Shown: one piece after another, positions 1-64,000 of the stretch
Layout of the letters: each line of letters begins with the position of its first letter
How positions within the stretch are numbered: the stretch's first letter is position 1
Origin: Acidipropionibacterium acidipropionici
Lineage (GTDB): Bacteria > Actinomycetota > Actinomycetes > Propionibacteriales > Propionibacteriaceae
Length of the DNA: 64,000 nucleotides
Direction of reading: 5' to 3'
Assembly (NCBI RefSeq): GCF_001441165.1
Contig: NZ_CP013126.1
Coordinates: forward strand, 2,881,551 to 2,945,550
The notes under the pieces: model-generated
What the model saw: only the letters and a program-made list of their open reading frames with translations
Databases searched by the model: none
Told to the model about the DNA's origin: nothing
Program-made: the position numbers and the translations under genes

Positions 1-1296
1 CTGCTTCCCCGGCGTTGCGGACAGGCCGGGAATGCGCGATTCCGGGATTCGAACAGTGCGTCCTCGGGTGACCTGCCAGCGTCTGCCGGTGCGGTTGGTC
101 CATTCGTAGACGCCGGGTTCGGGCTGGCTCAGGTTCCAGATGCCGGCGGTCTTGGCCCGGTGCTCTTTGCGACTCAGGGGGCCGAGGTTGGAGATCCTCG
201 TCTGGGCGGGCGGGGCCGGGGAACCGGGTGTGGATCTGCGGTAGGGGATCGTGTGGTCCAGGTCGGCGGTGCGGGATCGGGATGTTGAGAAGGGGAAGAC
301 GGAGCCGTCCTCCCTGATGATCAGCTGCCGGCGGATCCTGTCGGGGATCTCGTAGGCGTCAACCGACGGGTCGCCGGCCAGGTCGGTGACCGGCAGCACC
401 CGGATGCGGTGGTGGCCCAGCAGGTGGGCCAACTGGTCCAGGAGCACCGGGCCGACGTCGCCGCCGCGGGCGAGGACCCGGGCCACCTGAGTGCCGTCGG
501 TGGCTGCCGTGTCGAGGGCTTCGGCGGCGATGTGGACCACCACGTCGGCCAGGGGCAGCGGCGGGGTGGCGGTGGTGTCGTCATCGGTGGGTGTGGCGAT
601 CTCCTCCAGGGCCCGGGCGGCCAGGATCGGCAGCGGCTCCTGCGCGCCGTCCTTCCTCAGCCGGGTGGTGATCCGGCTGATCTCGGCCTGCAGCCGCAAG
701 GCTGCGCCGGTGTCGATGAGTCCGCCGATGGCCGAGGTGCCGTCTCCCAGATGCCGGATGGACACGAACCGGTCGCGCCGGGCGATCTCGGCCTTCCGTC
801 GCGCCAGGTCGGCGTCCGCGCGCACAATGAGGCCGGCCAGGCGCCGCCGGATCCGCGGCCACGGCACAACGCCCCACACCGATTCGAGTTTCTTGTCGAC
901 CCACCGGGCCGCCTCGGCCGACAGGTCCTGGGCTGCCAGGGCGACTTTCCGGGCCTGCCAGGCCTCGACCCTCAGGTCGGCGACCGCCGCCCAGAGGTGA
1001 GGGTGGCGGGCCCGCAGGTTCGCGACGTCATGGACGAGGCTCCAAGCAGCCGGTTCGCTCAGGTGCAGCAGGGCACCCACTTCCAGGGCCACGAACTCGC
1101 CCACCGCCCCGGCACCCTCGGCCCCCGCCGAGACCACCTTCTCGGCGGCCGGGGAATCCACCATCGGTGTGGGTGCAGGGTACGAGTCGATCATGGCGGC
1201 CACCGCGGCCAGCCGGTCGGCCTCGGCGCGACGCACCGCGGTATCGGCGTCGACCAGTCGGTCGCTCGCCTGCCTGAACCGCGTCATCGCCTCCAT
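1..1296 (-). CDS. HNH endonuclease, DUF222 (13E12-repeat) family, 3' end outside window
   Basis: One open frame runs without a stop from the ATG at 1296 to the window edge (432 codons seen). The N-terminal two thirds is the helical, Ala/Arg-rich DUF222 region. The C-terminal part has the HNH core DLDHTIPYR, then a tail containing GPLSRKEHRAKTAG and WNLSQPEPGVYEWTNRTGR, as in actinobacterial DUF222-HNH proteins. These are common multicopy actinobacterial proteins of unclear role, probably DNA nucleases. Oddity: the stretch before the HNH core reads DGSVFPFSTSRSRTADLDH, so the two cysteines usually found there (CVFPxC) are both serine. The zinc-structural site may therefore be lost. Family is sure, activity is not. 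Confidence 0.85.
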   Translation of the reverse strand, partial: MEAMTRFRQASDRLVDADTAVRRAEADRLAAVAAMIDSYPAPTPMVDSPAAEKVVSAGAEGAGAVGEFVALEVGALLHLSEPAAWSLVHDVANLRARHPHLWAAVADLRVEAWQARKVALAAQDLSAEAARWVDKKLESVWGVVPWPRIRRRLAGLIVRADADLARRKAEIARRDRFVSIRHLGDGTSAIGGLIDTGAALRLQAEISRITTRLRKDGAQEPLPILAARALEEIATPTDDDTTATPPLPLADVVVHIAAEALDTAATDGTQVARVLARGGDVGPVLLDQLAHLLGHHRIRVLPVTDLAGDPSVDAYEIPDRIRRQLIIREDGSVFPFSTSRSRTADLDHTIPYRRSTPGSPAPPAQTRISNLGPLSRKEHRAKTAGIWNLSQPEPGVYEWTNRTGRRWQVTRGRTVRIPESRIPGLSATPGKQ

Positions 1297-1333
1297 GACA
1301 CAAGCCAACCAGCCGGGTCTGACAATTCCTTGC

Positions 1334-1348
1334 GACAGAGCCTCTGTC
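1334..1348. promoter_or_regulatory. 15-bp palindrome upstream of the HNH gene
   Basis: GACAGAG-c-CTCTGTC is a perfect 7-1-7 inverted repeat 38 bases upstream of the HNH start codon, in the 202-base gap between the divergent HNH and hen1 genes. It could be an operator. It does not match the actinobacterial LexA box as I know it. The rest of 1297-1498 shows nothing I can name. Confidence 0.35.
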
Positions 1349-1498
1349 ATCTCAAAATGTGGACACTGTTTTTCAATCAGTTTCTGACTACGGGGATCAG
1401 GCCGGATCAGTCCACCGAAGAGCCCCGGATGAGGTTGCCGCCTCCGGCCCGCTACTCAAGGCCCCCGCACCCGGCGGCCCGCAGGCCCACCTGACACA

Positions 1499-2908
1499 AT
1501 GGCTCATGTGCTGCTGACAGTGACAATGACCGGTCCTGACGCGCCGGCCCTGGGATTCCTGCTCCACAAGCATCCCGACCGCGTCCAGACCTTCCACCTG
1601 TCCGTCGGCGAGGCCACCGTCTTCTACCCGCAGTCCGATCCCGAGCGGGTCACCGCGGCCCTGGTGGTCGAGCCCGACCCCATCGGCATGGTGAAGGGAC
1701 GGTTGCGCTCATCCCACGGGCGCTCGCTCACCGACTACGTCACCGACCGCCCCTACGCCGCATCCTCCATGCTCTCGGTGGCGATCGGCCGGGTGTTCAC
1801 CACCGCGCTGGCCGGTCGCTGCGACGCCCGCCCCGAGATCGCCGCCTCACCGGTGCCCCTGGAGATCCGGGTGCCCGCCGTCCCGGTGCGGCCCGCCGAC
1901 GGCGACCTGCAGGGCCCCGACCTGGTGCGCGCCCTCTTCTCACCCCTGGGCTGGAGTGTGGAGGCCGCCCAGCAGCCCATGGGTCCCGACGGCGGCTGGG
2001 GGCCGGCCCCCTACGTCGACCTCACGCTCACCGGCACGCTCCGGCTGGCCGACGCCCTGTCGCATCTGTATGTGCTGCTGCCCGTCCTCGACGACTCCAA
2101 GCACTACTGGGTGGGCTCCGACGAGGTGACCAAACTCGTGCGCCGCGGCGAGGGCTGGCTCGCCGACCACCCCCGGCGGGATCTCATCGTCGACCGCTAC
2201 CTGCTGGCTCGCCACGACTACGTCGAGGACGCCGCCGCGCGGCTCGAGGTGCTCGACGACTCGGCCCCCGAGGAGACCGAGGACACCGAGGAGGAGACCA
2301 GCACCCCCTTGAGGATCCGGCGGCGCGACGCCGTGACGGCCGTCCTCGGCGAGATCGGCGCCCACCGGGCGGTCGACATGGGCTGCGGCGAGGGGTTCTA
2401 CCTGCACGCCCTGCTCGACGACCCGGCCATCACCGAAGTGGTCGGCGCCGACGTCTCACCCAGGGCAATGTCGATCGCCGAGAAGCGCCTCAACCTGGAC
2501 CGGATGCCTGAACGTCAGCGGGCCAGGCTCACCCTGCGGCAGTCGTCGGTCACCTACCGCGACGACCGGCTGGCCGGCTTCGACGCGATCCTGCTCATCG
2601 AGGTCATCGAGCACCTGGATCCCGACCGGATCGCCTCTTTGGAGGCCAACATCCTCGGCTTCGCGCACCCCGGCCATCTCATCGTCACCACCCCCAACCG
2701 CGAGTACAACCGGGTCTACGGCTTGGCGCCCGGGACCCTGCGCCACCGGGACCACCGGTTCGAGTGGACCCGCGACCAGTTCGGCGACTGGGCCAGGGCC
2801 GCCGCACAGGCCCACGGCTACACCGTGGAGTTCAGACCGGTCGGCGACCAGGACCCGAAGGCCGGCCCGCCGACCCAGATGGCCGTGTTCACCAGGAAGG
2901 AGCAGTGA
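1499..2908 (+). CDS. hen1: Hen1, 3'-terminal RNA ribose 2'-O-methyltransferase
   Basis: 469 residues, the usual length for bacterial Hen1. The N-terminal domain carries the family signature LLHKHPDRVQTF (about residues 18-30). The C-terminal methyltransferase has the SAM loop MGCGEG (294-299), the metal-binding E368-x-x-E371-H372 within EVIEHLD, and H419 in HRDHRFEW, matching the Hen1 metal ligands. In known systems Hen1 adds a 2'-O-methyl to the 3' end of cleaved RNA before ligation by Pnkp, making the mended junction resistant to recleavage. The stop overlaps the pnkp start (ATGA at 2908). A GTG at 1508 (codon 4) is an alternative start, and neither has a clear Shine-Dalgarno. Confidence 0.93.
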   Translation: MAHVLLTVTMTGPDAPALGFLLHKHPDRVQTFHLSVGEATVFYPQSDPERVTAALVVEPDPIGMVKGRLRSSHGRSLTDYVTDRPYAASSMLSVAIGRVFTTALAGRCDARPEIAASPVPLEIRVPAVPVRPADGDLQGPDLVRALFSPLGWSVEAAQQPMGPDGGWGPAPYVDLTLTGTLRLADALSHLYVLLPVLDDSKHYWVGSDEVTKLVRRGEGWLADHPRRDLIVDRYLLARHDYVEDAAARLEVLDDSAPEETEDTEEETSTPLRIRRRDAVTAVLGEIGAHRAVDMGCGEGFYLHALLDDPAITEVVGADVSPRAMSIAEKRLNLDRMPERQRARLTLRQSSVTYRDDRLAGFDAILLIEVIEHLDPDRIASLEANILGFAHPGHLIVTTPNREYNRVYGLAPGTLRHRDHRFEWTRDQFGDWARAAAQAHGYTVEFRPVGDQDPKAGPPTQMAVFTRKEQ

Positions 2909-5409
2909 TGAGTGAGATCCATATCCCAGAACTCAGCCTGGTCGTGCTCATCGGGATCTCCGGATCCGGCAAGTCCACCTTCGCGGAGCGGGCCTTCGGC
3001 CCCTTCGAGGCCGTGAGCTCGGACCACTGCCGCGGCCTGGTCAGCGGGGACACGACCGACCAGGCGGCCACCGCCGACGCCTTCGACCTCCTCTACTACC
3101 TGGTCGGCAAGCGGCTGGACCGCGGACTGCTCACGGTGGTCGACGCCACCAACGTCACCCGTCAGGCGCGCGCCGGACTGGTCCGGCTGGCCCGCGACCA
3201 CGACGTCCTGCCCGCCGCGATCGTCCTGGACGTCGGGACCGAGGTGGCCGTGGCCCGCAACGCCGCACGCCCCGACCGGTCCTTCGGGGCCGGAGTGGTG
3301 CGCCGCCAGGCCGCCGACCTGCGCCAGTCGATCCGCCGGCTCAAGAAGGAGGGTTTCCGCTCGGTCCACGTGCTGCACGGCGTCGAGGAGATCCAGGACG
3401 CCACCATCGTGCGCGACCGGCTCCTCACCGACCGTCGCGACGACCACGGCCCCTTCGACATCATCGGCGACGTCCACGGATGCCTCGACGAGCTGCTCGC
3501 CCTGCTGGCCGAGCTCGGCTACAACGTCGTCACCGACGGCGACGGGCTCGCGGTCGACGCCGTCCACCCCGAGGGGCGCCGGGTCGTGTTCGTCGGCGAC
3601 CTGGTCGATCGCGGCCCCGACACCGTCGGCGTGCTGCGCCTGGCGATGGGGATGACGTCGGCCGGCCACGCCCTGGCCCTCCCCGGGAACCACGAGGACG
3701 AGCTGGCCCGCGCCCTGGACGGACGCAAGGTCCAGATCGGTCACGGCCTGGAGACCACCCTGGCCGAACTGTCCGCCCAACCCGAGGCATTCCGCTCCCG
3801 GGTCCACGACTGGTGCCGCGGACTGGTGTCCCACCTCATCCTCGACGGCGGGGGCCTGGTGGTCGCCCACGCCGGCCTCAAGGAGGCCTACCAGGGTCGG
3901 GCGTCGGGCCGGGTGAGGGCCTTCGCCCTGTACGGCGACACCACCGGGCAGTCCGACGAGTACGGGCTGCCGGTCCGGCTGGACTGGGCCCAGCAGTACC
4001 GCGGCTCGGCGCTGGTGGCCTACGGTCACACACCGGTTCCCCGCCTGGAATGGGTCAACAACACCATCTGTCTGGACACCGGCTGCGTCTTCGGCGGCCG
4101 GCTCTCGGCGCTGCGCTATCCGGAGCGCACCACCGTCCAGGTCGACGCCACCGCGGTCCACAGCGAACCGGCCAGGCCGTTCACGATCAGCGACCCGGTG
4201 CCCCGCGGGGACGACGAGCTGCGTCTGGACGACGTCGTCGGCCGCCATGTCGTGGAGACCGGGACGCTCGGGCGGGTCAGCGTCACCGCCGAGAACGCCG
4301 CCGGCGCCCTGGAGGTGCTCAGCCGCTACGCGATCGCCCCGCGGCTGATGTCCTACCTGCCTCCCACCATGTCCCCGGTGGCCACGTCTCACCGTCCCGA
4401 CTACCTGGAACACCCCGATGAGGCCTTCTCCACCTTCGCCGAGCAGGGAGTGGGCGAGGTGATCTGCGAGGAGAAGCACATGGGATCGCGGGCGGTGATC
4501 CACCTCCCCCCCGACGACGGGGCCGTGTACACCCGCACCGGCCGATCCTTCTTCGCACCGGAGCTCACCGCAACCCTCCTGGAGCGGATCAGGGCGGCGG
4601 CGTCCGCCGCGGGCCTCGACGCCGAGCTGGGCGACCGGCTGCTGCTGGACGCCGAACTGCTGCCCTGGTCGGTCAAGGCCGGTCCGTTGCTGCGCGAGCA
4701 TTTCGCACCTGTGGGTGCGGCGGCCAGGCTGGCGCTTCCGGCCGAGGTCCGGGCCCTGGAGGGAGCCGCCGGACGGGGGATGGACGTCGGCCCCCTGCTG
4801 GAGCGCACCCGTTCCCGGCTCCAGGACACCCAGGGCTACGACCGCGCCTGGCAGCGCCACGCCTGGCCGACGGACGGCCTGGAGGGAGTGCAGCTGGCCA
4901 TCTTCCAAGTGCTCGCCGCCGACGGCGCATCCTTCGCCGACCGTGACCACACATGGCACCTGGGGATCGCCGACCGGCTGGTCGACGCCGACCCGGCGCT
5001 GTTCCGCACCACCCGCAGGCTGGTGGTCGACACCTCGAACGAGGAGTCGCGCGACGCCGGCGCCCGGTGGTGGCTGGAGCTGACCGCCGGCGGGGGAGAG
5101 GGCATGGTCGTCAAGCCGCTGGGCAATCTTGTGCGCACCCGCAAGGGCCGGCTCGTCCAGCCCGGGCTCAAGGTGCGCGGACGGGAGTACCTGCGCATCA
5201 TCTACGGCCCCGACTACACCGAGCCCGGCAATCTGTCGCGGCTGCGCGACCGCAACCTGGGCCGCAAACGCTCCCTGGCCCTGCGGGAGTACGCCCTCGG
5301 CCTGGAGGCCGTCGACCGGCTGGTCGCCGGGGAGCCGCTGTGGCGGGTCCACGAGGCTGTCGCGGCCGTGCTGGCGTTGGAGTCGGAGCCGGTGGACCCG
5401 AGGTTGTGA
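2908..5409 (+). CDS. pnkp: Pnkp, polynucleotide kinase-phosphatase-ligase (RNA repair)
   Basis: 833 residues with all three expected modules. The N-terminal 5'-kinase has P-loop GISGSGKST (16-24). The metallophosphoesterase 2',3'-phosphatase has GDVHG (187-191), GDLVDRGPD, PGNHEDE, VAHAG and YGHTP. The C-terminal adenylyltransferase/ligase has motif I EEKHMGSR with nucleotidyl lysine K523. In characterised bacteria Pnkp heals both broken RNA ends and, with Hen1, seals them. It is translationally coupled to hen1 through a 4-base ATGA overlap, so the two probably form one operon. The strong SD AGGAAGGAG precedes the ATG at 2908. No frameshift or missing motif was seen. Confidence 0.93.
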   Translation: MSEIHIPELSLVVLIGISGSGKSTFAERAFGPFEAVSSDHCRGLVSGDTTDQAATADAFDLLYYLVGKRLDRGLLTVVDATNVTRQARAGLVRLARDHDVLPAAIVLDVGTEVAVARNAARPDRSFGAGVVRRQAADLRQSIRRLKKEGFRSVHVLHGVEEIQDATIVRDRLLTDRRDDHGPFDIIGDVHGCLDELLALLAELGYNVVTDGDGLAVDAVHPEGRRVVFVGDLVDRGPDTVGVLRLAMGMTSAGHALALPGNHEDELARALDGRKVQIGHGLETTLAELSAQPEAFRSRVHDWCRGLVSHLILDGGGLVVAHAGLKEAYQGRASGRVRAFALYGDTTGQSDEYGLPVRLDWAQQYRGSALVAYGHTPVPRLEWVNNTICLDTGCVFGGRLSALRYPERTTVQVDATAVHSEPARPFTISDPVPRGDDELRLDDVVGRHVVETGTLGRVSVTAENAAGALEVLSRYAIAPRLMSYLPPTMSPVATSHRPDYLEHPDEAFSTFAEQGVGEVICEEKHMGSRAVIHLPPDDGAVYTRTGRSFFAPELTATLLERIRAAASAAGLDAELGDRLLLDAELLPWSVKAGPLLREHFAPVGAAARLALPAEVRALEGAAGRGMDVGPLLERTRSRLQDTQGYDRAWQRHAWPTDGLEGVQLAIFQVLAADGASFADRDHTWHLGIADRLVDADPALFRTTRRLVVDTSNEESRDAGARWWLELTAGGGEGMVVKPLGNLVRTRKGRLVQPGLKVRGREYLRIIYGPDYTEPGNLSRLRDRNLGRKRSLALREYALGLEAVDRLVAGEPLWRVHEAVAAVLALESEPVDPRL

Positions 5410-5413
5410 GGGT

Positions 5414-5599
5414 CTACCTCCGACCTGAGGATTCGCGGTGAGTCATGCGTCGTGCGGTGGAACGGCGAAGCCCGGTCCACCGCGCTCTGCGGCGCCTGCC
5501 GGCCCGGCTCCGCATGCCGCGGTGCATCCGGCCCCAGGCCATGAAGTCCTTCATGGCCTCCTTGTCGCGCTGGCCCACCCACAGTCCGTAGGCGATCAT
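5414..5599 (-). CDS. possible small protein of unknown function (61 aa) or gene remnant
   Basis: An ATG at 5599 with an acceptable SD (AAGGGGGT about 7 bases upstream) opens a 61-codon frame. The first 28 residues (MIAYGLWVGQRDKEAMKDF...) look like real protein. The remainder is arginine-rich and resembles out-of-frame GC-rich sequence, so this may be the truncated head of a lost gene. It lies 3' of the GntR regulator on the same strand and ends just past the convergent pnkp stop. I do not recognise a family. Confidence 0.3.
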   Translation of the reverse strand: MIAYGLWVGQRDKEAMKDFMAWGRMHRGMRSRAGRRRRARWTGLRRSTARRMTHRESSGRR

Positions 5600-5610
5600 G
5601 ACGCCACCCC

Positions 5611-5638
5611 CTTGTCAGAAGAACCTTGTCAGATGAGC
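5611..5638. repeat. tandem 14-bp direct repeat
   Basis: CTTGTCAGAAGAAC is followed directly by CTTGTCAGATGAGC (12 of 14 identical, with the first nine bases identical). It sits just upstream of the small minus-strand frame starting at 5599 and downstream of the GntR gene. It may be a regulator-binding element. Confidence 0.35.
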
Positions 5639-5693
5639 TTTGAACCCACGGTACGCCGCGAGTCGTCGATGTCTGTGGCGGGGCCGGTCCAGG

Positions 5694-6062
5694 TCACAAC
5701 TGGTGGCGCAGGGCCATGAGGATCGCGTCGTCGCCGAAGCCCAGTTCCCTCATCGCGGAGACGTAGCCGGCAGTCAGTGCGTCGGCGCGGTCCTGAATCT
5801 CGGGCGAGGGTGCGGCGACGGGGGCGACGACGGTGCCGTTGCGGCCGCGGGTGATGAGGTAGCCCTCGACCTCCAACTCCTTGTAGGCGCGGGCAGCAGT
5901 GTTCGCGGCGATACCGAGATCGGCGGCCAGCCGGCGCACCGGCGGCAGCTTCATTCCGGCGGGCAGTCGACGGGCCAGAATCTCGTCGACCAGCTGTTCC
6001 CGCAGCTGCTCGAAGGGCGGACGGGGCCCGTCCGGATCGATCCGTAGGTTGTCCAGCCCCAT
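5694..6062 (-). CDS. GntR-family (YtrA-type) transcriptional regulator
   Basis: 122 residues. The winged-helix GntR domain spans about residues 10-75, with PFEQLREQLVDEI, LPPVRRLAADLGIAANTAARAY and YLITRGRNGTVV. The short C-terminal tail without a ligand domain is typical of the YtrA subfamily, which usually controls ABC exporters. I chose the ATG at 6062 over an in-frame upstream ATG because AAGGAGG lies five bases before it. It is 45 bases downstream of the DHFR-like gene on the same strand. No ABC transporter follows, only the possible remnant at 5414-5599. Confidence 0.88.
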   Translation of the reverse strand: MGLDNLRIDPDGPRPPFEQLREQLVDEILARRLPAGMKLPPVRRLAADLGIAANTAARAYKELEVEGYLITRGRNGTVVAPVAAPSPEIQDRADALTAGYVSAMRELGFGDDAILMALRHQL

Positions 6063-6107
6063 CACGTCCTCCTTGTTCAATATTTGCGTGACGAGTCTGC
6101 CACCCGA

Positions 6108-6635
6108 CTACCGGTCCTTGAGGACGCGGTGGTGGGCGCACACGAAGTCGCGGTTGCGCGCCACCTCGAGCAGCTCCAGATCGAGTGCCCGGGGCAGCAG
6201 CGGGCGTCCCGACCCCAGGGTGACCGGGGCGAACTGCACCCAGACCTCGTCCAGCAGCCCGGCGTCGGCGAACTGCCCGGCCAGGTCGCCGCCGCCGACC
6301 ACCCAGATGTCCTTGTCCCCGGCCGCGTCGGCGATGTCGCCGAAGACGTCGGCCACCGGGCCGCGGGCGAAGCGCAGGTCGGCGCCGTCGATGACCGGCA
6401 GGTCGCGGTGGGTGAACACCCAGGCGGGCTGGGTGTACTCCCAGGACTCCTGCTGGCGCAGGATCCACTCATAGGTCGAGGCCCCCATCGCCAGCGCTCC
6501 CATGCGCGTGATGAAGTCCGGGTAGGCCATCGGACCCTGAAGATCGAAATCCTGCTTCAACAGCCAGTCCAGCGAGTGCTCCGGGGTGGCGATGAACCCG
6601 TCGAGACTCGATGCCGTGTAGAAATGTGTGATCAT
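6108..6635 (-). CDS. dihydrofolate reductase-like / RibD C-terminal domain protein
   Basis: 175 residues with the RibD-C/DHFR-like fold signatures: ASSLDGFIATPEHSLDWL at the N-terminus, GASTYEWIL, VFTHRDLP, and the NADPH-binding WVVGGGDLAGQF, followed by the beta-strand PVTLGSGRPLLP. Members are NAD(P)H-dependent reductases of mostly unknown substrate (YyaP/YwjB group), and this is not the housekeeping FolA. It is divergent from the DUF1801 gene with a 32-base gap, and upstream of the GntR gene on the same strand. Confidence 0.85.
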   Translation of the reverse strand: MITHFYTASSLDGFIATPEHSLDWLLKQDFDLQGPMAYPDFITRMGALAMGASTYEWILRQQESWEYTQPAWVFTHRDLPVIDGADLRFARGPVADVFGDIADAAGDKDIWVVGGGDLAGQFADAGLLDEVWVQFAPVTLGSGRPLLPRALDLELLEVARNRDFVCAHHRVLKDR

Positions 6636-6667
6636 CGGCAGACCCTACGTGACAGAGAGGCCCCGCC

Positions 6668-7084
6668 ATGGCGTCCACCCGACCGGCGATGCTGCCCGGC
6701 GACCAGCCCGTCGTCGACGTCCTGGACCGTGCGACCGGTGCCCGTCGGGGCGAGGCCGACGAGCTGCTGGCCCTTCACCGCGACGTCAGCGGTGCCGAAC
6801 CGGTCGTCGGGGCGGGCAGGATCATCGGATTCGGCCAGTACGAGTACCGCTACGACTCGGGCCACGGCGGCATCGCACCGGAACTGGCCTTCGCCACCGG
6901 CCCCTCGCGCCACACGATCTATCTCGCCACCGGCTTCGCCGACCTGTGGCCGGATCTGCTCGCCGGCCTCGGGCCCCACCGGGCCACCAGAGCCTGTCTC
7001 CATCTCACCCGGCTGGCGGCCGTTGACCGCGACGTCATACGGACACTTCTGGAGCACACCCTGGCCGAGCGGCGCAGGGGCTGA
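6668..7084 (+). CDS. DUF1801 domain protein
   Basis: 138 residues with the DUF1801 (YdhG-like) pattern: ADELLALHRDVSGAEPVVGAGRIIGFGQYEYRY, then FATGPSRHTIYL and the terminal CLHLTRLAAVDRDVIRTLLEH. Function of the family is unknown. The SD-like AGAGAGG lies nine bases before the ATG. It converges on the VOC gene at 7091, leaving only six bases. Confidence 0.82.
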   Translation: MASTRPAMLPGDQPVVDVLDRATGARRGEADELLALHRDVSGAEPVVGAGRIIGFGQYEYRYDSGHGGIAPELAFATGPSRHTIYLATGFADLWPDLLAGLGPHRATRACLHLTRLAAVDRDVIRTLLEHTLAERRRG

Positions 7085-7090
7085 GGGCGG

Positions 7091-7456
7091 TCAGGGCATC
7101 TCGGTGACGCCCTCGTAGAGGCCGATGTCGTTGCCGTCGGGATCGGTGACCGCGGCCCACCAGCTCGTCTCGCTGATCTGCTGCTTGGGCATGCTCACCG
7201 CACCCCCGGCGGCGACGACCTGCTCCAGGACGGCGTCGATCGAGTCGACCTCGACATAAGACCTGGGCTGGGTGAAGGTCTCGTCACGGGGAGCCAGACC
7301 GCCTCCCGAGATCTTGTTGGGGGCCTGCCACATGGGGTAGTCCTCGAAGCCGGGCGGCGCTGCGATCTGCCAGCCGAACAGCCGGCCGTAGAAATCCTTG
7401 GCCCGGTCGATGTCGCTGACCGGGATGTCGATGTGGGTGATGTCTCCGTGGGCCAT
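7091..7456 (-). CDS. VOC (glyoxalase/bleomycin-resistance) family protein
   Basis: 121 residues forming two beta-alpha-beta-beta-beta units: ITHIDIPVSDIDRAKDFYGRLFGW at the start, and SYVEVDSIDAVLEQVVAAGG with DPDGNDIGLYE in the second half. I set the start at the ATG at 7456 because AGGAGG precedes it, and an upstream in-frame ATG lacks one. Substrate unknown. It lies 52 bases after the ornithine aminotransferase gene on the same strand, so it may share its transcript. Confidence 0.85.
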   Translation of the reverse strand: MAHGDITHIDIPVSDIDRAKDFYGRLFGWQIAAPPGFEDYPMWQAPNKISGGGLAPRDETFTQPRSYVEVDSIDAVLEQVVAAGGAVSMPKQQISETSWWAAVTDPDGNDIGLYEGVTEMP

Positions 7457-7508
7457 GATGACCTCCTGACGACGTACCTGACGCCGCCGATCCTGCCCTC
7501 CGGGAGGG

Positions 7509-8723
7509 TCACCCCGCATGACTCAGGTCGGCGAGCACCTCTGTCAGACGATCGACCGCAAGATCCAGCTCCTGGTCGGTGATCACCAGCGGCGGGGCGA
7601 GCCGGATCGTCGACCCGTGGGTCTCCTTGGCCAGGACGCCGCGATCGGCGAGGAGCTCGCACACCCGACGGCCGGTGGCCAGATCGGGGTCGACGTCGAC
7701 CCCGGCCCACAGCCCGCGCACCCGCACATCGACCAGCCCGTGACCCACCAGTTCCCCCAGCCGCCGCGCCAGCTGCGCTCCCAGATCCCGGGCCCGGGCC
7801 TGGAACTCTCCGGTGGACAGCAGATCGATCACCGCGAGACCGACGGCGGCCGCCAGGGGATTGCCGCCGAAGGTGGAGCCGTGCTCGCCGGGGCGCAGCA
7901 CCCCGAGCACCTCCGCGTCGCCGACCACGGCGCTGACCGGCACGATGCCCCCGCCCAGCGCCTTGCCGAGCAGATACAGGTCGGGGACGACGCCGGCGTT
8001 GTCGCACTCGAGGGTGGCACCGGTGCGCCCCAGGCCCGACTGGATCTCGTCGGCGATGAACAGGACGCCGCGCTCGGCGGTGAGCGCGCGGACCTGAGCC
8101 AGATAGCCCTCGGGCGCCAGGATGACGCCGGCCTCGCCCTGGATCGGCTCGATGAGCACCGCGACGGTCTCGTCGGTGATGGCGGCCTCCAGCGCTTCGG
8201 CGTCACCGTAGGCCACGACATCGAATCCGGGGGTGAAGGGCCCGAAGCCATTGCGGGCGTCAGGATCGGTGGAGAAGCCGACGATCGTGGTGGTGCGGCC
8301 GTGGAAGTTGCCGTCGGCCACGACGATGCGGGCCCGCCCGTCGGGCACCCCCTTGATCCGGTAGCCCCAGGCGCGCGCCACCTTGATCGCCGACTCCACC
8401 GCCTCGGCCCCGGTGTTCATCGGCAGCACCATGTCCTTGCCGGCCAGTTCGGCCAGCCGCTGGCAGAACTCTCCCAGGCGGTCGTTGCCGAAGGCGCGGC
8501 TGGTGAGGGTGAGGCGGTCCAGCTGGGCGCGGGCGGCGGCCACCAGGGCCGGATGGCGGTGGCCGAAGTTCAGTGCGGAGTAGGCGGCCAGGCAGTCGAG
8601 GTAACGGCGTCCCTCCACATCGGTGACCCAGGCTCCCTCTCCTGAGGCGATGACCACCGGCAGCGGGGCGTAGTTGTGGGCGCCGAAGCGCTCGGCCTGA
8701 GCGATGTGGGCGGCGGTGTCCAT
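7509..8723 (-). CDS. rocD: ornithine--oxo-acid aminotransferase
   Basis: 404 residues, a class III PLP aminotransferase. It contains AYSALNFGHRHP, PMNTGAEAVESAIKVAR, the GNFHGRTTT loop, EPIQGEAGV, the cofactor-binding FIADEIQSGLGRTG, and the Schiff-base lysine in LLGKALGGG. The set matches ornithine aminotransferase (ornithine plus 2-oxoglutarate to glutamate semialdehyde plus glutamate), an arginine/ornithine catabolic step linked to proline. I placed the start at ATG 8723; an in-frame TTG at 8765 is less likely. Confidence 0.9.
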   Translation of the reverse strand: MDTAAHIAQAERFGAHNYAPLPVVIASGEGAWVTDVEGRRYLDCLAAYSALNFGHRHPALVAAARAQLDRLTLTSRAFGNDRLGEFCQRLAELAGKDMVLPMNTGAEAVESAIKVARAWGYRIKGVPDGRARIVVADGNFHGRTTTIVGFSTDPDARNGFGPFTPGFDVVAYGDAEALEAAITDETVAVLIEPIQGEAGVILAPEGYLAQVRALTAERGVLFIADEIQSGLGRTGATLECDNAGVVPDLYLLGKALGGGIVPVSAVVGDAEVLGVLRPGEHGSTFGGNPLAAAVGLAVIDLLSTGEFQARARDLGAQLARRLGELVGHGLVDVRVRGLWAGVDVDPDLATGRRVCELLADRGVLAKETHGSTIRLAPPLVITDQELDLAVDRLTEVLADLSHAG

Positions 8724-8783
8724 GTCTTCAAGCGTAGGGCTCACGGGCGGCCGAAGCGTCGACAACGATCATCGGGAGTCGCG

Positions 8784-9452
8784 TTAGGCGCGAACTGATT
8801 CGGCTGCTGTCTCGCCGTTGTAGGGCTCCTCGTCGGCGAGGATGAGGCGACGCACCGCCCGGGTGAGCCAGGCGAGATAGGCCTCATCGCTCCACCCCGA
8901 TTCGACGACGAGCTGGACGTAGCCCTCCGGGGAGATGAGGAAGGAGAACTCCGCGGCCAGTTCATCGTCGGGCCGCGTGCTGCGGCACAGATCCCGGTCG
9001 CGGTAGGCCTCGATCGAACGCAGCATGTCGTAGCGGCGGTTCTCCTGCTGGGTGGCGTACCTCCGTGCCACCGCCGGATCGGAGGCCGCTGCCTCCAGCA
9101 GACGAGGCCACAGACTCGAGATCGACGCATTCGCCCGGGCGATCCAGCCCAGATGGAAGGCGAGGAACTCCTCGCCCCGCAGTGGCGCCGCCTGCTCGCC
9201 GAGCTCCCGATGATGCAGCGGGCCCTCGCCCATAGCGCCGGCGAAGGCCAGGTCGAAGGCGTCCATCACCAGTGCGGCCTTCGGCCCGTTCTGCTTGACG
9301 GTCTCGGTGGAGACGCCGGCCCGCCTCGCGATCGCGGCCAGCGAGGTGCCCGCGTAGCCGGACTCGGCGAAGGCCTGCGCGGCGGCGGTGAGGATGCGTC
9401 GGCGGGTCGCGGCGGCCTGCGCGTCGCGCAGGGGAGAGACGTATGGAGGCAT
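8784..9452 (-). CDS. TetR-family regulator (divergent to FAD oxidase)
   Basis: 222 residues. The N-terminal helix-turn-helix has ATRRRILTAAAQAFAESGYAGTSLAAIARRAGVS with TETVKQN as recognition region. The C-terminal domain is helical and unassigned. It is divergent from the FAD-linked oxidase at 9603. The 150-base gap holds an inverted repeat overlapping a good promoter (9463-9497), so this protein probably represses both itself and the oxidase. The inducer is unknown. Confidence 0.88.
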   Translation of the reverse strand: MPPYVSPLRDAQAAATRRRILTAAAQAFAESGYAGTSLAAIARRAGVSTETVKQNGPKAALVMDAFDLAFAGAMGEGPLHHRELGEQAAPLRGEEFLAFHLGWIARANASISSLWPRLLEAAASDPAVARRYATQQENRRYDMLRSIEAYRDRDLCRSTRPDDELAAEFSFLISPEGYVQLVVESGWSDEAYLAWLTRAVRRLILADEEPYNGETAAESVRA

Positions 9453-9462
9453 GACAGATCCT

Positions 9463-9497
9463 GACTATTGACTTTCCTCATGGGGTAGTCAATACTC
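9463..9497 (+). promoter_or_regulatory. promoter overlapped by inverted-repeat operator (TetR site)
   Basis: TTGACT (9468-9473), 17 bases, then AATACT (9491-9496) makes a sigma-70-type promoter reading toward the FAD oxidase. The -35 and -10 lie inside an inverted repeat, GACTATTGACT (9463-9473) and AGTCAATACTC (9487-9497), matching at 10 of 11 positions. The inner TATTGACT/AGTCAATA arms are perfect. This is the expected site for the adjacent TetR protein. Confidence 0.65.
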
Positions 9498-9602
9498 CAT
9501 GCAGGCACTCAACATGCTATCAGCGCAGATCGCCGCTGTCCTCGCCTTTCCACGCGTCCCCGGATGCCTCTCGCCCCCGTCTCACCTTGACAAGGAAGAA
9601 CC

Positions 9603-10994
9603 ATGCACCTTTTCAGAAGATCCCAGGTCCTGCCCGGAGAAGAGTTCGCCGCCCTGCGCTCCCGGCTCCACGGCCGTCTCCATCTACCCTTCGAGGCCGG
9701 GTGGGACGCCGCCCGAACTGCGTGGCAGCTCGCCGTCGACCAGCGTCCCGTGGCCGTCGTCGAGGCGGCCGACGTCGTCGACGTCTCCCTCACCGTCCGC
9801 GAGGCACGCCGCCTGGGGCTCGCGGTGGCTCCGCAGTCGACGGGCCACGGCGCCGGGACGATCGACGCCTCGGGCGCCGTCCTGGTGAGAACCCGCGGGC
9901 TTGACGCCGTGGCCGTCGACCCGGGCCCGGCCGTCGCACGGGTGGGGTCCGGTGCCACCGCCGGGGCCCTGGCCGAGGCGGCCCAGCGGCACGGCCTGGC
10001 TGCGGTCCGGGGGATGGCGCCATCTGTCGGGGTTGTGGGGATGACGCTGGGCGGTGGGCTGGGATGGTTCGCCCGCTCCCACGGCCTGGCCGCCAACAGC
10101 GTCACCGCGATCGAGGGGATCGACGCCACGGGCGCCGTCGTGCGAGCGGATGCCAGCCATCATCCGGACCTGTTCTGGGCGGCACGCGGGGGAGTGGCGC
10201 CGATCATCGTCACAGCCCTGGAGGTGTCCCTGCACCGCATCGGCGATCTGCAGGCCGGGACCCTCATGTGGCCCATCGAGGCCACTGCCGAGGTGGTGCG
10301 CGCCTGGGGCGCCTGGATCACTGGCCTGCCCGAGGCCGTCACCTCCCTGGTGAGAGTGCTGCGCTTCCCGCCGGCGCCCGGCATTCCCGAGCCTGTCCGG
10401 GGCCGTTCCTTCGTCGCGGTCGAGGCCGCCCTCCAGATATCCCCGCCCGAGGCCGAGGATCTCCTGGCGCCGCTTCGAGCCCTGAACCCGGTGATGGACA
10501 CCATCCACCCGATGGCTCCGGTCGATCTGGGACCGCTTCACGGCGACCCTCCCGATCCCTCCCCGGCGATCGGATCCTCCGTGCTGCTCAAGGAGATCAG
10601 CCCGGCGGCTCTTGAGGCCTTCATCACCGCAGCCCTGGCTGAGCCTTCTGAAGCCCTCGTCTCGGTGGAGCTGCGGCACCTCGCCGGTGCCGTGGCACCG
10701 GGTCGGGGCACCGGAGGGGCGGTGTGCGATGTCGACGGCGAGGGACTGGTCTACTGCGTCGGCATGATCCCGGCTCCTCAGCTGGCCGGAGCCGTCACCT
10801 CGGCCGCTGGTGCCGTCGCGGACGCGATGGGACCGTTCGCATCGGCGCGGTTCGTCAAGAACTTCGCCGAGCGGCCGGTCGACGCAGCGGCGCTCTACGG
10901 ACCCGCGACGGACAGGCTCGGGCGGATCGTGGAGAGTTGGGACCCGCACGGCATGATCCGCGTGGGCCACCCGGTCCCGGTCGCCTCCGTGTAG
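9603..10994 (+). CDS. FAD-binding (PCMH/BBE-type) oxidoreductase
   Basis: 463 residues of the berberine-bridge-enzyme/6-hydroxynicotine-oxidase type. The PCMH FAD domain has PVAVVEAADVVDVSLTVREAR, QSTGHGAG, VRVGSGATAG-like loops, GMAPSVGVVGMTLGGGLGWFAR and DLFWAARGG. The C-terminus has the substrate domain and the closing YGPATDRLGRIVESWDP. It likely oxidises a small organic substrate with O2 through covalently bound FAD (inference; the substrate is unknown). SD AAGGAAG lies about six bases before the ATG. It is divergent from, and probably repressed by, the TetR protein at 8784. Confidence 0.87.
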   Translation: MHLFRRSQVLPGEEFAALRSRLHGRLHLPFEAGWDAARTAWQLAVDQRPVAVVEAADVVDVSLTVREARRLGLAVAPQSTGHGAGTIDASGAVLVRTRGLDAVAVDPGPAVARVGSGATAGALAEAAQRHGLAAVRGMAPSVGVVGMTLGGGLGWFARSHGLAANSVTAIEGIDATGAVVRADASHHPDLFWAARGGVAPIIVTALEVSLHRIGDLQAGTLMWPIEATAEVVRAWGAWITGLPEAVTSLVRVLRFPPAPGIPEPVRGRSFVAVEAALQISPPEAEDLLAPLRALNPVMDTIHPMAPVDLGPLHGDPPDPSPAIGSSVLLKEISPAALEAFITAALAEPSEALVSVELRHLAGAVAPGRGTGGAVCDVDGEGLVYCVGMIPAPQLAGAVTSAAGAVADAMGPFASARFVKNFAERPVDAAALYGPATDRLGRIVESWDPHGMIRVGHPVPVASV

Positions 10995-10995
10995 T

Positions 10996-11061
10996 TGTTT
11001 CTGGGGAAACACGGAAATGGTTCCTGGAAAAGCACAACCGTGAGATCGTTTCTCTGGAAAT
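10996..11061 (+). promoter_or_regulatory. dyad repeats in the MarR-gene promoter region
   Basis: Three related dyads occur between the oxidase stop and the MarR start: TGTTTC-tggg-GAAACA (10996-11011, perfect 6-bp arms), TTCC-t-GGAA (11021-11029) and GTTTCTCTGGAAAT (11048-11061). They are plausible autoregulatory sites for the MarR protein. Confidence 0.45.
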
Positions 11062-11082
11062 CATTTCTGATAGGGTCCGGTC

Positions 11083-11583
11083 ATGGCCAGACGCGAGGAA
11101 CCGGGAAGAGATCAGCGACGAGCCTGGATCGCCCTGGCCACGGTGGCCGAGCTGCTGCCGCGGGTGGTGGATTCCGGCGCCACCGCGGGGGCCGGGCTGA
11201 CGACCTTCGAGTACATGCTGCTGGGCGCACTGCACTCCGCGGGGACGCCACTTCGCACCGGCGAGCTGGCCTCGGCCCTGGACTGCCCGGCCCCCCGCGT
11301 CTCCAAGGCCGTCACCAGGCTCGAGGGCCGCGCTCTCGTGGCGCGCAGCGCGCTTGACGGCGACCGGCGGGCCACCGAGGTGAGTCTCACCGACCAGGGC
11401 CGGCGGACGCACCGCCGGGCGCTGGGCGAATACACCGACTTCGTCTTCGGGTCGGTGCTGAAAGGCCTGGCGCCCGGAGAGCTCGACGAGCTGGCCGGGT
11501 TGCTCGGCAGGGTTCTGGAGAATCTCACCGCGCTGTCCGAGGGAGCGTCTGGACCCGAGTCATCCGATAGCGTCGCCCCGTGA
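11083..11583 (+). CDS. MarR-family transcriptional regulator
   Basis: 166 residues. The winged helix-turn-helix has LTTFEYMLLGALHSAG, LRTGELASALDCPAPRVSKAVTRLEGRALV and the wing DGDRRATEVSLTDQGR, followed by a helical dimerisation region. Its stop overlaps the GTG of the GNAT gene, so the two are probably co-transcribed. Upstream GTTTC/GAAAC dyads are candidate autoregulatory sites. The ligand is unknown. Confidence 0.9.
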   Translation: MARREEPGRDQRRAWIALATVAELLPRVVDSGATAGAGLTTFEYMLLGALHSAGTPLRTGELASALDCPAPRVSKAVTRLEGRALVARSALDGDRRATEVSLTDQGRRTHRRALGEYTDFVFGSVLKGLAPGELDELAGLLGRVLENLTALSEGASGPESSDSVAP

Positions 11584-12089
11584 ATCAGACCACATCGAAC
11601 CAGACGACCCTCACCGATGGCGCCGTACTGCGCGACGCCCGCCCCGGCGACGAGCCCGGGATCCTGGACTGCATCCGGGCCCTGGCCGTCTACGAGCGGG
11701 AGCCCGAGGCGGTCGAGAACACCGTCGAGGCGCTGACCGACAGTCTCTTCGGAGACCGGCCGAAAGTCTTCGCCCATGTCATGGAGCGCGACTCCAGGAT
11801 CGTCGGCATCGCGATCTGGTTCCTCACCTACTCCACCTGGACCGGGCGGCACGGCATCTGGCTCGAGGATCTCTACGTCCTGGAGGAGTTCCGCGGCCGG
11901 GGCTACGGCAAGGCACTCGTCTCCTCTCTCGCCGCGGTCTGCGTCGAACGCGGATACCCCCGCCTGGAATGGACGGTGCTGGACTGGAACGCTCCCTCGA
12001 TCGCCTTCTACCGCAGTATCGGCGCCGCACCGATGGACGAGTGGACCACTCAGCGCCTCACCGGGGAGGAGCTGGCCGCGCTGGCCTGA
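11580..12089 (+). CDS. GNAT-family N-acetyltransferase (SSAT-like)
   Basis: 169 residues, starting at a GTG that overlaps the MarR stop (GTGA). Acetyl-CoA site: LEDLYVLEEFRGRGYGKALVSSLAAVC, with Q/RxxGxG/A as RGRGYG. The C-terminal LDWNAPSIAFYRSIGAAPMDEW is the SSAT/diamine-acetyltransferase-like ending. The substrate may be a polyamine or related amine, but this is inference. Its 3' end overlaps the convergent TetR gene by 40 bases. Confidence 0.88.
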   Translation: MNQTTSNQTTLTDGAVLRDARPGDEPGILDCIRALAVYEREPEAVENTVEALTDSLFGDRPKVFAHVMERDSRIVGIAIWFLTYSTWTGRHGIWLEDLYVLEEFRGRGYGKALVSSLAAVCVERGYPRLEWTVLDWNAPSIAFYRSIGAAPMDEWTTQRLTGEELAALA

Positions 12090-12712
12090 GGCCTGGGCGC
12101 GGCGGCCTCGAGCAACCAGCGCAGCAAGGAGCGGGCATCCTCGGGGCCGACCTGCCCCGGGGTGTCGATGAGCTGGGCGGCCAGGCCGTCCACGAAGGTG
12201 TGAAGCACCGCCGCCCACTGCTCGACGTCGGCGTCCGGATGGGGCTGCCAGGCATCCTGGGAGCCGAGTGACGGATACCCGTACAGGGAGGCGATGCACC
12301 GGCGGTAGAGGGCACGCTGATCCGCCCATATCTGTGACCCTCCCTCCGGCGGGTTGCGCCGCTCCCACTCCACGAGCGCGGTCCACAGCGCGAGCTCGCG
12401 ACGACGCGTCTCGTCCAGGGGGAGCATCTCCTCGATGATCGACGCCATCTGCTCGACCATCGTCGTGCCGGGATGCGGGCCCTGGACCCGTGCCAGGACC
12501 ATGTCGCGCAGCCGCGAGGCGGCGACCGCCATGACGTGCGCCTGCAGCTCCCGCTGATTGGGGAAGTAGTGCCGAAGGGCCCCGGTCGAGCAGCCGGCCG
12601 CCGACGCCACCCCGCGGACGGTGACACCGTCCAGTCCCTGCCGCAGTACCACCTCCAGGGCGGCCTCGGCGATCTCGGAACGACGCTGATCATGATCCAC
12701 GACTCTGGGCAC
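12050..12712 (-). CDS. TetR-family regulator (BetI-like)
   Basis: 220 residues from a GTG at 12712. The HTH reads RRSEIAEAALEVVLRQGLDGVTVRGVASAAGCSTGALRHYF. The C-terminal helical domain resembles the BetI-type TetR_C. It is divergent from the GAP-family membrane protein at 12818, with inverted repeats in the shared promoter (12723-12776). No Shine-Dalgarno is visible, so the message may be leaderless or start at an inner GTG (12700). Confidence 0.87.
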   Translation of the reverse strand: MPRVVDHDQRRSEIAEAALEVVLRQGLDGVTVRGVASAAGCSTGALRHYFPNQRELQAHVMAVAASRLRDMVLARVQGPHPGTTMVEQMASIIEEMLPLDETRRRELALWTALVEWERRNPPEGGSQIWADQRALYRRCIASLYGYPSLGSQDAWQPHPDADVEQWAAVLHTFVDGLAAQLIDTPGQVGPEDARSLLRWLLEAAAPRPQASAASSSPVRR

Positions 12713-12722
12713 AGGATGACGT

Positions 12723-12776
12723 TAGCACGCCCGTGCTATTTTATATGTCACAGCCGTGCTTTATAATTTCGCACGG
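12723..12776. promoter_or_regulatory. divergent promoter with two inverted repeats (TetR operators)
   Basis: Operator 1: TAGCACG-cc-CGTGCTA, a perfect 7-2-7 repeat at 12723-12738. Operator 2: CCGTGC (12754-12759) and GCACGG (12771-12776), 11 bases apart, flanking a consensus -10 TATAAT (12762-12767) reading toward the GAP-family gene. The shared half-site GCACGG suggests one regulator, the adjacent TetR protein. The AT-rich stretch between them probably holds the promoter for the TetR gene. Confidence 0.65.
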
Positions 12777-12817
12777 GTGTGTACTTACCTTCCGTGGATC
12801 TGAGAGGAACCGGACCG

Positions 12818-13495
12818 ATGCCGATCGCAAGCCTCGGAGCCGTCCTGGGACTGGCGGTGCTCGACATGCTGAGTCCCGCACTGGTCGGCATCACGATCTA
12901 TCTGCTGCTGGCCGGTGGACGCAGCCGCACCGGCATGCTCGTCGGCACCTACCTGGTGACGGTCGCTGCGTCGTACTGGCTGCTGGGGGTCGCTCTGGTG
13001 CTCGGGCTGGGCGCAGTCCTGCCGCACATCGACGAGACGACCCTGTCGTGGGTGGAGGGCGGTGTCGGCGCGGTGCTGCTCTCGGCCAGCTGGTTCATTC
13101 CGGCCAGGCCCCGCAGGACAGCTGATCGCTCTGAAGAGCCGGGCGGGACACTCACCGCCCGGAGTGCGGCGCTCCTCGGTCTGGGCACCTGGGTGTTCGA
13201 GTTCTGGACCGCCGTGCCGTACTTCGCCGCGGTCGGCATCATCGCTTCGGCCGCTCCACCGCCGGGGACGTGGCTGGGGGTCCTGGGCGGCTACGTCCTG
13301 GTGATGATCCTGCCCGGCATCGCGCTGTATCTCACCTGGCTGGCCCTGCGCGAGCGGTTGCGCCCGCGCCTGGAACGGTGGCGAAGCCGCCTGACGGCGG
13401 GATCGCGGAGCGCCGTGAGCTGGACGATGGGCATCGTCGGAGTGCTGCTGGTCCTCGATGCGCTACCCGACCAGATGCGATTCGGTGCCGGCTGA
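12818..13495 (+). CDS. GAP-family (LysE-like) integral membrane protein
   Basis: 225 residues with about six hydrophobic helices. The first is GAVLGLAVLDMLSPALVGITIYLLL, and the last is SAVSWTMGIVGVLLVLDAL. The layout matches the GAP/Sap (LysE-superfamily) transporters of actinobacteria, which export lipids or small molecules; the substrate here is unknown. I chose ATG 12818, with GAGAGGAAC upstream, over a GTG at 12779. It is divergent from and probably controlled by the TetR gene. The 3' end overlaps the convergent threonine aldolase by 33 bases. Confidence 0.75.
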   Translation: MPIASLGAVLGLAVLDMLSPALVGITIYLLLAGGRSRTGMLVGTYLVTVAASYWLLGVALVLGLGAVLPHIDETTLSWVEGGVGAVLLSASWFIPARPRRTADRSEEPGGTLTARSAALLGLGTWVFEFWTAVPYFAAVGIIASAAPPPGTWLGVLGGYVLVMILPGIALYLTWLALRERLRPRLERWRSRLTAGSRSAVSWTMGIVGVLLVLDALPDQMRFGAG

Positions 13496-14554
13496 GACCG
13501 GATCCTCGCAGACCCGACGGATCGCGTCGGCCAGAGCGTCGACGTCGTCGGCGGCGGTGTCGAAACCGCACATGAGGCGGGCGGGGGAGTCGGGCGTCCC
13601 CTCGCCGTGGAAGCCGAAACCGGCGCGCAGAGATTCCGCTGCGCCCTCCGGAAGGACGACGAACACGGCATTCGACTGGACCCGGTGCGCGATCCGGACC
13701 CCGGGCAGGCCACCGATCTGCTCGGCCAGCCGCTCGGCCATCTCATTGGAGGCCGACGCGTTGCGCAGCCACAGGTCGCCCTCGTACATGGCGATGAGCT
13801 GGGCCGAGATGAAGCGCATCTTCGAGACCAGTTGAAGGGTGCTCTTGCGCAGCATCCGGACCCCCTGCGCGAGCTCTGCGGCCCGCGGCCCCGGCGGAAC
13901 GATGACCGCCTCGGCCACCATGGCGCCGTTCTTGGTCGCCCCGAGACTGATGATGTCGACCCCGGCATCCGAGGTGAGTTCACTCAGACCGGTGCCCAGA
14001 TGCGCCGCGGCCACCGCCAGGCGGCTACCGTCCACGTGGACCGCCATCCCGTGCTCATGGGCCGCACCGGTCAGAGACACCACCTCATCGGGGGTGTAGA
14101 CGGTGCCGGTCTCGGTGGCGTCGGCGATCGAGACGGCCGAGGGCTGGGCGAGATGGTGGATCCCCAGTGCTTGCGCGGCCTCGTGGATCTGATCGGGGTG
14201 CAGTTTCCCGTCGGGGGCCGCGACGGTGATGAGCTTGACGCCGGCCTGCTCGGGAGCCCCGGCCTCCTCGGTGACGGTGTGGGAGGACTCTGGGGTGATC
14301 ACCGCCCCCCAGCGCGGCGTCGCCGCCCTCAGGCTCAGCACATTGGCGCCGGTGCCGTTGAGGACCGGGAAGGCCTCCGTCCCGGCACCGAAATGGGCGG
14401 CCATCACATCCTGGAGGCGGGCGGTGTACGGATCGTCCCCGTAGGAGTCCACGGCTCCGCCGTCAGCCGTGACGATCGCCTCGAGCACCTCGGGATGGAC
14501 ACCCGAGAGGTTGTCGGAGAAGAAGGAGCGGCGCTGGGGGTCATGAAGCGGCAT
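13463..14554 (-). CDS. low-specificity L-threonine aldolase
   Basis: 363 residues of the beta-eliminating lyase/threonine aldolase fold (PLP type I). Motifs: FFSDNLSGVHPEVLEAI, SYGDDPYTARLQ, VLNGTGANVLSL, ESSHTVTEEAGAPE, VSIADATETGTVY, AVHVDGSRLAVAAAHLG, and the PLP lysine in ISLGATKNGAM. It cleaves L-(allo-)threonine to glycine and acetaldehyde. An in-frame GTG at 14581 is an alternative start. Confidence 0.88.
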   Translation of the reverse strand: MPLHDPQRRSFFSDNLSGVHPEVLEAIVTADGGAVDSYGDDPYTARLQDVMAAHFGAGTEAFPVLNGTGANVLSLRAATPRWGAVITPESSHTVTEEAGAPEQAGVKLITVAAPDGKLHPDQIHEAAQALGIHHLAQPSAVSIADATETGTVYTPDEVVSLTGAAHEHGMAVHVDGSRLAVAAAHLGTGLSELTSDAGVDIISLGATKNGAMVAEAVIVPPGPRAAELAQGVRMLRKSTLQLVSKMRFISAQLIAMYEGDLWLRNASASNEMAERLAEQIGGLPGVRIAHRVQSNAVFVVLPEGAAESLRAGFGFHGEGTPDSPARLMCGFDTAADDVDALADAIRRVCEDPVSAGTESHLVG

Positions 14555-14594
14555 CACGCCGCCCGATGTTAGCCATCCCACGTTTACAGGCGGG

Positions 14595-15179
14595 TTACGC
14601 GGACGGCGACCAGCCGCGGTCCGCGAAACGCCGCAGCGAGGCCCGCAGGGATCCGTGGAGGATGAACTCCAGATTCGACACCAGGACGTAGGGATCGTGT
14701 CTCATGTCGGTGGCGAACCAGTGCAGCAGATGGCCCAGAACCGCCAGTGTGAAGTGATCGACGACGAAATCCCGGTCGGCCGACGACACCTCGATCCCCT
14801 TACCGATCTCGTCGACGATGACGCTCATCATCTCGTGCAGCCAGTGGTAGAAGAAGTGCTCCAGTCTCACCGCCGTGAGGGCGTGCAGCACCGCGTACAC
14901 CTGGTCGTGGTGGCCCTTCATGTACACCAGCATCCGCACGAAGCCGTCGGCCCACTGGTCGTATCCGGCGTGGGCCATGATGTGGTCTGCCACCTCGGTC
15001 TCGAAGACCCACTCGGCCAGGTCGTAGACGTCGCTGAACTGGGCGTAGAAGGTCTGACGGTGGATCCCGGCGCGGGCAGACAGTCCCGAGACGGTGATCC
15101 GGTCCAGCGGCGTCGTCTCCAGGGCGTCCTTCAGGGCCTGCGCCAGCCTCACCCGGGACCGGGGCACCGCCGCGTCCAT
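14595..15179 (-). CDS. TetR-family regulator (divergent to DUF5692 protein)
   Basis: 194 residues. The ATG at 15179 is fixed by AGGAGGTG seven bases upstream, although the frame is open further upstream. The HTH is LAQALKDALETTPLDRITVSGLSARAGIHRQTFYAQFSDVYDL, as in the DhaS/TetR_C_7 subfamily, with a histidine/tyrosine-rich C-terminal domain. It is divergent from the membrane protein at 15336, with a perfect 8-4-8 palindrome between the two. Confidence 0.88.
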   Translation of the reverse strand: MDAAVPRSRVRLAQALKDALETTPLDRITVSGLSARAGIHRQTFYAQFSDVYDLAEWVFETEVADHIMAHAGYDQWADGFVRMLVYMKGHHDQVYAVLHALTAVRLEHFFYHWLHEMMSVIVDEIGKGIEVSSADRDFVVDHFTLAVLGHLLHWFATDMRHDPYVLVSNLEFILHGSLRASLRRFADRGWSPSA

Positions 15180-15208
15180 CAGGCACCTCCTGGGGCTGAT
15201 CCGCACCC

Positions 15209-15228
15209 GACAGATCGGCGGATCTGTC
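15209..15228. promoter_or_regulatory. perfect 20-bp palindrome (TetR operator)
   Basis: GACAGATC-ggcg-GATCTGTC is a perfect 8-4-8 inverted repeat in the 156-base gap between the divergent TetR gene and the DUF5692 gene. The position and symmetry fit the binding site of the neighbouring TetR dimer. Confidence 0.65.
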
Positions 15229-15335
15229 TGTACCGCGGCTCCTGTGCCGGACCCTACCATTGGCGCACACGATGACGTGCAGATGAGGCGAGAAGGGCAA
15301 TGATGTCCGATCTCACCGACGGAAGGCGATGACAC

Positions 15336-16280
15336 ATGTTTCTCTTCGATTCAATTCCTTGGTACTCCTGGCTGGCATGGTTCGGCGTACTCGCCGGCCT
15401 CATCGCCGTCAATGAGATCACCCGGCGCTGGAAATGGGCGGGGGTGGCGTTCTACATCGCGCTTCCCGTCATTCTGACGCTGTTCGTGTGGCCGACGACC
15501 GCGGGTGCCGGATCCTCGACCGGCACCTGGTTCCACTGGACCAAGGTGTACTCGGCCCTGGCCGGGGTGCTGGGCTTCATGGCGATCCGCTACTTCCCAC
15601 GGCTGGCCGCCAACAGGTGGGTGCTGCTCTTCCCGCCGGCCATCCTGGCGATCAACATCATGGAGGCCTGCGTCCGGGACTTCCAGGTCGGTGCGATGGG
15701 CGCCCACGGGATGGTCGACGGGGTGTACATGCTGTCCGGGGCGTGGAACTACATGAATGGCGTCGCCGGGCTCCTCAACCTGCTGACCATCTGCGGCTGG
15801 GCCGGTATTTTCGTCTCCCGGGACAAGTCCCGTGACATGATCTGGCCCGACATGCTGTGGTTCTGGATCATCGCCTACGACCTGTGGAATTTCGCCTACG
15901 TGTACAACTGCGTCGGTGACCACTCCTTCTACGCCGGAGCCGCGCTTCTCATCTCCTGCACCATCCCGGCATTCCTCATCAAGAAGGGGGCCTGGCTCCA
16001 GCACCGCGCCAACACCCTGGCGCTGTGGATGATGTTCACCATGGCGGTGCCCTCCTTCGTCACCGACTCCCCGGTGGCGGTGGCCTCCTCCCATGACCCG
16101 GTCGCCCTCTACGTGGTCTCCGGGCTCGCTCTGGCCGCCAACGTAGCCGTGGCCATCTACCAGGTGCGCACCATCGTCGCCGGACGGCGCAACCCGCTGC
16201 GCGACGAGCTGTACACCGGGCATCGTCGCTACCGCCAGGTGGTCGACGCCGAGGCCCCCGCACTCGTTCGCGCCCACTGA
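15336..16280 (+). CDS. DUF5692-type multi-pass membrane protein
   Basis: 314 residues, mostly hydrophobic, with about eight or nine membrane helices (e.g. WYSWLAWFGVLAGLIAVNEI, VLLFPPAILAINIMEA, TLALWMMFTMAVPSFVT). There are conserved-looking polar stretches (NIMEACVRDFQ, YDLWNFAYVYNC). I believe this is the DUF5692 family; function unknown. The C-terminal tail is short and basic. It is divergent from a TetR regulator, with a palindrome upstream. Confidence 0.65.
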   Translation: MFLFDSIPWYSWLAWFGVLAGLIAVNEITRRWKWAGVAFYIALPVILTLFVWPTTAGAGSSTGTWFHWTKVYSALAGVLGFMAIRYFPRLAANRWVLLFPPAILAINIMEACVRDFQVGAMGAHGMVDGVYMLSGAWNYMNGVAGLLNLLTICGWAGIFVSRDKSRDMIWPDMLWFWIIAYDLWNFAYVYNCVGDHSFYAGAALLISCTIPAFLIKKGAWLQHRANTLALWMMFTMAVPSFVTDSPVAVASSHDPVALYVVSGLALAANVAVAIYQVRTIVAGRRNPLRDELYTGHRRYRQVVDAEAPALVRAH

Positions 16281-16321
16281 ACCCTTCCCGACGCCCCGGT
16301 AGCCTGAGAGGCAGCCGATCG

Positions 16322-17251
16322 ATGGGAGTCATCATGGGACCCGGGAATCGCGAGCCGGGAGACGTCCTCGACGTCGGTGTGCTCATCCGCCGCGAGCTCG
16401 CTGCCCACGGGATCGAGTCGCACCTGGAGCAGGCCGACGATCTGGAGACCGCCAAGGTCATCGAGGCCTCCGGCAAGGAATGGTTCCTGTGGAACCTGGT
16501 GCATCGCCTCCGGGGCCAGGAGGATCGTGACGCGTGGCCCGACACGGTGCACCGGCACGTCGACTCGATGCTCGAGTCGCGCATCCAGCCCCAGGCCGAG
16601 CAGATGAGCCCCGAGGAGCTGCGCGGCTGCCTGCGCTCCCGGCTGGTGGCTGATGTCGACGACGGCACGCCGACGGACCTGTCCTACGGGCGGCCCTTCG
16701 CCCCCGGGATCATCGAGGTGCTGTGCGCCGACTACCCGCACAGCGTCACCACCCTGGGCCGGGGCCACGTCGAGGAGCTGCCCCTGGGCATCGACGAGGC
16801 CTTCGACATCGGGCGCGCCAACACCGTCGCAGAACCGGTCGACGAGTCCTTCGAGGCGGCCGACGGCGTGAGGATCCTGACCGGGGACTCGCTGTTCGTG
16901 GCATCCAAGGCCATCGACATCGCCGCACTGGTCGGCGGCCCGATCGGCCCGGCCCCACACGGGCTGGCCTTCGCCCTGCCGAACCGCAGCCTTCTGCTGT
17001 ACCAGGTGCTGTCGGCCGAGGACTGGATCCAGCAGACCGCCGAACTGGTCCAGCTCGTCGAGAGCATGGTCGCCGACCCCGAGTACTTCCATCCCGGCGG
17101 GGTGGTGAGCGACGCCGCCTACTACTGGGCCCCCGACGGGCGGATCGACCTTCTGGGCGGACGTCACATCGACGAGGACGGGGAGACGTCGCTGTGGATC
17201 AGCCCGCCCGACAGCCTGGCCGACTATCTTCCGGTCGAACCGCAGGAATGA
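16322..17251 (+). CDS. conserved actinobacterial protein of unknown function
   Basis: 309 residues, soluble, acidic, without signal peptide or membrane segment. A central LAFALPNRSLLLYQVL recalls the ALPNRDxLLV-type motif of DUF1444 (YtpQ) proteins, but the similarity is weak. The C-terminus has YYWAPDGRIDLL. Four bases separate it from the following hydrolase GTG, so the two are almost certainly co-transcribed. No function can be assigned. Confidence 0.6.
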   Translation: MGVIMGPGNREPGDVLDVGVLIRRELAAHGIESHLEQADDLETAKVIEASGKEWFLWNLVHRLRGQEDRDAWPDTVHRHVDSMLESRIQPQAEQMSPEELRGCLRSRLVADVDDGTPTDLSYGRPFAPGIIEVLCADYPHSVTTLGRGHVEELPLGIDEAFDIGRANTVAEPVDESFEAADGVRILTGDSLFVASKAIDIAALVGGPIGPAPHGLAFALPNRSLLLYQVLSAEDWIQQTAELVQLVESMVADPEYFHPGGVVSDAAYYWAPDGRIDLLGGRHIDEDGETSLWISPPDSLADYLPVEPQE

Positions 17252-17255
17252 CGCG

Positions 17256-18056
17256 GTGACCGGGCTGAGTCGGCGCGTCGGCGACGTACCCGTCCTCGAA
17301 TGCCTCCCCGCCGGGGCCCCGGCCCGGGGCCTGGTGATCTGGATCCCCCCGCTGGGAGGGGACAAGGAGCGTTACACCGACCGGCTCGAGGAGCTGGCCC
17401 GGCGCGGGTTCCTGGCGGTCGGAATCGATCCCAGACGCCATGGCGAGCGAGCCGACCGTCCTGCCGACGCACTCTTCGACCAGGTGATGACGAGTTTCCG
17501 GGCCACCATGTGGCCGATTCTCGGTGGCACGGTTCTGGACGCCGCCGAGGTCATCGACGCCGAACTCGCCATTCATGGCCTTGGGGGGCCCGTGCTGGCC
17601 GGGGGAGTCTCGATGGGCGGAGACATCGCCGTCGCCCTGGCCGGCATCGACCCGAGGGTGTCACGGGTGGCCGCCGTCGCCGCCACACCGGACTGGACCC
17701 GGCCCGGAATGACGCGCATCGGGCGCCCCGACGACGTCATCGATCAGGGACGGGCGACCACCGGCGGGCAGTGGCTGCGCGACCACCTCGAACCCCTGAC
17801 GCACACCGACCGGTACCGTCGCGACCTGGCCATCCGCCTCGACGTCGGCGCGGCCGACACCCATGTGCCCGGCGAGGCCGCCCACCGCTTCGCCACGATG
17901 CTGTCCCGCGGGCCGCGCAGACCGAGCATCGACGTCATCGACCATCCCGGATCGGATCATCGGCAGATGTGCCACGACCCTCAGGTCCTGACGGCTGCGC
18001 TGTCCTGGCTCGTCGGGCCCTCACGGTCGGGGCGGACGGCCGCCACCAGGGAGTAG
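17256..18056 (+). CDS. alpha/beta-hydrolase
   Basis: 266 residues from a GTG start. Oxyanion region IPPLGGDKERYTD; nucleophile elbow GVSMGGDIA; probable acid in LDVGAADTHVPGEA; catalytic histidine in DHPGSDHRQM. This is the arrangement of serine esterases/hydrolases of the dienelactone-hydrolase kind. Substrate unknown. It is coupled to the unknown gene at 16322, and its 3' end overlaps the convergent ketopantoate reductase gene by 76 bases. Confidence 0.8.
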   Translation: MTGLSRRVGDVPVLECLPAGAPARGLVIWIPPLGGDKERYTDRLEELARRGFLAVGIDPRRHGERADRPADALFDQVMTSFRATMWPILGGTVLDAAEVIDAELAIHGLGGPVLAGGVSMGGDIAVALAGIDPRVSRVAAVAATPDWTRPGMTRIGRPDDVIDQGRATTGGQWLRDHLEPLTHTDRYRRDLAIRLDVGAADTHVPGEAAHRFATMLSRGPRRPSIDVIDHPGSDHRQMCHDPQVLTAALSWLVGPSRSGRTAATRE

Positions 18057-18922
18057 ATGAGCCGGTTGACCGGGACGTCGATGCCGTGGCGCTCCGCAGC
18101 CCTGAGCACCGCGCCGGTCAGCGCGTCGTACTCCAGCGGCCGGCCCGCCCAGCAGTCCTGCAGCATCGAGGTGGGCGCCCCGTCGGGGACCCGGCGCAGC
18201 GCCTCCAGATCCGCGGCGGCGTCGGCGGCCGACAGCCGGGCACCCTCGGCCCGGGCCACGGTCACCGCCTCCTCCATGATCGCCAGTGCCACCCGGCCGA
18301 CGGCCTCGTCGCGCAGCACCGCGGTGCGCTGACGGGTGAGCGCCGTCAGCGGGTTCGCGGTGATATTCATGAGCAACTTGTTCCACAGCGTGGTGGTGAA
18401 GTCGGCGTCGAGATCCACCCTCATCCCGCCCTCCCGGATGCGGGCCGCCAGCGGCCGGTTGGCGGGCTCGTCGGGTATCGCCAGTTCTCCCTGGGTCACC
18501 CGGCGCACGGTCGCCCGTCCGGGTTCGGAGCGCTCGGCGTTGAGGTACACCACAGCCGGCACCACATGGGCCTGCGAGAGGTAGGGGGCCACCCGCTCGC
18601 GCTGCTCAATGCCGTTCTGGGCCACCAGGACGTCGACCCCGGGCCCGTCGACCGACCTCAGCCAATCCCCGACGGCATCGGTCTGGTGAGCCTTGACAGC
18701 CAGGATGACGGTGTGGTGTCCGGCGACGTCGCCCGGATCGTCGGTGTGGGCGACCGGCCAGGAGGCTGTCGTCGGCCCCTCGGTGATCACCATCTCGTCG
18801 AAGGGTCTGCCCCCGCACACCGTCACCGGGTGACCGGCCCTGGCCAGTGCTGACGCGATCGCCAGGCCGATCGCCCCGGCCCCGATCACCGCGACGGGGC
18901 TCTTGGAAGCCGCCTGCTGCAT
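17981..18922 (-). CDS. panE: 2-dehydropantoate 2-reductase (ketopantoate reductase family)
   Basis: 313 residues. NADP-binding Rossmann loop VIGAGAIGLAIASALARAG; C-terminal 6-phosphogluconate-dehydrogenase-like helical domain with TTLWNKLLMNITANPLTAL (the catalytic-lysine region) and PLEYDALTGAVLRAAERHGI. It reduces ketopantoate to pantoate in pantothenate synthesis, although several actinobacterial homologues act on other substrates. The start at ATG 18922 is set by AGGAGAGGAG just upstream. Confidence 0.82.
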   Translation of the reverse strand: MQQAASKSPVAVIGAGAIGLAIASALARAGHPVTVCGGRPFDEMVITEGPTTASWPVAHTDDPGDVAGHHTVILAVKAHQTDAVGDWLRSVDGPGVDVLVAQNGIEQRERVAPYLSQAHVVPAVVYLNAERSEPGRATVRRVTQGELAIPDEPANRPLAARIREGGMRVDLDADFTTTLWNKLLMNITANPLTALTRQRTAVLRDEAVGRVALAIMEEAVTVARAEGARLSAADAAADLEALRRVPDGAPTSMLQDCWAGRPLEYDALTGAVLRAAERHGIDVPVNRLIYSLVAAVRPDREGPTSQDSAAVRT

Positions 18923-18963
18923 GGCACTCCTCTCCTGGCGGGGATGTCCCCGCCGCACGCAGG

Positions 18964-19314
18964 CTACTGCGGTGCCGCGCAGTCCGCGCAGGTCCGTGCC
19001 GCCGGGCGCGCCTCCAGCCGGACCCGCGGGATCGGGCGGCCGCAGGACGCGCAGATGCCGTAACTGCCGGCGTCCACCCGCGCCAACGCGGCCCCGATCT
19101 GGGCGATCGAGTCCTCAACGATCCGGCACTGGGCCACCGCCATCGTCCACTCCGCCGACAGGGTTGAGCCGTCCGGGTCGTGCTCGTCGTCGGCCGTCCC
19201 GGCCTCGGCGCGCTCGGTGCGCAGTCTCTCCAGAATGGCGCGGGCGGCTATGAGCCGGGCCTGCGCGTCGTGGCGCTCGTACTCCAGTCGGGTGCGGGCG
19301 GCCTGCGAATCCAT
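18964..19314 (-). CDS. DksA/TraR-type C4 zinc-finger protein
   Basis: 116 residues. A coiled-coil N-terminus (QARLIAARAILERLRTERAEA) and a C-terminal zinc finger CASC...CADC in the DksA/TraR layout, with GSYGICASCGRPI typical of the family. E. coli DksA acts in the RNA polymerase secondary channel together with ppGpp; actinobacterial short homologues are little studied. Notably, the 47-bp element upstream (19347-19393) is a near copy of the one in front of hipBA, so this gene may belong to the HipB regulon. It is preceded by the hipA 3' end on the same strand. Confidence 0.85.
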   Translation of the reverse strand: MDSQAARTRLEYERHDAQARLIAARAILERLRTERAEAGTADDEHDPDGSTLSAEWTMAVAQCRIVEDSIAQIGAALARVDAGSYGICASCGRPIPRVRLEARPAARTCADCAAPQ

Positions 19315-19346
19315 GACTGCGATGGTAGAGGATCGCCGACGGAGCG

Positions 19347-19393
19347 ATGTCGACGATTCTCGACAGGGTGGGTGATGTCAAGAATGATCTACA
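19347..19393 (-). promoter_or_regulatory. hip-type promoter/operator, copy A (upstream of DksA-like gene)
   Basis: It aligns without gaps to copy B at 21018-21064, with the 17-base GTCAAGAATGATCTACA block identical. The palindrome TGTCGA-cgattc-TCGACA occupies 19348-19365. Read on the minus strand, TTGACA (19381-19376) is followed 17 bases later by a -10-like hexamer inside the palindrome, so HipB binding here would block transcription of the DksA-like gene. Confidence 0.6.
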
Positions 19394-19410
19394 GTCGGGC
19401 GGGCCCAGAG

Positions 19411-20757
19411 CTAGTGGGTGCGCCAGTATCCCTCGACCTGCCGGCCCGATCTGGTGTGCGGATGGACCCAGGTGCGTCCCGGGTCGTGCGGGGGAGCGGT
19501 GTAGCTGGTCGTCCGGAGCTGGTCCAGTGCAAGGCCGGTGACCTGGCGCAGCCGGGGAAGGATGCGGCGCCGCAGCTCGGTGGTCGGCGTCCCGGACTGC
19601 TCGTCCAGAGCCTCCTCGAAGGCTCCGGGGAGCTCGGTCGCCATCGTCCGGTAGCGGTCGAGGATCCGTGCGGCGTCGATGCCGAGATCCCGTTCGGCCA
19701 TGGTGACGATGTGACGGGGGAGCACCCGCCCCTGGCGGCGCTGGCCGCCCAGGGCCATCGCCACTGACAGGTCCAGGCCGGTGTGCTCGTAGGGCAGCGC
19801 GGTGGCCATGTCGTAGAGCGGGGCGAGCCGGGCTGCGGTCTCGGTGAGCAGGAGCGCGTAGTTCTTCGCGTGGGCGTCGGGGGACTCGGTGAGGTGGGCG
19901 AACATCAGGGCATCGGCGAGACGGTACAGGTCGGTCTGCGGATCCGAGGAGACCCTGCGGATGACGCCGGCGATGTCGGCGGCGCCCGGACCGCCGTCGG
20001 TCTCGTACTTGGGCCCGCGGCCGAGGGCCTGGCACATGTCGACCTGGTGGATCCGCCGTACCGGATCGGTGCCGCGCCGGTCGAACCGGGTGATGACCAG
20101 CGCCGGTTCGCCGTCGAACTCGCACCACTGCGTGATGGCGGTGGTCAGGCCCACCCGCTTGGCGACGCGCATCGTGAGGTGCTCGACGAGTCCCTGGTGG
20201 TGGAGCCGGGAGATGCCCGGCTTGAGGATGTGGGTGCTGGCGGCCGACCCGACGGGTCGGTGCCACCGGCCCTCCAGCAGCGCTAGCGTGAACTTGGCCT
20301 GGGCTCCGGCCAGGCTCCATCTCTCGTCGGGCATCGCCCAGCCCGCCTGGTCGGTGCGCAGCTCCCTGAGGCGTCGTCCGATCTGCACATCGGAGACCGG
20401 CTCATAGTGGGCATCCCTGCGGTCGGTGAGGCCCGGGGGCAGGAACTGCAGGGCCCCGGCGGTCTCCTCGCCCATCACCGCCAGCAGATCGAAGGTGGTC
20501 GGAGCCACCTTGAAGTGACGGGCCCAGCGCTGTCGGGTGTCGGGGTTGTCAGGCAGCAGATGGTCCAGGAAGGCGGCGACCCGACGCCGGGGCTGGGCGG
20601 CGGTGGTCGGGGCCAGGGCGGGGGAGAGCGGGATGTGGGGGCCGTTCAGGTAGTCCTCGCGGTAGCTGAGCACGGGCCCCCTGGCGTCACCGCGGCACAG
20701 GTCGGCTGCCGGCCGTCCGGCCAGCCAGACGACGAGGCGGTCATCGGGGGAGGTCAT
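19411..20757 (-). CDS. hipA: HipA-family serine/threonine kinase toxin
   Basis: 448 residues. N-terminal HipA_N domain (LSYREDYLNGPHIPLSPALA), then the kinase domain with SLAGAQAKF (148-156), ATP-binding lysine in THILKP (about 179), catalytic-loop D294-A-H-A-K-N in SPDAHAKNYALL, and the Mg-binding D316 in LYDMAT. E. coli HipA phosphorylates glutamyl-tRNA synthetase, raising ppGpp and inducing persistence; the target here is unknown. The ATG overlaps the hipB stop by four bases. All key residues are present, so it should be active. Confidence 0.9.
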   Translation of the reverse strand: MTSPDDRLVVWLAGRPAADLCRGDARGPVLSYREDYLNGPHIPLSPALAPTTAAQPRRRVAAFLDHLLPDNPDTRQRWARHFKVAPTTFDLLAVMGEETAGALQFLPPGLTDRRDAHYEPVSDVQIGRRLRELRTDQAGWAMPDERWSLAGAQAKFTLALLEGRWHRPVGSAASTHILKPGISRLHHQGLVEHLTMRVAKRVGLTTAITQWCEFDGEPALVITRFDRRGTDPVRRIHQVDMCQALGRGPKYETDGGPGAADIAGVIRRVSSDPQTDLYRLADALMFAHLTESPDAHAKNYALLLTETAARLAPLYDMATALPYEHTGLDLSVAMALGGQRRQGRVLPRHIVTMAERDLGIDAARILDRYRTMATELPGAFEEALDEQSGTPTTELRRRILPRLRQVTGLALDQLRTTSYTAPPHDPGRTWVHPHTRSGRQVEGYWRTH

Positions 20758-21017
20758 GCGTCCTCACCGAGGATCTCGGAGAGCATCGTGGCATCGTCGG
20801 TGGGCCGGGGACTCAGCACGATGCCCAGGCCCAGGGCCTGCAGTACCTTGTCGATGAGCGCCCCCGAGGGGTTCGCGGTGCCGTTCTCCATCGCATTCAC
20901 GGAGGCTCTGGAGACGCCGGCGCGTCGGGCGAGATCGTTCTGGGTCAGGCCGGCACCGGTGCGATAGTCGCGTACCGCGGGGCCCAGATCACTCCATGTG
21001 GCGAGATAACGGTCCAT
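20754..21017 (-). CDS. hipB: HipB-like antitoxin, XRE-family repressor
   Basis: 87 residues, Cro/C1 HTH: VRDYRTGAGLTQNDLARRAGVSRASVNAMENGTANPSGALIDKVLQALGL. It should neutralise HipA and repress the operon. The predicted -10 ends about seven bases before the ATG at 21017, suggesting a leaderless mRNA. The operator is at 21018-21064, with a second copy in front of the DksA-like gene. Confidence 0.9.
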   Translation of the reverse strand: MDRYLATWSDLGPAVRDYRTGAGLTQNDLARRAGVSRASVNAMENGTANPSGALIDKVLQALGLGIVLSPRPTDDATMLSEILGEDA

Positions 21018-21064
21018 GTGTCGATGATCCTCGACACCAGGGGAGAAGTCAAGAATGATCTACA
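21018..21064 (-). promoter_or_regulatory. hip-type promoter/operator, copy B (upstream of hipBA)
   Basis: Palindrome GTGTCGA-tgatcc-TCGACAC (21018-21037, perfect 7-6-7) abuts the hipB ATG. On the minus strand TTGACT (21052-21047) and a -10-like GATCAT 17 bases later overlap the palindrome. The same 47-base layout recurs at 19347-19393. Confidence 0.65.
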
Positions 21065-21179
21065 TCCTGCGGGGTGGGGCGGGTGAAGATGCCGAAACAG
21101 CGACGCGAACGGACGTCTCGGCACGGACGGGGTCGCAGCCGGATTCCCGAGACCTCCTGGAGGCCCTCTCACAAGGAAA

Positions 21180-21278
21180 AATAACAGGCCCAGGCACCCC
21201 GACCCTCGCCGGCCTCGCGCCCCGGGGACACGGCCTCGAAACCCCGCAGCAAGGGTAGAGGTTTCGGGGCCTGTTATT
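21180..21278. repeat. 12-bp inverted repeat spanning the recombinase-like gene promoter
   Basis: AATAACAGGCCC (21180-21191) and its exact complement GGGCCTGTTATT (21267-21278) are 75 bases apart. Each arm contains a -10-like AT-rich hexamer reading outward (TTATTT on the minus strand, TATTAT on the plus strand), so this may be a symmetrical divergent promoter/operator region. Confidence 0.5.
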
Positions 21279-21287
21279 ATGGTTTCG
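21237..21287 (+). promoter_or_regulatory. GGTTTCG boxes around a leaderless promoter
   Basis: A -10 TATTAT (21275-21280) ends six bases before the GTG at 21287, predicting a leaderless transcript. GGTTTCG boxes at 21260-21266 and 21281-21287 are exactly 21 bases (two helical turns) apart and flank the -10. An inverted copy, CGAAACC, lies at 21237-21243. The same box is repeated upstream of the HTH gene at 22577. Confidence 0.55.
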
Positions 21288-22234
21288 TGAGCGGTTCAGA
21301 GTCACGCGTCCTGTCCGTCCTGCCCGATCTTCTGGCAGGCGAGTCCCGTATGTCCGAGGCCACCCGCAGGCAGCGCGAGTGGGCTGTCATGGGGGCGCTC
21401 GAGTATCTGGCCGGCAGCGCCACGATGCGCGCCATGGCCAGGATCACGGTGGCCGACCTCATGGACCCTGACGCCGTCGACGCCTACATTCGCGCCTCCC
21501 AGTCCGGCACCCTGCGCGTGCGGCGCACGGCCGGAAAGGCCGACGAGTCCCCACGCAGCACCGCGGCACGGGTCTCCGCTCTGCGCTGGTTGGCACGGGC
21601 CACCGGCACCCGCCAGCCCCCGCCGTTCGCCGACTGGACACCTCTGGCGCCGGTCCCCGAGGACGCCCCCGCGGCGCTGCGCACCGCCTGTGAGGCGCTC
21701 ACCACGATGAACAACTTCTACGCCACGCGCACCGCCGCCACCATCGCGGTGCTCTACGCCACCGGAGCCTCTGGCTACGGGCTGTGCACCCTGCGCACCG
21801 ACCAGATCGGTGCGGACCGTGGACGCCGCCTCGTCAGGGTCCCCGCCCAGGACCCCGCCCCGCAGCGCTGGGAGCCGGAGGGCGAGACGGCACTGGCCCC
21901 AGTACCGGCATGGGGCACCGCGGCCCTTGACGACTGGCTGGCCCTGCGCGCCGGGACCGTGGGCTGCCTGCAGGGGTCCGACCCCCGAACCCTGCTGGTC
22001 TCCGGGCGCGCCAACGCGGGCCCCAGGCCACCCGGCATGCCCCTGCGGCCCCGCGGCCTGGGACGCTCCTGGGCGCGGTCGCGCTATGTCGCCGAGACCG
22101 CCGTCCCCGGCCTGGAGATGCCCTCGACGGTCGAGGCCGCCTGCCGGGCCGTGCGCGCCCTCGTGCTCACCCCTGGGTCGCCGAGACCGGAGTCTCGGTC
22201 CGCAACAGCTCGGCCAGCAGCCGCACCCGCCTGA
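21287..22234 (+). CDS. tyrosine-recombinase-like protein, catalytically degraded
   Basis: 315 residues from GTG 21287, probably leaderless. The N-terminus resembles a SAM-like core-binding domain (SEATRRQREWAVMGALEYL). The middle matches the start of an integrase catalytic domain: ATRTAATIAVLYATGASGYGLCTLRTDQIG, where active recombinases have YxTGLRxSELxxLR. The first catalytic Arg is thus replaced, and MPLRPRGLGRSWARSR corresponds to the stretch before the HxLRH box. The HxxR and Tyr motifs do not follow; instead the protein ends in an Ala/Pro tail. It probably binds DNA without recombining it. The 3' end overlaps the convergent HTH gene by 68 bases. Confidence 0.6.
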   Translation: MSGSESRVLSVLPDLLAGESRMSEATRRQREWAVMGALEYLAGSATMRAMARITVADLMDPDAVDAYIRASQSGTLRVRRTAGKADESPRSTAARVSALRWLARATGTRQPPPFADWTPLAPVPEDAPAALRTACEALTTMNNFYATRTAATIAVLYATGASGYGLCTLRTDQIGADRGRRLVRVPAQDPAPQRWEPEGETALAPVPAWGTAALDDWLALRAGTVGCLQGSDPRTLLVSGRANAGPRPPGMPLRPRGLGRSWARSRYVAETAVPGLEMPSTVEAACRAVRALVLTPGSPRPESRSATARPAAAPA

Positions 22235-22577
22235 GCTGCTCCTCGAGCTCCGCATTGCGCCGCGACAGCTCCTCGACACGCGTCTGGAGCTCCTGAAGCT
22301 GCACCCGCAGCTGGGCGGGGGAGAGCCCCTCGACAGACCCCACCTCGACCCTGGACGTATCCTCGGCCCGGGTCGCCACCCGGTCGGAACGACGACGTCC
22401 CGACGCCTGGCGCTCGCGCCGGTAGCGCTCCAGATCCTCGGCCCGGACCAGCCAGCCCCGGCCCTGCCGCCGGCCCGCCACGGTGCCGTCCCGCAGCAGC
22501 GTGCGGACCCGCTGGGCGGAGACGCCCAGCAGCTGCGCCGCCACCTCGGTACTGACGAACTCACCGGTCTCATCCAT
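22167..22577 (-). CDS. excisionase/MerR-type HTH protein with C-terminal coiled coil
   Basis: 136 residues. The HTH_17-type domain (about residues 5-52) reads FVSTEVAAQLLGVSAQRVRT then GRGWLVRAEDLERYRRER. A basic linker follows, then a coiled coil, LQELQTRVEELSRRNAELEEQ, continuing to LLAELLRTE. I used ATG 22577; the frame is open far upstream but that part is junk-like. Its upstream 290 bases contain eight CGAAAC boxes (GTTTCG on the coding strand), as does the promoter of the convergent recombinase-like gene, suggesting it binds this box. Confidence 0.7.
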   Translation of the reverse strand: MDETGEFVSTEVAAQLLGVSAQRVRTLLRDGTVAGRRQGRGWLVRAEDLERYRRERQASGRRRSDRVATRAEDTSRVEVGSVEGLSPAQLRVQLQELQTRVEELSRRNAELEEQLRRVRLLAELLRTETPVSATQG

Positions 22578-22579
22578 AC

Positions 22580-22852
22580 CGAAACTTTCCCACCGAACCA
22601 GCGAAACGTCAAGGTTCCGAACGTTCGCGCCAGGTCGAAACCTGCTTCCGAAACCCTGCGAAACGTCTTCCCGAAAGCGGGTAGGATCGGCCGCACAGGC
22701 GGGCGAGGCGGCCTCCCGCTCCAAGGTTCGACGGCTCAGGATCCGGGGTCCGGTCCCGGTCCGTCCCGGAGGGCGCACCCCGAGGGTCCCCGAAAGCAGA
22801 GACGTGAGCGAGACCAGAGTATCGAAACAACGAAACCCACCGATTGCGAAAC
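22580..22852. repeat. cluster of CGAAAC boxes (iteron-like)
   Basis: All in the same orientation: CGAAAC at 22580, 22602, 22636, 22649, 22659, 22823, 22831 and 22847, with CGAAAG variants at 22672 and 22791. They fill the gap between the HTH gene (starts 22577, minus) and the AraC gene (starts 22870, plus). The density is far above chance for an A-rich hexamer in DNA this GC-rich. Confidence 0.75.
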
Positions 22853-22869
22853 CTGAGGTTCCGGCACGG

Positions 22870-23262
22870 ATGACCCTGGACACCCTCGTCCTGCTGAGGC
22901 GGGCCCGCGACCACATGGACCGCCACTACGCCGAGCCCCTGGACGTCGCCACCCTGGCCGGGCACGCCCTCATGTCGGCGGCGCACTTCTCCCGGCAGTT
23001 CAAGGCGGCCTACGGCGAGACCCCGCACGCCTACCTCATGACACGCCGGATCGAACGGTCGATGGCGCTGCTGCGCGCCGGCGCCGGCGTCACCGAGGCA
23101 TGCATGGCGGTGGGCTGCACGTCGCTGGGCTCCTTCAGCGCCTCCTTCACGCGCCTTGTGGGGGAGACCCCCAGCTCCTACCGCGGCCGCCGGCACGAGG
23201 ACGTCGAGGTGCTCCCCTCGTGCATCAGCCGGATCCTGGGCCGTCCGATGCCCCGGCGCTGA
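22870..23262 (+). CDS. AraC-family HTH protein (DNA-binding domain only)
   Basis: 130 residues, nearly all AraC DNA-binding domain: ARDHMDRHYAEPLDVATLAGHALMSAAHFSRQFKAAYGETPHAYLMTRRIERSMALL, then the second HTH EACMAVGCTSLGSFSASFTRLVGETPSSYR. There is no ligand domain. It is followed 77 bases later by a VOC protein, a pairing common in actinobacteria, where the regulator usually controls the VOC gene. Three CGAAAC boxes lie within 50 bases upstream. Confidence 0.87.
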   Translation: MTLDTLVLLRRARDHMDRHYAEPLDVATLAGHALMSAAHFSRQFKAAYGETPHAYLMTRRIERSMALLRAGAGVTEACMAVGCTSLGSFSASFTRLVGETPSSYRGRRHEDVEVLPSCISRILGRPMPRR

Positions 23263-23339
23263 CGCCCCGCGAACGCTGGGAGGGAATCGAGCAGTTCTGG
23301 AGAAGCGCGCCGCCGCGCCGTCTTCCTAGGATCTTCGCC

Positions 23340-23741
23340 ATGACTGATATCTCGCTGTCCGCCGTACCGATCACCGTCACCGACATCGATGCGGCTCTGG
23401 GCTTCTACCGCGACGCCCTCGGACTGGCCGTCGTCGGCGACGTGCCCGCGGGCGACCACCGCTGGGTCTCCCTGGCCCTCGGAACCGGGCCCACCATCGT
23501 CCTGTCCGACCCGGGTGCGGGCCGCTCCGTCGAGGACGGGAGGGCACTGGCCGAGCTCGTGACCAAGGGCACCGGCCCCGGGCCCTACATCCTCGCCACT
23601 GACGATCTGGACGGCGCCTTCTCCCGGGCTCGTGATGCGGGGGCGGACGTGGTGCAGGAACCGGCGGACCAGCCGTGGGGTCCACGGGACTGCGCCTTCA
23701 GGGACCCTTCGGGGAACCTGATCCGCATCCAGGCACTCTGA
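23340..23741 (+). CDS. VOC-family (glyoxalase-like) protein
   Basis: 133 residues: VPITVTDIDAALGFYRDALGLAVVGDVPAG, then PYILATDDLDGAFSRARDAGADVV and AFRDPSGNLIRIQ, a complete two-module VOC fold. It probably handles a reactive small molecule or binds a drug; the substrate is unknown. Paired with the AraC protein just upstream. Confidence 0.87.
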   Translation: MTDISLSAVPITVTDIDAALGFYRDALGLAVVGDVPAGDHRWVSLALGTGPTIVLSDPGAGRSVEDGRALAELVTKGTGPGPYILATDDLDGAFSRARDAGADVVQEPADQPWGPRDCAFRDPSGNLIRIQAL

Positions 23742-23750
23742 GACGGTCCC

Positions 23751-24956
23751 TCAGGGACGCCCGGCCGGCACCGCAACCACCACCAGGGCGGCCGCCACCG
23801 CCACCATCATGGCCAGAGGGAGCTGCCAGCCGCCCGATGACCCGGCCAGCCGGCCGATGAGAACAGGCCCGGCGGCGGCCATGAGGTAGCCCACCGACTG
23901 CGCCGTCCCGGACAGCTGTGCAGTCTCGGCTGTGCTGCGCCCACGCATCCCGATCAGCGACAGCGCCACGACCAGACAGGCCCCGCTGCCCAGGCCCGCC
24001 ACCGTCACCCACACGACGGCGGCCCGGGGCGCCACCAGCAGCCCGATCAGACCGATGAGCAACGGCAGACCGGCGGTCAGCGCCGCACCGACCTGGGAGG
24101 TCGGGCTCCTCATCAGTCGCGGGATCGCCAGCCCCGAGGCGATGCCGACGAACTGGAAGACGAACAGGTGCACCCCTGCCGCGGCGGCCGACTGCCCCAG
24201 AGCTCCCTCGATCGTCGGCAACCAGGTGATCGCGGTGTAGAAGGAGGTCGACTGGAGGCCCATGAAGGCCGTCACCGCCCAGGTCTGCCGGCGTCTCCAC
24301 AGCGATCCCGCCGAGCCCGGGCCGGAGGCGGCAGGGGAGCGGACCGCATCGACCGGGGCCCGCAGACACCGCCCGCCCCACACCAGGGCCACGAGGCCGG
24401 CCGGCAGGGCCCACACGCCCAGCGCCGCGCGCCACCCGGAGGCGTCGGCCAACGGGACGGCCGCCACCGAGGCCAGGGCCGCGGCCAGGGTGATGCAGGC
24501 CGAGTAGACGCCGGTGGCCGCCGACACCCGACCGGGATAGTCGCGGCGCACGATCACCGGCACCAGGACATTGCCGACTGCGATCGCGGACCCGACCACC
24601 ACCGTGCCCACCCACAGGCCCGGCACCCCGGTGGTCGAGCGGATGAGGATCCCGCCCGCCAGCAGGACGACGGCGACCAGGACGGTCCGATCGGTGCCCA
24701 GCCTGGCGGCAACACGGTGGACGACGGGGGAGACCGCGGCGAAGGCCAGCAACGGCAGCGACCCGATGAGGCCCTGAGCGCCCTCGTCGATCCTCAGATC
24801 GGCGCCGAGCCGAGGCAGCACCCGGCCCACCGCGGTCAGGGCCGGGCGCAGGTTGAGAGCCACCAGGAACACCAGCGCCGCCATCACCGGCCCCCACGGG
24901 CCGTGAGAGCCCCTCGGGGAGTCGGTGCCGGACAGGTCCACACGGTTGGTCTGCAC
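23751..24956 (-). CDS. CynX/NimT-type MFS transporter
   Basis: About 401 residues with twelve hydrophobic helices, opening VMAALVFLVALNLRPALTAVG and LPLLAFAAVSPVVHRVAARLGTDR, which fit the cyanate/2-nitroimidazole (CynX/NimT) branch of the major facilitator superfamily. The start is uncertain: GTG 24956 is chosen because helix 1 begins about 20 residues later, but the frame extends to an ATG at 25058. It converges on the VOC gene, with nine bases between, and is divergent from the ATPase gene. Confidence 0.8.
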   Translation of the reverse strand: MQTNRVDLSGTDSPRGSHGPWGPVMAALVFLVALNLRPALTAVGRVLPRLGADLRIDEGAQGLIGSLPLLAFAAVSPVVHRVAARLGTDRTVLVAVVLLAGGILIRSTTGVPGLWVGTVVVGSAIAVGNVLVPVIVRRDYPGRVSAATGVYSACITLAAALASVAAVPLADASGWRAALGVWALPAGLVALVWGGRCLRAPVDAVRSPAASGPGSAGSLWRRRQTWAVTAFMGLQSTSFYTAITWLPTIEGALGQSAAAAGVHLFVFQFVGIASGLAIPRLMRSPTSQVGAALTAGLPLLIGLIGLLVAPRAAVVWVTVAGLGSGACLVVALSLIGMRGRSTAETAQLSGTAQSVGYLMAAAGPVLIGRLAGSSGGWQLPLAMMVAVAAALVVVAVPAGRP

Positions 24957-25065
24957 GGCCCCAGCCCTACCACGGCGGATCCGACCGGGCCATCGGGCGG
25001 GACGGGTGATCAGGGTCGCCTCTCCTTGCTGGACGGCGCGGCGGCCCTCATGGATCATTCAGGCC

Positions 25066-27025
25066 ATGAGGACGCAGTCACCACCCGGCCCGGCGATCCG
25101 ACAGGCTCTGAGGGCCTACCCGCTGGTCGCCGTCGTCGCGCTGACCGGGGCCGTCGGCGGGGCCTGTGCACTGCTCGGAGCCGGCGACACCGCCAGGGCG
25201 GTGATCTCGGTGGTCTGCCTGGCGCTGGCCGTGCGCCTGGTCGTCGGGATGATCCACGAGCTGCGCGCCGGCACCTACGGCGTCGACCTGCTGGCGATCA
25301 TCGCGATCGTCTCCACCGTCCTGGTCGGGGAGCACTGGGCCTCCCTGGTCATCTGCCTGATGCTCACCGGCGGCGAGGCTCTGGAGGACCACGCCCAGAA
25401 TCGGGCGACGCGCTCCCTCACCGCTCTGCTGGACAACGCCCCCACAGCCGCCACCCGGATCCTCGCGGACTCCGGTCTGGAGCAGGTGCCCGTCGAGGAC
25501 ATCGTGCCCGGCGACCGGATCCAGGTGCTGCCAGGAGAACTCGTCGGCGTCGACGGGACGCTGCTGGCCGGCACATCGAGCATCGACGAGTCCTCCCTGA
25601 CCGGGGAGCCGATGCCGGTGCTCAGGTGCCCCGGCGATCAGGTGATGGCCGGTTCGGTCAACGGCTCCTCGGCGATCGTGATGCGCGCCGACGCCGGCTC
25701 CGCCGACTTCCCAGTACCAGCGGATCATCGCCATGGTCCGCTCGGCCCAGGCCTCCCGGGCGCCCTTCGTGGCGATGGCCGACCGGATCGCCGTGCCCTT
25801 CACCGCGGTGTCGCTGCTCATCGCCGCCCTGGCATGGATCATCTCCGGGGACCCGGGACGGTTCGCGGCGGTCCTGGTGGTCGCGACCCCGTGCCCGCTC
25901 ATCATCGCCGCCCCGGTGGCCTTCATGGCGGGCATGAACCGGGCCGCGCGGGCCGGCATCATCGTGCGCGACTCCGGCTCCCTGGAACGGCTCGCGGAGG
26001 TGCGCACCGCGGCCTTCGACAAGACCGGGACGCTGACCTGCGGGGAGCCGGCGGTCACCGCCGTCATCCCCGTCGAGGGACGCGAACCCGACGAGGTGCT
26101 CGCGGTGGCGGCGGCCGCCGAGGCCATGTCGACCCATCCGCTGGCCCGGGCCGTGGTCGCCGAGGCCGCCCGCCGGGGCCTGAAGGTGCCGCACGCCGAG
26201 GAGGCCGAGCAGATCGTCTCATCCGGCGTCAGCGCCCGGATCGGCGGGCGGCCGGTGCGGGTGGGCGGTGCGGCCTTCGCCATGGGCACCGACGACTTCG
26301 CCGCCCGCGACCTCCAGGTCGCCGCCGGGGGTGCGCCCGACACCCACGTCCACGTGTGGTTCGACGGCTCAGCCCTGGGGGTGATCGAGGTGAGCGACCC
26401 GGTGCGCCCCGAGGCCGGGGCGACCCTCGAGGAGCTGTCCGAGCTGGGCATCACCGACGTCCGCGCAGGACTGCGCCCCGAGGACAAACTGGCGGCCGTG
26501 ACCGGGGCCCTGGGGCCGGTCATGATGGTCGGCGACGGCGTCAATGACGCCCCGGTGCTGGCCGCCGCCGATATCGGCGTCGCGATGGGGGCCAAGGGTT
26601 CGGCGGCCGCCGTCGAGTCCGCCGACGTCATCATCATGGAGGACGACCTGCTGCGGGTCGGCGCAGCCGTGGAGATCGGCCGTCGCACCGTCTCGGTGGC
26701 CCGTCAGGCCATCGGCATCGGGATCGGGCTGTCCCTGGCCCTGATGATCGTCGGGGCCTCCGGCGTGATGCCGCCGGTGATCGGGGCCGGGGCCCAGGAA
26801 CTCGTCGACCTCACCTGCATCCTGTGGGCCCTGGGATCGGCCCGGCCCTCCCGCCGCCCGACGAGAACCGTCGAGATCCGGCCGGCCGAGGGCACCGGGA
26901 CGACCGCGGTGGCCGAGTCCGGGGCCCGGACGGTAACGTCGGGGGCCCGGGCCGACCGGAGGGTCGGCGCACCGAGCGGCGAGTGGCGCCCGCGGGACCG
27001 GGACGAGGAGAGAACGCCATCGTGA
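25066..27025 (+). pseudogene. heavy-metal P1B-type ATPase, interrupted by a single-base frameshift
   Basis: Frame 1 (25066 to about 25708) carries the N-terminal helices, VPVEDIVPGDRIQVLPGE and SSIDESSLTGEPMPV. The homology continues in another frame from about 25709: RIIAMVRSAQASRAPFVAMADR, the metal-site TPCPLIIAAPVAF, phosphorylation motif DKTGTLT, and GDGVNDAPVLAAADIGVAMG. Removing one T of the TT at 25708-25709 restores a protein of about 652 residues. There is no N-terminal HMA domain. TPCP in helix 6 is unlike the CPC of copper or zinc/cadmium pumps. A sequencing error cannot be excluded, since everything else is intact. The stop overlaps the HAD gene GTG. Confidence 0.8.
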
Positions 27026-27912
27026 CCGCACCCCACCTCACGCCCGGGCACGCCGGGCCGCTGGATGCTGCAGGACTCGCCGACGCCGCGACGCTGGAGC
27101 TGGTCGTGTGCGACATGGACGGCACCCTGCTCGAGGGCGACGGCTCCGTCCCCGACGGGCTGTGGCCCTTGCTCGACCGCCTGGAGGGCCGCGGCATCCT
27201 CTTCGCCCCGGCCAGCGGCCGCCAGTACGCCACCCTCGCGGCCATGTTCGGTGCCCGACCCGGCATGCCCTTCATCGCCGAGAACGGCACCTTCGTGGTG
27301 CGCGACGGGGCCACCCTCAGCGCCTCGGTGATCGACCCCGGCTTCGTCGCCCGGACGGTGACCCTGCTGCGCCGGCTCGCCCGGGCCGGCCGCGATCTCG
27401 GCGCCGTGCTGTGCGGCACCAGGACCGCCTACATCGAACGGTCCGACGAGCCCTTCCGCGACGCCGTCGCGCCGTATTACCGCAGCAACGAGGTGGTCGC
27501 CGACCTCACCGGCGTCCAGGACGACATCATCAAGATCGCGGTCTACGACTTCGGGGACGCCGAGACCGGGGCCCTGCCCGCCCTCGAGGCGGGGGCCGAG
27601 GGTCACAAGGTGACCCTCTCCACCCCCCACTGGCTCGACGTGAGCAACGCCGACGCCACCAAGGGGCGGGCGCTGGCAGCCCTCCAGAAGGCGCTGGGAA
27701 TCCCGGCGTCGCGGACCGCGGTCTTCGGCGACTACCTCAACGACCTGGACATGCTAGAGCACGCCGGGCTGTCCTTCGCGATGGCCAACGGCCACCCCGA
27801 CCTCATCGGTCGAGCCCGCTTCATCGCCCCGGCCAACACCGACCACGGCGTCATCACCACCCTGAACCGGCTGCTTGAGGCGACCCGCCCCGGCGACGAG
27901 GATGGGTCCTGA
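27022..27912 (+). CDS. Cof-type HAD hydrolase
   Basis: 296 residues from GTG 27022 (SD GAGGAGAGAA), overlapping the ATPase stop (GTGA). HAD motif I CDMDGTLLEG; motif II PASGRQYATL; a C2-type cap with FIAENGTFV; motif III in NADATKGRALAALQ; motif IV VFGDYLNDLDML. It is a phosphatase of the Cof/YbiV group acting on sugar phosphates or cofactors; the substrate is unknown. Confidence 0.88.
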   Translation: MTAPHLTPGHAGPLDAAGLADAATLELVVCDMDGTLLEGDGSVPDGLWPLLDRLEGRGILFAPASGRQYATLAAMFGARPGMPFIAENGTFVVRDGATLSASVIDPGFVARTVTLLRRLARAGRDLGAVLCGTRTAYIERSDEPFRDAVAPYYRSNEVVADLTGVQDDIIKIAVYDFGDAETGALPALEAGAEGHKVTLSTPHWLDVSNADATKGRALAALQKALGIPASRTAVFGDYLNDLDMLEHAGLSFAMANGHPDLIGRARFIAPANTDHGVITTLNRLLEATRPGDEDGS

Positions 27913-27944
27913 CCACAGGTCCACGTCACGCAGGAGGATCCGGC

Positions 27945-28781
27945 ATGTCACTTCCCACCCTCACCTCCCATTCCGGGCTCGAACTGCCCGCCATCGGGTT
28001 CGGCACCTACAAACTCAACGGCGAGGCCGGCATCAGAGCCGTGCACGCCGCCATCGACAACGGGTACACGCTGCTCGACTCTGCCTTCAACTACGAGAAC
28101 GAGGGCGCCGTCGGCCGCGCGGTGACCACCAGCGGACACGACCGCTCAGGACTCATCGTGACCTCGAAGCTGCCGGGCCGCCATCACCGTCACGACGAGG
28201 CGCTGCGCACCGTCGAGGAGAGCGTCTACCGCACCGGCCTGGACGCCCTCGACCTCTACCTCATCCACTGGCCGAACCCGAAGGTCGGCCTCTACGTGGA
28301 GGCCTGGCAGGCTCTCATCGACGCCCGGGAGCGCGGGCTGCTGAGGGCCATCGGGGTGTGCAACTTCCTGCCCGAGCATCTGGAGCGTCTCGAGACCGCC
28401 ACCGGTGTGCTGCCGGACGTCAACCAGATCGAGATCCATCCGTACTTCCCGCAGGCCGAGGCGCTGGCCTATGACGCCGAGCACGGGATCCTCACCGAGG
28501 CGTGGAGCCCGATCGGGCGGGGCAACGACGTGCTGTCCCAGCCGGTGATCGGAGAGATCGCCGCGGCCCACGACGCCACCCCGGCCCAGGTGGTGCTGGC
28601 CTGGCATGTGGGGCGCGGGGCGATCCCGCTGCCGAAGGCGGCGACCCCCTCCCGCCAGGTCGAGAACCTGGCAGCGGCCGACCTGAAGCTGAGCTCCGCA
28701 GAGATCGACGCCGTCACCGCCCTGGGACGTGCCGACGGACGGCTGGCCGATCAGGATCCCGCGGTCTACGAGGAGTTCTGA
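27945..28781 (+). CDS. aldo/keto reductase
   Basis: 278 residues. AKR motifs: LPAIGFGTYKLNG, YTLLDSAFNYENE (catalytic Asp/Tyr), VTSKLPGRHH (catalytic Lys), YLIHWPNP (catalytic His), GVCNFLPEHLERL, NQIEIHPYFPQ, PLPKAATPSRQVENL (NADPH binding). It matches the 2,5-diketo-D-gluconate reductase-like AKR group. SD AGGAGG upstream. Confidence 0.9.
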   Translation: MSLPTLTSHSGLELPAIGFGTYKLNGEAGIRAVHAAIDNGYTLLDSAFNYENEGAVGRAVTTSGHDRSGLIVTSKLPGRHHRHDEALRTVEESVYRTGLDALDLYLIHWPNPKVGLYVEAWQALIDARERGLLRAIGVCNFLPEHLERLETATGVLPDVNQIEIHPYFPQAEALAYDAEHGILTEAWSPIGRGNDVLSQPVIGEIAAAHDATPAQVVLAWHVGRGAIPLPKAATPSRQVENLAAADLKLSSAEIDAVTALGRADGRLADQDPAVYEEF

Positions 28782-28782
28782 G

Positions 28783-30003
28783 TCACAGCAGCCCGTGCCT
28801 GCGGGCCTGGGCGCGCAGCTCCTCACGGACGTCGGGATGGGCTGCGCGCTCGATGAGCCTCTCGGCCTGCTCGGCCTCGTGGTGGTACAGCAGCTCGGCG
28901 ACGCCGTTCTCGGTGATCACCGCGGTGGGCTGGGAATAGGTCGCCGGCCCCGACAGCTGACCGATGATCGTCGATGCGTCGCGGTGGCGGCTGCGCAACG
29001 CCACCAGCGACTGGCCCCCGGCCGAGTGCATCGCCCCCGCCTGGAAGTCCGTCGAGCCAGCCGTGCCCGAGTAGATCCGGTCGCCGAACCGTGAGGCGTT
29101 GACCTGGCCGAAGAGGTCGACCTGCAGGGCGCTGTGGATGCTCACGAAGCTCGGCAGCGCCGCGATGGAGGCCGGGTTGTTGGTCTTCTCGCAGCGCAGC
29201 AGCCTGATTCGCGGGTTGTCGTCGGCCCATTCGTAGAGCTCCTGGCTGCCCAGCACCGAGGACCCGGTCATCTGGCGGCGGGGCACCAGGGCGCCGGCCC
29301 GGTCGAGGTCCATCGCGGCGTCGGTGATCATCCCGGTCCACACCCGCAGGTTGTGGCGGGTCCGCAGGCCGTGGGCGGCGGCGTCGGGGATCTTGCCGAT
29401 GCCGATCTGGATGGTGGCGCCGTCGGCGACCCGGGAGGCGACGAGTTCGCCGATGCTCATCACCTCGTCGTCCAGGTCGACCGGGGGCACCGGGATGAGC
29501 GGTTCGTCCACCTCGACGGCGAGGTCGATGACGTCATCGGCCAGCACCGCGTCTCCCCGGGTGAAGGGCATCCGGGGGTTGATCTGGGCGATGATCGGCA
29601 CTCCGCGGCGTCGGGCGTTCTCGACGGCCGAGGCCATCAGTTGAACCTCGAGGCCCATCGAGACCACATGGTTGCGGGGGGTGGTGGTGTGCAGCACCAC
29701 CAGGTCGGGGGGACAGCTGGTGGCGAACAGCAGCGAGGCGGTGCTCAGCGGCACCGGGAAGTAGCGCACCCGCCCGGCGGCCCGTGAGCCCGGCCCGAGG
29801 AAGACCGTCTCGTGGGTGACCCCTTCACGGGCCGGAACCCCCTCGGGGGCGTTGACGCAGAACAGATTCCAGCGCTCCAGGCGCGAGTCCAGGGCGCCCA
29901 GCAGCGCCAGGGGGGAGGCGCCGCCCCCGGGAGACACGACGCGGGGGACGGCGGGCAGCGCGGAGAGGGTCCGGTCCAGCTCGTCGATGCTGATGAGGCG
30001 CAT
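28783..30003 (-). CDS. acetyl-CoA hydrolase/transferase family (acyl-CoA:carboxylate CoA-transferase)
   Basis: 406 residues. The first half has INPRMPFTRGDAVL; the second half has IQIGIGKIPDAA, LRVWTGMITDAAMDLDRAGAL, VDLFGQVNASRFGDRIYSGTAGSTDFQAGAMHSAGGQSLVAL and ITENGVAEL, all typical of the Cat/Ach1-type CoA-transferase family. In propionic-acid bacteria such an enzyme could move CoA between succinate, propionate, acetate or hydroxybutyrate; the specificity is inference. ATG 30003 was chosen as the first sensible start; the frame opens further upstream. Confidence 0.83.
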   Translation of the reverse strand: MRLISIDELDRTLSALPAVPRVVSPGGGASPLALLGALDSRLERWNLFCVNAPEGVPAREGVTHETVFLGPGSRAAGRVRYFPVPLSTASLLFATSCPPDLVVLHTTTPRNHVVSMGLEVQLMASAVENARRRGVPIIAQINPRMPFTRGDAVLADDVIDLAVEVDEPLIPVPPVDLDDEVMSIGELVASRVADGATIQIGIGKIPDAAAHGLRTRHNLRVWTGMITDAAMDLDRAGALVPRRQMTGSSVLGSQELYEWADDNPRIRLLRCEKTNNPASIAALPSFVSIHSALQVDLFGQVNASRFGDRIYSGTAGSTDFQAGAMHSAGGQSLVALRSRHRDASTIIGQLSGPATYSQPTAVITENGVAELLYHHEAEQAERLIERAAHPDVREELRAQARRHGLL

Positions 30004-30121
30004 GGCCACAACGCTATCGGGCCGGGGCCTGTTCGGCGTCCGCTGTCTCGAGTCCCATCCCGACGCGCTGGAGGTCTCGCGGGCCTGAGACGGGGCGGCG
30101 CTGGTGGCAGAATCGGTCCCG

Positions 30122-31348
30122 ATGCCACGCCAGCCAGCTTCACGAACCGAACCCGTCGGGCCTGGAGTCGGGGTGGTCGAGACCCGGTACGCCACCGTCG
30201 CCGATCCCGACCACCCCCTCCAGCTCGTCTCCGGGGACCACCTCGACCATGTCGAGGTGGCCTACGAGACCTACGGCACCCTGTCGCCCGCCCGCGACAA
30301 CGCCGTCTACATCTGTCATGCCCTCACCGGCGACGCCCACGCCGCAGGCACCCACGAGGGCGAGACCAGGCCGGGCTGGTGGGACAACATCATCGGGCCG
30401 GGACGGGCCATCGACACCGACCGGTGGTTCGTGGTGTCCTCCAACCTGCTGGGCGGCTGTTCGGGCACCACCGGGCCCACCTCCGTGAACCCGGCCACCG
30501 GGCAGGTGTGGGGCACCGCGTTCCCGCAGATCGACATGCACGACTTCGTGGAGGTGCACCTGCGGCTGGCCGCCCACCTGGGCATCGAGCACTTCCACGC
30601 GGTGGTCGGCGGGTCGATGGGCGGCATGCAGGCCCTCGACTGGTCGCTGACCCACCCCGACACCCTCGACAATGCCGTCATCGTGGCCGCCTCCAGCAGG
30701 CTCACCGCCCAGAACATCGCCTTCTCCGCGGTGGGACGCGAAGCCATCGTGCGCGACCGCGACTTCGCCGACGGGCACTACCTGGACGCCGACCGGCGCC
30801 CCGACACCGGCCTGTCGATCGCCCGGATGCTGGCCCACATCACCTACCTGTCGGAGGACGCCTTCGCGGAGAAGTTCGGACGTGCCCACCAGTACGGCCA
30901 GACCCGCCGCGGATTCGGGGTGGACTTCGCGGTCGAGAGCTACCTGGATCATCAGGGGGAGACCTTCCTCACCCGCTTCGATCCGCTGAGCTACATCTAC
31001 CTCACCCGGGTGATGGACTACTTCGACCCCTTCGGGGTCACCGGCGCCACCGACCTGGTGGTCGCCGATCCGGTGAACTACCTGGTGGTCTGCTTCGACA
31101 CCGACTGGCGGTTCTCCCCGGCACACTCGCGCCGGATCGTCCGCCATCTGGAGGGGGCCGGGCTGCCTGCCAGCTTCTTCACCATCGCCTCATCCTGGGG
31201 CCACGACTCCTTCCTCATGAAGCTGGACCCCTACCACGACCTGGTACGGGCCTTCCTCGAGGTGCCGGCGGCCCGGCGCACCGATCGGGCCTCGCGTCGG
31301 GCCCCCCACTACGACGGCCACATCTGCACCAGGGAGGTCGACCGGTGA
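30122..31348 (+). CDS. metX: homoserine O-acetyltransferase
   Basis: 408 residues, alpha/beta-hydrolase fold. Motifs: VAYETYGTLSPARDNAVYICHALTGDAH, GPGRAIDTDRWFVVSSNLLGGCSGTTGP, nucleophile elbow VVGGSMGGMQALDW, catalytic Asp in FDTDWRFSP and His in SWGHDSFLM. It makes O-acetylhomoserine for methionine synthesis. ATG 30122 is preferred over a GTG at 30104. It is translationally coupled to metW (GTGA overlap). Confidence 0.93.
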   Translation: MPRQPASRTEPVGPGVGVVETRYATVADPDHPLQLVSGDHLDHVEVAYETYGTLSPARDNAVYICHALTGDAHAAGTHEGETRPGWWDNIIGPGRAIDTDRWFVVSSNLLGGCSGTTGPTSVNPATGQVWGTAFPQIDMHDFVEVHLRLAAHLGIEHFHAVVGGSMGGMQALDWSLTHPDTLDNAVIVAASSRLTAQNIAFSAVGREAIVRDRDFADGHYLDADRRPDTGLSIARMLAHITYLSEDAFAEKFGRAHQYGQTRRGFGVDFAVESYLDHQGETFLTRFDPLSYIYLTRVMDYFDPFGVTGATDLVVADPVNYLVVCFDTDWRFSPAHSRRIVRHLEGAGLPASFFTIASSWGHDSFLMKLDPYHDLVRAFLEVPAARRTDRASRRAPHYDGHICTREVDR

Positions 31349-31962
31349 GCGACGTGAACGGGCTGCGCCCGGATCAGGAGATCATCTCGACGCTGGTGCC
31401 CACCGGCTCGCGGGTCCTGGACCTGGGCTGCGGGGACGGCGTCCTGCTGAGGCGCCTGATGGACGAGCGCTTCTGCCTGGGCACCGGGGTGGACTCCGAC
31501 ACCTCCGAGCTGCTGCGCGCGGCCGCCCTGGGCGTCCCGGTCCTGGAGATGGACCTGGACGCCGACCTGGGGGAGTTCCACGACGACTCCTATGACGTGG
31601 TGGTGCTGTCGCGGACCCTTCAGGCGGTGCCGCGCCCGGGTCGGGTGCTGGCCGAGATGGCCAGGATCGGCAAGCTGCTGATCGTCTCGATGCCGAACTT
31701 CGGATACTGGCGCAACCGGCTGCGGCTGCTCAGCGGCCACATGCCGGTGTCGAAGGACCTGCCCTTCGAATGGCACGACACCCCCAACGTCCGCTACTCG
31801 ACGGTCCGGGATCTGGAGTCCTGGTTCGCCGAGGCCGGTGTCGACGTGCTGCGTCGCATCAGCCTGGGCGGGCGCGGGCGCGCCAGCAGGGCCGCGACCC
31901 TGGCCCCCAATCTGATGGCCGGTTCGACCATCCACGTGCTCGGCTCGAACTGGACAGAATGA
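31345..31962 (+). CDS. metW: MetW, methionine biosynthesis methyltransferase-like protein
   Basis: 205 residues. SAM-binding SRVLDLGCGDGVLLRRL, then VVVLSRTLQAVPRP, MPNFGYWRNRLRLLSGHMPV and LPFEWHDTPNVRYST, the MetW signature. MetW partners with MetX in homoserine acylation in several bacteria. It overlaps metX by four bases, and its stop overlaps an ATG of the next gene. Confidence 0.92.
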   Translation: MSDVNGLRPDQEIISTLVPTGSRVLDLGCGDGVLLRRLMDERFCLGTGVDSDTSELLRAAALGVPVLEMDLDADLGEFHDDSYDVVVLSRTLQAVPRPGRVLAEMARIGKLLIVSMPNFGYWRNRLRLLSGHMPVSKDLPFEWHDTPNVRYSTVRDLESWFAEAGVDVLRRISLGGRGRASRAATLAPNLMAGSTIHVLGSNWTE

Positions 31963-31979
31963 AACGGGAGCTGGAGACC

Positions 31980-32435
31980 ATGACGGACATGGAGAGCACC
32001 GACAGGCAGATCCTGGCGCTGCTGGAGGCCAACGGACGGATGTCGTGGACGGAGCTCGGCCGCGAGACCGGCCTGTCGGCCTCGGCCGCCCAGCAGCGGG
32101 TCCGCCGCCTGGAGACCAAAGGCGTCATCAAGGGCTACCACGCCGACCTGGATCTTGAGGCCGTCGACGCCTCGGTGACGGCCTTCATCTTCATCCTGCC
32201 GGCCGATCCCCAGACCGATCAGGAGATCCCCGGGCTGCTGCGCGCCATGCCGCAGGTGCGCAGCTGCCACTCGGTGGCCGGCAGCGCCTCCTACCTCATC
32301 CGGGTCCAGGCCGCCTCGCCGACCGACCTCGACCGGCTGCTGAGCCGTATCCGCAAGGACTGCCACTGCAGCACCGAGACCACCGTCGTCCTCGACACCG
32401 TCTTCGACGATCTGCCGCTGATGGGGGCCAGGTGA
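31980..32435 (+). CDS. Lrp/AsnC-family transcriptional regulator
   Basis: 151 residues. N-terminal HTH: TDRQILALLEANGRMSWTELGRETGLSASAAQQRVRRLETKGVIKGY; C-terminal RAM ligand domain ending VVLDTVFDDLP. It lies inside the metXW-lnt-ppm string, so it may sense an amino acid and tune this operon. Start: ATG 31980 with GGAG four bases before, or ATG 31959, which overlaps the metW stop. The stop overlaps the lnt GTG. Confidence 0.88.
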   Translation: MTDMESTDRQILALLEANGRMSWTELGRETGLSASAAQQRVRRLETKGVIKGYHADLDLEAVDASVTAFIFILPADPQTDQEIPGLLRAMPQVRSCHSVAGSASYLIRVQAASPTDLDRLLSRIRKDCHCSTETTVVLDTVFDDLPLMGAR

Positions 32436-33976
32436 AGCGGGTTCCGGCCACGGGGTGGATGCGGGCCGCCGGAGCGGTGGCCGCAGGCGTGGCCACCGGG
32501 CTGGGACAGGCCCCGGTGGGCTGGTGGCCGCTGGTGATCCCGGGGGTCGCGGCACTCACCCTGCTGGTGCGCGACCGGCGCCCCCGCGCCGCCGCCGGAC
32601 TCGGCTACCTGTTCGGGCTGGGCATGTTCACCACCACCATCTCGTGGGTCTACGTGGTCGCCTGGCCTGCCGTCCCCCTGCTCATCGCCTTCATGTCCTG
32701 CTGGACGATGCTCACCGCCTGGGGCATCCGGATGGTGACCCGACTGCCCCTGGCCCCGCTGTGGGGGGCGTGCATCTGGTCGGCGGCCGAGGTGGGGGCC
32801 GCCCACATCCCCTTCGGCGGGTTCGGCTGGATCCGGCTCGCCTGGACCGCCGTCGACACCCCGCTGGCCGGGACGCTGCGCTGGATCGGGACGACCGGCG
32901 TCAGCCTGCTCATCGCCCTGGCCGGCCAGCTGCTGGCCGCCGTGGCCGCCGCGCCTGTACGACGCCGTCGGATCGCCACAGCCGCGACACTGGTCGGGCT
33001 GCTGGCGATCGGCTCGGGGGTGGGGGAGTGGACCACCCACCGGCCCGACCCCACCTCCGCCGACGTCAGGGTCACCATCGTCCAGGGAGGGGTGGACGGC
33101 ACCGCCGGCTCCTACGCCATGGGCTACGCCCGCTCGGTCACCGACAACCACCTCTCCGAGACGATCGCCGCCGTCGCCCACCAGCGGGCCACCGGCGCCA
33201 AGGCCCCCGACATGGTCCTGTGGCCGGAGAACTCCACCGACATCGACCCGGTGCTCGACACCCAGACCCACGAGCTGGTGACCACCGCCATCGCGATCGC
33301 CGAGCGCCCGATCCTGGTCGGCGCCGTCACCGAGGGCCCCGGGGACGACGAGCGCCAGACCACCGCGATGTGGTGGCCCACCGGCGCACAGCAGCCCGCC
33401 GGCGTCTACCACAAGCGCAACCTGGTGCCCTTCGGGGAGTGGATCCCCTTCCGCGACGCCCTGCTGCCGATCCTGCCGATCCTCAAGCATGTGGGGCGCC
33501 AGTCGGTGCCGGGCACCACCCCCGGGGTGCTGTCTGCCGGGATCGACGGGCGCACCGTGCGCATCGGCGACGTCATCTGCTTCGAGCTGGCCTACGACGA
33601 CACCGTCCACGACACCGTGCGCAACGGCGCCCAGCTGCTCATGGTGCAGTCCAACAACGCCACCTACACCGGCACCGGCCAGCCCTACCAGCAGTGGCAG
33701 ATCACCCGGGCCCGGGCCATCGAGTCCGGCCGGCAGATCGCCGTCTCCACGACCTCCTCCCTGTCGGGACTGATCCAGCCCAGTGGCCGGGTGACCGACC
33801 GCACCCGCGAGGGCGGCCACGACTTCCGCACCTACAACCTGTCCCTGGGCCACGGCGTCTCAGCGGGGGTCCTGATCTCACCGTGGATCGGGTGGGCGAG
33901 CGTCGCCCTGGCGGCGGCCGCCGTGGCGGCCGGGGCGCTGCGGGCCCGCCGGGAGCGACGATCGGCCACCGGATAA
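32432..33976 (+). CDS. lnt: apolipoprotein N-acyltransferase
   Basis: 514 residues from a GTG overlapping the previous stop. The N-terminal membrane helices (LGYLFGLGMFTTTISWVYVV, FGGFGWIRLAW) are followed by a periplasmic-side nitrilase domain with WPENST (catalytic Glu), KRNLVPFGEW (Lys region) and VICFELAYDD (Cys), and a final helix. It N-acylates lipoproteins. It is followed by ppm, the same partnership as the mycobacterial Lnt/Ppm pair. Lipoproteins at 47708 and 60248 are likely clients. Confidence 0.92.
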   Translation: MKRVPATGWMRAAGAVAAGVATGLGQAPVGWWPLVIPGVAALTLLVRDRRPRAAAGLGYLFGLGMFTTTISWVYVVAWPAVPLLIAFMSCWTMLTAWGIRMVTRLPLAPLWGACIWSAAEVGAAHIPFGGFGWIRLAWTAVDTPLAGTLRWIGTTGVSLLIALAGQLLAAVAAAPVRRRRIATAATLVGLLAIGSGVGEWTTHRPDPTSADVRVTIVQGGVDGTAGSYAMGYARSVTDNHLSETIAAVAHQRATGAKAPDMVLWPENSTDIDPVLDTQTHELVTTAIAIAERPILVGAVTEGPGDDERQTTAMWWPTGAQQPAGVYHKRNLVPFGEWIPFRDALLPILPILKHVGRQSVPGTTPGVLSAGIDGRTVRIGDVICFELAYDDTVHDTVRNGAQLLMVQSNNATYTGTGQPYQQWQITRARAIESGRQIAVSTTSSLSGLIQPSGRVTDRTREGGHDFRTYNLSLGHGVSAGVLISPWIGWASVALAAAAVAAGALRARRERRSATG

Positions 33977-34029
33977 TGTGTGAGTTCACGGCCCCCGGGC
34001 GGGGCCGGCCACTGGAGAAACGGAGCAGC

Positions 34030-34815
34030 ATGAGCAGCGGCGACGGCACCCTCTCACGGGTCCTTGTCATCATCCCCACCTACAACGAGGCCGAGAACAT
34101 CGAGACCATCGTGTCGCGGCTGCGTCGCGCCAATCCCGGGGTCGACGTCCTGGTGGCCGACGACAACTCGCCCGACGGCACCGGCGACATCGCCGACACC
34201 CTGGCCGCGGCCGACCCCCACGTCCACGTCATGCACCGGCGCGGCAAGGAGGGCCTGGGCGCGGCCTACCTGGCCGGGTTCCACCACGGCCTCGACGAGG
34301 GCTACGACGTGCTGGTCGAGATGGACGCGGACGGCTCCCACCAGCCCGAGCAGCTGCCCCTGCTGCTCGACGCCCTGGGCAGCGCCGACATGGTCAAGGG
34401 CTCTCGCTACGTACCGGGCGGCCGGGTGGTCAACTGGCCGAAGTACCGCGAACTCATCTCGCGCGGGGGAGGAGTCTGGACCCGGCTCATGCTCGGCATC
34501 CGCGTCAAGGACCCCACCGGCGGCTTCAACGCCTTCCGCGCCACGACGCTGCGCACCATCGGGCTCGACGAGGTGGCGTCGGCCGGATACTGCTTCCAGC
34601 TCGATCTCACCTGGCGTGTGCTCAAGGCCGGGCTGAAGGTCGCGGAGGTACCGATCGAGTTCGTGGAGCGCGAGTACGGCAATTCCAAGATGAGCCGGGC
34701 CATCGTCGTCGAGGCCCTGCTGCGGACCACCCTGTGGGGGATCGACCATCGCGCCGGGCAGCTGCGCAGGCTGGCCGGCAGGGTCGCCGGGAAGGCCCGC
34801 GCCGCCGGGCACTGA
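34030..34815 (+). CDS. ppm1: polyprenol monophosphomannose synthase (GT2)
   Basis: 261 residues. GT2 dolichol-phosphate-mannose-synthase-like: VLVIIPTYNEAENI, VADDNSPDGTGDIAD, VEMDADGSHQPEQL, GSRYVPGGRVVNWPKYRELIS, DPTGGFNAFR, FVEREYGNSKM. It makes polyprenyl-phosphomannose for membrane glycolipids and protein mannosylation. It has no membrane domain of its own; the adjacent Lnt supplies that in the mycobacterial pair. A strong hairpin follows. Confidence 0.92.
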   Translation: MSSGDGTLSRVLVIIPTYNEAENIETIVSRLRRANPGVDVLVADDNSPDGTGDIADTLAAADPHVHVMHRRGKEGLGAAYLAGFHHGLDEGYDVLVEMDADGSHQPEQLPLLLDALGSADMVKGSRYVPGGRVVNWPKYRELISRGGGVWTRLMLGIRVKDPTGGFNAFRATTLRTIGLDEVASAGYCFQLDLTWRVLKAGLKVAEVPIEFVEREYGNSKMSRAIVVEALLRTTLWGIDHRAGQLRRLAGRVAGKARAAGH

Positions 34816-34833
34816 TCGGGACTGTACTGATCA

Positions 34834-34894
34834 GGAACAGCATGATCCCCGCAGCCCCCTGAAGATCAGGGTGTTGCGGGGATCGTCCTGTTCC
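34834..34894. terminator. nested bidirectional hairpin terminator between ppm1 and rbpA
   Basis: Three nested stem segments: GGAACAG (34834-34840)/CTGTTCC (34888-34894), GATCCCCGCA (34844-34853)/TGCGGGGATC (34875-34884), and CCCTGA (34857-34862)/TCAGGG (34866-34871). It lies between convergent genes. Confidence 0.75.
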
Positions 34895-34907
34895 ACGCAA
34901 TCGGCCG

Positions 34908-35237
34908 CTACTTCTTGCGGATCTCCTCGAGTCGCTCGGCCAGCAGTTCCTCGAGCTCGGGGATCGAGCGGCGCTCGGTGAGCATGTCCCAGTGGGTGCG
35001 CTGGGGCTTCTGCTTCTTCTTCTCCGGCTCGGTGCCGTCGCTGCGCCGGGACTCGGCCCCGCAGCGCGGGCATTCCCAGAGTCCGGGCAGTTCCGCCTCG
35101 ACCGAGAAGGTGATCTCGAAGTGATGGCCGTTGGGGCAGTCGAAACCGATCTCCTGCCTCTCGGCCATCTCGACGCCTTCCTCGTCCTCGAAGCTCTTGG
35201 AACCCAGGCCCATGCCACGCAGTGCGCGATCTGCCAT
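34908..35237 (-). CDS. rbpA: RNA polymerase-binding protein RbpA
   Basis: 109 residues. N-terminal MADRALRGMGLGSKSFEDEEGV, the RbpA core CPNGHHFEITFSVEAELPGLWECPRCG with its zinc-type cysteines, the basic linker KKQKPQRTHWDMLTERRS, and the sigma-interacting tail LEELLAERLEEIR. It activates RNA polymerase with the principal sigma factors and is found only in Actinomycetota, which fixes the phylum. SD AAGGAGGAG lies just before the ATG. Confidence 0.96.
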   Translation of the reverse strand: MADRALRGMGLGSKSFEDEEGVEMAERQEIGFDCPNGHHFEITFSVEAELPGLWECPRCGAESRRSDGTEPEKKKQKPQRTHWDMLTERRSIPELEELLAERLEEIRKK

Positions 35238-35322
35238 GACTCCTCCTTCCGGGCCTCCCGTTCAGCCCACAGTTCTGGTGACCATCATGACAGCCCCGGA
35301 CAAGCCCGTGTGCCGGTCCGGC

Positions 35323-36105
35323 TCACATGCCGCGTTCGACCATCACCTCGGACAGAACGTCGATGGCGTCGGTCACTATTCCATCCACGCCCATGTCGAT
35401 GAGCCGCTCCATCTCGGGACGCTCGTTGACGGTCCACACGTGCACCACCCGGCCCCGGGAGTGGACGGCGCGCAGCATGGCGGGGGTCACCAGGGGCACG
35501 CCGCGCCCCGCCACCCGGATCGAGGCAGGCATCTGGAGGGTGACGCCGCGCGGCGGCAGCACCCGGGCCACCACCCGCCCCAGTGCCGACCAGGCCACCC
35601 CGAGGGGTCCCACGGCGGTGGCCACCTCGGGGCCCATCAGGGATCGGAACCGCGCCAGCCGGGAACTGCCGAAGGAGGCCACGCACACCCGCCTGGTCGC
35701 ACTGTGGCGCCGCAGTGCCGAGACGAGCGGCGCGATGGCCCCGGGCTCCTTGATGTCGATGTTGACGAAGGTGTCGGGGAAGGCGTCGAGCACCTCGTCG
35801 AGAGTCGGTATCGGCTCCCCTCCCACATCGGCGCGACGCACCCGGGCCAGCGGCAGCTCGCGGATCAACCCGTGATCGGCGGTGACCCGGTCCAGACGGT
35901 CGTCGTGGAATGCCACCAGGGCGCCGTCGGAGGTGGCGTGGACGTCGGTCTCGATATGGCTGTAGCCCATCGCCACCGCATTGCCGAAGGCCCGCAGGGT
36001 GTTCTCATGGCCGACGTTGTCGGGCAGCAGGGAGCCGCCGCGATGGGCCAGGGCGGTGAACGGGCGGGAGAAGTACGGATAGTCGTCGGCACGCACAGAC
36101 CACAT
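35323..36105 (-). CDS. glycerophosphodiester phosphodiesterase
   Basis: 260 residues, GDPD TIM barrel: ALAHRGGSLLPDNVGHENTLRAFGNAVAMGYSHIETDVHATSDGALVAFHDDRLDRVT holds the catalytic HRG, E, D and H set. The C-terminus is VHVWTVNERPEMERLIDMGVDGIVTD. It hydrolyses glycerophosphodiesters to glycerol-3-phosphate. ATG 36105 was chosen; the gene is divergent from pdxY with 49 bases between. Confidence 0.92.
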   Translation of the reverse strand: MWSVRADDYPYFSRPFTALAHRGGSLLPDNVGHENTLRAFGNAVAMGYSHIETDVHATSDGALVAFHDDRLDRVTADHGLIRELPLARVRRADVGGEPIPTLDEVLDAFPDTFVNIDIKEPGAIAPLVSALRRHSATRRVCVASFGSSRLARFRSLMGPEVATAVGPLGVAWSALGRVVARVLPPRGVTLQMPASIRVAGRGVPLVTPAMLRAVHSRGRVVHVWTVNERPEMERLIDMGVDGIVTDAIDVLSEVMVERGM

Positions 36106-36154
36106 TGTGGCCCACCGTTCAACGGGACGGTCCCGACTCTGCGATGATCGCCCG

Positions 36155-37000
36155 GTGACCATCGTCCTGTCCATCCAGTCCCACGTCACCGTCGGGGCGG
36201 TCGGGAACTCGGCGGCCGTCTTCGCCCTTCAGCGGATGGGGGTGGAGACCTGGGGGCTGCCCACAGTGGTGCTGTCCAATGACAACTCCCGTGACCACGT
36301 CGCGGGTCCGGCGCTGAGCGCCTCCCAGCTGCGCGGGATCGTCGACGCGATGACCGGAAACGGCGTCCTCGGCCGGGTAGACGCGCTGCTGAGCGGATAC
36401 CTCACCGCCGAGACCGGCCCGGTGGTCCTGGAGACCGCCGCGCGCCTCAAGGAGCTCAACCCGTCGGTGCTGTACTGCTGCGATCCGGTGATGGGGGACG
36501 AGGACAAGGGCTTCTACGTGCCGCCCGAGGTGCGCCGGTTCTTCGGCGAGGAGGCGGTGGGGGCCTGCGACGTGCTCACCCCGAACCTCTTCGAGCTGGG
36601 AGCGCTGACCGGCTCCCGACCGGAGACCCTGACCGAGGTGGTCGACGCCGCCCGGCAGCTGGTCGACGCCGGCCCGGCCACGGTGCTGGTCACCTCGGTG
36701 GTCTGCCGCGACCTGCCCGGCGACCGGGTGCACATGGTGGCGGTGGAGCGGGACCGCGCGGTGCTGGTCTCGACCCCGATGCTGGAGGCCGTCTTCGACG
36801 GCTCCGGGGATCTCACCACGGCGGTCTTCCTGGCCAATCGGCTGGGCGGGGCCGACCTGTCCGAGGCCCTGGGCCGCACCGCCGCCTCGGTGCACGGGGT
36901 GCTGCGGCTCACCGCGCGGATGGGACGCCGGGAGCCGGCCCTGGTGGCGGGCCAGGACCTGCTCGTCGACGCCCCCGCGGTCCCGGCCTATGATCTGTGA
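36155..37000 (+). CDS. pdxY: pyridoxal kinase
   Basis: 281 residues from GTG 36155. Ribokinase-fold PdxY type: VLSIQSHVTVGAVGNSAAVFALQRMGVETWGLPTVVLSNDN, SGYLTA, VLYCCDPVMGDEDKGFYV, LTPNLFELGALTG, and the C-terminal anion hole GSGDLTTAVFLA with the catalytic Asp. It phosphorylates pyridoxal for PLP salvage. Confidence 0.92.
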   Translation: MTIVLSIQSHVTVGAVGNSAAVFALQRMGVETWGLPTVVLSNDNSRDHVAGPALSASQLRGIVDAMTGNGVLGRVDALLSGYLTAETGPVVLETAARLKELNPSVLYCCDPVMGDEDKGFYVPPEVRRFFGEEAVGACDVLTPNLFELGALTGSRPETLTEVVDAARQLVDAGPATVLVTSVVCRDLPGDRVHMVAVERDRAVLVSTPMLEAVFDGSGDLTTAVFLANRLGGADLSEALGRTAASVHGVLRLTARMGRREPALVAGQDLLVDAPAVPAYDL

Positions 37001-37104
37001 CCCGTTCAGGGAGGCAGCCGCACACGGTCACAGACCTGTTCCGCAACGGGTGGCCTGCGACGCTGACTCACGATGCGCGCAGGTCGCCGCTACGAGGGGG
37101 TGCT

Positions 37105-37122
37105 GGGGGAGTCGCCTCCCCC
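37105..37122. terminator. short GC hairpin between pdxY and HTH-murA
   Basis: GGGGGAG-tcgc-CTCCCCC, a perfect 7-4-7 stem in the 137-base gap between two convergent genes. There is no T-run, as often in actinobacteria. Confidence 0.55.
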
Positions 37123-37137
37123 GCCTGTTAGAACTGC

Positions 37138-38664
37138 TCAGCCCGAGAAGACCTGGATGCTGGCTCCGAGCTTGCCCAGTCGGGTCGGAAGGTCCTCGTA
37201 GCCGCGGTTGATCATGTAGACGTCGCGCAGGGTGGTCTCCCCCTGGGCGGCCAGGGCGGCCAGCAGCAGGCAGACGGCCGGGCGCAGCGCCGGCGGGCAG
37301 ATGAGTTCGCGGCCGCGCCAGCGGGTCGGGCCGGCCACGATGAGGCGGTGGGGGTCGAGAAGCTGGACATTGGCGCCCAGCTTGCCGAGGTCGACCAGGT
37401 GGATCGCCCGGTTCTCGTAGCACCAGTCGTGGATGAGGGTCTGTCCCTCGGCCTCGGCGGCGATCACCGCGAAGAACGGCAGGTTGTCGATGTTGAGCCC
37501 GGGGAAGGGCATCGGGGCGATCTTGTCGGCCACCGCCACGAGATGGCTGGGACGCACCGTGATGTCGACCAGCCGGGTGTTCTCGTTGCGCGAGGCGTAC
37601 TCGTCGGTCACCGAGAAGTCCAGGCCCATCTCGGCCAGGATCGCCAGTTCGATCTCCAGGAACTCGATGGGGCAGCGAGTGATGGTCAGCTCGGACTTCG
37701 TCACCACGGCGGCGGTGATGAGGCTCATCGCCTCGATCGGGTCCTCGGAGGGGTAGTACTCGACGTCGGTGTTGATGTCGGCGACGCCGCGAACCTTCAG
37801 GGTCGTGGTGCCGATGCCCTCGATCTGGACGCCGAGCCGGGTGAGGAAGAAGCACAGGTCCTGCACCATGTAGTTGGGGCTGGCGTTGCGGAGCACGGTG
37901 AGGCCGGGGATCTGTGCGGCGGCCAGCAGGGCGTTCTCGGTGACGGTGTCACCGCGCTCGGTGAGCACGATGTGGCGCTCCTTGAGGGTGCGGTCGTGCA
38001 CCTTGCACTGGTAGTAGCCCTCGGTGGCGACGACGTCCAGGCCCATCACGCGCAGCGCCTGCAGGTGCGGCTCGACGGTGCGGGCGCCCAGATTGCAGCC
38101 CCCGGCGTAGGGGAGCTTGAACTCGTCGTAGAAGTGCATCAGGGGGCCCAGGAACATGAGGATGCTGCGGGTCTTGCGCGCCGCCGCGAGGTCCATGGCG
38201 TCCAGGTCCAGCTCCTCGGGGCGGGTGAGGGTCAGGTCCTTGTCGTCGTCGGACCAGGTCGCCTCGACGCCGATGCTGCGCAGCACCTCGAGGATCCGGT
38301 TGACCTCCTCGATGTGGGCCAGGCCCCGCAGCACGGTGTGGCCGCGGTTGATGAGGCTGGCGCACAGCAGCGCCACGGCAGCATTCTTGGAGGAGCGCAC
38401 CTCGATGCTGCCCGACAGGGGCCGACCGCCCTCGATGAGGTAGTTCATGGAGGCGGTGCCGGGAGTCGCGATGAGCGGGGACTCCAGGGCGTCGGCGATC
38501 CGGTTGATGTAGTCCAACGAGAGGTTCTGATTGCCCACCTCGATGCGGTGGATCGCGCTCTGGGAGGTCTTGAGCAGGTCTGCGAGCTGGGTCTGGGTCA
38601 GACCACGCTGTTTGCGGGCGTCCCGGATGAGGCGTCCCACGGAGGCCGGGCTGATGGTGTCCAC
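37138..38664 (-). CDS. MurA-like UDP-GlcNAc 1-carboxyvinyltransferase with N-terminal XRE HTH
   Basis: 508 residues. Residues 9-63 are a Cro/C1 HTH (RLIRDARKQRGLTQTQLADLLKTSQSAIHRIEVGNQNLSLDYINRIADAL). From about residue 74 it is an EPSP-synthase/MurA fold with SSKNAAVALL (K93, N94) and the fosfomycin-site cysteine C190 in AGGCNLGARTVEPHL. The MurA Asp305 region reads YPSEDPIEA, shifted or changed relative to E. coli FPTDMQ. Such HTH-MurA fusions exist in other actinobacteria beside a conventional MurA. It may be a second murein-precursor enzyme, or an autoregulated sensor of UDP-GlcNAc. An AT-rich palindrome lies upstream. Confidence 0.85.
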   Translation of the reverse strand: MDTISPASVGRLIRDARKQRGLTQTQLADLLKTSQSAIHRIEVGNQNLSLDYINRIADALESPLIATPGTASMNYLIEGGRPLSGSIEVRSSKNAAVALLCASLINRGHTVLRGLAHIEEVNRILEVLRSIGVEATWSDDDKDLTLTRPEELDLDAMDLAAARKTRSILMFLGPLMHFYDEFKLPYAGGCNLGARTVEPHLQALRVMGLDVVATEGYYQCKVHDRTLKERHIVLTERGDTVTENALLAAAQIPGLTVLRNASPNYMVQDLCFFLTRLGVQIEGIGTTTLKVRGVADINTDVEYYPSEDPIEAMSLITAAVVTKSELTITRCPIEFLEIELAILAEMGLDFSVTDEYASRNENTRLVDITVRPSHLVAVADKIAPMPFPGLNIDNLPFFAVIAAEAEGQTLIHDWCYENRAIHLVDLGKLGANVQLLDPHRLIVAGPTRWRGRELICPPALRPAVCLLLAALAAQGETTLRDVYMINRGYEDLPTRLGKLGASIQVFSG

Positions 38665-38745
38665 GCGGCAGGTCCTTTCACAACGACGACACGGGTCGGC
38701 GCGTCACGCGTCCCGGGAGATCCGAGACGCACGACGTCATCTTCG

Positions 38746-38758
38746 ATGAATATATCAT
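38746..38758. promoter_or_regulatory. AT-rich imperfect palindrome upstream of HTH-murA
   Basis: ATGA-atata-TCAT lies in the only AT-rich island of the 197-base gap between HTH-murA and lpd, about 80 bases before the HTH-murA start. It could be the operator for the XRE domain and/or the promoter core for one or both divergent genes. Confidence 0.35.
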
Positions 38759-38861
38759 ATTGGAGATTACACCAGGGGTGGCTCGGTGCGGTCGTTCGGT
38801 CTCGGCGGAAGCGGCGTATTCGACTCGCCCCCGATGCCGGACAGGTCGTTAGAGTGTGTGC

Positions 38862-40265
38862 ATGACCTCACACTTCGACGTCGTCGTCCTAGGAGCCGGC
38901 CCCGGCGGCTACGTGGCGGCGATCCGCGCAGCCCAGCTCGGCAAGAAGACCGCCATCATCGAGAAGGAGTACTGGGGAGGGGTGTGTCTCAACATCGGCT
39001 GCATCCCCACCAAATCGCTCCTGCGAAACGCCGAACTCGCCAACATCGTCACTCGCGAGGCCGGGACCTTCGGCATCTCCGGGGACATCACGGTCGACTA
39101 CGGCAAGGCCTTCAGTCGCTCCCGCGCCGTCTCGAAGCGGATGGTCAACGGCATCCACTTCCTCATGAAGAAGAACAAGATCACCGAGTTCAACGGCTGG
39201 GGAGAGTTCACCGGCCCCAAGGCCGTCGCCGTAAAGGACGAGAACGGTCAGGTCACCGACGAGCTGACCTTCGACAACTGCATCATCGCCGCCGGGTCCC
39301 AGGTCAAGACTCTGCGGGGCACCCAGCTGTCGGAGCGCGTGGTGACCTACAAGGAGCAGATCCTCTCCGATTCGGTTCCCGGATCGATCATCATCGCGGG
39401 CTCGGGCGCCATCGGTACCGAGTTCGCCTATGTGCTTGCGGCCTACGGGTCGCAGGTGACGATCGTGGAGTTCCTCGACCGGATGGTCCCCAATGAGGAC
39501 AAGGAGATCTCGGCGGAACTCACCAAGGCCTACAAGAAGCTCGGTGTCACAGTGCTGACCTCCACGAAGGTCGACGCCATCGACGACTCCGGCGAGAAGG
39601 TCAGGGTCACCGTGTCACCGGCGGCCGGGGGAGACGCCACAGTCCTGGAGGCCGACCGCGTCCTGCAGGCCGTGGGCTTCGCGCCCCGGGTCGAGGGCTA
39701 CGGGCTGGAGAGGACCGGCGTCCAGCTCACCGACCGCGGAGCCATCGCCATCGACGACTACATGCGCACCAATGTGCCCGGCATCTACGCCATCGGCGAC
39801 TGCACCGCCAAGCTCATGCTGGCCCACACCGCAGAGGCCCAGGGGGTGGTGGCCGCCGAGACGATCGCCGGCGCCGAGACCATGCCGATCAACTACGACA
39901 TGATCCCGCGGGCCACCTACTGCCAGCCCCAGGTCGGCTCCTTCGGCTACACCGAGGAGCAGGCCCGCGAGAAGGGCTATGAGGTGAAGGTCAGCAAGTT
40001 CCCCTTCGCCGCCAACGGCAAGGCGTGGGGGCTGGGCGACGGCACCGGCTTCGTCAAGATCGTCGCCGACGCCCGCCACGACGAGCTGCTCGGCGCCTCC
40101 CTGATCGGCCACGACGTCTCCGAGCTGCTGCCCGAACTCACCCTGGCCCAGCTGTGGGACATCACCGCCGACGAGGTGGGACGCAACATCCACGCCCATC
40201 CGTCCCTGTCGGAGGCGCTCAAGGACGCCACCGAGGGCATCGGCGGCCATATGATCAACTACTGA
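38862..40265 (+). CDS. lpd: dihydrolipoyl dehydrogenase
   Basis: 467 residues. FAD loop [21 protein letters not shown], redox disulfide in [19 protein letters not shown] loop [20 protein letters not shown], second FAD motif [20 protein letters not shown], and active-site base in [10 protein letters not shown]. It reoxidises lipoyl groups of the 2-oxoacid dehydrogenase complexes. No E1/E2 genes are adjacent. There is no SD before ATG 38862, so the transcript is possibly leaderless. Confidence 0.94.
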
Positions 40266-40281
40266 CCTGCCCGTTCGCCGG

Positions 40282-40317
40282 CTCGGGGGGCGCGTCCTTC
40301 AGGACGCGCCCCCCGAG
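40282..40317 (+). terminator. strong intrinsic hairpin downstream of lpd
   Basis: A perfect 16-bp stem, CTCGGGGGGCGCGTCC and its complement, with a TTCA loop, beginning 16 bases after the lpd stop. Confidence 0.85.
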
Positions 40318-40414
40318 TGCGTCTGCGGCAATGATCGCCGAACCCGCACGGTCGCCTGCGAGTCCTCCTAGAGTGCCTCCTGTATCCAATGCCGTCGCAC
40401 AGGGGAGTGCAGCA

Positions 40415-42802
40415 ATGGCCGGGACAACCGCACAGCAGGACGCGTCGCGCACCTACAGCCCGCAGGAGGAGACGTACATCCTCCGCAACGCCGGGGGAGT
40501 GCCGGTGGGGGTGAGGCCCCACACCCGCTGGAGACCGTGGAAGGTGGTCATCTGGGTCCTGGTCACCGCTGCCGGTGTGCTGGGCTGGACGATGCTGGCC
40601 GTGGTGCGCGGCGAACAGGTCAACACCCTCTGGTTCGTCATCACCGCGGTGTGCACCTACGCGATCGCCTACCGGTTCTACGGCCTGTACATCCAGCGCA
40701 GGATCATGCGCCCCGACGACCGCAACGCCACCCCGGCCGAACGGATCAACAACGGCAAGGACTTCGACCCGACCCATCGGGTCGTCCTCTACGGCCACCA
40801 TTTCGCCGCCATCGCCGGGGCCGGACCACTGGTCGGCCCGGTGCTGGCCGCCCAGATGGGCTATCTGCCCGGCACCTTGTGGATCATCATCGGGGTGTGC
40901 CTGGCCGGGGCGGTCCAGGACATGCTCGTGCTGTTCTTCTCGATGCGCCGGGGCGGGCGCTCGCTGGGCCAGATGGCCACCGACGAGATCGGCAAGGTGG
41001 GCGGCGTCGTCGCCACCGTCATCGTGCTGGTGATGCTGATGATCGTGCTGGCGGTCCTGGCGATGGTCTGCGTCAACGCCCTGGCCGCCTCCCCGTGGGG
41101 GGTGTTCTCGGTGGGCTGCACCATCCCGATCGCCATCTGCATGGGTCTGTGGCTGCGCTACGTGCAGCCGGGCAGGATCACCCAGGTCTCCCTGGTCGGC
41201 TTCGCGGCTCTGATCCTGGTCATCATCTCCGGGCGCTGGGTCTCCCAGAGCGCTTTCGGCCAGCACTTCCTGCACCTGTCCCCGACGACCCTGGTGTGGG
41301 CGATGATCATCTACGGCTTCTTCGCCGCGGTGCTTCCGGTGTGGCTGCTGCTCACCCCGCGCGACTACCTGTCGACCTTCATGAAGGTGGGCACGATCGT
41401 GGTGCTGGCGGTGGGCATCGTGGTCGTGCGCCCGATCGCCGAGATGCCCGCGGTCACCGAGTTCGCCACCAACACCGACGGCCCGGTCTTCGCCGGCACA
41501 CTGTTCCCCTTCCTGTTCATCACCATCGCCTGCGGCGCCCTGTCGGGCATGCACGCCCAGGTGTCCTCGGGCACCACCCCGAAAATGATCCAGAAGGAGA
41601 GCCAGGCCCGGATGATCGGCTACGGCGGGATGCTCATGGAGTCCTTCGTGGCGATCATGGCGATGGCCGCCGCAGTCTCGCTGAACCAGGGCATCTACTT
41701 CGGCATGAATACCTCGGAGGCCACCATCGACGGCCTGGCCGGCCCGGCGGTGGTGCAGACCACCAACGACCGCAACGAGATCACCGCCGAGGCGGTGAAG
41801 AACCTCGGTGTCACCGACGCCCACGGCCATTCCATCCAGGCGCGCTGGGAGTCCTGGGACGCCCAGGGCAATGACAAGACCTACGTCGGCGCGCAGGCCT
41901 TCGCCCAGCTCGCCAAGGATGTCGGCGAGCCCTCGGTGACCTCGCGGACCGGCGGCGCCCCGACGCTGGCGGTCGGCATCGCCCACATCCTCCACCAGGT
42001 CGGAGGCGGCCGCACGATGATGGGCTTCTGGTACCACTTCGCCATCATGTTCGAGGCACTGTTCATCCTCTCGGCGGTCGACGCCGTGACCAGAGTGGCG
42101 CGATTCCAGCTCTCCGACGCGCTGGGCAACGGCATCAAGAAGTTCAAGGACCCGTCCTGGCGGCCCGGCGCCTGGATGACCACCGCGGTGGTGGTGGCAG
42201 CATGGGGATCCCTGCTGCTGATGGGCGTCACCGACCCTCGCGGCGGCATCCAGACCCTCTATCCGCTGTTCGGCATCGCCAACCAGCTCATCGCGGCGGT
42301 GGCGCTGCTGCTGATCTGCGTGATGGTGGTGCGCAAGGGCTACACGAAATGGCTGTGGATACCGGCCATACCCTTCCTCTTCGACACCGCGGTGACCTTC
42401 ACCGCCTCTTGGCAGAAGATCTTCTCCACCGACAAGAACATCGGCTACTGGCAGCAGTGGCGCAACGCCCGGGCCGCTCTGCCGGGCATCGACGACCCGG
42501 CGCAGATCGAGATCCAGAAGGCCATCATCCGCAACACCTTCATCCAGGGCACGCTGTCGATCGTCTTCCTGGTGACGGTGGCCTTCGTCGTGGTCTGCGG
42601 GGCGATCCGCGTGGTGAGGACGCTGCGCAGCCGCCAGTTCACCAGTTCGGAGGATGAGTTCGCCGAGTCCAACCTCTTCGCACCCAGCAGCCTGTTCGCC
42701 ACCAGGCTCGAGAAGAAGCTGGTCGCCGAGTACGCCCAGGTGGGCGATCTCAGCCTGCTGCATCAAGGGCCCCGTGATTCCTCACCCGAGGACGACCGGT
42801 GA
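40415..42802 (+). CDS. cstA: CstA-family carbon-starvation/pyruvate-peptide transporter
   Basis: 795 residues with some 16 hydrophobic segments. Family motifs: GKDFDPTHRVVLYGHHFAAIAGAGPLVGPVLAAQMGYLPG, SGMHAQVSSGTTPK, YPLFGIANQLIAAVAL. CstA proteins import pyruvate or peptides during starvation. SD AGGGGAG precedes ATG 40415. The stop overlaps the GTG of the small YbdD-like gene, its usual partner. Confidence 0.93.
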   Translation: MAGTTAQQDASRTYSPQEETYILRNAGGVPVGVRPHTRWRPWKVVIWVLVTAAGVLGWTMLAVVRGEQVNTLWFVITAVCTYAIAYRFYGLYIQRRIMRPDDRNATPAERINNGKDFDPTHRVVLYGHHFAAIAGAGPLVGPVLAAQMGYLPGTLWIIIGVCLAGAVQDMLVLFFSMRRGGRSLGQMATDEIGKVGGVVATVIVLVMLMIVLAVLAMVCVNALAASPWGVFSVGCTIPIAICMGLWLRYVQPGRITQVSLVGFAALILVIISGRWVSQSAFGQHFLHLSPTTLVWAMIIYGFFAAVLPVWLLLTPRDYLSTFMKVGTIVVLAVGIVVVRPIAEMPAVTEFATNTDGPVFAGTLFPFLFITIACGALSGMHAQVSSGTTPKMIQKESQARMIGYGGMLMESFVAIMAMAAAVSLNQGIYFGMNTSEATIDGLAGPAVVQTTNDRNEITAEAVKNLGVTDAHGHSIQARWESWDAQGNDKTYVGAQAFAQLAKDVGEPSVTSRTGGAPTLAVGIAHILHQVGGGRTMMGFWYHFAIMFEALFILSAVDAVTRVARFQLSDALGNGIKKFKDPSWRPGAWMTTAVVVAAWGSLLLMGVTDPRGGIQTLYPLFGIANQLIAAVALLLICVMVVRKGYTKWLWIPAIPFLFDTAVTFTASWQKIFSTDKNIGYWQQWRNARAALPGIDDPAQIEIQKAIIRNTFIQGTLSIVFLVTVAFVVVCGAIRVVRTLRSRQFTSSEDEFAESNLFAPSSLFATRLEKKLVAEYAQVGDLSLLHQGPRDSSPEDDR

Positions 42803-43008
42803 GCGTCGCAACCATGGTCAGAGAGGCGCACCGCAGGCTGCGGCTGGCCCGCAGCCTGTGGCGCGACTTCACCGGCGAGTCGGCCTACGATCACTACGTG
42901 GATCGCCACCGCGCCGCGCATCCGGACCACGAACCGATGGGGGAGAGGCAGTTCTGGCGCGAGCGGGCGCGCTTCCAGGAGTCCAATGTTTCCAGCGGGT
43001 GCTGCTGA
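42799..43008 (+). CDS. YbdD/YjiX-family small protein (CstA accessory)
   Basis: 69 residues: ARSLWRDFTGESAYDHYVDRHRAAHPDHEPMGERQFWRERARFQ, the YbdD/YjiX (DUF466) signature ending in a short Cys-containing tail. It starts at a GTG overlapping the cstA stop. In enterobacteria the small protein is needed with its CstA/BtsT partner for uptake. Confidence 0.88.
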   Translation: MSVATMVREAHRRLRLARSLWRDFTGESAYDHYVDRHRAAHPDHEPMGERQFWRERARFQESNVSSGCC

Positions 43009-43112
43009 GCCTCGTACAACCTTGCACAACCCTCGGCCGGAGAACACAGATAGTTCACAGGTTATGAACTGGGCCACTGGTCCGTCGACCCGCAGCCGAT
43101 AGTCTGTCGGTC

Positions 43113-43589
43113 ATGACCGAGCCGACGACCACCGGTGGCGCCAGTGCCGCCGGCCTCAAGATGATCGCCGGCACGATGCCGATGGCGCTGATCATGCTGG
43201 CGATCGTCATGGGGTTCGCCCTGGAACCCGAACCCGACGGCGATCCGATGCTGGGCTGGATCCTGGCGGTGGCGGCGCCGGTGGTCTCACTGGTGCTGGC
43301 ACGCGTGGCCTCGACCAGGACGGTGCAGGTCTCCGAGCCGTCGGGCCTGTACCAGGACTACGTGTCGAGCTTCTTCATGACGATGGCCATGGCTGAGGGT
43401 CCCGGGCTGCTGCTGGTCGCGGCAGGATTCGTGATGGGCCTGAGCTCGGTGCAGGTCGCCTCGGGCCTGGTGCTCACCGCCGTCGTCGTCTGGTTCACGG
43501 TGCGACCCACCAGACAACGGGCCGAGAACTTCGCGTACCGGGCGCTGGGCGCCGGCGCCGATGTGCGTGCCTTCGTCGAGCAGTTCTGA
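43113..43589 (+). CDS. small integral membrane protein of unknown function
   Basis: 158 residues with four predicted helices (MIAGTMPMALIMLAIVMGFAL, WILAVAAPVVSLVLARVA, GLLLVAAGFVMGL, ASGLVLTAVVVWFTV). No domain recognised. It is in the direction of cstA-ybdD and 104 bases after it. The candidate dif site begins 12 bases after its stop. Confidence 0.65.
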   Translation: MTEPTTTGGASAAGLKMIAGTMPMALIMLAIVMGFALEPEPDGDPMLGWILAVAAPVVSLVLARVASTRTVQVSEPSGLYQDYVSSFFMTMAMAEGPGLLLVAAGFVMGLSSVQVASGLVLTAVVVWFTVRPTRQRAENFAYRALGAGADVRAFVEQF

Positions 43590-43600
43590 GTCGAGCGGCA

Positions 43601-43628
43601 TTGTCCGATAAGCGACATTATGTCATTT
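43601..43628. other. candidate XerCD dif site (chromosome dimer resolution)
   Basis: The 28 bases divide as an 11-bp XerC-type arm TTGTCCGATAA (43601-43611), a 6-bp centre GCGACA (43612-43617), and an 11-bp XerD-type arm TTATGTCATTT (43618-43628). The CGATAA...TTATGTCA core matches the actinobacterial dif pattern as I know it. It is intergenic, as dif sites normally are. If correct, the window includes the replication terminus. Confidence 0.65.
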
Positions 43629-43650
43629 CAGGTTGCAGTGCAGGTTGCAG
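43629..43650. repeat. tandem 10-bp direct repeat next to candidate dif
   Basis: CAGGTTGCAG-tg-CAGGTTGCAG starts at the base following the XerD-type arm. Two identical 10-mers two bases apart (12-base period) could be an accessory protein site. Confidence 0.5.
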
Positions 43651-43961
43651 AGAGAGCCATCGGGATCCTCCCCCAACCCGTCCCCGGCGCCACGCCGATC
43701 CCAGCCGGCCCTGCCAGATCTTCCCAGTGTTCCGGATGTTGAGACTCCTCATTGTTGCGGAATGATGACAGCTTCTCGACAATCCCGTTTCGGCGCCCAC
43801 TCCCTCGTCCCGTTACCCGGACGAGGAGACACAGGCGGATCACAGACAGTGGCATCTGCCACATGCGGCTCAGTCAATTCCCGCATGACAGGAGATCAGC
43901 GGGCGTAGCATCCCCGATCAGAAATGCCCCGACCACCCAGCACTGAACGGGAGGGACGCCA
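43651..43961 (+). promoter_or_regulatory. non-coding leader of the amino-acid permease with two hairpins
   Basis: No convincing gene. It contains the stems CTCGTCC (43804-43810)/GGACGAG (43819-43825) and GTGGCA-tc-TGCCAC (43849-43862), which may form part of a structured 5' leader for the permease. No known riboswitch class was recognised. GGGAGGG precedes the GTG at 43962. Confidence 0.35.
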
Positions 43962-45584
43962 GTGAGCATCCTCAGAACCAAGTCCGTCGAGCAGTCGCTG
44001 CGCGACACGGAGGATCCTGAGCATCAGCTCAAGAAGAGCCTGTCGTGGGTCGAACTCACGATGTTCGGCATCGGCGTCGTCATCGGCGCCGGTATCTTCA
44101 CCATGACCGGTCGCGTCGCCCATTCCATGACCGGGCCGTCGATCATCATCAGCTTCATCGTCGCGGCCATCGCCTGTGGGCTGGCGGCCATGTGTTATGC
44201 AGAGTTCGCCTCGACCGTCCCGGTCGCCGGGTCGGCCTACACCTTCTCCTACGCCTCGATGGGCGAGATCTTCGCCTGGATCATCGGCTGGGACCTCTTC
44301 CTGGAACTCTTCCTGGCCTCCTCGGTGGTCGCCCAGGGATGGAGCGCCTATCTCGCGGTCTTCCTCTCCCAGCTGGGCATCGACCTGCCGCCGCAGATCG
44401 TCTCGGGCGGCCGCTTCGACCTGCTGGCCTTCGGGCTCATCATGGTCCTCGGCATGCTGCTCATCGGAGGCATCAAGGAGTCGGTGCGGGTCAACACCGT
44501 GCTGGTGGCCATCAAGCTGTTCATCGTGATGTTCGTGATCTTCGCGGGAATCGGTTACGTGAAGGCCTCGAACTTCACCCCCTTCGTCCCCGACAAGCAA
44601 CCCGTGGAGAGCACCGGAGGTCTCACACAGCCGCTGCTCCAGTGGTTCACCGGATCCGGGCAGACCGCCTTCGGCGTCTCCGGCATCGTCGCCGGTGCGG
44701 CACTGGTGTTCTTCGCCTACATCGGCTTCGACGTCGTCGCCACCACGGCCGAGGAGGCCAAGAACCCGAAGCGCGACGTGCCCCTGGGCATTCTCGGCTC
44801 CCTGGTCGTGTGCACCATCCTCTACATCGCGATCTCGCTCGTGCTCATCGGCATGGTCCCCTACGACCAGCTCGATCCGAGCGCCTCCCTGGCGAAGGCC
44901 TTCACCACGGTGGGCAAGCCCTGGATGGCGATCATCATCTCGGCGGGCGCCGTCGCGGGCCTCACCACCGTGGTGCTGACGATGATGATCGGCGCGACCC
45001 GCGTCATCTTCGCGATGTCGCGCGACGGGCTGCTGCCCGAGGGCCTCTCCCACGTGCACCCGAAGACCCGCACCCCCTACCGGATCACCCTCATCATCAT
45101 GCTGGCCGACGGCCTGCTGGCCGCCCTGGTGCCGCCGGGGATCCTCGACGAGATGGTCAACATCGGTACCCTGCTGGCCTTCGTGATGGTCTCGGTCGGC
45201 ATCATCGTGCTGCGCCGCAAGCGCCCCGACCTGCCCCGGGCCTTCAGGGTGCCGTGGGTGCCCGTCGTCCCGATCGTCTCGGCGATCATCTGCCTCTATC
45301 TCATGCTGAACCTGTCCATCGAGACCTGGATGCGGTTCCTCATCTGGATGGTGATCGGCATCGTCGTCTACTTCACGTATTCGAAGAATCACTCGCGGCT
45401 GGCTCACGGCAGCGAGCTGACCGCCGATATCAATGCCGAGATCACCAATGTGATGGGCCACCAGTACGACGCCCGCCGCGGTTCGCGCCGCGCAGGCTCC
45501 CCCGCCGCGCAGGCCTCCTCCGCAGGCAGCGCAGAGCCCGCAGACGCCGCCCCCGAGCTCTCCGATCCTCCGAAGGAGTCCTGA
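43962..45584 (+). CDS. APC-superfamily amino-acid permease (cationic amino acid transporter type)
   Basis: 540 residues, twelve to fourteen helices. Helix 1 motif FGIGVVIGAGIFTMTGRVA, then YAEFASTVPVAGSAYTFSY and the CAT-type loop FFAYIGFDVVATTAEEAKNPKRDVPLGI. C-terminal cytoplasmic tail is Ala/Ser-rich. This is the YfnA/CAT (2.A.3.3) branch, probably importing amino acids by proton symport; the substrate is unknown. GTG start with GGGAGGG eight bases upstream; a strong terminator follows. Confidence 0.88.
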   Translation: MSILRTKSVEQSLRDTEDPEHQLKKSLSWVELTMFGIGVVIGAGIFTMTGRVAHSMTGPSIIISFIVAAIACGLAAMCYAEFASTVPVAGSAYTFSYASMGEIFAWIIGWDLFLELFLASSVVAQGWSAYLAVFLSQLGIDLPPQIVSGGRFDLLAFGLIMVLGMLLIGGIKESVRVNTVLVAIKLFIVMFVIFAGIGYVKASNFTPFVPDKQPVESTGGLTQPLLQWFTGSGQTAFGVSGIVAGAALVFFAYIGFDVVATTAEEAKNPKRDVPLGILGSLVVCTILYIAISLVLIGMVPYDQLDPSASLAKAFTTVGKPWMAIIISAGAVAGLTTVVLTMMIGATRVIFAMSRDGLLPEGLSHVHPKTRTPYRITLIIMLADGLLAALVPPGILDEMVNIGTLLAFVMVSVGIIVLRRKRPDLPRAFRVPWVPVVPIVSAIICLYLMLNLSIETWMRFLIWMVIGIVVYFTYSKNHSRLAHGSELTADINAEITNVMGHQYDARRGSRRAGSPAAQASSAGSAEPADAAPELSDPPKES

Positions 45585-45601
45585 TCCCCTGCAGCTGACA
45601 G

Positions 45602-45632
45602 ATGTGGCCCCGTCCGACGGACGGGGCCACAT
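45602..45632 (+). terminator. intrinsic terminator after the permease
   Basis: A perfect 14-bp stem, ATGTGGCCCCGTCC-gac-GGACGGGGCCACAT, followed by TGTTGT. It lies between convergent genes, so it may serve both. Confidence 0.85.
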
Positions 45633-45671
45633 TGTTGTCCTGCCCGGGCCTGTTATTCCTGGTAGGTGCGA

Positions 45672-47708
45672 TCAGAACTTCAGGGCGTACAGATAGGCGA
45701 GGATGTAGCTGCGGGTCAGCGAGTCGTCGATCGAGGTGAGCGAGGCCACCTGCTTGACGGCGGCATCGCGCTGGGAACTGCCCTGCAGCGCGGAGTAGAG
45801 CAGCAGCAGGTCGCCGTAGGTCTGGCGGTAGCCGCGCGTCCCCATCGCCTCCTTGAGATTGGTCGCGACCCTCTTCGGGTCCGTTCCCAGATACCCGGAG
45901 GCGGGGTTCATGGGGATGAGCAGGATCGCGAGAGCGGCCGCCGGCTCGGGAGAGAACCAGGTGGCGTAGTCCCGCTTGCCTCCCCAGACCAACGGTGTGA
46001 TCGAGTGCCCGAACCCCTTGTACACCGGGTCATCGGTGTCGAAGTTCGTCCAGTAGGCCAGCTGGGAGTCGGACTCCAGGGCCTGCATCCAGGTGCCCTC
46101 CGCCGCCAGTTGCGGGTCCCCCGCCGCACGCGCCCACACGCCCAGGCCGACCCAGGCGTTGACGGCCTCGCTGGCCGACTCCTGGTTGTTGCCGTCCCCG
46201 AAGGGCGAGACGCCCGAGGCCCAGGAGTGCGACGAGTAGGGGTCGAAGGTGCGCCGCTGCGGGAAGGTGCCGGTGTCGGTGGGCGAGGCGATATCGGCGG
46301 CCAGCAGGGTCATGACGGGCTTCCACCTCTTGACCAGCGACGGATCGTCGGCGGCCATCACGCCGGCGGCGTACAGGAAGTAGCCGTAGTGGAAGTGATG
46401 GTCGTTGAACTGCTCCGAGCCGAAAGAGTGCGTCAGCCCGACCATCCCCTTGTTGCTGCGGTCGTAGTAGAAGCACAGGCTCGTCCGGGAGCCGCAACCG
46501 CTCGGATCGGCCCATTTCGTGAGCTGCTCGACGATGCGGCTCTTCAACGTGGTCGCCGAGGAGCTCGCTCCGACCTGCTTGGCCAGGGTGTACAGCTGGG
46601 CGTCCCGGTACAGCGCCTTCCCGCCGAAATAGGTGTCGGCGGGATAGGGCTTGAGCGCCCTGACGTCGGCGTCGACCTGCGTGCGCAGGGCTGCGCGCTG
46701 GTCGTCGGCCAGTCCCGAGAGATCCAGCTGAGCGGTGGCCGGTCGGGTCTTCGTGTCCCAGCTCAGGGCGGTACCCCGGCAGAGCTTCATCGTCCCCAGC
46801 ACGCTGCGGTAGCTGCCCAGGTCGCAGTGCTGGCCGGTGGCCAGGCCCGCCTGCTGGTGAGGCAGTGCGGCGATGGCGGTCGGCGACCCGTCGTCGGTGG
46901 AGTAGGCCAGGCGGGTCGTGGCCGTGCTCCCCGAGAGCCTGTAGGACGACGCCGTGCTCCTCAACGGGCTGGCGGCCAGCCTCGCCAGGGCTGCGGCGTC
47001 TCCCCCCTCCGGCTCCGGATAGAGGGTGACGTGACCCCCGTCGGGCACGGTCACCGCCCCACCCGAGACCGAGACCCCCTTCGAACCGGTCAGGTCGTAC
47101 CGGTCCTCACCGGCCTGAAGCGACCACGGCGAGCCGGATCCGGTGAAGGGCAGGTTCGTGGTGAGAGTCCGCCGGCCGGAGGCCCTGAAGGTGACGAACG
47201 GGGATCCCCGGGCGATCGTCACCGTCCCGATCTCCGTGCCCCCGGCGCTGCCGGTGAGGGTCACCGACATCTCGTCGTAGCGGGTGATCTTCCAGGAGTC
47301 GGCACCGGCACCGATCTGGACCGCCGGCCGGTTGCCGCCCATGATCGTCCTGTCCGAGGTCTTGATGTCGGGCAGCCCGAGGGCGAATCCGGAGCCGAGC
47401 AGGCTGAACGACAGCGGCAGCGGGAAGACGGGCTGGGCCGTCGACCCGTAGGCCATCCCGGAGAACCACCGGTTCGTCGGCGGGGTGAGACCGTCGGCCA
47501 GACGGACGGGTTTGAGATCGGCTCCGTCGCGGCTCCCGATGCTGCTCACCAGGGGCGTGACCTTCGTCTCGGTCAGGGAGGCGACGCCGTCCCCGGAGGC
47601 CGAGGCGGATCCCCGGCTCTGGCCGGATCCGGAGCAGGCCGACAGGGCCACCGCCAGGGCCAGGGCGGGGACGGTGGCGCGCATCGCATCGCGCATGGGG
47701 CGAGTCAT
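45672..47708 (-). CDS. GH81 endo-beta-1,3-glucanase lipoprotein
   Basis: 678 residues. A lipoprotein signal peptide ends in the lipobox LSAC (C25). The family-81 architecture is complete: an N-terminal beta-sandwich (LTPPTNRWFSGMAYG), and a C-terminal catalytic barrel with FNDHHFHYGYFLYAAG and SHSWASGVSPFGDGNNQESASEAVNAW, where the clustered acidic residues are catalytic in the family. It should hydrolyse beta-1,3-glucan outside the membrane. It is last in an operon with a processive GT2 and an MFP, with an ATGA overlap, and probably trims or releases the polymer, as BcsZ does in cellulose operons. Confidence 0.87.
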   Translation of the reverse strand: MTRPMRDAMRATVPALALAVALSACSGSGQSRGSASASGDGVASLTETKVTPLVSSIGSRDGADLKPVRLADGLTPPTNRWFSGMAYGSTAQPVFPLPLSFSLLGSGFALGLPDIKTSDRTIMGGNRPAVQIGAGADSWKITRYDEMSVTLTGSAGGTEIGTVTIARGSPFVTFRASGRRTLTTNLPFTGSGSPWSLQAGEDRYDLTGSKGVSVSGGAVTVPDGGHVTLYPEPEGGDAAALARLAASPLRSTASSYRLSGSTATTRLAYSTDDGSPTAIAALPHQQAGLATGQHCDLGSYRSVLGTMKLCRGTALSWDTKTRPATAQLDLSGLADDQRAALRTQVDADVRALKPYPADTYFGGKALYRDAQLYTLAKQVGASSSATTLKSRIVEQLTKWADPSGCGSRTSLCFYYDRSNKGMVGLTHSFGSEQFNDHHFHYGYFLYAAGVMAADDPSLVKRWKPVMTLLAADIASPTDTGTFPQRRTFDPYSSHSWASGVSPFGDGNNQESASEAVNAWVGLGVWARAAGDPQLAAEGTWMQALESDSQLAYWTNFDTDDPVYKGFGHSITPLVWGGKRDYATWFSPEPAAALAILLIPMNPASGYLGTDPKRVATNLKEAMGTRGYRQTYGDLLLLYSALQGSSQRDAAVKQVASLTSIDDSLTRSYILAYLYALKF

Positions 47709-48445
47709 CGCAGTCCGATCTTGGTGAGGAAGGTGATGAATGCATCTGTGGGCCCAGCCAGGATGCCGTCGTCGCGCAGGGTCACGATCGCTGAGACGGG
47801 ACTGCCGAGCCGGGCCATCGCCTGGTAGCGAGGATCAGCCAGGTCCGGGCAGGCCACCGAGATGCGGGTGCTGGTGCGTGACCCGGCACTGGTGGTCACC
47901 TCGATGTCTGTGACAGTGCCCGGCAGCCGGGTGTTGTCGGGCAGCAGGACCTGCACGGGAGCGCCGATCTCGGCCCGCTGGTACTGGGTGGGATCCAGTT
48001 CGAAGGTGCCGACCACGCTGCGCGCCGCGTCTCCCACCACCGATGCGATCTGGGCGCCGGCCGGCACGAAGCTGCCGACATTGGCCTCCAGCCCGGAGAC
48101 GTATCCGTCGGCGGCGGCCTTGTAGGTGATGGTGGAGGCCTTGAGATTCACGTCGAAGGCGATGTTGCTGGTCGGGTGGGCACCCAGCGCCACCGCCTGC
48201 TGGAGGTCCTGGCTGACGGTGGTCATGAGCAGATCCCCCTTGTGCACGCGCTTGCCGTTGGTGACGTTCAGGGCCGTGACGACCCCGCTGTAGGCCGCCC
48301 CGACGGTGGCGACCGGGGCCTGCACCGTGGCCTGGCGGCTGTTGACCCGGGCCTGGCGCTGGTTGAACAGCAGGATGAGGGAGCAGCCGATGGCCAGCAC
48401 GAGGATGATTCCGATGAGCAGTTTGAGCCGGTTGAGCATGGTCAT
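47705..48445 (-). CDS. HlyD-like membrane-fusion/periplasmic adaptor protein of the glucan operon
   Basis: 246 residues. One N-terminal membrane helix (LKLLIGIILVLAIGCSLILLF), a split lipoyl-like region (QAPVATVGAAYSGVVTALNVTNGKRVHKGDLL ... AAADGYVSGLEANVGSFVPAGAQIASVV) and a beta-barrel segment (AEIGAPVQVLLPD). The long coiled-coil hairpin of efflux MFPs is missing. The pairing resembles BgsB with the BgsA glucan synthase of Sinorhizobium meliloti. It is coupled at both ends by ATGA overlaps. Confidence 0.82.
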   Translation of the reverse strand: MTMLNRLKLLIGIILVLAIGCSLILLFNQRQARVNSRQATVQAPVATVGAAYSGVVTALNVTNGKRVHKGDLLMTTVSQDLQQAVALGAHPTSNIAFDVNLKASTITYKAAADGYVSGLEANVGSFVPAGAQIASVVGDAARSVVGTFELDPTQYQRAEIGAPVQVLLPDNTRLPGTVTDIEVTTSAGSRTSTRISVACPDLADPRYQAMARLGSPVSAIVTLRDDGILAGPTDAFITFLTKIGLR

Positions 48446-50292
48446 GAGATCGCTCTCCTCCTGGGCGTGTCGGTGATCCGGGACGGTCGCCCCCGCCCGA
48501 GGGGCTGGGCCACCGTCGGGTCGTCGGGCCATTCGATGGACGCCGGGTCGCCGGTGCCGGCGATGATGCCGATGCTGTCTCGGGCGGCCGCGATACGGCC
48601 CCTGTCCAGCACCGGGACCAGGGCGATGCCGCGGCGCCTCGGCTCGTCGATCTCGGCCTGGGGCTGCCCGGCCGTCCCGCGCGCCCGCACCGCCTCCTGG
48701 ACGCCGATCCACAGGAAGGCGACCAGGAAGACGCTGTTGAGAGCCAGCCAGACCGTCGCGATGTTGAGGAATCCGAGTCTCAGGTCCCTCCACACCGAGG
48801 TGGCCAGGGCGAGCAGCACTGCGACGAGGGTGAGGGCCTGGGGAATCGTGAAGTTGAAGGCCGAGTTCCGCCGCGCCTGTCTCGCACCGGTGACCGACCA
48901 GGCCTGGTCGATGCCGAGCAGGGCGTTGTAGAGGGCCTTGGCGTAGATCGGGAATGAGCACACCGACAGCACCAGCACCTCCCACCGGAACCTGCCGAGC
49001 ACCACCGAGGCCAGCACGATCTGCATGATGTAGAAGCCGCCGTAGTAGAGCAGCCACTGCCACCAGGAGACCGTGAGGTTCATCGGGTGCAGGTCGAAGA
49101 AGATCTCCAGCAGGGGCACCGTCATGAGCAGGCCGGGGGTGATGCCCAGCAGATAGAAGCTGGCAGTGACGAAGTACATCAGCCGCTGCCCCGCCGACAG
49201 GCGGCGGCGCGGGCTCAGCGGGTTGTGGGTGAACAGGATCTCAAATCCCCCGGTGGCCCAGCGCAGCTGCTGCTTGCTGTAGGCCTCGATGGTCTCCGGG
49301 GCATCACCGACGGCCACCGTGATCGGGGTGTAGACCGACCGCCAGCCGTTCTCGTGGAGCATCAGGGAGGTCCACACGTCCTCGGACTTGGATCCGGTGT
49401 ACATGCCGCCGATCTCCACGACGGCCGAGCGCCGGAACATCACATTCGTCCCGACGCAGAAGGCGGCGTTGAACTGGTTGCGGCCCGTCTGGATGTAGCG
49501 GTAGAACATCGTCTGCATGTACCCGGCGCCCCGCGACAGGATGTTGTGCATGTTGCCGTAGGTCTGCGGGGTCTGCACGAAGGCCACCCGGTCATCGGCC
49601 ATGAAGGGCAGCGTCTCCTCGATGAGGTTGGGCCGGGGCACGAAATCGGCGTCCAGGATGATGAAGAACTCCCCCTTGGCCACGGTCAGCGCATTGTTGA
49701 CGTTGCCGGCCTTCGCGCCGTTGTGGGTCAACCGCCGGATGTAGTGGCAGCCCAGCCGGCGGGCGAGGTCGCGCACCTCGTCGGAGTCGCCGTCATCGAG
49801 GATGTAGGTGGCGTGGTACCCGCGCACCGCTAGTGCGGCCTGCACGGTGCGCTCGATCACCGCGACCGGCTCCCCGTAGACGGTGATGAGAACGTCGACC
49901 GACGCCCGGCGGCCGCCGAACATGATCGGCCACTGCGAGGGATCCTCCGGCTCGGTGCAGCTGGTCTCGATGAGCTCGGCGTCGAACATCTGCTGCCTGG
50001 CGAGGTAGTACGAGTACGGCCGTGAGCTGCGCATCCCCGAGATGATGATCCACATCGCCATCAGGGCGTGGAAGATCAGCACCGCCTCGGCGATGATGAC
50101 GATGCTGTACGGCAGGATGTCGCCCCGGTTGGAGGGACTCAGCAGGAAACCCGCATAGGCCAGGATTCCGAGGGTCGCCACGACGGCGACCAGCTGCATC
50201 ACCGGGGAGTACATGTGGTGGTTTCTCTCCCGGTCCGACGCCAGGGCGTCGGCGGTGGCCTCCCCCGCCACCAGATCGAACTCGGTTGTCAT
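48442..50292 (-). CDS. processive family-2 glycosyltransferase (cellulose-synthase-like glucan synthase)
   Basis: 616 residues. Two N-terminal helices, a cytosolic GT-A domain with [30 protein letters not shown], the acceptor-site SEDVWTSL and [10 protein letters not shown] (QxxRW), then about five more helices. The D, DxD, ED, QxxRW set marks a processive beta-glycan synthase that also extrudes its product. No clear PilZ domain is seen in the tail (residues about 540-616), so c-di-GMP control is not evident. First gene of the GT2-MFP-GH81 operon; SD GGAGGAGG before ATG 50292. Confidence 0.87.
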
Positions 50293-50401
50293 CGCATTGC
50301 CTCCTCCGCCCCGGAAGCACCGGGAGTCTGTCGAGGCGGAATATGGCGGCACAGCTGCGAGGCGGCACCGACCCGCCTCGTCGTCGTTCGATGTTGACGA
50401 C

Positions 50402-50431
50402 GTTACGTAACGGGGGTTACGACACCGTTAC
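50402..50431 (-). promoter_or_regulatory. GTAAC repeats upstream of the glucan operon
   Basis: On the minus strand GTAAC occurs at 50431-50427 and 50420-50416 (11 bases apart, one helical turn) and within the palindrome GTTACGTAAC (50402-50411). The cluster sits about 110 bases before the GT2 start and is a candidate activator or repressor site. Confidence 0.5.
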
Positions 50432-50471
50432 AGCAGCTTTTCGAGCGGTTGACAGCCGTCCTGGCCGCTGT

Positions 50472-50909
50472 TCACCAGTCCGTGGGGGGCCGCCGGTCCG
50501 CCTTCGTCCGGGAGCGCCTCTTCTTGGCCTCCAGACGACGGCGCGTCGACCCGCGGGTGGGCCGGGTGCGCCTGCGGGTCCGTACCGGCCGGGCCGCACC
50601 GCTCAGCAGGGCGGCCATGCGCTGCCGGGCGGCACGCCGGTTGGCGAGCTGTTCACGGTACTGGGAGGCCGCCACGGTGAGGACGCCGTCGACCAGCCGA
50701 TGATCCAGGCCGGCGAGCAGGCGGGGGCGCAGGTGCTCGGGGATGTCGGGGCAGCCGGCCACGTCCAGGCTGAGTTCGACCCTCGAGGAGGAGGTGTTGA
50801 CGCCCTGGCCGCCGGGACCCGAGCTGTGGGAGAAGCGCTCGTGGAGGTGGGCGTCACCGATCTGGAAATCGCCCCCGGGCTCCCCCGTCGTCACCTGCAG
50901 GCCCTCCAT
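50472..50909 (-). CDS. arfB: ArfB/YaeJ-type peptidyl-tRNA hydrolase (ribosome rescue)
   Basis: 145 residues. Class-I release-factor-like catalytic domain with [20 protein letters not shown], the GGQ motif at the position used by ArfB. A very basic C-terminal tail ([29 protein letters not shown]) fits the mRNA-channel-sensing tail. There is no codon-recognition domain. It frees peptides from ribosomes stalled on non-stop mRNA. ATG 50909 is chosen; an in-frame GTG a few codons inside is possible. Divergent from the UDG gene, with 54 bases between. Confidence 0.9.
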
Positions 50910-50963
50910 GGGGTCAACACTAGACGGGTCCCGCTGCACACGGCCGGGTGGCAGACTCTCAGG

Positions 50964-51800
50964 GTGTCCGCTCTCCCCCATCCGCGCACCGGTGATCTCT
51001 TCGAGTCCCCCGTGCCCCCGGGCACGGGATGGCCGGGCGACCCCGCCGATGCCTCGACGCCGGTGGCCACCACGGGGACGCAGGTCGCCGACCTGGCGCT
51101 CTCGGCGGGCGACCTCGGCGCTCTGGACGCCGTCGTGTCGGTCTGCCGGGCCTGCCCGAGGCTGGTGTCCTGGCGGGAACGGGTCGCCGTTGAGAAGCGG
51201 GCCTCCTTCGCGGACCAGCCCTACTGGGGGCGTCCGGTGCCCTCCTTCGGTGACGCCCGTGCCCGGCTGCTCGTGATAGGTCTGGCCCCGGCTGCCCACG
51301 GCGCCAATCGCACGGGTCGGATGTTCACCGGCGACACGTCGGGGGACTGGCTCTACGCCGCACTGAACCGGGCCGGTCTGGCGAGCACGCCGGGCGCCGT
51401 CGACGCCCGGGACGGTCTGGAGCTGCGCGGCTGCCGGATCCTCTCCCCGGTGCGCTGCGCCCCGCCGGCCAACCGCCCCACGGTCCAGGAGAGGCACACC
51501 TGTTCGGCATTCCTGGACCGGGAACTGGCCCTGCTGCCCGATGCCCGCGCGGCCCTGTGCCTGGGGGCGATGGCCTGGACCTCCCTCCTGGCGGCCGCCC
51601 GCCGCATCGGGTGGACGGTGCCGCGCCCGGCGCCGCGGTTCGGCCACGGGGCGCGCGCCCGGCTGCTGCGCCCCGACGCGTCTCCCCTGGAGATGGTCGG
51701 CTGCTATCACGTGAGCCGGCGCAACACCTCCACCGGGCGCCTGACGGCCGGGATGCTGGACCGGGCCCTCGCCGTCGCCGACCGGTGTTCGCGGGGCTGA
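50964..51800 (+). CDS. uracil-DNA glycosylase, family 5 (UdgB)
   Basis: 278 residues from GTG 50964. Motif [27 protein letters not shown] (no catalytic Asp, as expected of family 5), motif [17 protein letters not shown], and cysteines ([27 protein letters not shown]) for the 4Fe-4S cluster. It removes uracil and other deaminated bases from DNA. Confidence 0.92.
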
Positions 51801-51921
51801 CCCCTCGGTCGGACCCCGGAGACCGGTCGGTATCGTGCCGGTGCTGGAATAACGACCGTTGTCGTGCTGTTCTTGGAGGCGCGACGGATATGTCTCCGGC
51901 GCATCGGAAGGGGAGGTCCAG

Positions 51922-53034
51922 ATGAACGACAAGGAGAACCGACTGTTCGGCTGGAGCTCGGATGTCGATCCCGATGAGGTCGACGTCTCGACCCTGATCC
52001 TCGCCGTCGGCTCGTTCGCCGACATCGGGCATGCTCAGCAGCATCTGCGCCAGAGCATGCTGGCCGAGCTCGCCCATCGCGAGCTCGGCGAGTTCAGGCT
52101 CGACGAGATCCTGGACCACCGCGACTCGCGGCCCCCGATCATCTTCGACGCCGACCATTTCGAGGGCTACGAGTCCCCCCGCATGCTGCTGCACGAGGTG
52201 ACCGATGAACTCGGCCAGAGCTTCCTGCTGCTCGACGGCCCCGAGCCGGCGCTGCGCTGGGACCAGATGGCCGACGAGATCCGCGAGATCATCGACGAGC
52301 TCGGCGTGCGCCTCACCGTCATCACCCAGTCGATCCCGATGCCGGCCCCTCACACCCGCCCGGTGCAGGTGACCCGGTGGGCGAGCAGGCCCGAACTCAT
52401 CATCGGGCACACCTCGCCCTTCGGCCGCATCCAGATGCCGGCGTCCTTCCCGGCCGTGCTCAGTCAGCGGTTGGGAGAGTCCCGCCACGATGTGGTGGGG
52501 CTGGCCGCCCATGTGCCCCACTACCTCACCGACGTCGACTACCCCGACGCCGCCAGGGCCCTGGTCGACGCCATCCGGCAGATCACCGGCCTGGCCCTGC
52601 CCAGCCACGCGCTGGCGATGGCGGCCGGGGTGGTCCGCGCCCAGATCTCCAACCAGGTCGAGGACTCCGAGGAGCTCCAGGCGATGGTCTCGGCCCTCGA
52701 GGAGCAGTACGACGACCAGTCGGGGCGCCGTGAGATCGGGTCCCAGCAGGTGACTCTGCCCAGCGCCGACGACATCGGCGCCGAGGCCGAGGCCTTCCTG
52801 CGCTCGATGGACGATCCCGGGGATGACGGCGGCACCCCGGTCCAGGGGCCCACCACCACTCCCGACCAGCCGGTCGGCGACTCCGGAGACGACGATCCGC
52901 GGGCCGAGAAGGAGAATCCGCAGGGCCGGCGCTCCGAGGACGACGGCGACGGACCGGACGGCGACGAGGACGACGGCGGGCCGACCGACCTCTACCGTCC
53001 CCGCCACGGCGACGACTCCTGGGGGCTGTCCTGA
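51922..53034 (+). CDS. PAC2-family (proteasome-assembly-chaperone-like) protein
   Basis: 370 residues. The PAC2 domain covers residues 20 to about 260: LILAVGSFADIGHAQQHLRQSML, PPIIFDADHFEGYESPRMLLHEVTDELGQSFLLLDGPEPALRW, VGLAAHVPHYLTDVDYPDAARALVDAI. The C-terminal 100 residues are acidic, low-complexity and probably disordered. Bacterial PAC2 proteins are of unknown function. SD GGGAGG before ATG 51922. An Hsp70-like gene follows after 24 bases. Confidence 0.85.
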   Translation: MNDKENRLFGWSSDVDPDEVDVSTLILAVGSFADIGHAQQHLRQSMLAELAHRELGEFRLDEILDHRDSRPPIIFDADHFEGYESPRMLLHEVTDELGQSFLLLDGPEPALRWDQMADEIREIIDELGVRLTVITQSIPMPAPHTRPVQVTRWASRPELIIGHTSPFGRIQMPASFPAVLSQRLGESRHDVVGLAAHVPHYLTDVDYPDAARALVDAIRQITGLALPSHALAMAAGVVRAQISNQVEDSEELQAMVSALEEQYDDQSGRREIGSQQVTLPSADDIGAEAEAFLRSMDDPGDDGGTPVQGPTTTPDQPVGDSGDDDPRAEKENPQGRRSEDDGDGPDGDEDDGGPTDLYRPRHGDDSWGLS

Positions 53035-53058
53035 GGCGGCCCCGCTAGGCTGCTGCCC

Positions 53059-54561
53059 ATGGATCTCGGCATTGATCTCGGAACCACTCACACCGTCGTC
53101 GCGATGGTCGACCGCGGGAACTTCCCGCTGGTGTCCTTCTGCGACGAGGACGGGGACTCCCACGATCACCTCCCCAGTGTCTCCGCGGTCGCCGGCGGCG
53201 AGCTGGTCCACGGCTTCCAGGCCGCCGCGGCCATGGCGAAGGGGCTGCCCGGCATCCGCTCGGTGAAGCGGTTCCTGTCCGATCCGGCCGTGACCTTCTC
53301 CACCCCGGTGACCCTGGGCGCCGGGACCGACCGTCCCCGCACGATCGGGATCGGGGAGCTGCTCGGCTCCTACCTGGGTCACCTCCACGCCCAGATCCGC
53401 GAGATCACCGGGGCCGATGAGCTGCGCGCGGTCATCGGCGTTCCGGCGCACGCACACACCGGTCAGAGGTTCGTCACCATCGAGGCCTTCAGGGCTGCGG
53501 GGTTCGAGGTGCTGGGAATGCTCAACGAGCCCTCGGCCGCCGGCCTGGAGTACGCCCTGCGGCAGTCGCGGACCCTCAACTCGCGACGCACCCGCATCAT
53601 CATCTACGACCTGGGCGGGGGCACCTTCGACGCCTCCCTGGTCGACATGTCGGGCACCGTCGGCGAGGTCATCGACTCCGTGGGGCTCAACGATCTGGGC
53701 GGGGAGGACTTCGACGAGGTGCTGGCCACGATGGCCCGGCCCCGTCTGACGACGACGGTTCCCTCCGCCGATGCGCTGCGCGAGGCCTGCCGGATCGCCA
53801 AGGAGGGGGTGCGCGCGCAGTCGCGCAATGTGCTCATCGATCTGCCCGAGGAGACCGTGCGGATCCCGGTGGCCGAGTACGAGGAGGCATGTCAGCCCCT
53901 GGTGGACCGCAGCCTCGAGGCGATGGGCCCGCTGAGCAGCCTGCTGCAGTCCGATCCCGCCCGCTCCGACGTCGCCGGGATCGACATGGTCGGCGGGGCC
54001 ACCTCCCTGCCGTTGGTCCCCCGCCGGATCCGCGATCTCTTCGGCCGACGGGTGCACCGCGCCCCCAACCCCACCGGGTCGACGGCCATCGGGCTGGCCA
54101 TCGCCGCCGACTCCACCTCCCCGTACAGCATCCGCGACCGGCTGTCGCGGGGGTTCGGGGTGTTCCGGGAGACCAACTGGGGCCAGCAGGTCGCCTTCGA
54201 TGTGCTGGCCGACCAGCATCTGCGGCTGGACTCCCCCACCACCATCACCCGGCGCTACCAGAGCCGCCACAACATCGGCGTCTACCGCTTCGTGGAATTC
54301 TCCCGTACCGACCCCGACGGCACACCGCGCGGCGACCTCACCCCCTTCGCCCAGATCGTGGTGCCCTTCGACGAGGCCCTCCAGCGCTCCGGACGGACCC
54401 TCAGCCCCGACGACGTCCACCCGGTCGAGGACGGGCACTGGGCCGAGGAGACCTACACCATCGACCCGTCGGGAATGGTCGGCGCACAGATCAGAGACCT
54501 GGACACCGGCTGGTCGGCCTCCACCACGATGGGCCTGGACCGGCCCGTCGTCCGGCAGTAG
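53059..54561 (+). CDS. Hsp70-family (DnaK-like) ATPase with non-canonical C-terminus
   Basis: 500 residues. ATPase motifs: DLGIDLGTTHTVVAMVD, AVIGVPAHAHTGQR, MLNEPSAAGLEYAL, IIIYDLGGGTFDASLVD, GIDMVGGATSLPLV and HRAPNPTGSTAIGLAIAA. The C-terminal about 120 residues do not resemble the DnaK peptide-binding domain, and the protein is some 100 residues shorter than DnaK. It is not the housekeeping chaperone (no grpE/dnaJ nearby). It is probably co-transcribed with the PAC2 gene. Confidence 0.87.
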   Translation: MDLGIDLGTTHTVVAMVDRGNFPLVSFCDEDGDSHDHLPSVSAVAGGELVHGFQAAAAMAKGLPGIRSVKRFLSDPAVTFSTPVTLGAGTDRPRTIGIGELLGSYLGHLHAQIREITGADELRAVIGVPAHAHTGQRFVTIEAFRAAGFEVLGMLNEPSAAGLEYALRQSRTLNSRRTRIIIYDLGGGTFDASLVDMSGTVGEVIDSVGLNDLGGEDFDEVLATMARPRLTTTVPSADALREACRIAKEGVRAQSRNVLIDLPEETVRIPVAEYEEACQPLVDRSLEAMGPLSSLLQSDPARSDVAGIDMVGGATSLPLVPRRIRDLFGRRVHRAPNPTGSTAIGLAIAADSTSPYSIRDRLSRGFGVFRETNWGQQVAFDVLADQHLRLDSPTTITRRYQSRHNIGVYRFVEFSRTDPDGTPRGDLTPFAQIVVPFDEALQRSGRTLSPDDVHPVEDGHWAEETYTIDPSGMVGAQIRDLDTGWSASTTMGLDRPVVRQ

Positions 54562-54618
54562 TCCGGCCAGTTTCACAATTCCGCTGCGCCCCGTCGCCCC
54601 GGACGGCACGGTGGAGGC

Positions 54619-55998
54619 ATGAGCACACCAGTGACGCTGACCTTCCTCGGCGGCGCGGGGACCGTGACCGGATCGAAATTCCTGCTGACCGGCGGCGATC
54701 GCCGGGTACTGGTCGACGCCGGCCTGTTCCAGGGCCTCAAACGGCTGCGTCTGCGCAACCGCGCCCCCTTCGCGGTCGACCCGGCCCTCATCGATGACGT
54801 CCTGCTGACCCACGCGCACGCCGACCACACCGCCTACCTGCCGGCCCTGGTCAAGCACGGGATGTCCGCCCCGGTGCACGCCACCGGACCGACCCTCGAG
54901 CTCGCCGACATCGTGCTGCGCGACGCCGCGCACCTCCAGATGCTGGCCACCGGCGACGCCATCCGGGGCGGCTACTCCAAACACGCCGACCCCCGGCCCC
55001 TCTACGACCTGGACGACGTGGAGGCGACCCTGCCGCTGATGCGGCCCCGGCCCTTCGACGACGATGTCGACCTGGGAGCGGGGGTCACGGCCAGGTGGAC
55101 CCGGGCCGGACACATCCTGGGCTCGGCCTCGGTCCATGTCACGGTGGGCGACACCACCGTGCTGTTCTCCGGGGATCTGGGACGGTCCACCCACCCGATG
55201 CTGCGCCCCCGCCAGACCCCGCCCGCGGCGCGCACCGTCCTGGTGGAGTCCACCTACGGGTCCAGGCTCCACTCCGAGCCCGAGGGCCCGGCCCACGAGG
55301 TGCTCGCCGAGGCGGTGAGCACCACGATCCGTGGCGGCGGGCAGGTCATCATCCCGGCCTTCGCCATCGACCGCACCGAGGCGGTGCTCCACGCCCTGGC
55401 CGACATGATGGCCGAGGGGCGGATTCCCGTGACCCCTGTAGTGGTGGACTCCCCGATGTCCCTGCGGGTGCTCGACGTCTACCGCTCCCACCCCGACGAG
55501 ATGGTCGAGCCGACCGGCTCGGAGTGGCTGCAGCGGATCCCCGATCTGCGCCTGACCCCCTCGACCGCCGAGTCCAAGGCCCTCAACGACGATCACCGGC
55601 CGATGATCATCGTGTCGAGCTCGGGCATGTGCGAGGGGGGCCGGGTGCTCCACCACCTGGCCCGCGCCCTGCCCCACCGGCGCAACTGCGTCGTGCTGAC
55701 CGGCTACCAGGCCGCCGGAACCCGAGGGCGCAGCCTGGCCGAGGGGGCCGGGCGCATCAAGCTCTTCGGCCGCTACACCCCGGTGGCCGCCCGGGTGGTC
55801 TCCGACGCCGAGTTCTCCGTCCACGCCGATGCCGACGATCTCATCGCCTGGCTCGCCGACCTGGCCGAGGAACCGGAGACCGTCTACATCGTGCACGGCG
55901 AACAGCGGTCCAGCCAGGCCCTGCAGGAGCGCATCGAGCAGGAGCTGGGATGGACCGCCGTGGTGCCCGCCATGGACGAGGTGGTCAGGGTCGACTAG
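54619..55998 (+). CDS. beta-CASP metallo-beta-lactamase exonuclease-like protein (CPSF73/Ysh1 type)
   Basis: 459 residues. Metal motifs FLGGAGTVTGSKFLL, LLTHAHADHTAYLP, AGHILGSASVHV, LFSGDLGRSTHPM; beta-CASP motifs VESTYGSR, IIPAFAIDRTEAVL, IIVSSSGMCEGGRVLHHL, and the terminal histidine in SVHADADDLIAWL. Such enzymes are RNA endo/exonucleases; homologues in many bacteria lack a known substrate. Same strand as PAC2 and Hsp70, 57 bases after the latter. It ends three bases from the convergent PPi-PEPCK gene. Confidence 0.9.
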   Translation: MSTPVTLTFLGGAGTVTGSKFLLTGGDRRVLVDAGLFQGLKRLRLRNRAPFAVDPALIDDVLLTHAHADHTAYLPALVKHGMSAPVHATGPTLELADIVLRDAAHLQMLATGDAIRGGYSKHADPRPLYDLDDVEATLPLMRPRPFDDDVDLGAGVTARWTRAGHILGSASVHVTVGDTTVLFSGDLGRSTHPMLRPRQTPPAARTVLVESTYGSRLHSEPEGPAHEVLAEAVSTTIRGGGQVIIPAFAIDRTEAVLHALADMMAEGRIPVTPVVVDSPMSLRVLDVYRSHPDEMVEPTGSEWLQRIPDLRLTPSTAESKALNDDHRPMIIVSSSGMCEGGRVLHHLARALPHRRNCVVLTGYQAAGTRGRSLAEGAGRIKLFGRYTPVAARVVSDAEFSVHADADDLIAWLADLAEEPETVYIVHGEQRSSQALQERIEQELGWTAVVPAMDEVVRVD

Positions 55999-56001
55999 AC
56001 C

Positions 56002-59000
56002 TCACAACCGGTAGTCGGCCTGCCGGCCGAGAGTCCCGACGAGCAGCCGTCGGTAGTCGGGAGAGGTGACCGTGTCGTGATAGGTCCGCACCGACTCCAG
56101 ACGGGACTGCGCGTCGATCTCGGTGCAGGCGATCTCGTTGCGCGGGTCGGAGATGAACTCCTGGAGATGGGCCATCCCGGCCTCCGAGCGGGCGATGTCC
56201 TCGGCCTGCTTGGCGTCCAGCCGGGCGGCGTACCAGTCGGAGGCCAGCACCGACTCCCGGGTGAACATGCCGCGCAGCTCCGGGTCGTCCAGCGTCCAGC
56301 CCTCCGAGGTGGCCCCGTTCGTCATGATCTCCAGCAGCGCCCGGATCGGCGGGACGGCCATCGCCACGGTCCCGTCGTCGAAGTAGGCCCTCGCCACCCG
56401 GGCATGGGTGGCGGAGATGGTGCGCACCGAGTCCGCGAAGACCTTCGGATCCTGCAGTTCTGGGCGCAGCATCTCGGGGGTGAAGATCGTGTCGGGGTGC
56501 ATGAAGATCCGCCCGAAGTAGATCTTCATGAACTTCTCGGTCATCCGGTAGCCCAACCGGGAGGCCAGCACCGTCTCGCCCTCGAAGTCGTAGTCCTCCA
56601 GCTTCTCCAGGTAGCCCCCGGCGATCAGGGTCCCGGCGTCGCGCTCGTCGGGGCTCATCCGACTGAACAGTTCGGGCACCAGCAGCGAGATGTCATGGGC
56701 CACCTGCACCTTCGGGCCGATGCAGCCGGCCGACGACAGCCAGCCGTCATAGCCGCTCAGCACGAAGGACAGGAAGGAGGAGTTGAGGTCGAAGACGGCC
56801 GGCATCGCGTTGAACGGGGCCTTGGTCAGTGCCCCCTCCGATCCCGCACCGGTCGTCGAGGGGCTCTTGCCGGTCATCGAGGAGATGAACTCCATGAACA
56901 GTTCGGGCAGCTCCATGTAGTGCAGCGGGTTGTAGGAGCACAGCGCCGGGATCTTCCCCTCGGGCGGATTGTTGCGCCGCCCCGCCGGCACCACATCGAC
57001 CGGCAGCGGCAGCTTCTCGTCCAGGCTCCGGCGGTGGTACAGGTGGGAGGCCAGGCCGGCGATCGCGGTGTCACGGGGATGCGCGATGTCGGGGCGCACC
57101 TGCAGGTACCGGGGGTTCTTCGAGCGGACCCCGTCGATGAGCCGGGGATCCGCCGAGGAGACCACGTACTTGGGCTCCGTGGCGGGATCAGAATCGGCGA
57201 AGTCGGAGAGGAACTGGCGCATCGGCGCCGAGAACTGGCTGAAGGCCACCACGTCCTCCCGCATCGCGGCCACATCGGCGCGGGTCAGCGGCTGGTAGTT
57301 CGAGATGAACAGCCCCGAACCCGACATGTCCCGCTCGGTCTGGGTGTCGTAGCCGCGGTAGATGGCATCGTCGGGACGCTGGAACAGCAACGCCTCGCAG
57401 TTGGTCACCACCTTGCTCGACAGCCCCGCAGGGCCCACCGTCAGGCCGGCCGGAACCACCGCGGAGGCCGTCATGTCGTCCTCGGTCTGCACCTTGACCG
57501 CCGGGGCGTAGTCGTGGCGCAGGGTGAACAGCCGCCAGGCCCCGTGCTCGTCGAACCCGACCCGCAGCATGTCGACGCGGATCTTCTCCCCGTCCAGGCG
57601 CACCATATTGCCGTGGCGCCCGTTGGTCGGGGCGACCGTGAAGTGCGACTTCCAGTCGGTGCCCCATTCCGGCTTGTAGTAGCGCTTGATGGTGAACACC
57701 AGTTCCTTGCGGAACTGCGGGATCGCATCGATCCAGGCGTTGTAGTCGTCGGTGAAATCGGCCGAGACCGTCAACAGCTTGATCACCGATCCCACCGACC
57801 GCTCACCCGAGAGGATCGGGCGGTGATCGGTGCCGGCCAGCGCCGGATCGGCGAAGCGCATCGAGAAGTCCCGGTTCAGGATGTCGTCGACCGCCGCCAT
57901 GTCGGCCTCGAAATCGGGCACATAGGCGTTACCGGGGATGAAGGCGTCCGAGATCGCCTTGGAGATCTCCGACTTCCCGCCGCCGGAGACCGTGCACTGC
58001 TTGTGCAGAGTCGTGGAGGCCCCCTCGGTCGCGATCAGCGCCCACTGATTGTCGATCTCGGAATGCTCGATCCTCATCCTGGTCCCGGTCGGAGTCAGGT
58101 ACTCGTGGTCGGGCCGCAGCCGCACCGACTGCTCGACCCCGTCGGTGTCCCAGGAGACGGTGCCCTCGCGCAGGCTGAACCGGGCCGGGACCGGGACCAG
58201 CAGCACGTCGGCGATGTCAGTGCTGACCGCCGACCCGTTCGGGTCGGTCTCGAAGTGGCCCGGGTTGGCGGCCACGACGTCGGCCACCGAGGGATCCCCG
58301 GCCTCGGCCTCGACGGTGTACTCCAGCCCCTCGTTGTGGGAGGTGTAGGCCCTCGCCCCGCCCGAGTGCTCCTCCTCGGACAGGCCGAACAGATTCGCCG
58401 AGTACCCGATCTGAGTCTTGACCTCCTTCTTGCAGTAGCCGAAGTAGTTGTCGGCGATGATCGTCAGGATCACCCCGGACTCGTCGCGGACGCACAGCTT
58501 GAAGGGCTTGCCGTCGTTGTAGCACTCGGCCCGGTCGGCCCAGCACATGCCGTCGCGGCGCTGCCGCTCGGTGGCCTGGTCGACGTGGGGCAGACCCAGA
58601 TCCTTCTTCGTCACCCGGTTCAGATGCGGCGCCAGGATCACGCATCCGGTGTGACCGGTCCACCCGGTCGGCGCCAGGGCGGCGTCATTGGCCGGCAGCA
58701 GCGGATCCCCCGCATTGCCGAAGATCCCCTCCACGAAGTCCAGATTCGACACCAGACCGCCGGGCACGAAGAACCTGGTCTCCATGCGGCGCTCGGTCAC
58801 CAGGCCCGGCACCTCGGGCACCACGATGGGCCGCATCAGCAGGGACACCCAGGTGTGGGCCCTGTGCTCGGCGTCCTGGGTGGCGGTGTAGGGCAGCAGG
58901 GTGTCGGCCGCCGGGGCCTGGAAGGCCAGTTCCAGCAGTCGGGCGAAGACCGCGGCCGGCACCGCCTTCTTGTCATCGGGGATGGCCAGGCCGCCCTCGG

Positions 59001-59400
59001 CGATGTGGAACACCCCCGCCGTCGTGCGCCTGTCGTTGCGCGGATTGTGCAGGACGCCGTTGGCCACCCGGTAGCTCTCCACCAGATCCGAGGAGAACTC
59101 GTCGGCATCCACCGGCAACGACAGGGTCCTGGCCAGACCCGCCTCATCCAGGGTCAACGTCGACTCCGGCAGCTGGGGCCTGGACTCCACGCCGGCCGCC
59201 TCCAGATACCGGTCCAGGAACCCCTGGATCCGCCGATCGGCCGGACACAACACCTCCGGCAGCTCCCGGCGCAGCTCCCTCTGCCGGGCCAGCACCGGGG
59301 CGATCACCCCGATGTCGTCGGGTGCGCCGCTGGCGGGAATGGGAAGACCGTTGATAGCGAGCCTCAGGTTGGCTTGATTGATCATCTGCGGGTGGGCCAT
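56002..59400 (-). CDS. PPi-dependent phosphoenolpyruvate carboxykinase (PEP carboxytransphosphorylase)
   Basis: 1132 residues. I identify it by size and recalled resemblance to the PPi-type PEPCK of Propionibacterium and Entamoeba. It is not similar to ATP or GTP PEPCK overall but contains a P-loop-like CTVSGGGKSEISKAI near the middle, IIADNYFGYCKKEVKTQIGYSANL, and IKRYYKPEWGTDWKSHFTVAPTNGR. The reaction is PEP + CO2 + Pi to oxaloacetate + PPi, the classic propionibacterial C1 fixation route into the Wood-Werkman cycle. Start uncertain: ATG 59400, with ATG 59409 and 59385 in frame. A palindrome lies in the divergent promoter. Confidence 0.75.
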   Translation of the reverse strand: MAHPQMINQANLRLAINGLPIPASGAPDDIGVIAPVLARQRELRRELPEVLCPADRRIQGFLDRYLEAAGVESRPQLPESTLTLDEAGLARTLSLPVDADEFSSDLVESYRVANGVLHNPRNDRRTTAGVFHIAEGGLAIPDDKKAVPAAVFARLLELAFQAPAADTLLPYTATQDAEHRAHTWVSLLMRPIVVPEVPGLVTERRMETRFFVPGGLVSNLDFVEGIFGNAGDPLLPANDAALAPTGWTGHTGCVILAPHLNRVTKKDLGLPHVDQATERQRRDGMCWADRAECYNDGKPFKLCVRDESGVILTIIADNYFGYCKKEVKTQIGYSANLFGLSEEEHSGGARAYTSHNEGLEYTVEAEAGDPSVADVVAANPGHFETDPNGSAVSTDIADVLLVPVPARFSLREGTVSWDTDGVEQSVRLRPDHEYLTPTGTRMRIEHSEIDNQWALIATEGASTTLHKQCTVSGGGKSEISKAISDAFIPGNAYVPDFEADMAAVDDILNRDFSMRFADPALAGTDHRPILSGERSVGSVIKLLTVSADFTDDYNAWIDAIPQFRKELVFTIKRYYKPEWGTDWKSHFTVAPTNGRHGNMVRLDGEKIRVDMLRVGFDEHGAWRLFTLRHDYAPAVKVQTEDDMTASAVVPAGLTVGPAGLSSKVVTNCEALLFQRPDDAIYRGYDTQTERDMSGSGLFISNYQPLTRADVAAMREDVVAFSQFSAPMRQFLSDFADSDPATEPKYVVSSADPRLIDGVRSKNPRYLQVRPDIAHPRDTAIAGLASHLYHRRSLDEKLPLPVDVVPAGRRNNPPEGKIPALCSYNPLHYMELPELFMEFISSMTGKSPSTTGAGSEGALTKAPFNAMPAVFDLNSSFLSFVLSGYDGWLSSAGCIGPKVQVAHDISLLVPELFSRMSPDERDAGTLIAGGYLEKLEDYDFEGETVLASRLGYRMTEKFMKIYFGRIFMHPDTIFTPEMLRPELQDPKVFADSVRTISATHARVARAYFDDGTVAMAVPPIRALLEIMTNGATSEGWTLDDPELRGMFTRESVLASDWYAARLDAKQAEDIARSEAGMAHLQEFISDPRNEIACTEIDAQSRLESVRTYHDTVTSPDYRRLLVGTLGRQADYRL

Positions 59401-59475
59401 ACCCCCCATCTTCAACGATCCGCTCCGGGGTGTGAACCCCGGGGGTCCCGAAATGAACCCGTGAGGCGGCAGCCG

Positions 59476-59491
59476 GTGCACATTTGTACAC
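59476..59491. promoter_or_regulatory. imperfect palindrome between PPi-PEPCK and IMPACT-family gene
   Basis: GTGCACATTTGTACAC matches its own reverse complement at 12 of 16 positions and lies mid-way in the divergent gap. Its size and symmetry recall CRP/GlxR-type sites, but it is not a consensus match. A GC stem, CCGGGGT-gtga-ACCCCGG (59425-59442), lies between it and the PPi-PEPCK start. Confidence 0.4.
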
Positions 59492-59541
59492 TTCACCCTC
59501 GACCTGTTGCGACGGCGGTCCGAGGTGACGAGGCTTGCCGG

Positions 59542-60195
59542 GTGGACTACTGCGTACTGGCCCCCGGCACCCGCCATGAGCATCGCATCGAGATCCGCAG
59601 GTCGGTGTTCAGCACCCTGCTGGTCCGGGTGGAGACCGAGGACCAGGCCCGCGACGTGATCGCCGGGCAGCGACGCACCCATCACGACGCCAGACACCAC
59701 GTCAGCGCCTTCGTGCTGGGAGCCGACCGCGACGTCCGGCGCTCCAGCGATGACGGGGAGCCCTCCGGGACGGCTGGGGTGCCCACGCTGGAGGCGCTCC
59801 TGGGCCACCGCGGCCCCGGCGGAACCCCCCTGTCGGACGTCGTGGCGGTGACCACCCGCTGGTTCGGCGGCATCAAACTGGGCGCCTCCGGGCTACTGAG
59901 GGCCTACACCGAGTCCGCCTCGACGGCCCTGGCGGGGGCGAGGCTGCTGCGCCGCACGAGACGCAGCCGTTTCACCACCGAGCTTCCGGTGGCCCTGGCC
60001 GGCCGGACCGAGGGGGCGCTGAGGGCCGCGGGGATCCCCGTAGAGGGGGTCACCTATCACCCCGACCGGGCCGAGATCCTCCTGGCGGCCGACTCCGGCC
60101 CCGACGCGGAGGAGTTGCTGGCCCGGCGGCTCGCCGGCCTGCTGGGCCGCCCGGTCCGGCTCACCGCCGTCGACGAGCTGTGGCTCGACCGTTGA
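59542..60195 (+). CDS. IMPACT/YigZ (UPF0029) family protein
   Basis: 217 residues from GTG 59542. YigZ signature: RRTHHDARHHVSAFVLG, SDDGEPSGTAGVPTLEALLGH, VVAVTTRWFGGIKLGASGLLRAYTES, then the small C-terminal DUF1949-like domain. Function unclear; the human homologue regulates translation. Confidence 0.92.
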   Translation: MDYCVLAPGTRHEHRIEIRRSVFSTLLVRVETEDQARDVIAGQRRTHHDARHHVSAFVLGADRDVRRSSDDGEPSGTAGVPTLEALLGHRGPGGTPLSDVVAVTTRWFGGIKLGASGLLRAYTESASTALAGARLLRRTRRSRFTTELPVALAGRTEGALRAAGIPVEGVTYHPDRAEILLAADSGPDAEELLARRLAGLLGRPVRLTAVDELWLDR

Positions 60196-60247
60196 CCGCG
60201 CCGTGCCTCGCCGAGCGGCGTCGGCGCGGACCTCATACACTCGCCCC

Positions 60248-61423
60248 ATGACCCTGCCCCGCCGAGAGATCCTGACCGCCGGTGCACTCCTCCCCCTGCT
60301 GACCGCCTGCGGCGAGTCCGGGTCCGACACCTACCCCGCCCCCACGGCGGGCGGTTCGCAGACCCCCGGGACCGCACCGTCGCCCACCGCCGACTCCCCC
60401 TCCACGCCGTCGCCGACCCCGACTCCGACCAGCCCGGCGCATCTGGCGGGTCGCTGCCTCATGGTCGGCGTCATCCCCGAGGCCGACCTCGACGAGATCG
60501 CCGGGCTGGTCAGGCGCCACCATCTGGCCGGGGCCTTCCTGCTGGGCAGCTGGACCTCCTCGTCGAGCATCCGGGAGGCCACGGCGGCTCTTCACCGCGC
60601 CGCGCGGGCCGGCGGCGCCCCGCGCGCCCTGGTCGCCGCCGACCAGGAGGGCGGCCTGGTGCACAACCTGCGCTCCGAGGCGTTCATCGAGGTGCCCTCC
60701 GCCGAGAGGCTCGGCCGGGGAGACCCGGCGACCTGCCGACGGCTGTCGGCGACCACCGGGTCGCAGATGACGAGGGCCGGACTGAACATGGTGCTCGCCC
60801 CGGTCGCCGACGTCGTCGACCCCGACGTCGGCGCCGACAACGCACCGATCGGCGCCCTGCACCGCGGCTACGGCACAGACCCGCAGCTCGTCTCCCGGTT
60901 CGTCACCGCCGCCGTCCAGGGGTTCACCTCCTTGGGCGTGGCCACCAGCATCAAGCACTTCCCGGGCCTGGGGGCGGTGCGCACCAACACCGACCTGGGG
61001 TCGGCCACCGACCGGACCACCGGTGCCGACTCCCCCGGCCTGGCCTCCTTCCGGGCCGGCATCGCCGCCGGCTCCCAGACCGTGATGGTCTCCTCGGCCG
61101 TCTACTCCCGGATCGATCCCGCCGGGCCCGCGGTCTTTTCCCGCGCGGTCGTCACCGATCTGCTGAGGGGCCGGCTGGGATACTCCGGCGTCGTGGTCTC
61201 CGACGACCTGGGAGCGGCGAAGGCGGTGGCCGACACCCCGGCCGGTCGCCGCGCCACCCGGTTCCTGCAGGCCGGGGGCGACCTCGTCCTGTGCGCCGAT
61301 CCGTCCCTGGTGGCGACGATGACCTCCGGGCTGGTCGAGGCCGCCGCCGACGCCTCCTTCGCGACGACCCTTGCCGCCTCCGCGGGACGCGTCGACCGCC
61401 TGGTCTCCCGGGTGGGCGGATGA
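60248..61423 (+). CDS. GH3-family (NagZ/LpqI-like) lipoprotein with altered catalytic dyad
   Basis: 391 residues. The signal peptide has a Tat-like PRREIL and lipobox LTAC (C21), followed by a Pro/Ser/Thr linker (to about 62) and the GH3 barrel: VAADQEGGLVHNL, GLNMVLAPVADVVDPDVG, nucleophile region VVSDDLGAAKAV. The NagZ motif KHFPGHGxxxxDSH is KHFPGLGAVRTNTD, so the His of the His/Asp acid-base dyad is absent. Activity on muropeptides is doubtful or mechanistically different, although I recall similar sequences in other actinobacteria. It overlaps the lipid kinase start by four bases. Confidence 0.83.
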   Translation: MTLPRREILTAGALLPLLTACGESGSDTYPAPTAGGSQTPGTAPSPTADSPSTPSPTPTPTSPAHLAGRCLMVGVIPEADLDEIAGLVRRHHLAGAFLLGSWTSSSSIREATAALHRAARAGGAPRALVAADQEGGLVHNLRSEAFIEVPSAERLGRGDPATCRRLSATTGSQMTRAGLNMVLAPVADVVDPDVGADNAPIGALHRGYGTDPQLVSRFVTAAVQGFTSLGVATSIKHFPGLGAVRTNTDLGSATDRTTGADSPGLASFRAGIAAGSQTVMVSSAVYSRIDPAGPAVFSRAVVTDLLRGRLGYSGVVVSDDLGAAKAVADTPAGRRATRFLQAGGDLVLCADPSLVATMTSGLVEAAADASFATTLAASAGRVDRLVSRVGG

Positions 61424-62319
61424 CCGGGCCGCGCGCGGCGATCGTCTACAACCCCCTCAAGGTCTCAGACCCACAGCGGCTGGCGCGGCGGGCCGGGGAG
61501 CTGTGCCGCGAGGCCGGATGGGAGGAGCCGGTATGGCTGGCGACCACTGCAGAGGATCACGGGGCGGGCGTGACGGCCAGGGCGGTCGACGAGGGGGCGG
61601 ATCTGGTATGCGCCCTGGGCGGTGACGGCACGGTGCGCCAGGTGGCCGGTGCGCTGGCCCGCACCGGGGTCCCGTTGGGGGTGCTGGGGCTGGGCACCGG
61701 CAATCTGCTGGCGCGCAACCTTCACCTCCCGCACAACGACTTCAACGCCTCCCTCAGAGCCGTGCTCCAGGGCTCGGTGCGGCCGATCGACCTGGGCCGG
61801 GTGCGTTTCGACGACGGCCCCGAGCACTGCTTCACCGTCATCATCGGGATGGGGATGGACGCCGAGCTGATGGCGGGCGCCGAGCCCCGGCTCAAGGCCC
61901 GCCTGGGGTGGCCGGCCTACCTCCTCGGGTCGGCCCGGGCTCTGGCCCAGCGGGGCTTCGGCGCCAGGGTCGTGGTGGACGGGCGGCGTCCGGTGGCGGG
62001 GCGGTGCCGGATGGTGCTGGTGTGCAACTGCGGGCTGCTGCCCGGGGGCATCGATCTGGTCCCGGAGGCCCGCGTCGACGACGGGGAGCTGGACATGATG
62101 GTCTTCTCCCCGCGCGGGGTGGTCGGCTGGGCGGCGGCGACGCTGCGGGCGGTGACCCTGCACCGCCGGGGCCACCGGATCATCCGGCACAGTCACTGCC
62201 ACACCGGGCTGGTGAGCACGCGCTTCCCGGTGCCCGCGGAGGTGGACGGCGACCCGGTGGGGTCGGCCACCACGATGCGCATCCGGGTGGACCAGGGGGC
62301 CCTGCTGGTCAGGGCGTGA
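61420..62319 (+). CDS. diacylglycerol-kinase-family lipid kinase
   Basis: 299 residues. DAGK catalytic domain: AAIVYNPLKVSDP, the GGDGTVRQVAGAL nucleotide loop, and LGLGTGNLLARNL; the C-terminal beta-sandwich has VNCGLLPGGIDLVPEARVDDGELDMMV-like sequence (here CNCGLLPGGIDL) and VEVDGDPV-like PAEVDGDPV. It phosphorylates a lipid or sphingoid-type alcohol; the substrate is unknown. Coupled to the GH3 gene. Confidence 0.87.
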   Translation: MTGPRAAIVYNPLKVSDPQRLARRAGELCREAGWEEPVWLATTAEDHGAGVTARAVDEGADLVCALGGDGTVRQVAGALARTGVPLGVLGLGTGNLLARNLHLPHNDFNASLRAVLQGSVRPIDLGRVRFDDGPEHCFTVIIGMGMDAELMAGAEPRLKARLGWPAYLLGSARALAQRGFGARVVVDGRRPVAGRCRMVLVCNCGLLPGGIDLVPEARVDDGELDMMVFSPRGVVGWAAATLRAVTLHRRGHRIIRHSHCHTGLVSTRFPVPAEVDGDPVGSATTMRIRVDQGALLVRA

Positions 62320-63049
62320 GCCGGCGCTCGGGGGTCTCGCGCAGGCCCGCGACCAGCGCGTGGGCCAGCCGGCGGTCGAGTTCGGCGGCCCGGGCCAGGA
62401 AGGCCGGGAAGTCGGAGGCGGCCTGCCCGTCGGCGGAGTCCGAGAGGGTGCGGACCACCGCGAAGGGGACGCCGAGGTGGCTGGCGGCCTGGGCCAGGGC
62501 CGCTCCCTCCATCTCCACCGCCGAGGCGTCGAAGCGGTCCCGCAGCCAGGCGACCACGGCGGGATCGGCGATGAACTGGTCGCCGCTGGCGATGGCGCCG
62601 GTGACCACCGTGCGGTCGGCGCCGACCCGGTGGGCGGCCTCGAGCACCCTGGCGGTCAGGGCGGGGTCGGGTCTCCAGAACTCCGGTTCGCCGGGCACCT
62701 GGCCGATCGGGTCGCCGAAGGCGGTGCCGTCGGCGTCGTGCTGGATGAACCGGTCGCCGACCACGACGTCCCCGATGCCCAGTCCGGCGGCAACCGCCCC
62801 GGCCACCCCGGTGAAGACGATGGAGGCGGCTCCGGCGGAGGCCATGGCGGCCGCCGACAGGGTCGCGTTGACCTTGCCGATGCCGGAGCGGGCCAGCAGC
62901 ACCGGGATGCCGTCGAGCCAGCCGAAGGTGACGTCGATCGGCCCAGGAACGGGTCGCGGGTCGGCGAGGTCGTCGCGGATGAGGCGGACCTCGTCGTCCA
63001 TGGCGCCCATGATCCCGAAGGCGGGCACTCCCCCCTGGAGCACGCTCAT
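62309..63049 (-). CDS. mtnN: 5'-methylthioadenosine/S-adenosylhomocysteine nucleosidase
   Basis: 246 residues, PNP-fold MTAN: FGIMGAMDDEVRLI, LLARSGIGKVNATLSA, IVFTGVAGAV, VVGDRFIQHDADGTAFG, GAIASGDQFI, SAVEMEGAALAQAA and VRTLSDSADGQA with the catalytic acidic residues. It cleaves MTA and SAH to adenine and thio-sugars in methyl-cycle salvage. It starts seven bases after the YciO gene stop and is probably co-transcribed with it. Confidence 0.9.
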   Translation of the reverse strand: MSVLQGGVPAFGIMGAMDDEVRLIRDDLADPRPVPGPIDVTFGWLDGIPVLLARSGIGKVNATLSAAAMASAGAASIVFTGVAGAVAAGLGIGDVVVGDRFIQHDADGTAFGDPIGQVPGEPEFWRPDPALTARVLEAAHRVGADRTVVTGAIASGDQFIADPAVVAWLRDRFDASAVEMEGAALAQAASHLGVPFAVVRTLSDSADGQAASDFPAFLARAAELDRRLAHALVAGLRETPERRLTP

Positions 63050-63056
63050 CGTCGCC

Positions 63057-63677
63057 TCACTGGAAGGGTGTCGGGTCGCCGGCGCCGGTCCGGGTGATGA
63101 CCGGTTCGCCCGAGGTGAAGTCGACCACGGTGGTCGGTTCGGTGCCGCAGTCACCCGAGTCGAGGACGGCGTCCAGCTCGCTGTCGAGGGTCTCCTTGAC
63201 CTGCCAGCCGTCGGTCATCGGCTGTTCCTCGTCGGGAAGGATCAGCGTCGAGGAGACGATGGGCTCGCCCAGGGCGTCCATCAGGGCCAGCGCGGTGACG
63301 TGGTCGGGGACCCGGATGCCCACCGTGTGCTTCTTCTGGTGGAGCATCACCCTCGGGACGTCGCGGGTGGCCTTGAGGATGAAGGTGTAGCGCCCCGGGA
63401 CGGCGCTCTTGATGGCACGGAACATCCAGTTGTCCATCTGGACGTACTGGCCCACCTGGGCGAACTCGCTGAGTACCAGGGTGAAGTGGTGCTTCTCGTT
63501 GAGCCGGCGGATCCGCCGGATCCGCTCAACGGCCTCGCGGTTGCCCAGCTGGGCGCCGAAGGCGTAGCCCGAGTCTGTCGGGTAGGCGATCAGGCCGCCA
63601 TCACGCAGCAGCGTCACCACCTGGTTCAGCGAACGCTGCTGCGGGTTCACCGGGTGCACGGGGTAGTAGTTGGCCAT
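63057..63677 (-). CDS. YciO/Sua5 (threonylcarbamoyl-AMP synthase-like) protein
   Basis: 206 residues, YrdC domain: VTLLRDGGLIAYPTDSGYAFGAQLGNREAVERIRRIRRLNEKHHFTLVLSEF, KSAVPGRYTFILKAT, and IVSSTLILPDEEQP. The KxR/SxN-type residues appear shifted, as in YciO proteins. It may synthesise threonylcarbamoyl-AMP for tRNA t6A, or be a YciO paralogue; the RRLNEKHHF spacing favours the YciO subgroup. Confidence 0.85.
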   Translation of the reverse strand: MANYYPVHPVNPQQRSLNQVVTLLRDGGLIAYPTDSGYAFGAQLGNREAVERIRRIRRLNEKHHFTLVLSEFAQVGQYVQMDNWMFRAIKSAVPGRYTFILKATRDVPRVMLHQKKHTVGIRVPDHVTALALMDALGEPIVSSTLILPDEEQPMTDGWQVKETLDSELDAVLDSGDCGTEPTTVVDFTSGEPVITRTGAGDPTPFQ

Positions 63678-63707
63678 CTGCCCATCGTAGCGAGGTCGCC
63701 GGCCCGG

Positions 63708-64000
63708 TCACCGGGCCACCAGTCGGCATGTCACGGTGGCGCTTCCGGTGACGGCGTCCAGGCCCACCGCCGACAGGATCACCGTGGCGCGGGTGGCGTC
63801 GACGGTGACACTCAGCCGCCCGCCGTCCACGGCGGCCCGGGCCCGCATCCTCGCCCCGTCGGCGGGGGCGGCCCCGGCCGCCGCCAGCGCGGCACGGCGC
63901 GCGGCACCCGGGTCGGGGCGGCCCACCAGTTCAGCGGCCGAGGCCTCATCGCAGCCTGTCCTGGCCGCGTCGGCCGCCACCGCGTGGGCCTGGCGGCGTG
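63708..64000 (-). CDS. partial TadE-like/pilus-neighbourhood protein (5' end outside window)
   Basis: The frame is open to the window edge. The 97 visible codons end LSAVGLDAVTGSATVTCRLVAR. The Ala-rich AVAADAARTGCDE segment and the beta-rich C-terminus recall actinobacterial TadE/TadG-like secreted proteins near tad pilus loci. Without the N-terminal membrane segment the call is weak. Confidence 0.4.
   Translation of the reverse strand, partial: RRQAHAVAADAARTGCDEASAAELVGRPDPGAARRAALAAAGAAPADGARMRARAAVDGGRLSVTVDATRATVILSAVGLDAVTGSATVTCRLVAR

Follow-up and report, generated by a model that had tools for sequence, protein, structure and literature searches.

The locus described here shares features with several characterized systems, which we compare with it on the basis of excerpts of the cited reports. 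In the IntS/TorI system of KplE1, both the integrase and its RDF regulate the integrase gene (PMC2951348). BldC has a MerR-like wHTH that recognizes AATTnnnn(C) direct repeats, present in varying number and occupied head-to-tail, and the excerpt describes it as having no coiled coil (PMC5859096). RacA recognizes a GC-rich site, to which it binds as a symmetric dimer (PMC5859096). RdfS targets attP as well as its own promoter and, in the excerpt used, does so without a consensus motif and alongside an active integrase (PMC11963761). For Streptomyces plasmids, the excerpts of the pFP1 papers treat rep/iteron loci (PMC3583192, PMC3212956).

Our locus lies in the window, a 64,000-nucleotide stretch of Acidipropionibacterium acidipropionici DNA that is part of a 3.65-Mb single-contig chromosome (genome G000; Propionibacteriaceae). 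It comprises a recombinase-like gene and an HTH gene, which are convergent and overlap by 68 bp at their 3' ends. As in KplE1, a recombinase gene has a recombinase-type site over its own start and a small DNA-binding partner; unlike IntS/TorI as covered by the excerpt, the window pair is convergent, no catalytic tyrosine was seen, and no att core was found. The HTH protein resembles BldC in its MerR-like wHTH, and the boxes upstream of its gene are likewise direct repeats, but these are CGAAAC boxes spaced 8-34 bp apart within a cluster, and the protein has a predicted long C-terminal helix. A wHTH excisionase fold is shared, by weak structure matches, with RdfS and with mycobacteriophage Pukovnik Xis; RdfS differs in its want of a consensus motif and in its active integrase. 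The HTH model finds its best fold match in RacA (E 8.6e-3), but the window boxes are direct repeats, and nothing here points to RacA-like anchoring. Streptomyces plasmid proteins (pFP1 and others) fall by profile in the same family as the recombinase-like protein, but they have a C-terminal extension, a same-direction gene upstream, ParA nearby, and no GCCTGTTAT, the site described below.

Each part of the pair is of a known kind. In a limited literature search, we found no tyrosine-recombinase family without the catalytic tyrosine acting as a bacterial regulator, and no deeply kept site of such a family with a co-conserved HTH partner.

The gene pair and the genomes compared

The features of the locus are listed in Table 1. 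In what follows, G000 is the window genome, G001 is of the same genus, G195 is Raineyella antarctica, and G025 is of the same genus as G195; G050 is Actinopolymorpha alba, f3 stands for four genomes that are probably Nocardioidaceae, and the genus of G768 is probably Streptomyces. The AraC-type gene of G001 is in two pieces in two frames (L013, about 5940-6330), with the adjoining boxes remaining, so it is probably not required for whatever keeps the boxes. A HipA-like gene and an HTH_3 gene precede the recombinase-like gene at 19411-21017 on the minus strand, with the outlying CGAAAC box in between. An Rfam scan of the window gave no match.

Table 1. Features of the recombinase-like/HTH locus, in window coordinates
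Feature	Position	Strand	Details
Recombinase-like gene	21287..22234	+	315 aa, GTG start; Cre/Xer-type predicted fold
Recombinase-like protein, residues			No tyrosine after LRR-like region; Arg I position is Ser (TGAS)
HTH gene	22167..22577	-	136 aa; HTH_17 at residues 8-56
HTH protein, C-terminal helix			Predicted, long; residues 87-128
AraC-type HTH gene	22870..23262	+	Beyond the box array
Five CGAAAC boxes beside HTH start	22580..22664	+	22580, 22602, 22636, 22649, 22659
Two CGAAAG variant boxes	22672..22796	+	22672, 22791
Three CGAAAC boxes beside AraC-type gene start	22823..22852	+	22823, 22831, 22847
Three CGAAAC/GTTTCG boxes around recombinase-like start	21237..21287		21237 +, 21261 -, 21282 -
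Further CGAAAC box near recombinase-like gene	21093	+	
Conserved site GCCTGTTATTA	21269..21279	+	Begins 18 bp before GTG
-10-like TATTAT	21275-21280		Overlapped by GCCTGTTATTA site; read by eye
Second, inverted site copy GCCTGTTATTT	21179..21189	-	1 mismatch; 90 bp upstream

A predicted recombinase fold under selection

The predicted fold of the recombinase-like protein matches Cre chains (best E 2.1e-6, 304 columns, TM about 0.5) in a model built from 6 sequences (pLDDT 76.6, pTM 0.61), and profile comparison pairs the protein with XerA (E 1.7e-5). A Pfam scan of the window protein found no match, including to Phage_integrase, which does match 8 of the 17 aligned members of the family (best 1.3e-10). 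A profile alignment against the active Raineyella recombinase gave nothing significant, and PADLOC returned nothing for the protein.

The catalytic R-H-R-H/W-Y set is incomplete in the window protein, in which, by eye, the tyrosine is absent and Arg I is replaced by Ser; the chain stops about 30 residues past the LRR-like region, again without a tyrosine there by eye. In the short family members, the window protein among them, the chain stops short of the expected position of the catalytic tyrosine, which we take from Cre. Read by eye from sequence tails, no tyrosine lies 20 residues or further beyond the LRR-like region in any of the 14 site-bearing members. The long members hold tyrosines within their extensions, and a script failed to locate the LRR-region anchor in 4 of 38 rows (G499, G668, G950, and G862), so in these proteins tyrosine loss is no more than possible. 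For the window protein, the residues point to a relative of recombinases that seems to have lost its cutting residue.

The preliminary description called this gene degraded, a term that the data do not support: its frame is open, relatives from other families likewise lack the C-terminal part, and the protein is under purifying selection. Its dN/dS is 0.10 between G000 and G001 (dN 0.052, dS 0.496) and 0.22 within Raineyella (0.158/0.709).

A conserved site over the recombinase-like start

In all 12 loci first compared, GCCTGTTAT(Y)A with at most one mismatch starts 17-37 bp ahead of the start codon, which in several cases was chosen by alignment in preference to the first one in the frame. 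These loci belong to Propionibacteriaceae, Actinopolymorphaceae, Kineosporiaceae, and f3. Across the family, the site is present in 14 of 38 members, window included, and in five families, with G768 and G803 completing the 14. The remaining 24 rows are without it, so GCCTGTTAT is a property of part of the recombinase-like family; one row counted among them, G814, has a one-mismatch copy downstream. Presence is clustered on the tree (4 changes, where shuffling gives 11.5 on average and none of 500 shuffles gives so few). A single origin is not supported, as the starred branches require 2 changes or more. The 38-row tree omits six rows (G642, G583, G539, G941, G926, and the second copy of G499), and all six are without GCCTGTTAT at one mismatch or fewer in the stretch searched.

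A second copy of the site is often present. An inverted copy lies upstream at 90 bp in G000, 89 in G001, 103 in G025, 101 in G195, and 92 in G050, where both copies carry the identical base change; G768 has two direct copies 94 bp apart. Three Kineosporia loci (L031, L032, and L033) each have one extra GCCTGTTATC(A/G) copy upstream and another downstream of the gene, all pointing the same way, with a mismatch in one of the three upstream copies. The layout of copies on either side of the Kineosporia gene is att-like.

Counting exact matches only, GSCTGTTATYA occurs once each in G000, G001, and G025 and twice in G195, and all five occurrences are at the locus. The 197 family genomes hold 33 exact matches in 28 genomes; 28 of these matches are in 24 of the 193 other genomes. 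Confinement of the exact site to the locus in the four gene-bearing family genomes makes a wide regulon unlikely. A mobile origin of the site was also considered and rejected: two scans of viral contigs for the pattern turned up 15 and 72 stretches, which we take as chance matches because the median G+C is 0.39 (87 loci) and no recombinase-like relative occurs among 869 ORFs. A promoter scan gave no correctly oriented match at the recombinase-like or the HTH start; one minus-strand match, at 21305-21276, overlaps with the start of the recombinase-like gene. The upstream site copy falls in the tail of a minus-strand terminator-like match (1 found, 0.8 expected).

The HTH protein and the upstream box array

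The HTH protein matches HTH_17 in Pfam (E 9.3e-10) and, just above the cut-off (29.3 bits versus 28.8), the excise-type domain TIGR01764. Its model, built from two sequences only (pLDDT 76.5, pTM 0.38), combines a wHTH with the C-terminal helix, and its best fold matches, among them RacA, Pukovnik Xis, RdfS, and BldC, are all weak (E 8.6e-3 and worse). PADLOC gave a weak mad1 match (E 6.6e-6). The dN/dS of the gene is 0.28 between G000 and G001 and 0.45 in Raineyella.

The window holds 19 CGAAAC matches on both strands, 8 of them within 22580-22852 and all of these on the plus strand. The total is only mildly unusual (mean 10.96; 3 of 100 shuffles reach it), so the clustering is what counts: 8 boxes were observed in 22578-22869 against 0.63 expected, and 0 of 5000 local dinucleotide shuffles reach 8. 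The same test upstream of the HTH gene gives 0 of 5000 in G001 and G195, as in G000, and 3 of 5000 in G025. G001 has 7 boxes in this stretch, the first two spaced by 22 bp as in G000. Box columns are identical between G000 and G001 in 44 of 48 cases and other columns in 157 of 245 (Fisher p 7e-5), in a single pairwise alignment, which itself seeks matches. Orientations are mixed upstream of the HTH gene in Raineyella (4 and 5 boxes in G195, 2 and 3 in G025). Upstream of the recombinase-like gene there are 3 boxes in G000 (5 of 5000 shuffles reach this) and 2 in G001 (61 of 5000), and the two Raineyella-genus genomes have no CGAAAC boxes there.

Much of what the preliminary description reported here was borne out. 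The eight CGAAAC and two CGAAAG boxes upstream of the HTH gene are present at 22580-22852, its MerR/Xis-type HTH protein with a coiled coil agrees with the excisionase/MerR-type wHTH and predicted long C-terminal helix, and conservation of the boxes with the gene pair in relatives, whose absence it would have taken as a refutation, is seen as clusters upstream of the HTH gene in four of four genomes. Its boxes flanking the recombinase-like start exist in G000, with three around the start, but are only weak in G001 and absent in Raineyella. The same box orientation for both genes applies to the HTH gene (all 8 are GTTTCG on its coding strand) and to 2 of the 3 recombinase-like boxes, but the box at 21237 is opposite. 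The genome-wide scan for box clusters that it proposed was run, and 70 of 142 family genomes turned out to contain triple CGAAAC clusters, often in the form of tandem repeats, which rules them out as a unique mark of the locus. They occur solely at this locus in G000 and G001 and solely upstream of the HTH gene in G195; in G025, they sit only elsewhere, in a 15-bp tandem repeat. The regulon that it envisaged, if meant as a wide one, does not agree with the confinement of both the exact site and, in G000, the triple clusters to this locus.

Distribution and neighborhood

The recombinase-like gene belongs to a sparse actinobacterial family, found in 4 of 198 family, 9 of 391 order, and 13 of 394 class genomes, in 18 of 246 from the genus to which G768 belongs, and in 6 plasmid records, all Streptomyces, with cut-offs that differ between the searches. 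At E 1e-9, relatives of the HTH protein occur in 4 of 293 order genomes, the same four family genomes that have the recombinase-like gene; every family genome with the HTH gene therefore has both. G050, which has the recombinase-like gene, gave no HTH protein match at E 1e-5, and the plasmid records searched with the HTH protein gave none.

Flanks of the recombinase-like gene are common to the three Kineosporia and to G258 and G358, and G768 and G803 share a flank next to it, but G379 and G229, of one genus, do not share flanks. This mixture indicates that the gene was inherited in place in some genera and moved or rearranged in others. A search of genome contigs with the single recombinase-like protein found no relative, nor did the viral contigs or the phage searches with the window and Kineosporia proteins. 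Matches to the pFP1 protein came from 4 phage records, covering two phages twice each, and PHROG 6657, of unknown function, was matched by the pFP1 and Kineosporia members but not by the window protein.

In the Streptomyces plasmids, a same-direction gene directly precedes the recombinase-like gene (L037:3027-5065, L034:3549-5161), and inverted repeats stand before it by eye. We do not claim that the recombinase-like gene is the plasmid replication gene RepA, an identity that the pFP1 papers do not show. In Raineyella, G025 has a Phage_integrase gene immediately upstream of the locus (L014:3913-4959), and an integrase look-alike, read by eye, lies 2.8 kb upstream in G195 (L024:9716-10762); these are possibly partners or chance neighbors.

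Discussion

Descent of the window genes from an integrase/excisionase pair is plausible, in line with the proposed remnant of an integrative element except for its degradation. The evidence suggests that such a pair was retired and kept by selection as DNA-binding regulators. The explanation we favor, with about even confidence, is a chromosomally settled DNA-binding pair derived from a tyrosine integrase and an excisionase, whose products were kept as self-binding, probably self-repressing proteins. A more far-reaching version is possible but tentative: the recombinase lineage may long have been non-catalytic, acting as a sequence-specific regulator or DNA-bridging protein that keeps its 9-11 bp site across five actinobacterial families at an identity of its own below 30 percent, and in Propionibacteriaceae it may have joined the box-array HTH protein as a self-contained two-protein nucleoprotein switch.

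With the site and the boxes assigned to their proteins by position and co-occurrence, we would expect the recombinase-like protein to bind the GCCTGTTAT copies and repress its own, probably leaderless, promoter, and to bridge two copies where two exist. The HTH protein would line up on the CGAAAC boxes and shut its own promoter, and in the window genus it may shut the recombinase-like promoter as well. Strand exchange would not be expected. Both genes look leaderless, with a box or the site around a -10-like hexamer and the start, as judged by eye; the promoter scan found neither. Such a scheme would resemble the regulation that an integrase and its RDF exert on the integrase gene, kept after the loss of catalysis. 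If so, the pair would be a clean case of a site-specific recombinase turning regulator, with site, partner, and losses placeable on one tree, and it would hint at what an unnamed family does, one that has Streptomyces plasmid proteins among its members and some overlap with PHROG 6657.

The site and the boxes could each have a simpler origin. GCCTGTTAT might be merely the -10 region of a leaderless promoter, not bound by the recombinase-like protein, since by eye it runs into TATTAT or TATCAT before the start codon in 8 of 12 loci. We consider this unlikely, because GCCTG is kept too, the site of the four f3 genomes does not make the hexamer, and second copies are found inverted 89-103 bp away or direct at 94 bp (G768), downstream in three of three Kineosporia, and with one shared change in G050. 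The boxes, in turn, might be operator sites for an HTH or AraC regulator of the ordinary type that acts on nearby genes, with the recombinase-like gene a bystander; three boxes do lie directly before the AraC-type gene in G000 and G001. The two-frame AraC gene of G001 speaks against this, as do the absence of an AraC gene among the ORFs beside the Raineyella locus, where boxes persist, and the fact that the HTH gene was never found without the recombinase-like gene, and we give the idea little weight.

The relatives on plasmids raise another alternative, in which a plasmid-type maintenance cassette for partition or replication control was fixed in the chromosome, with the box array as centromere and the recombinase-like protein as co-factor. 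A ParA gene lies within about 2 kb of the Streptomyces plasmid relatives in 5 of 5 regions read (six records matched), RacA is the best, though weak, fold match of the HTH model, and exact sites are confined to the locus. Nevertheless, a partial Pfam scan of 11 window ORFs (the gene pair itself among them, and two being pieces of one gene) and 4 Raineyella ORFs found no partition NTPase, GCCTGTTAT is missing from the five plasmid members, none of the plasmid records gives an HTH protein match, and the Kineosporia have chromosomal flanks in common, as do G258 and G358, in contrast to G379 and G229. Nothing in the window is positive for partition or for the DNA-organizing role once proposed. We regard this origin as improbable. 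A live recombination system, working with an active Xer-type partner or as an invertible promoter between the inverted copies, is the least probable reading by far. It would draw on the Phage_integrase gene of G025, the look-alike in G195, and the inverted copies that flank the promoter. Against it, the tyrosine is missing from its expected place, copies 89-103 bp apart are unlike a core site, the arrangement is identical in both Raineyella and both window-genus genomes, and the four f3 genomes have no inverted copy (two mismatches or fewer, within 1.5 kb).

Outside the locus, the window also holds a P-type ATPase gene (24925-27025, plus strand) that is split over two frames, with E1-E2 ATPase positions 3-87 in one piece and 101-180 in the next; a frameshift near 25.7 kb is probable.
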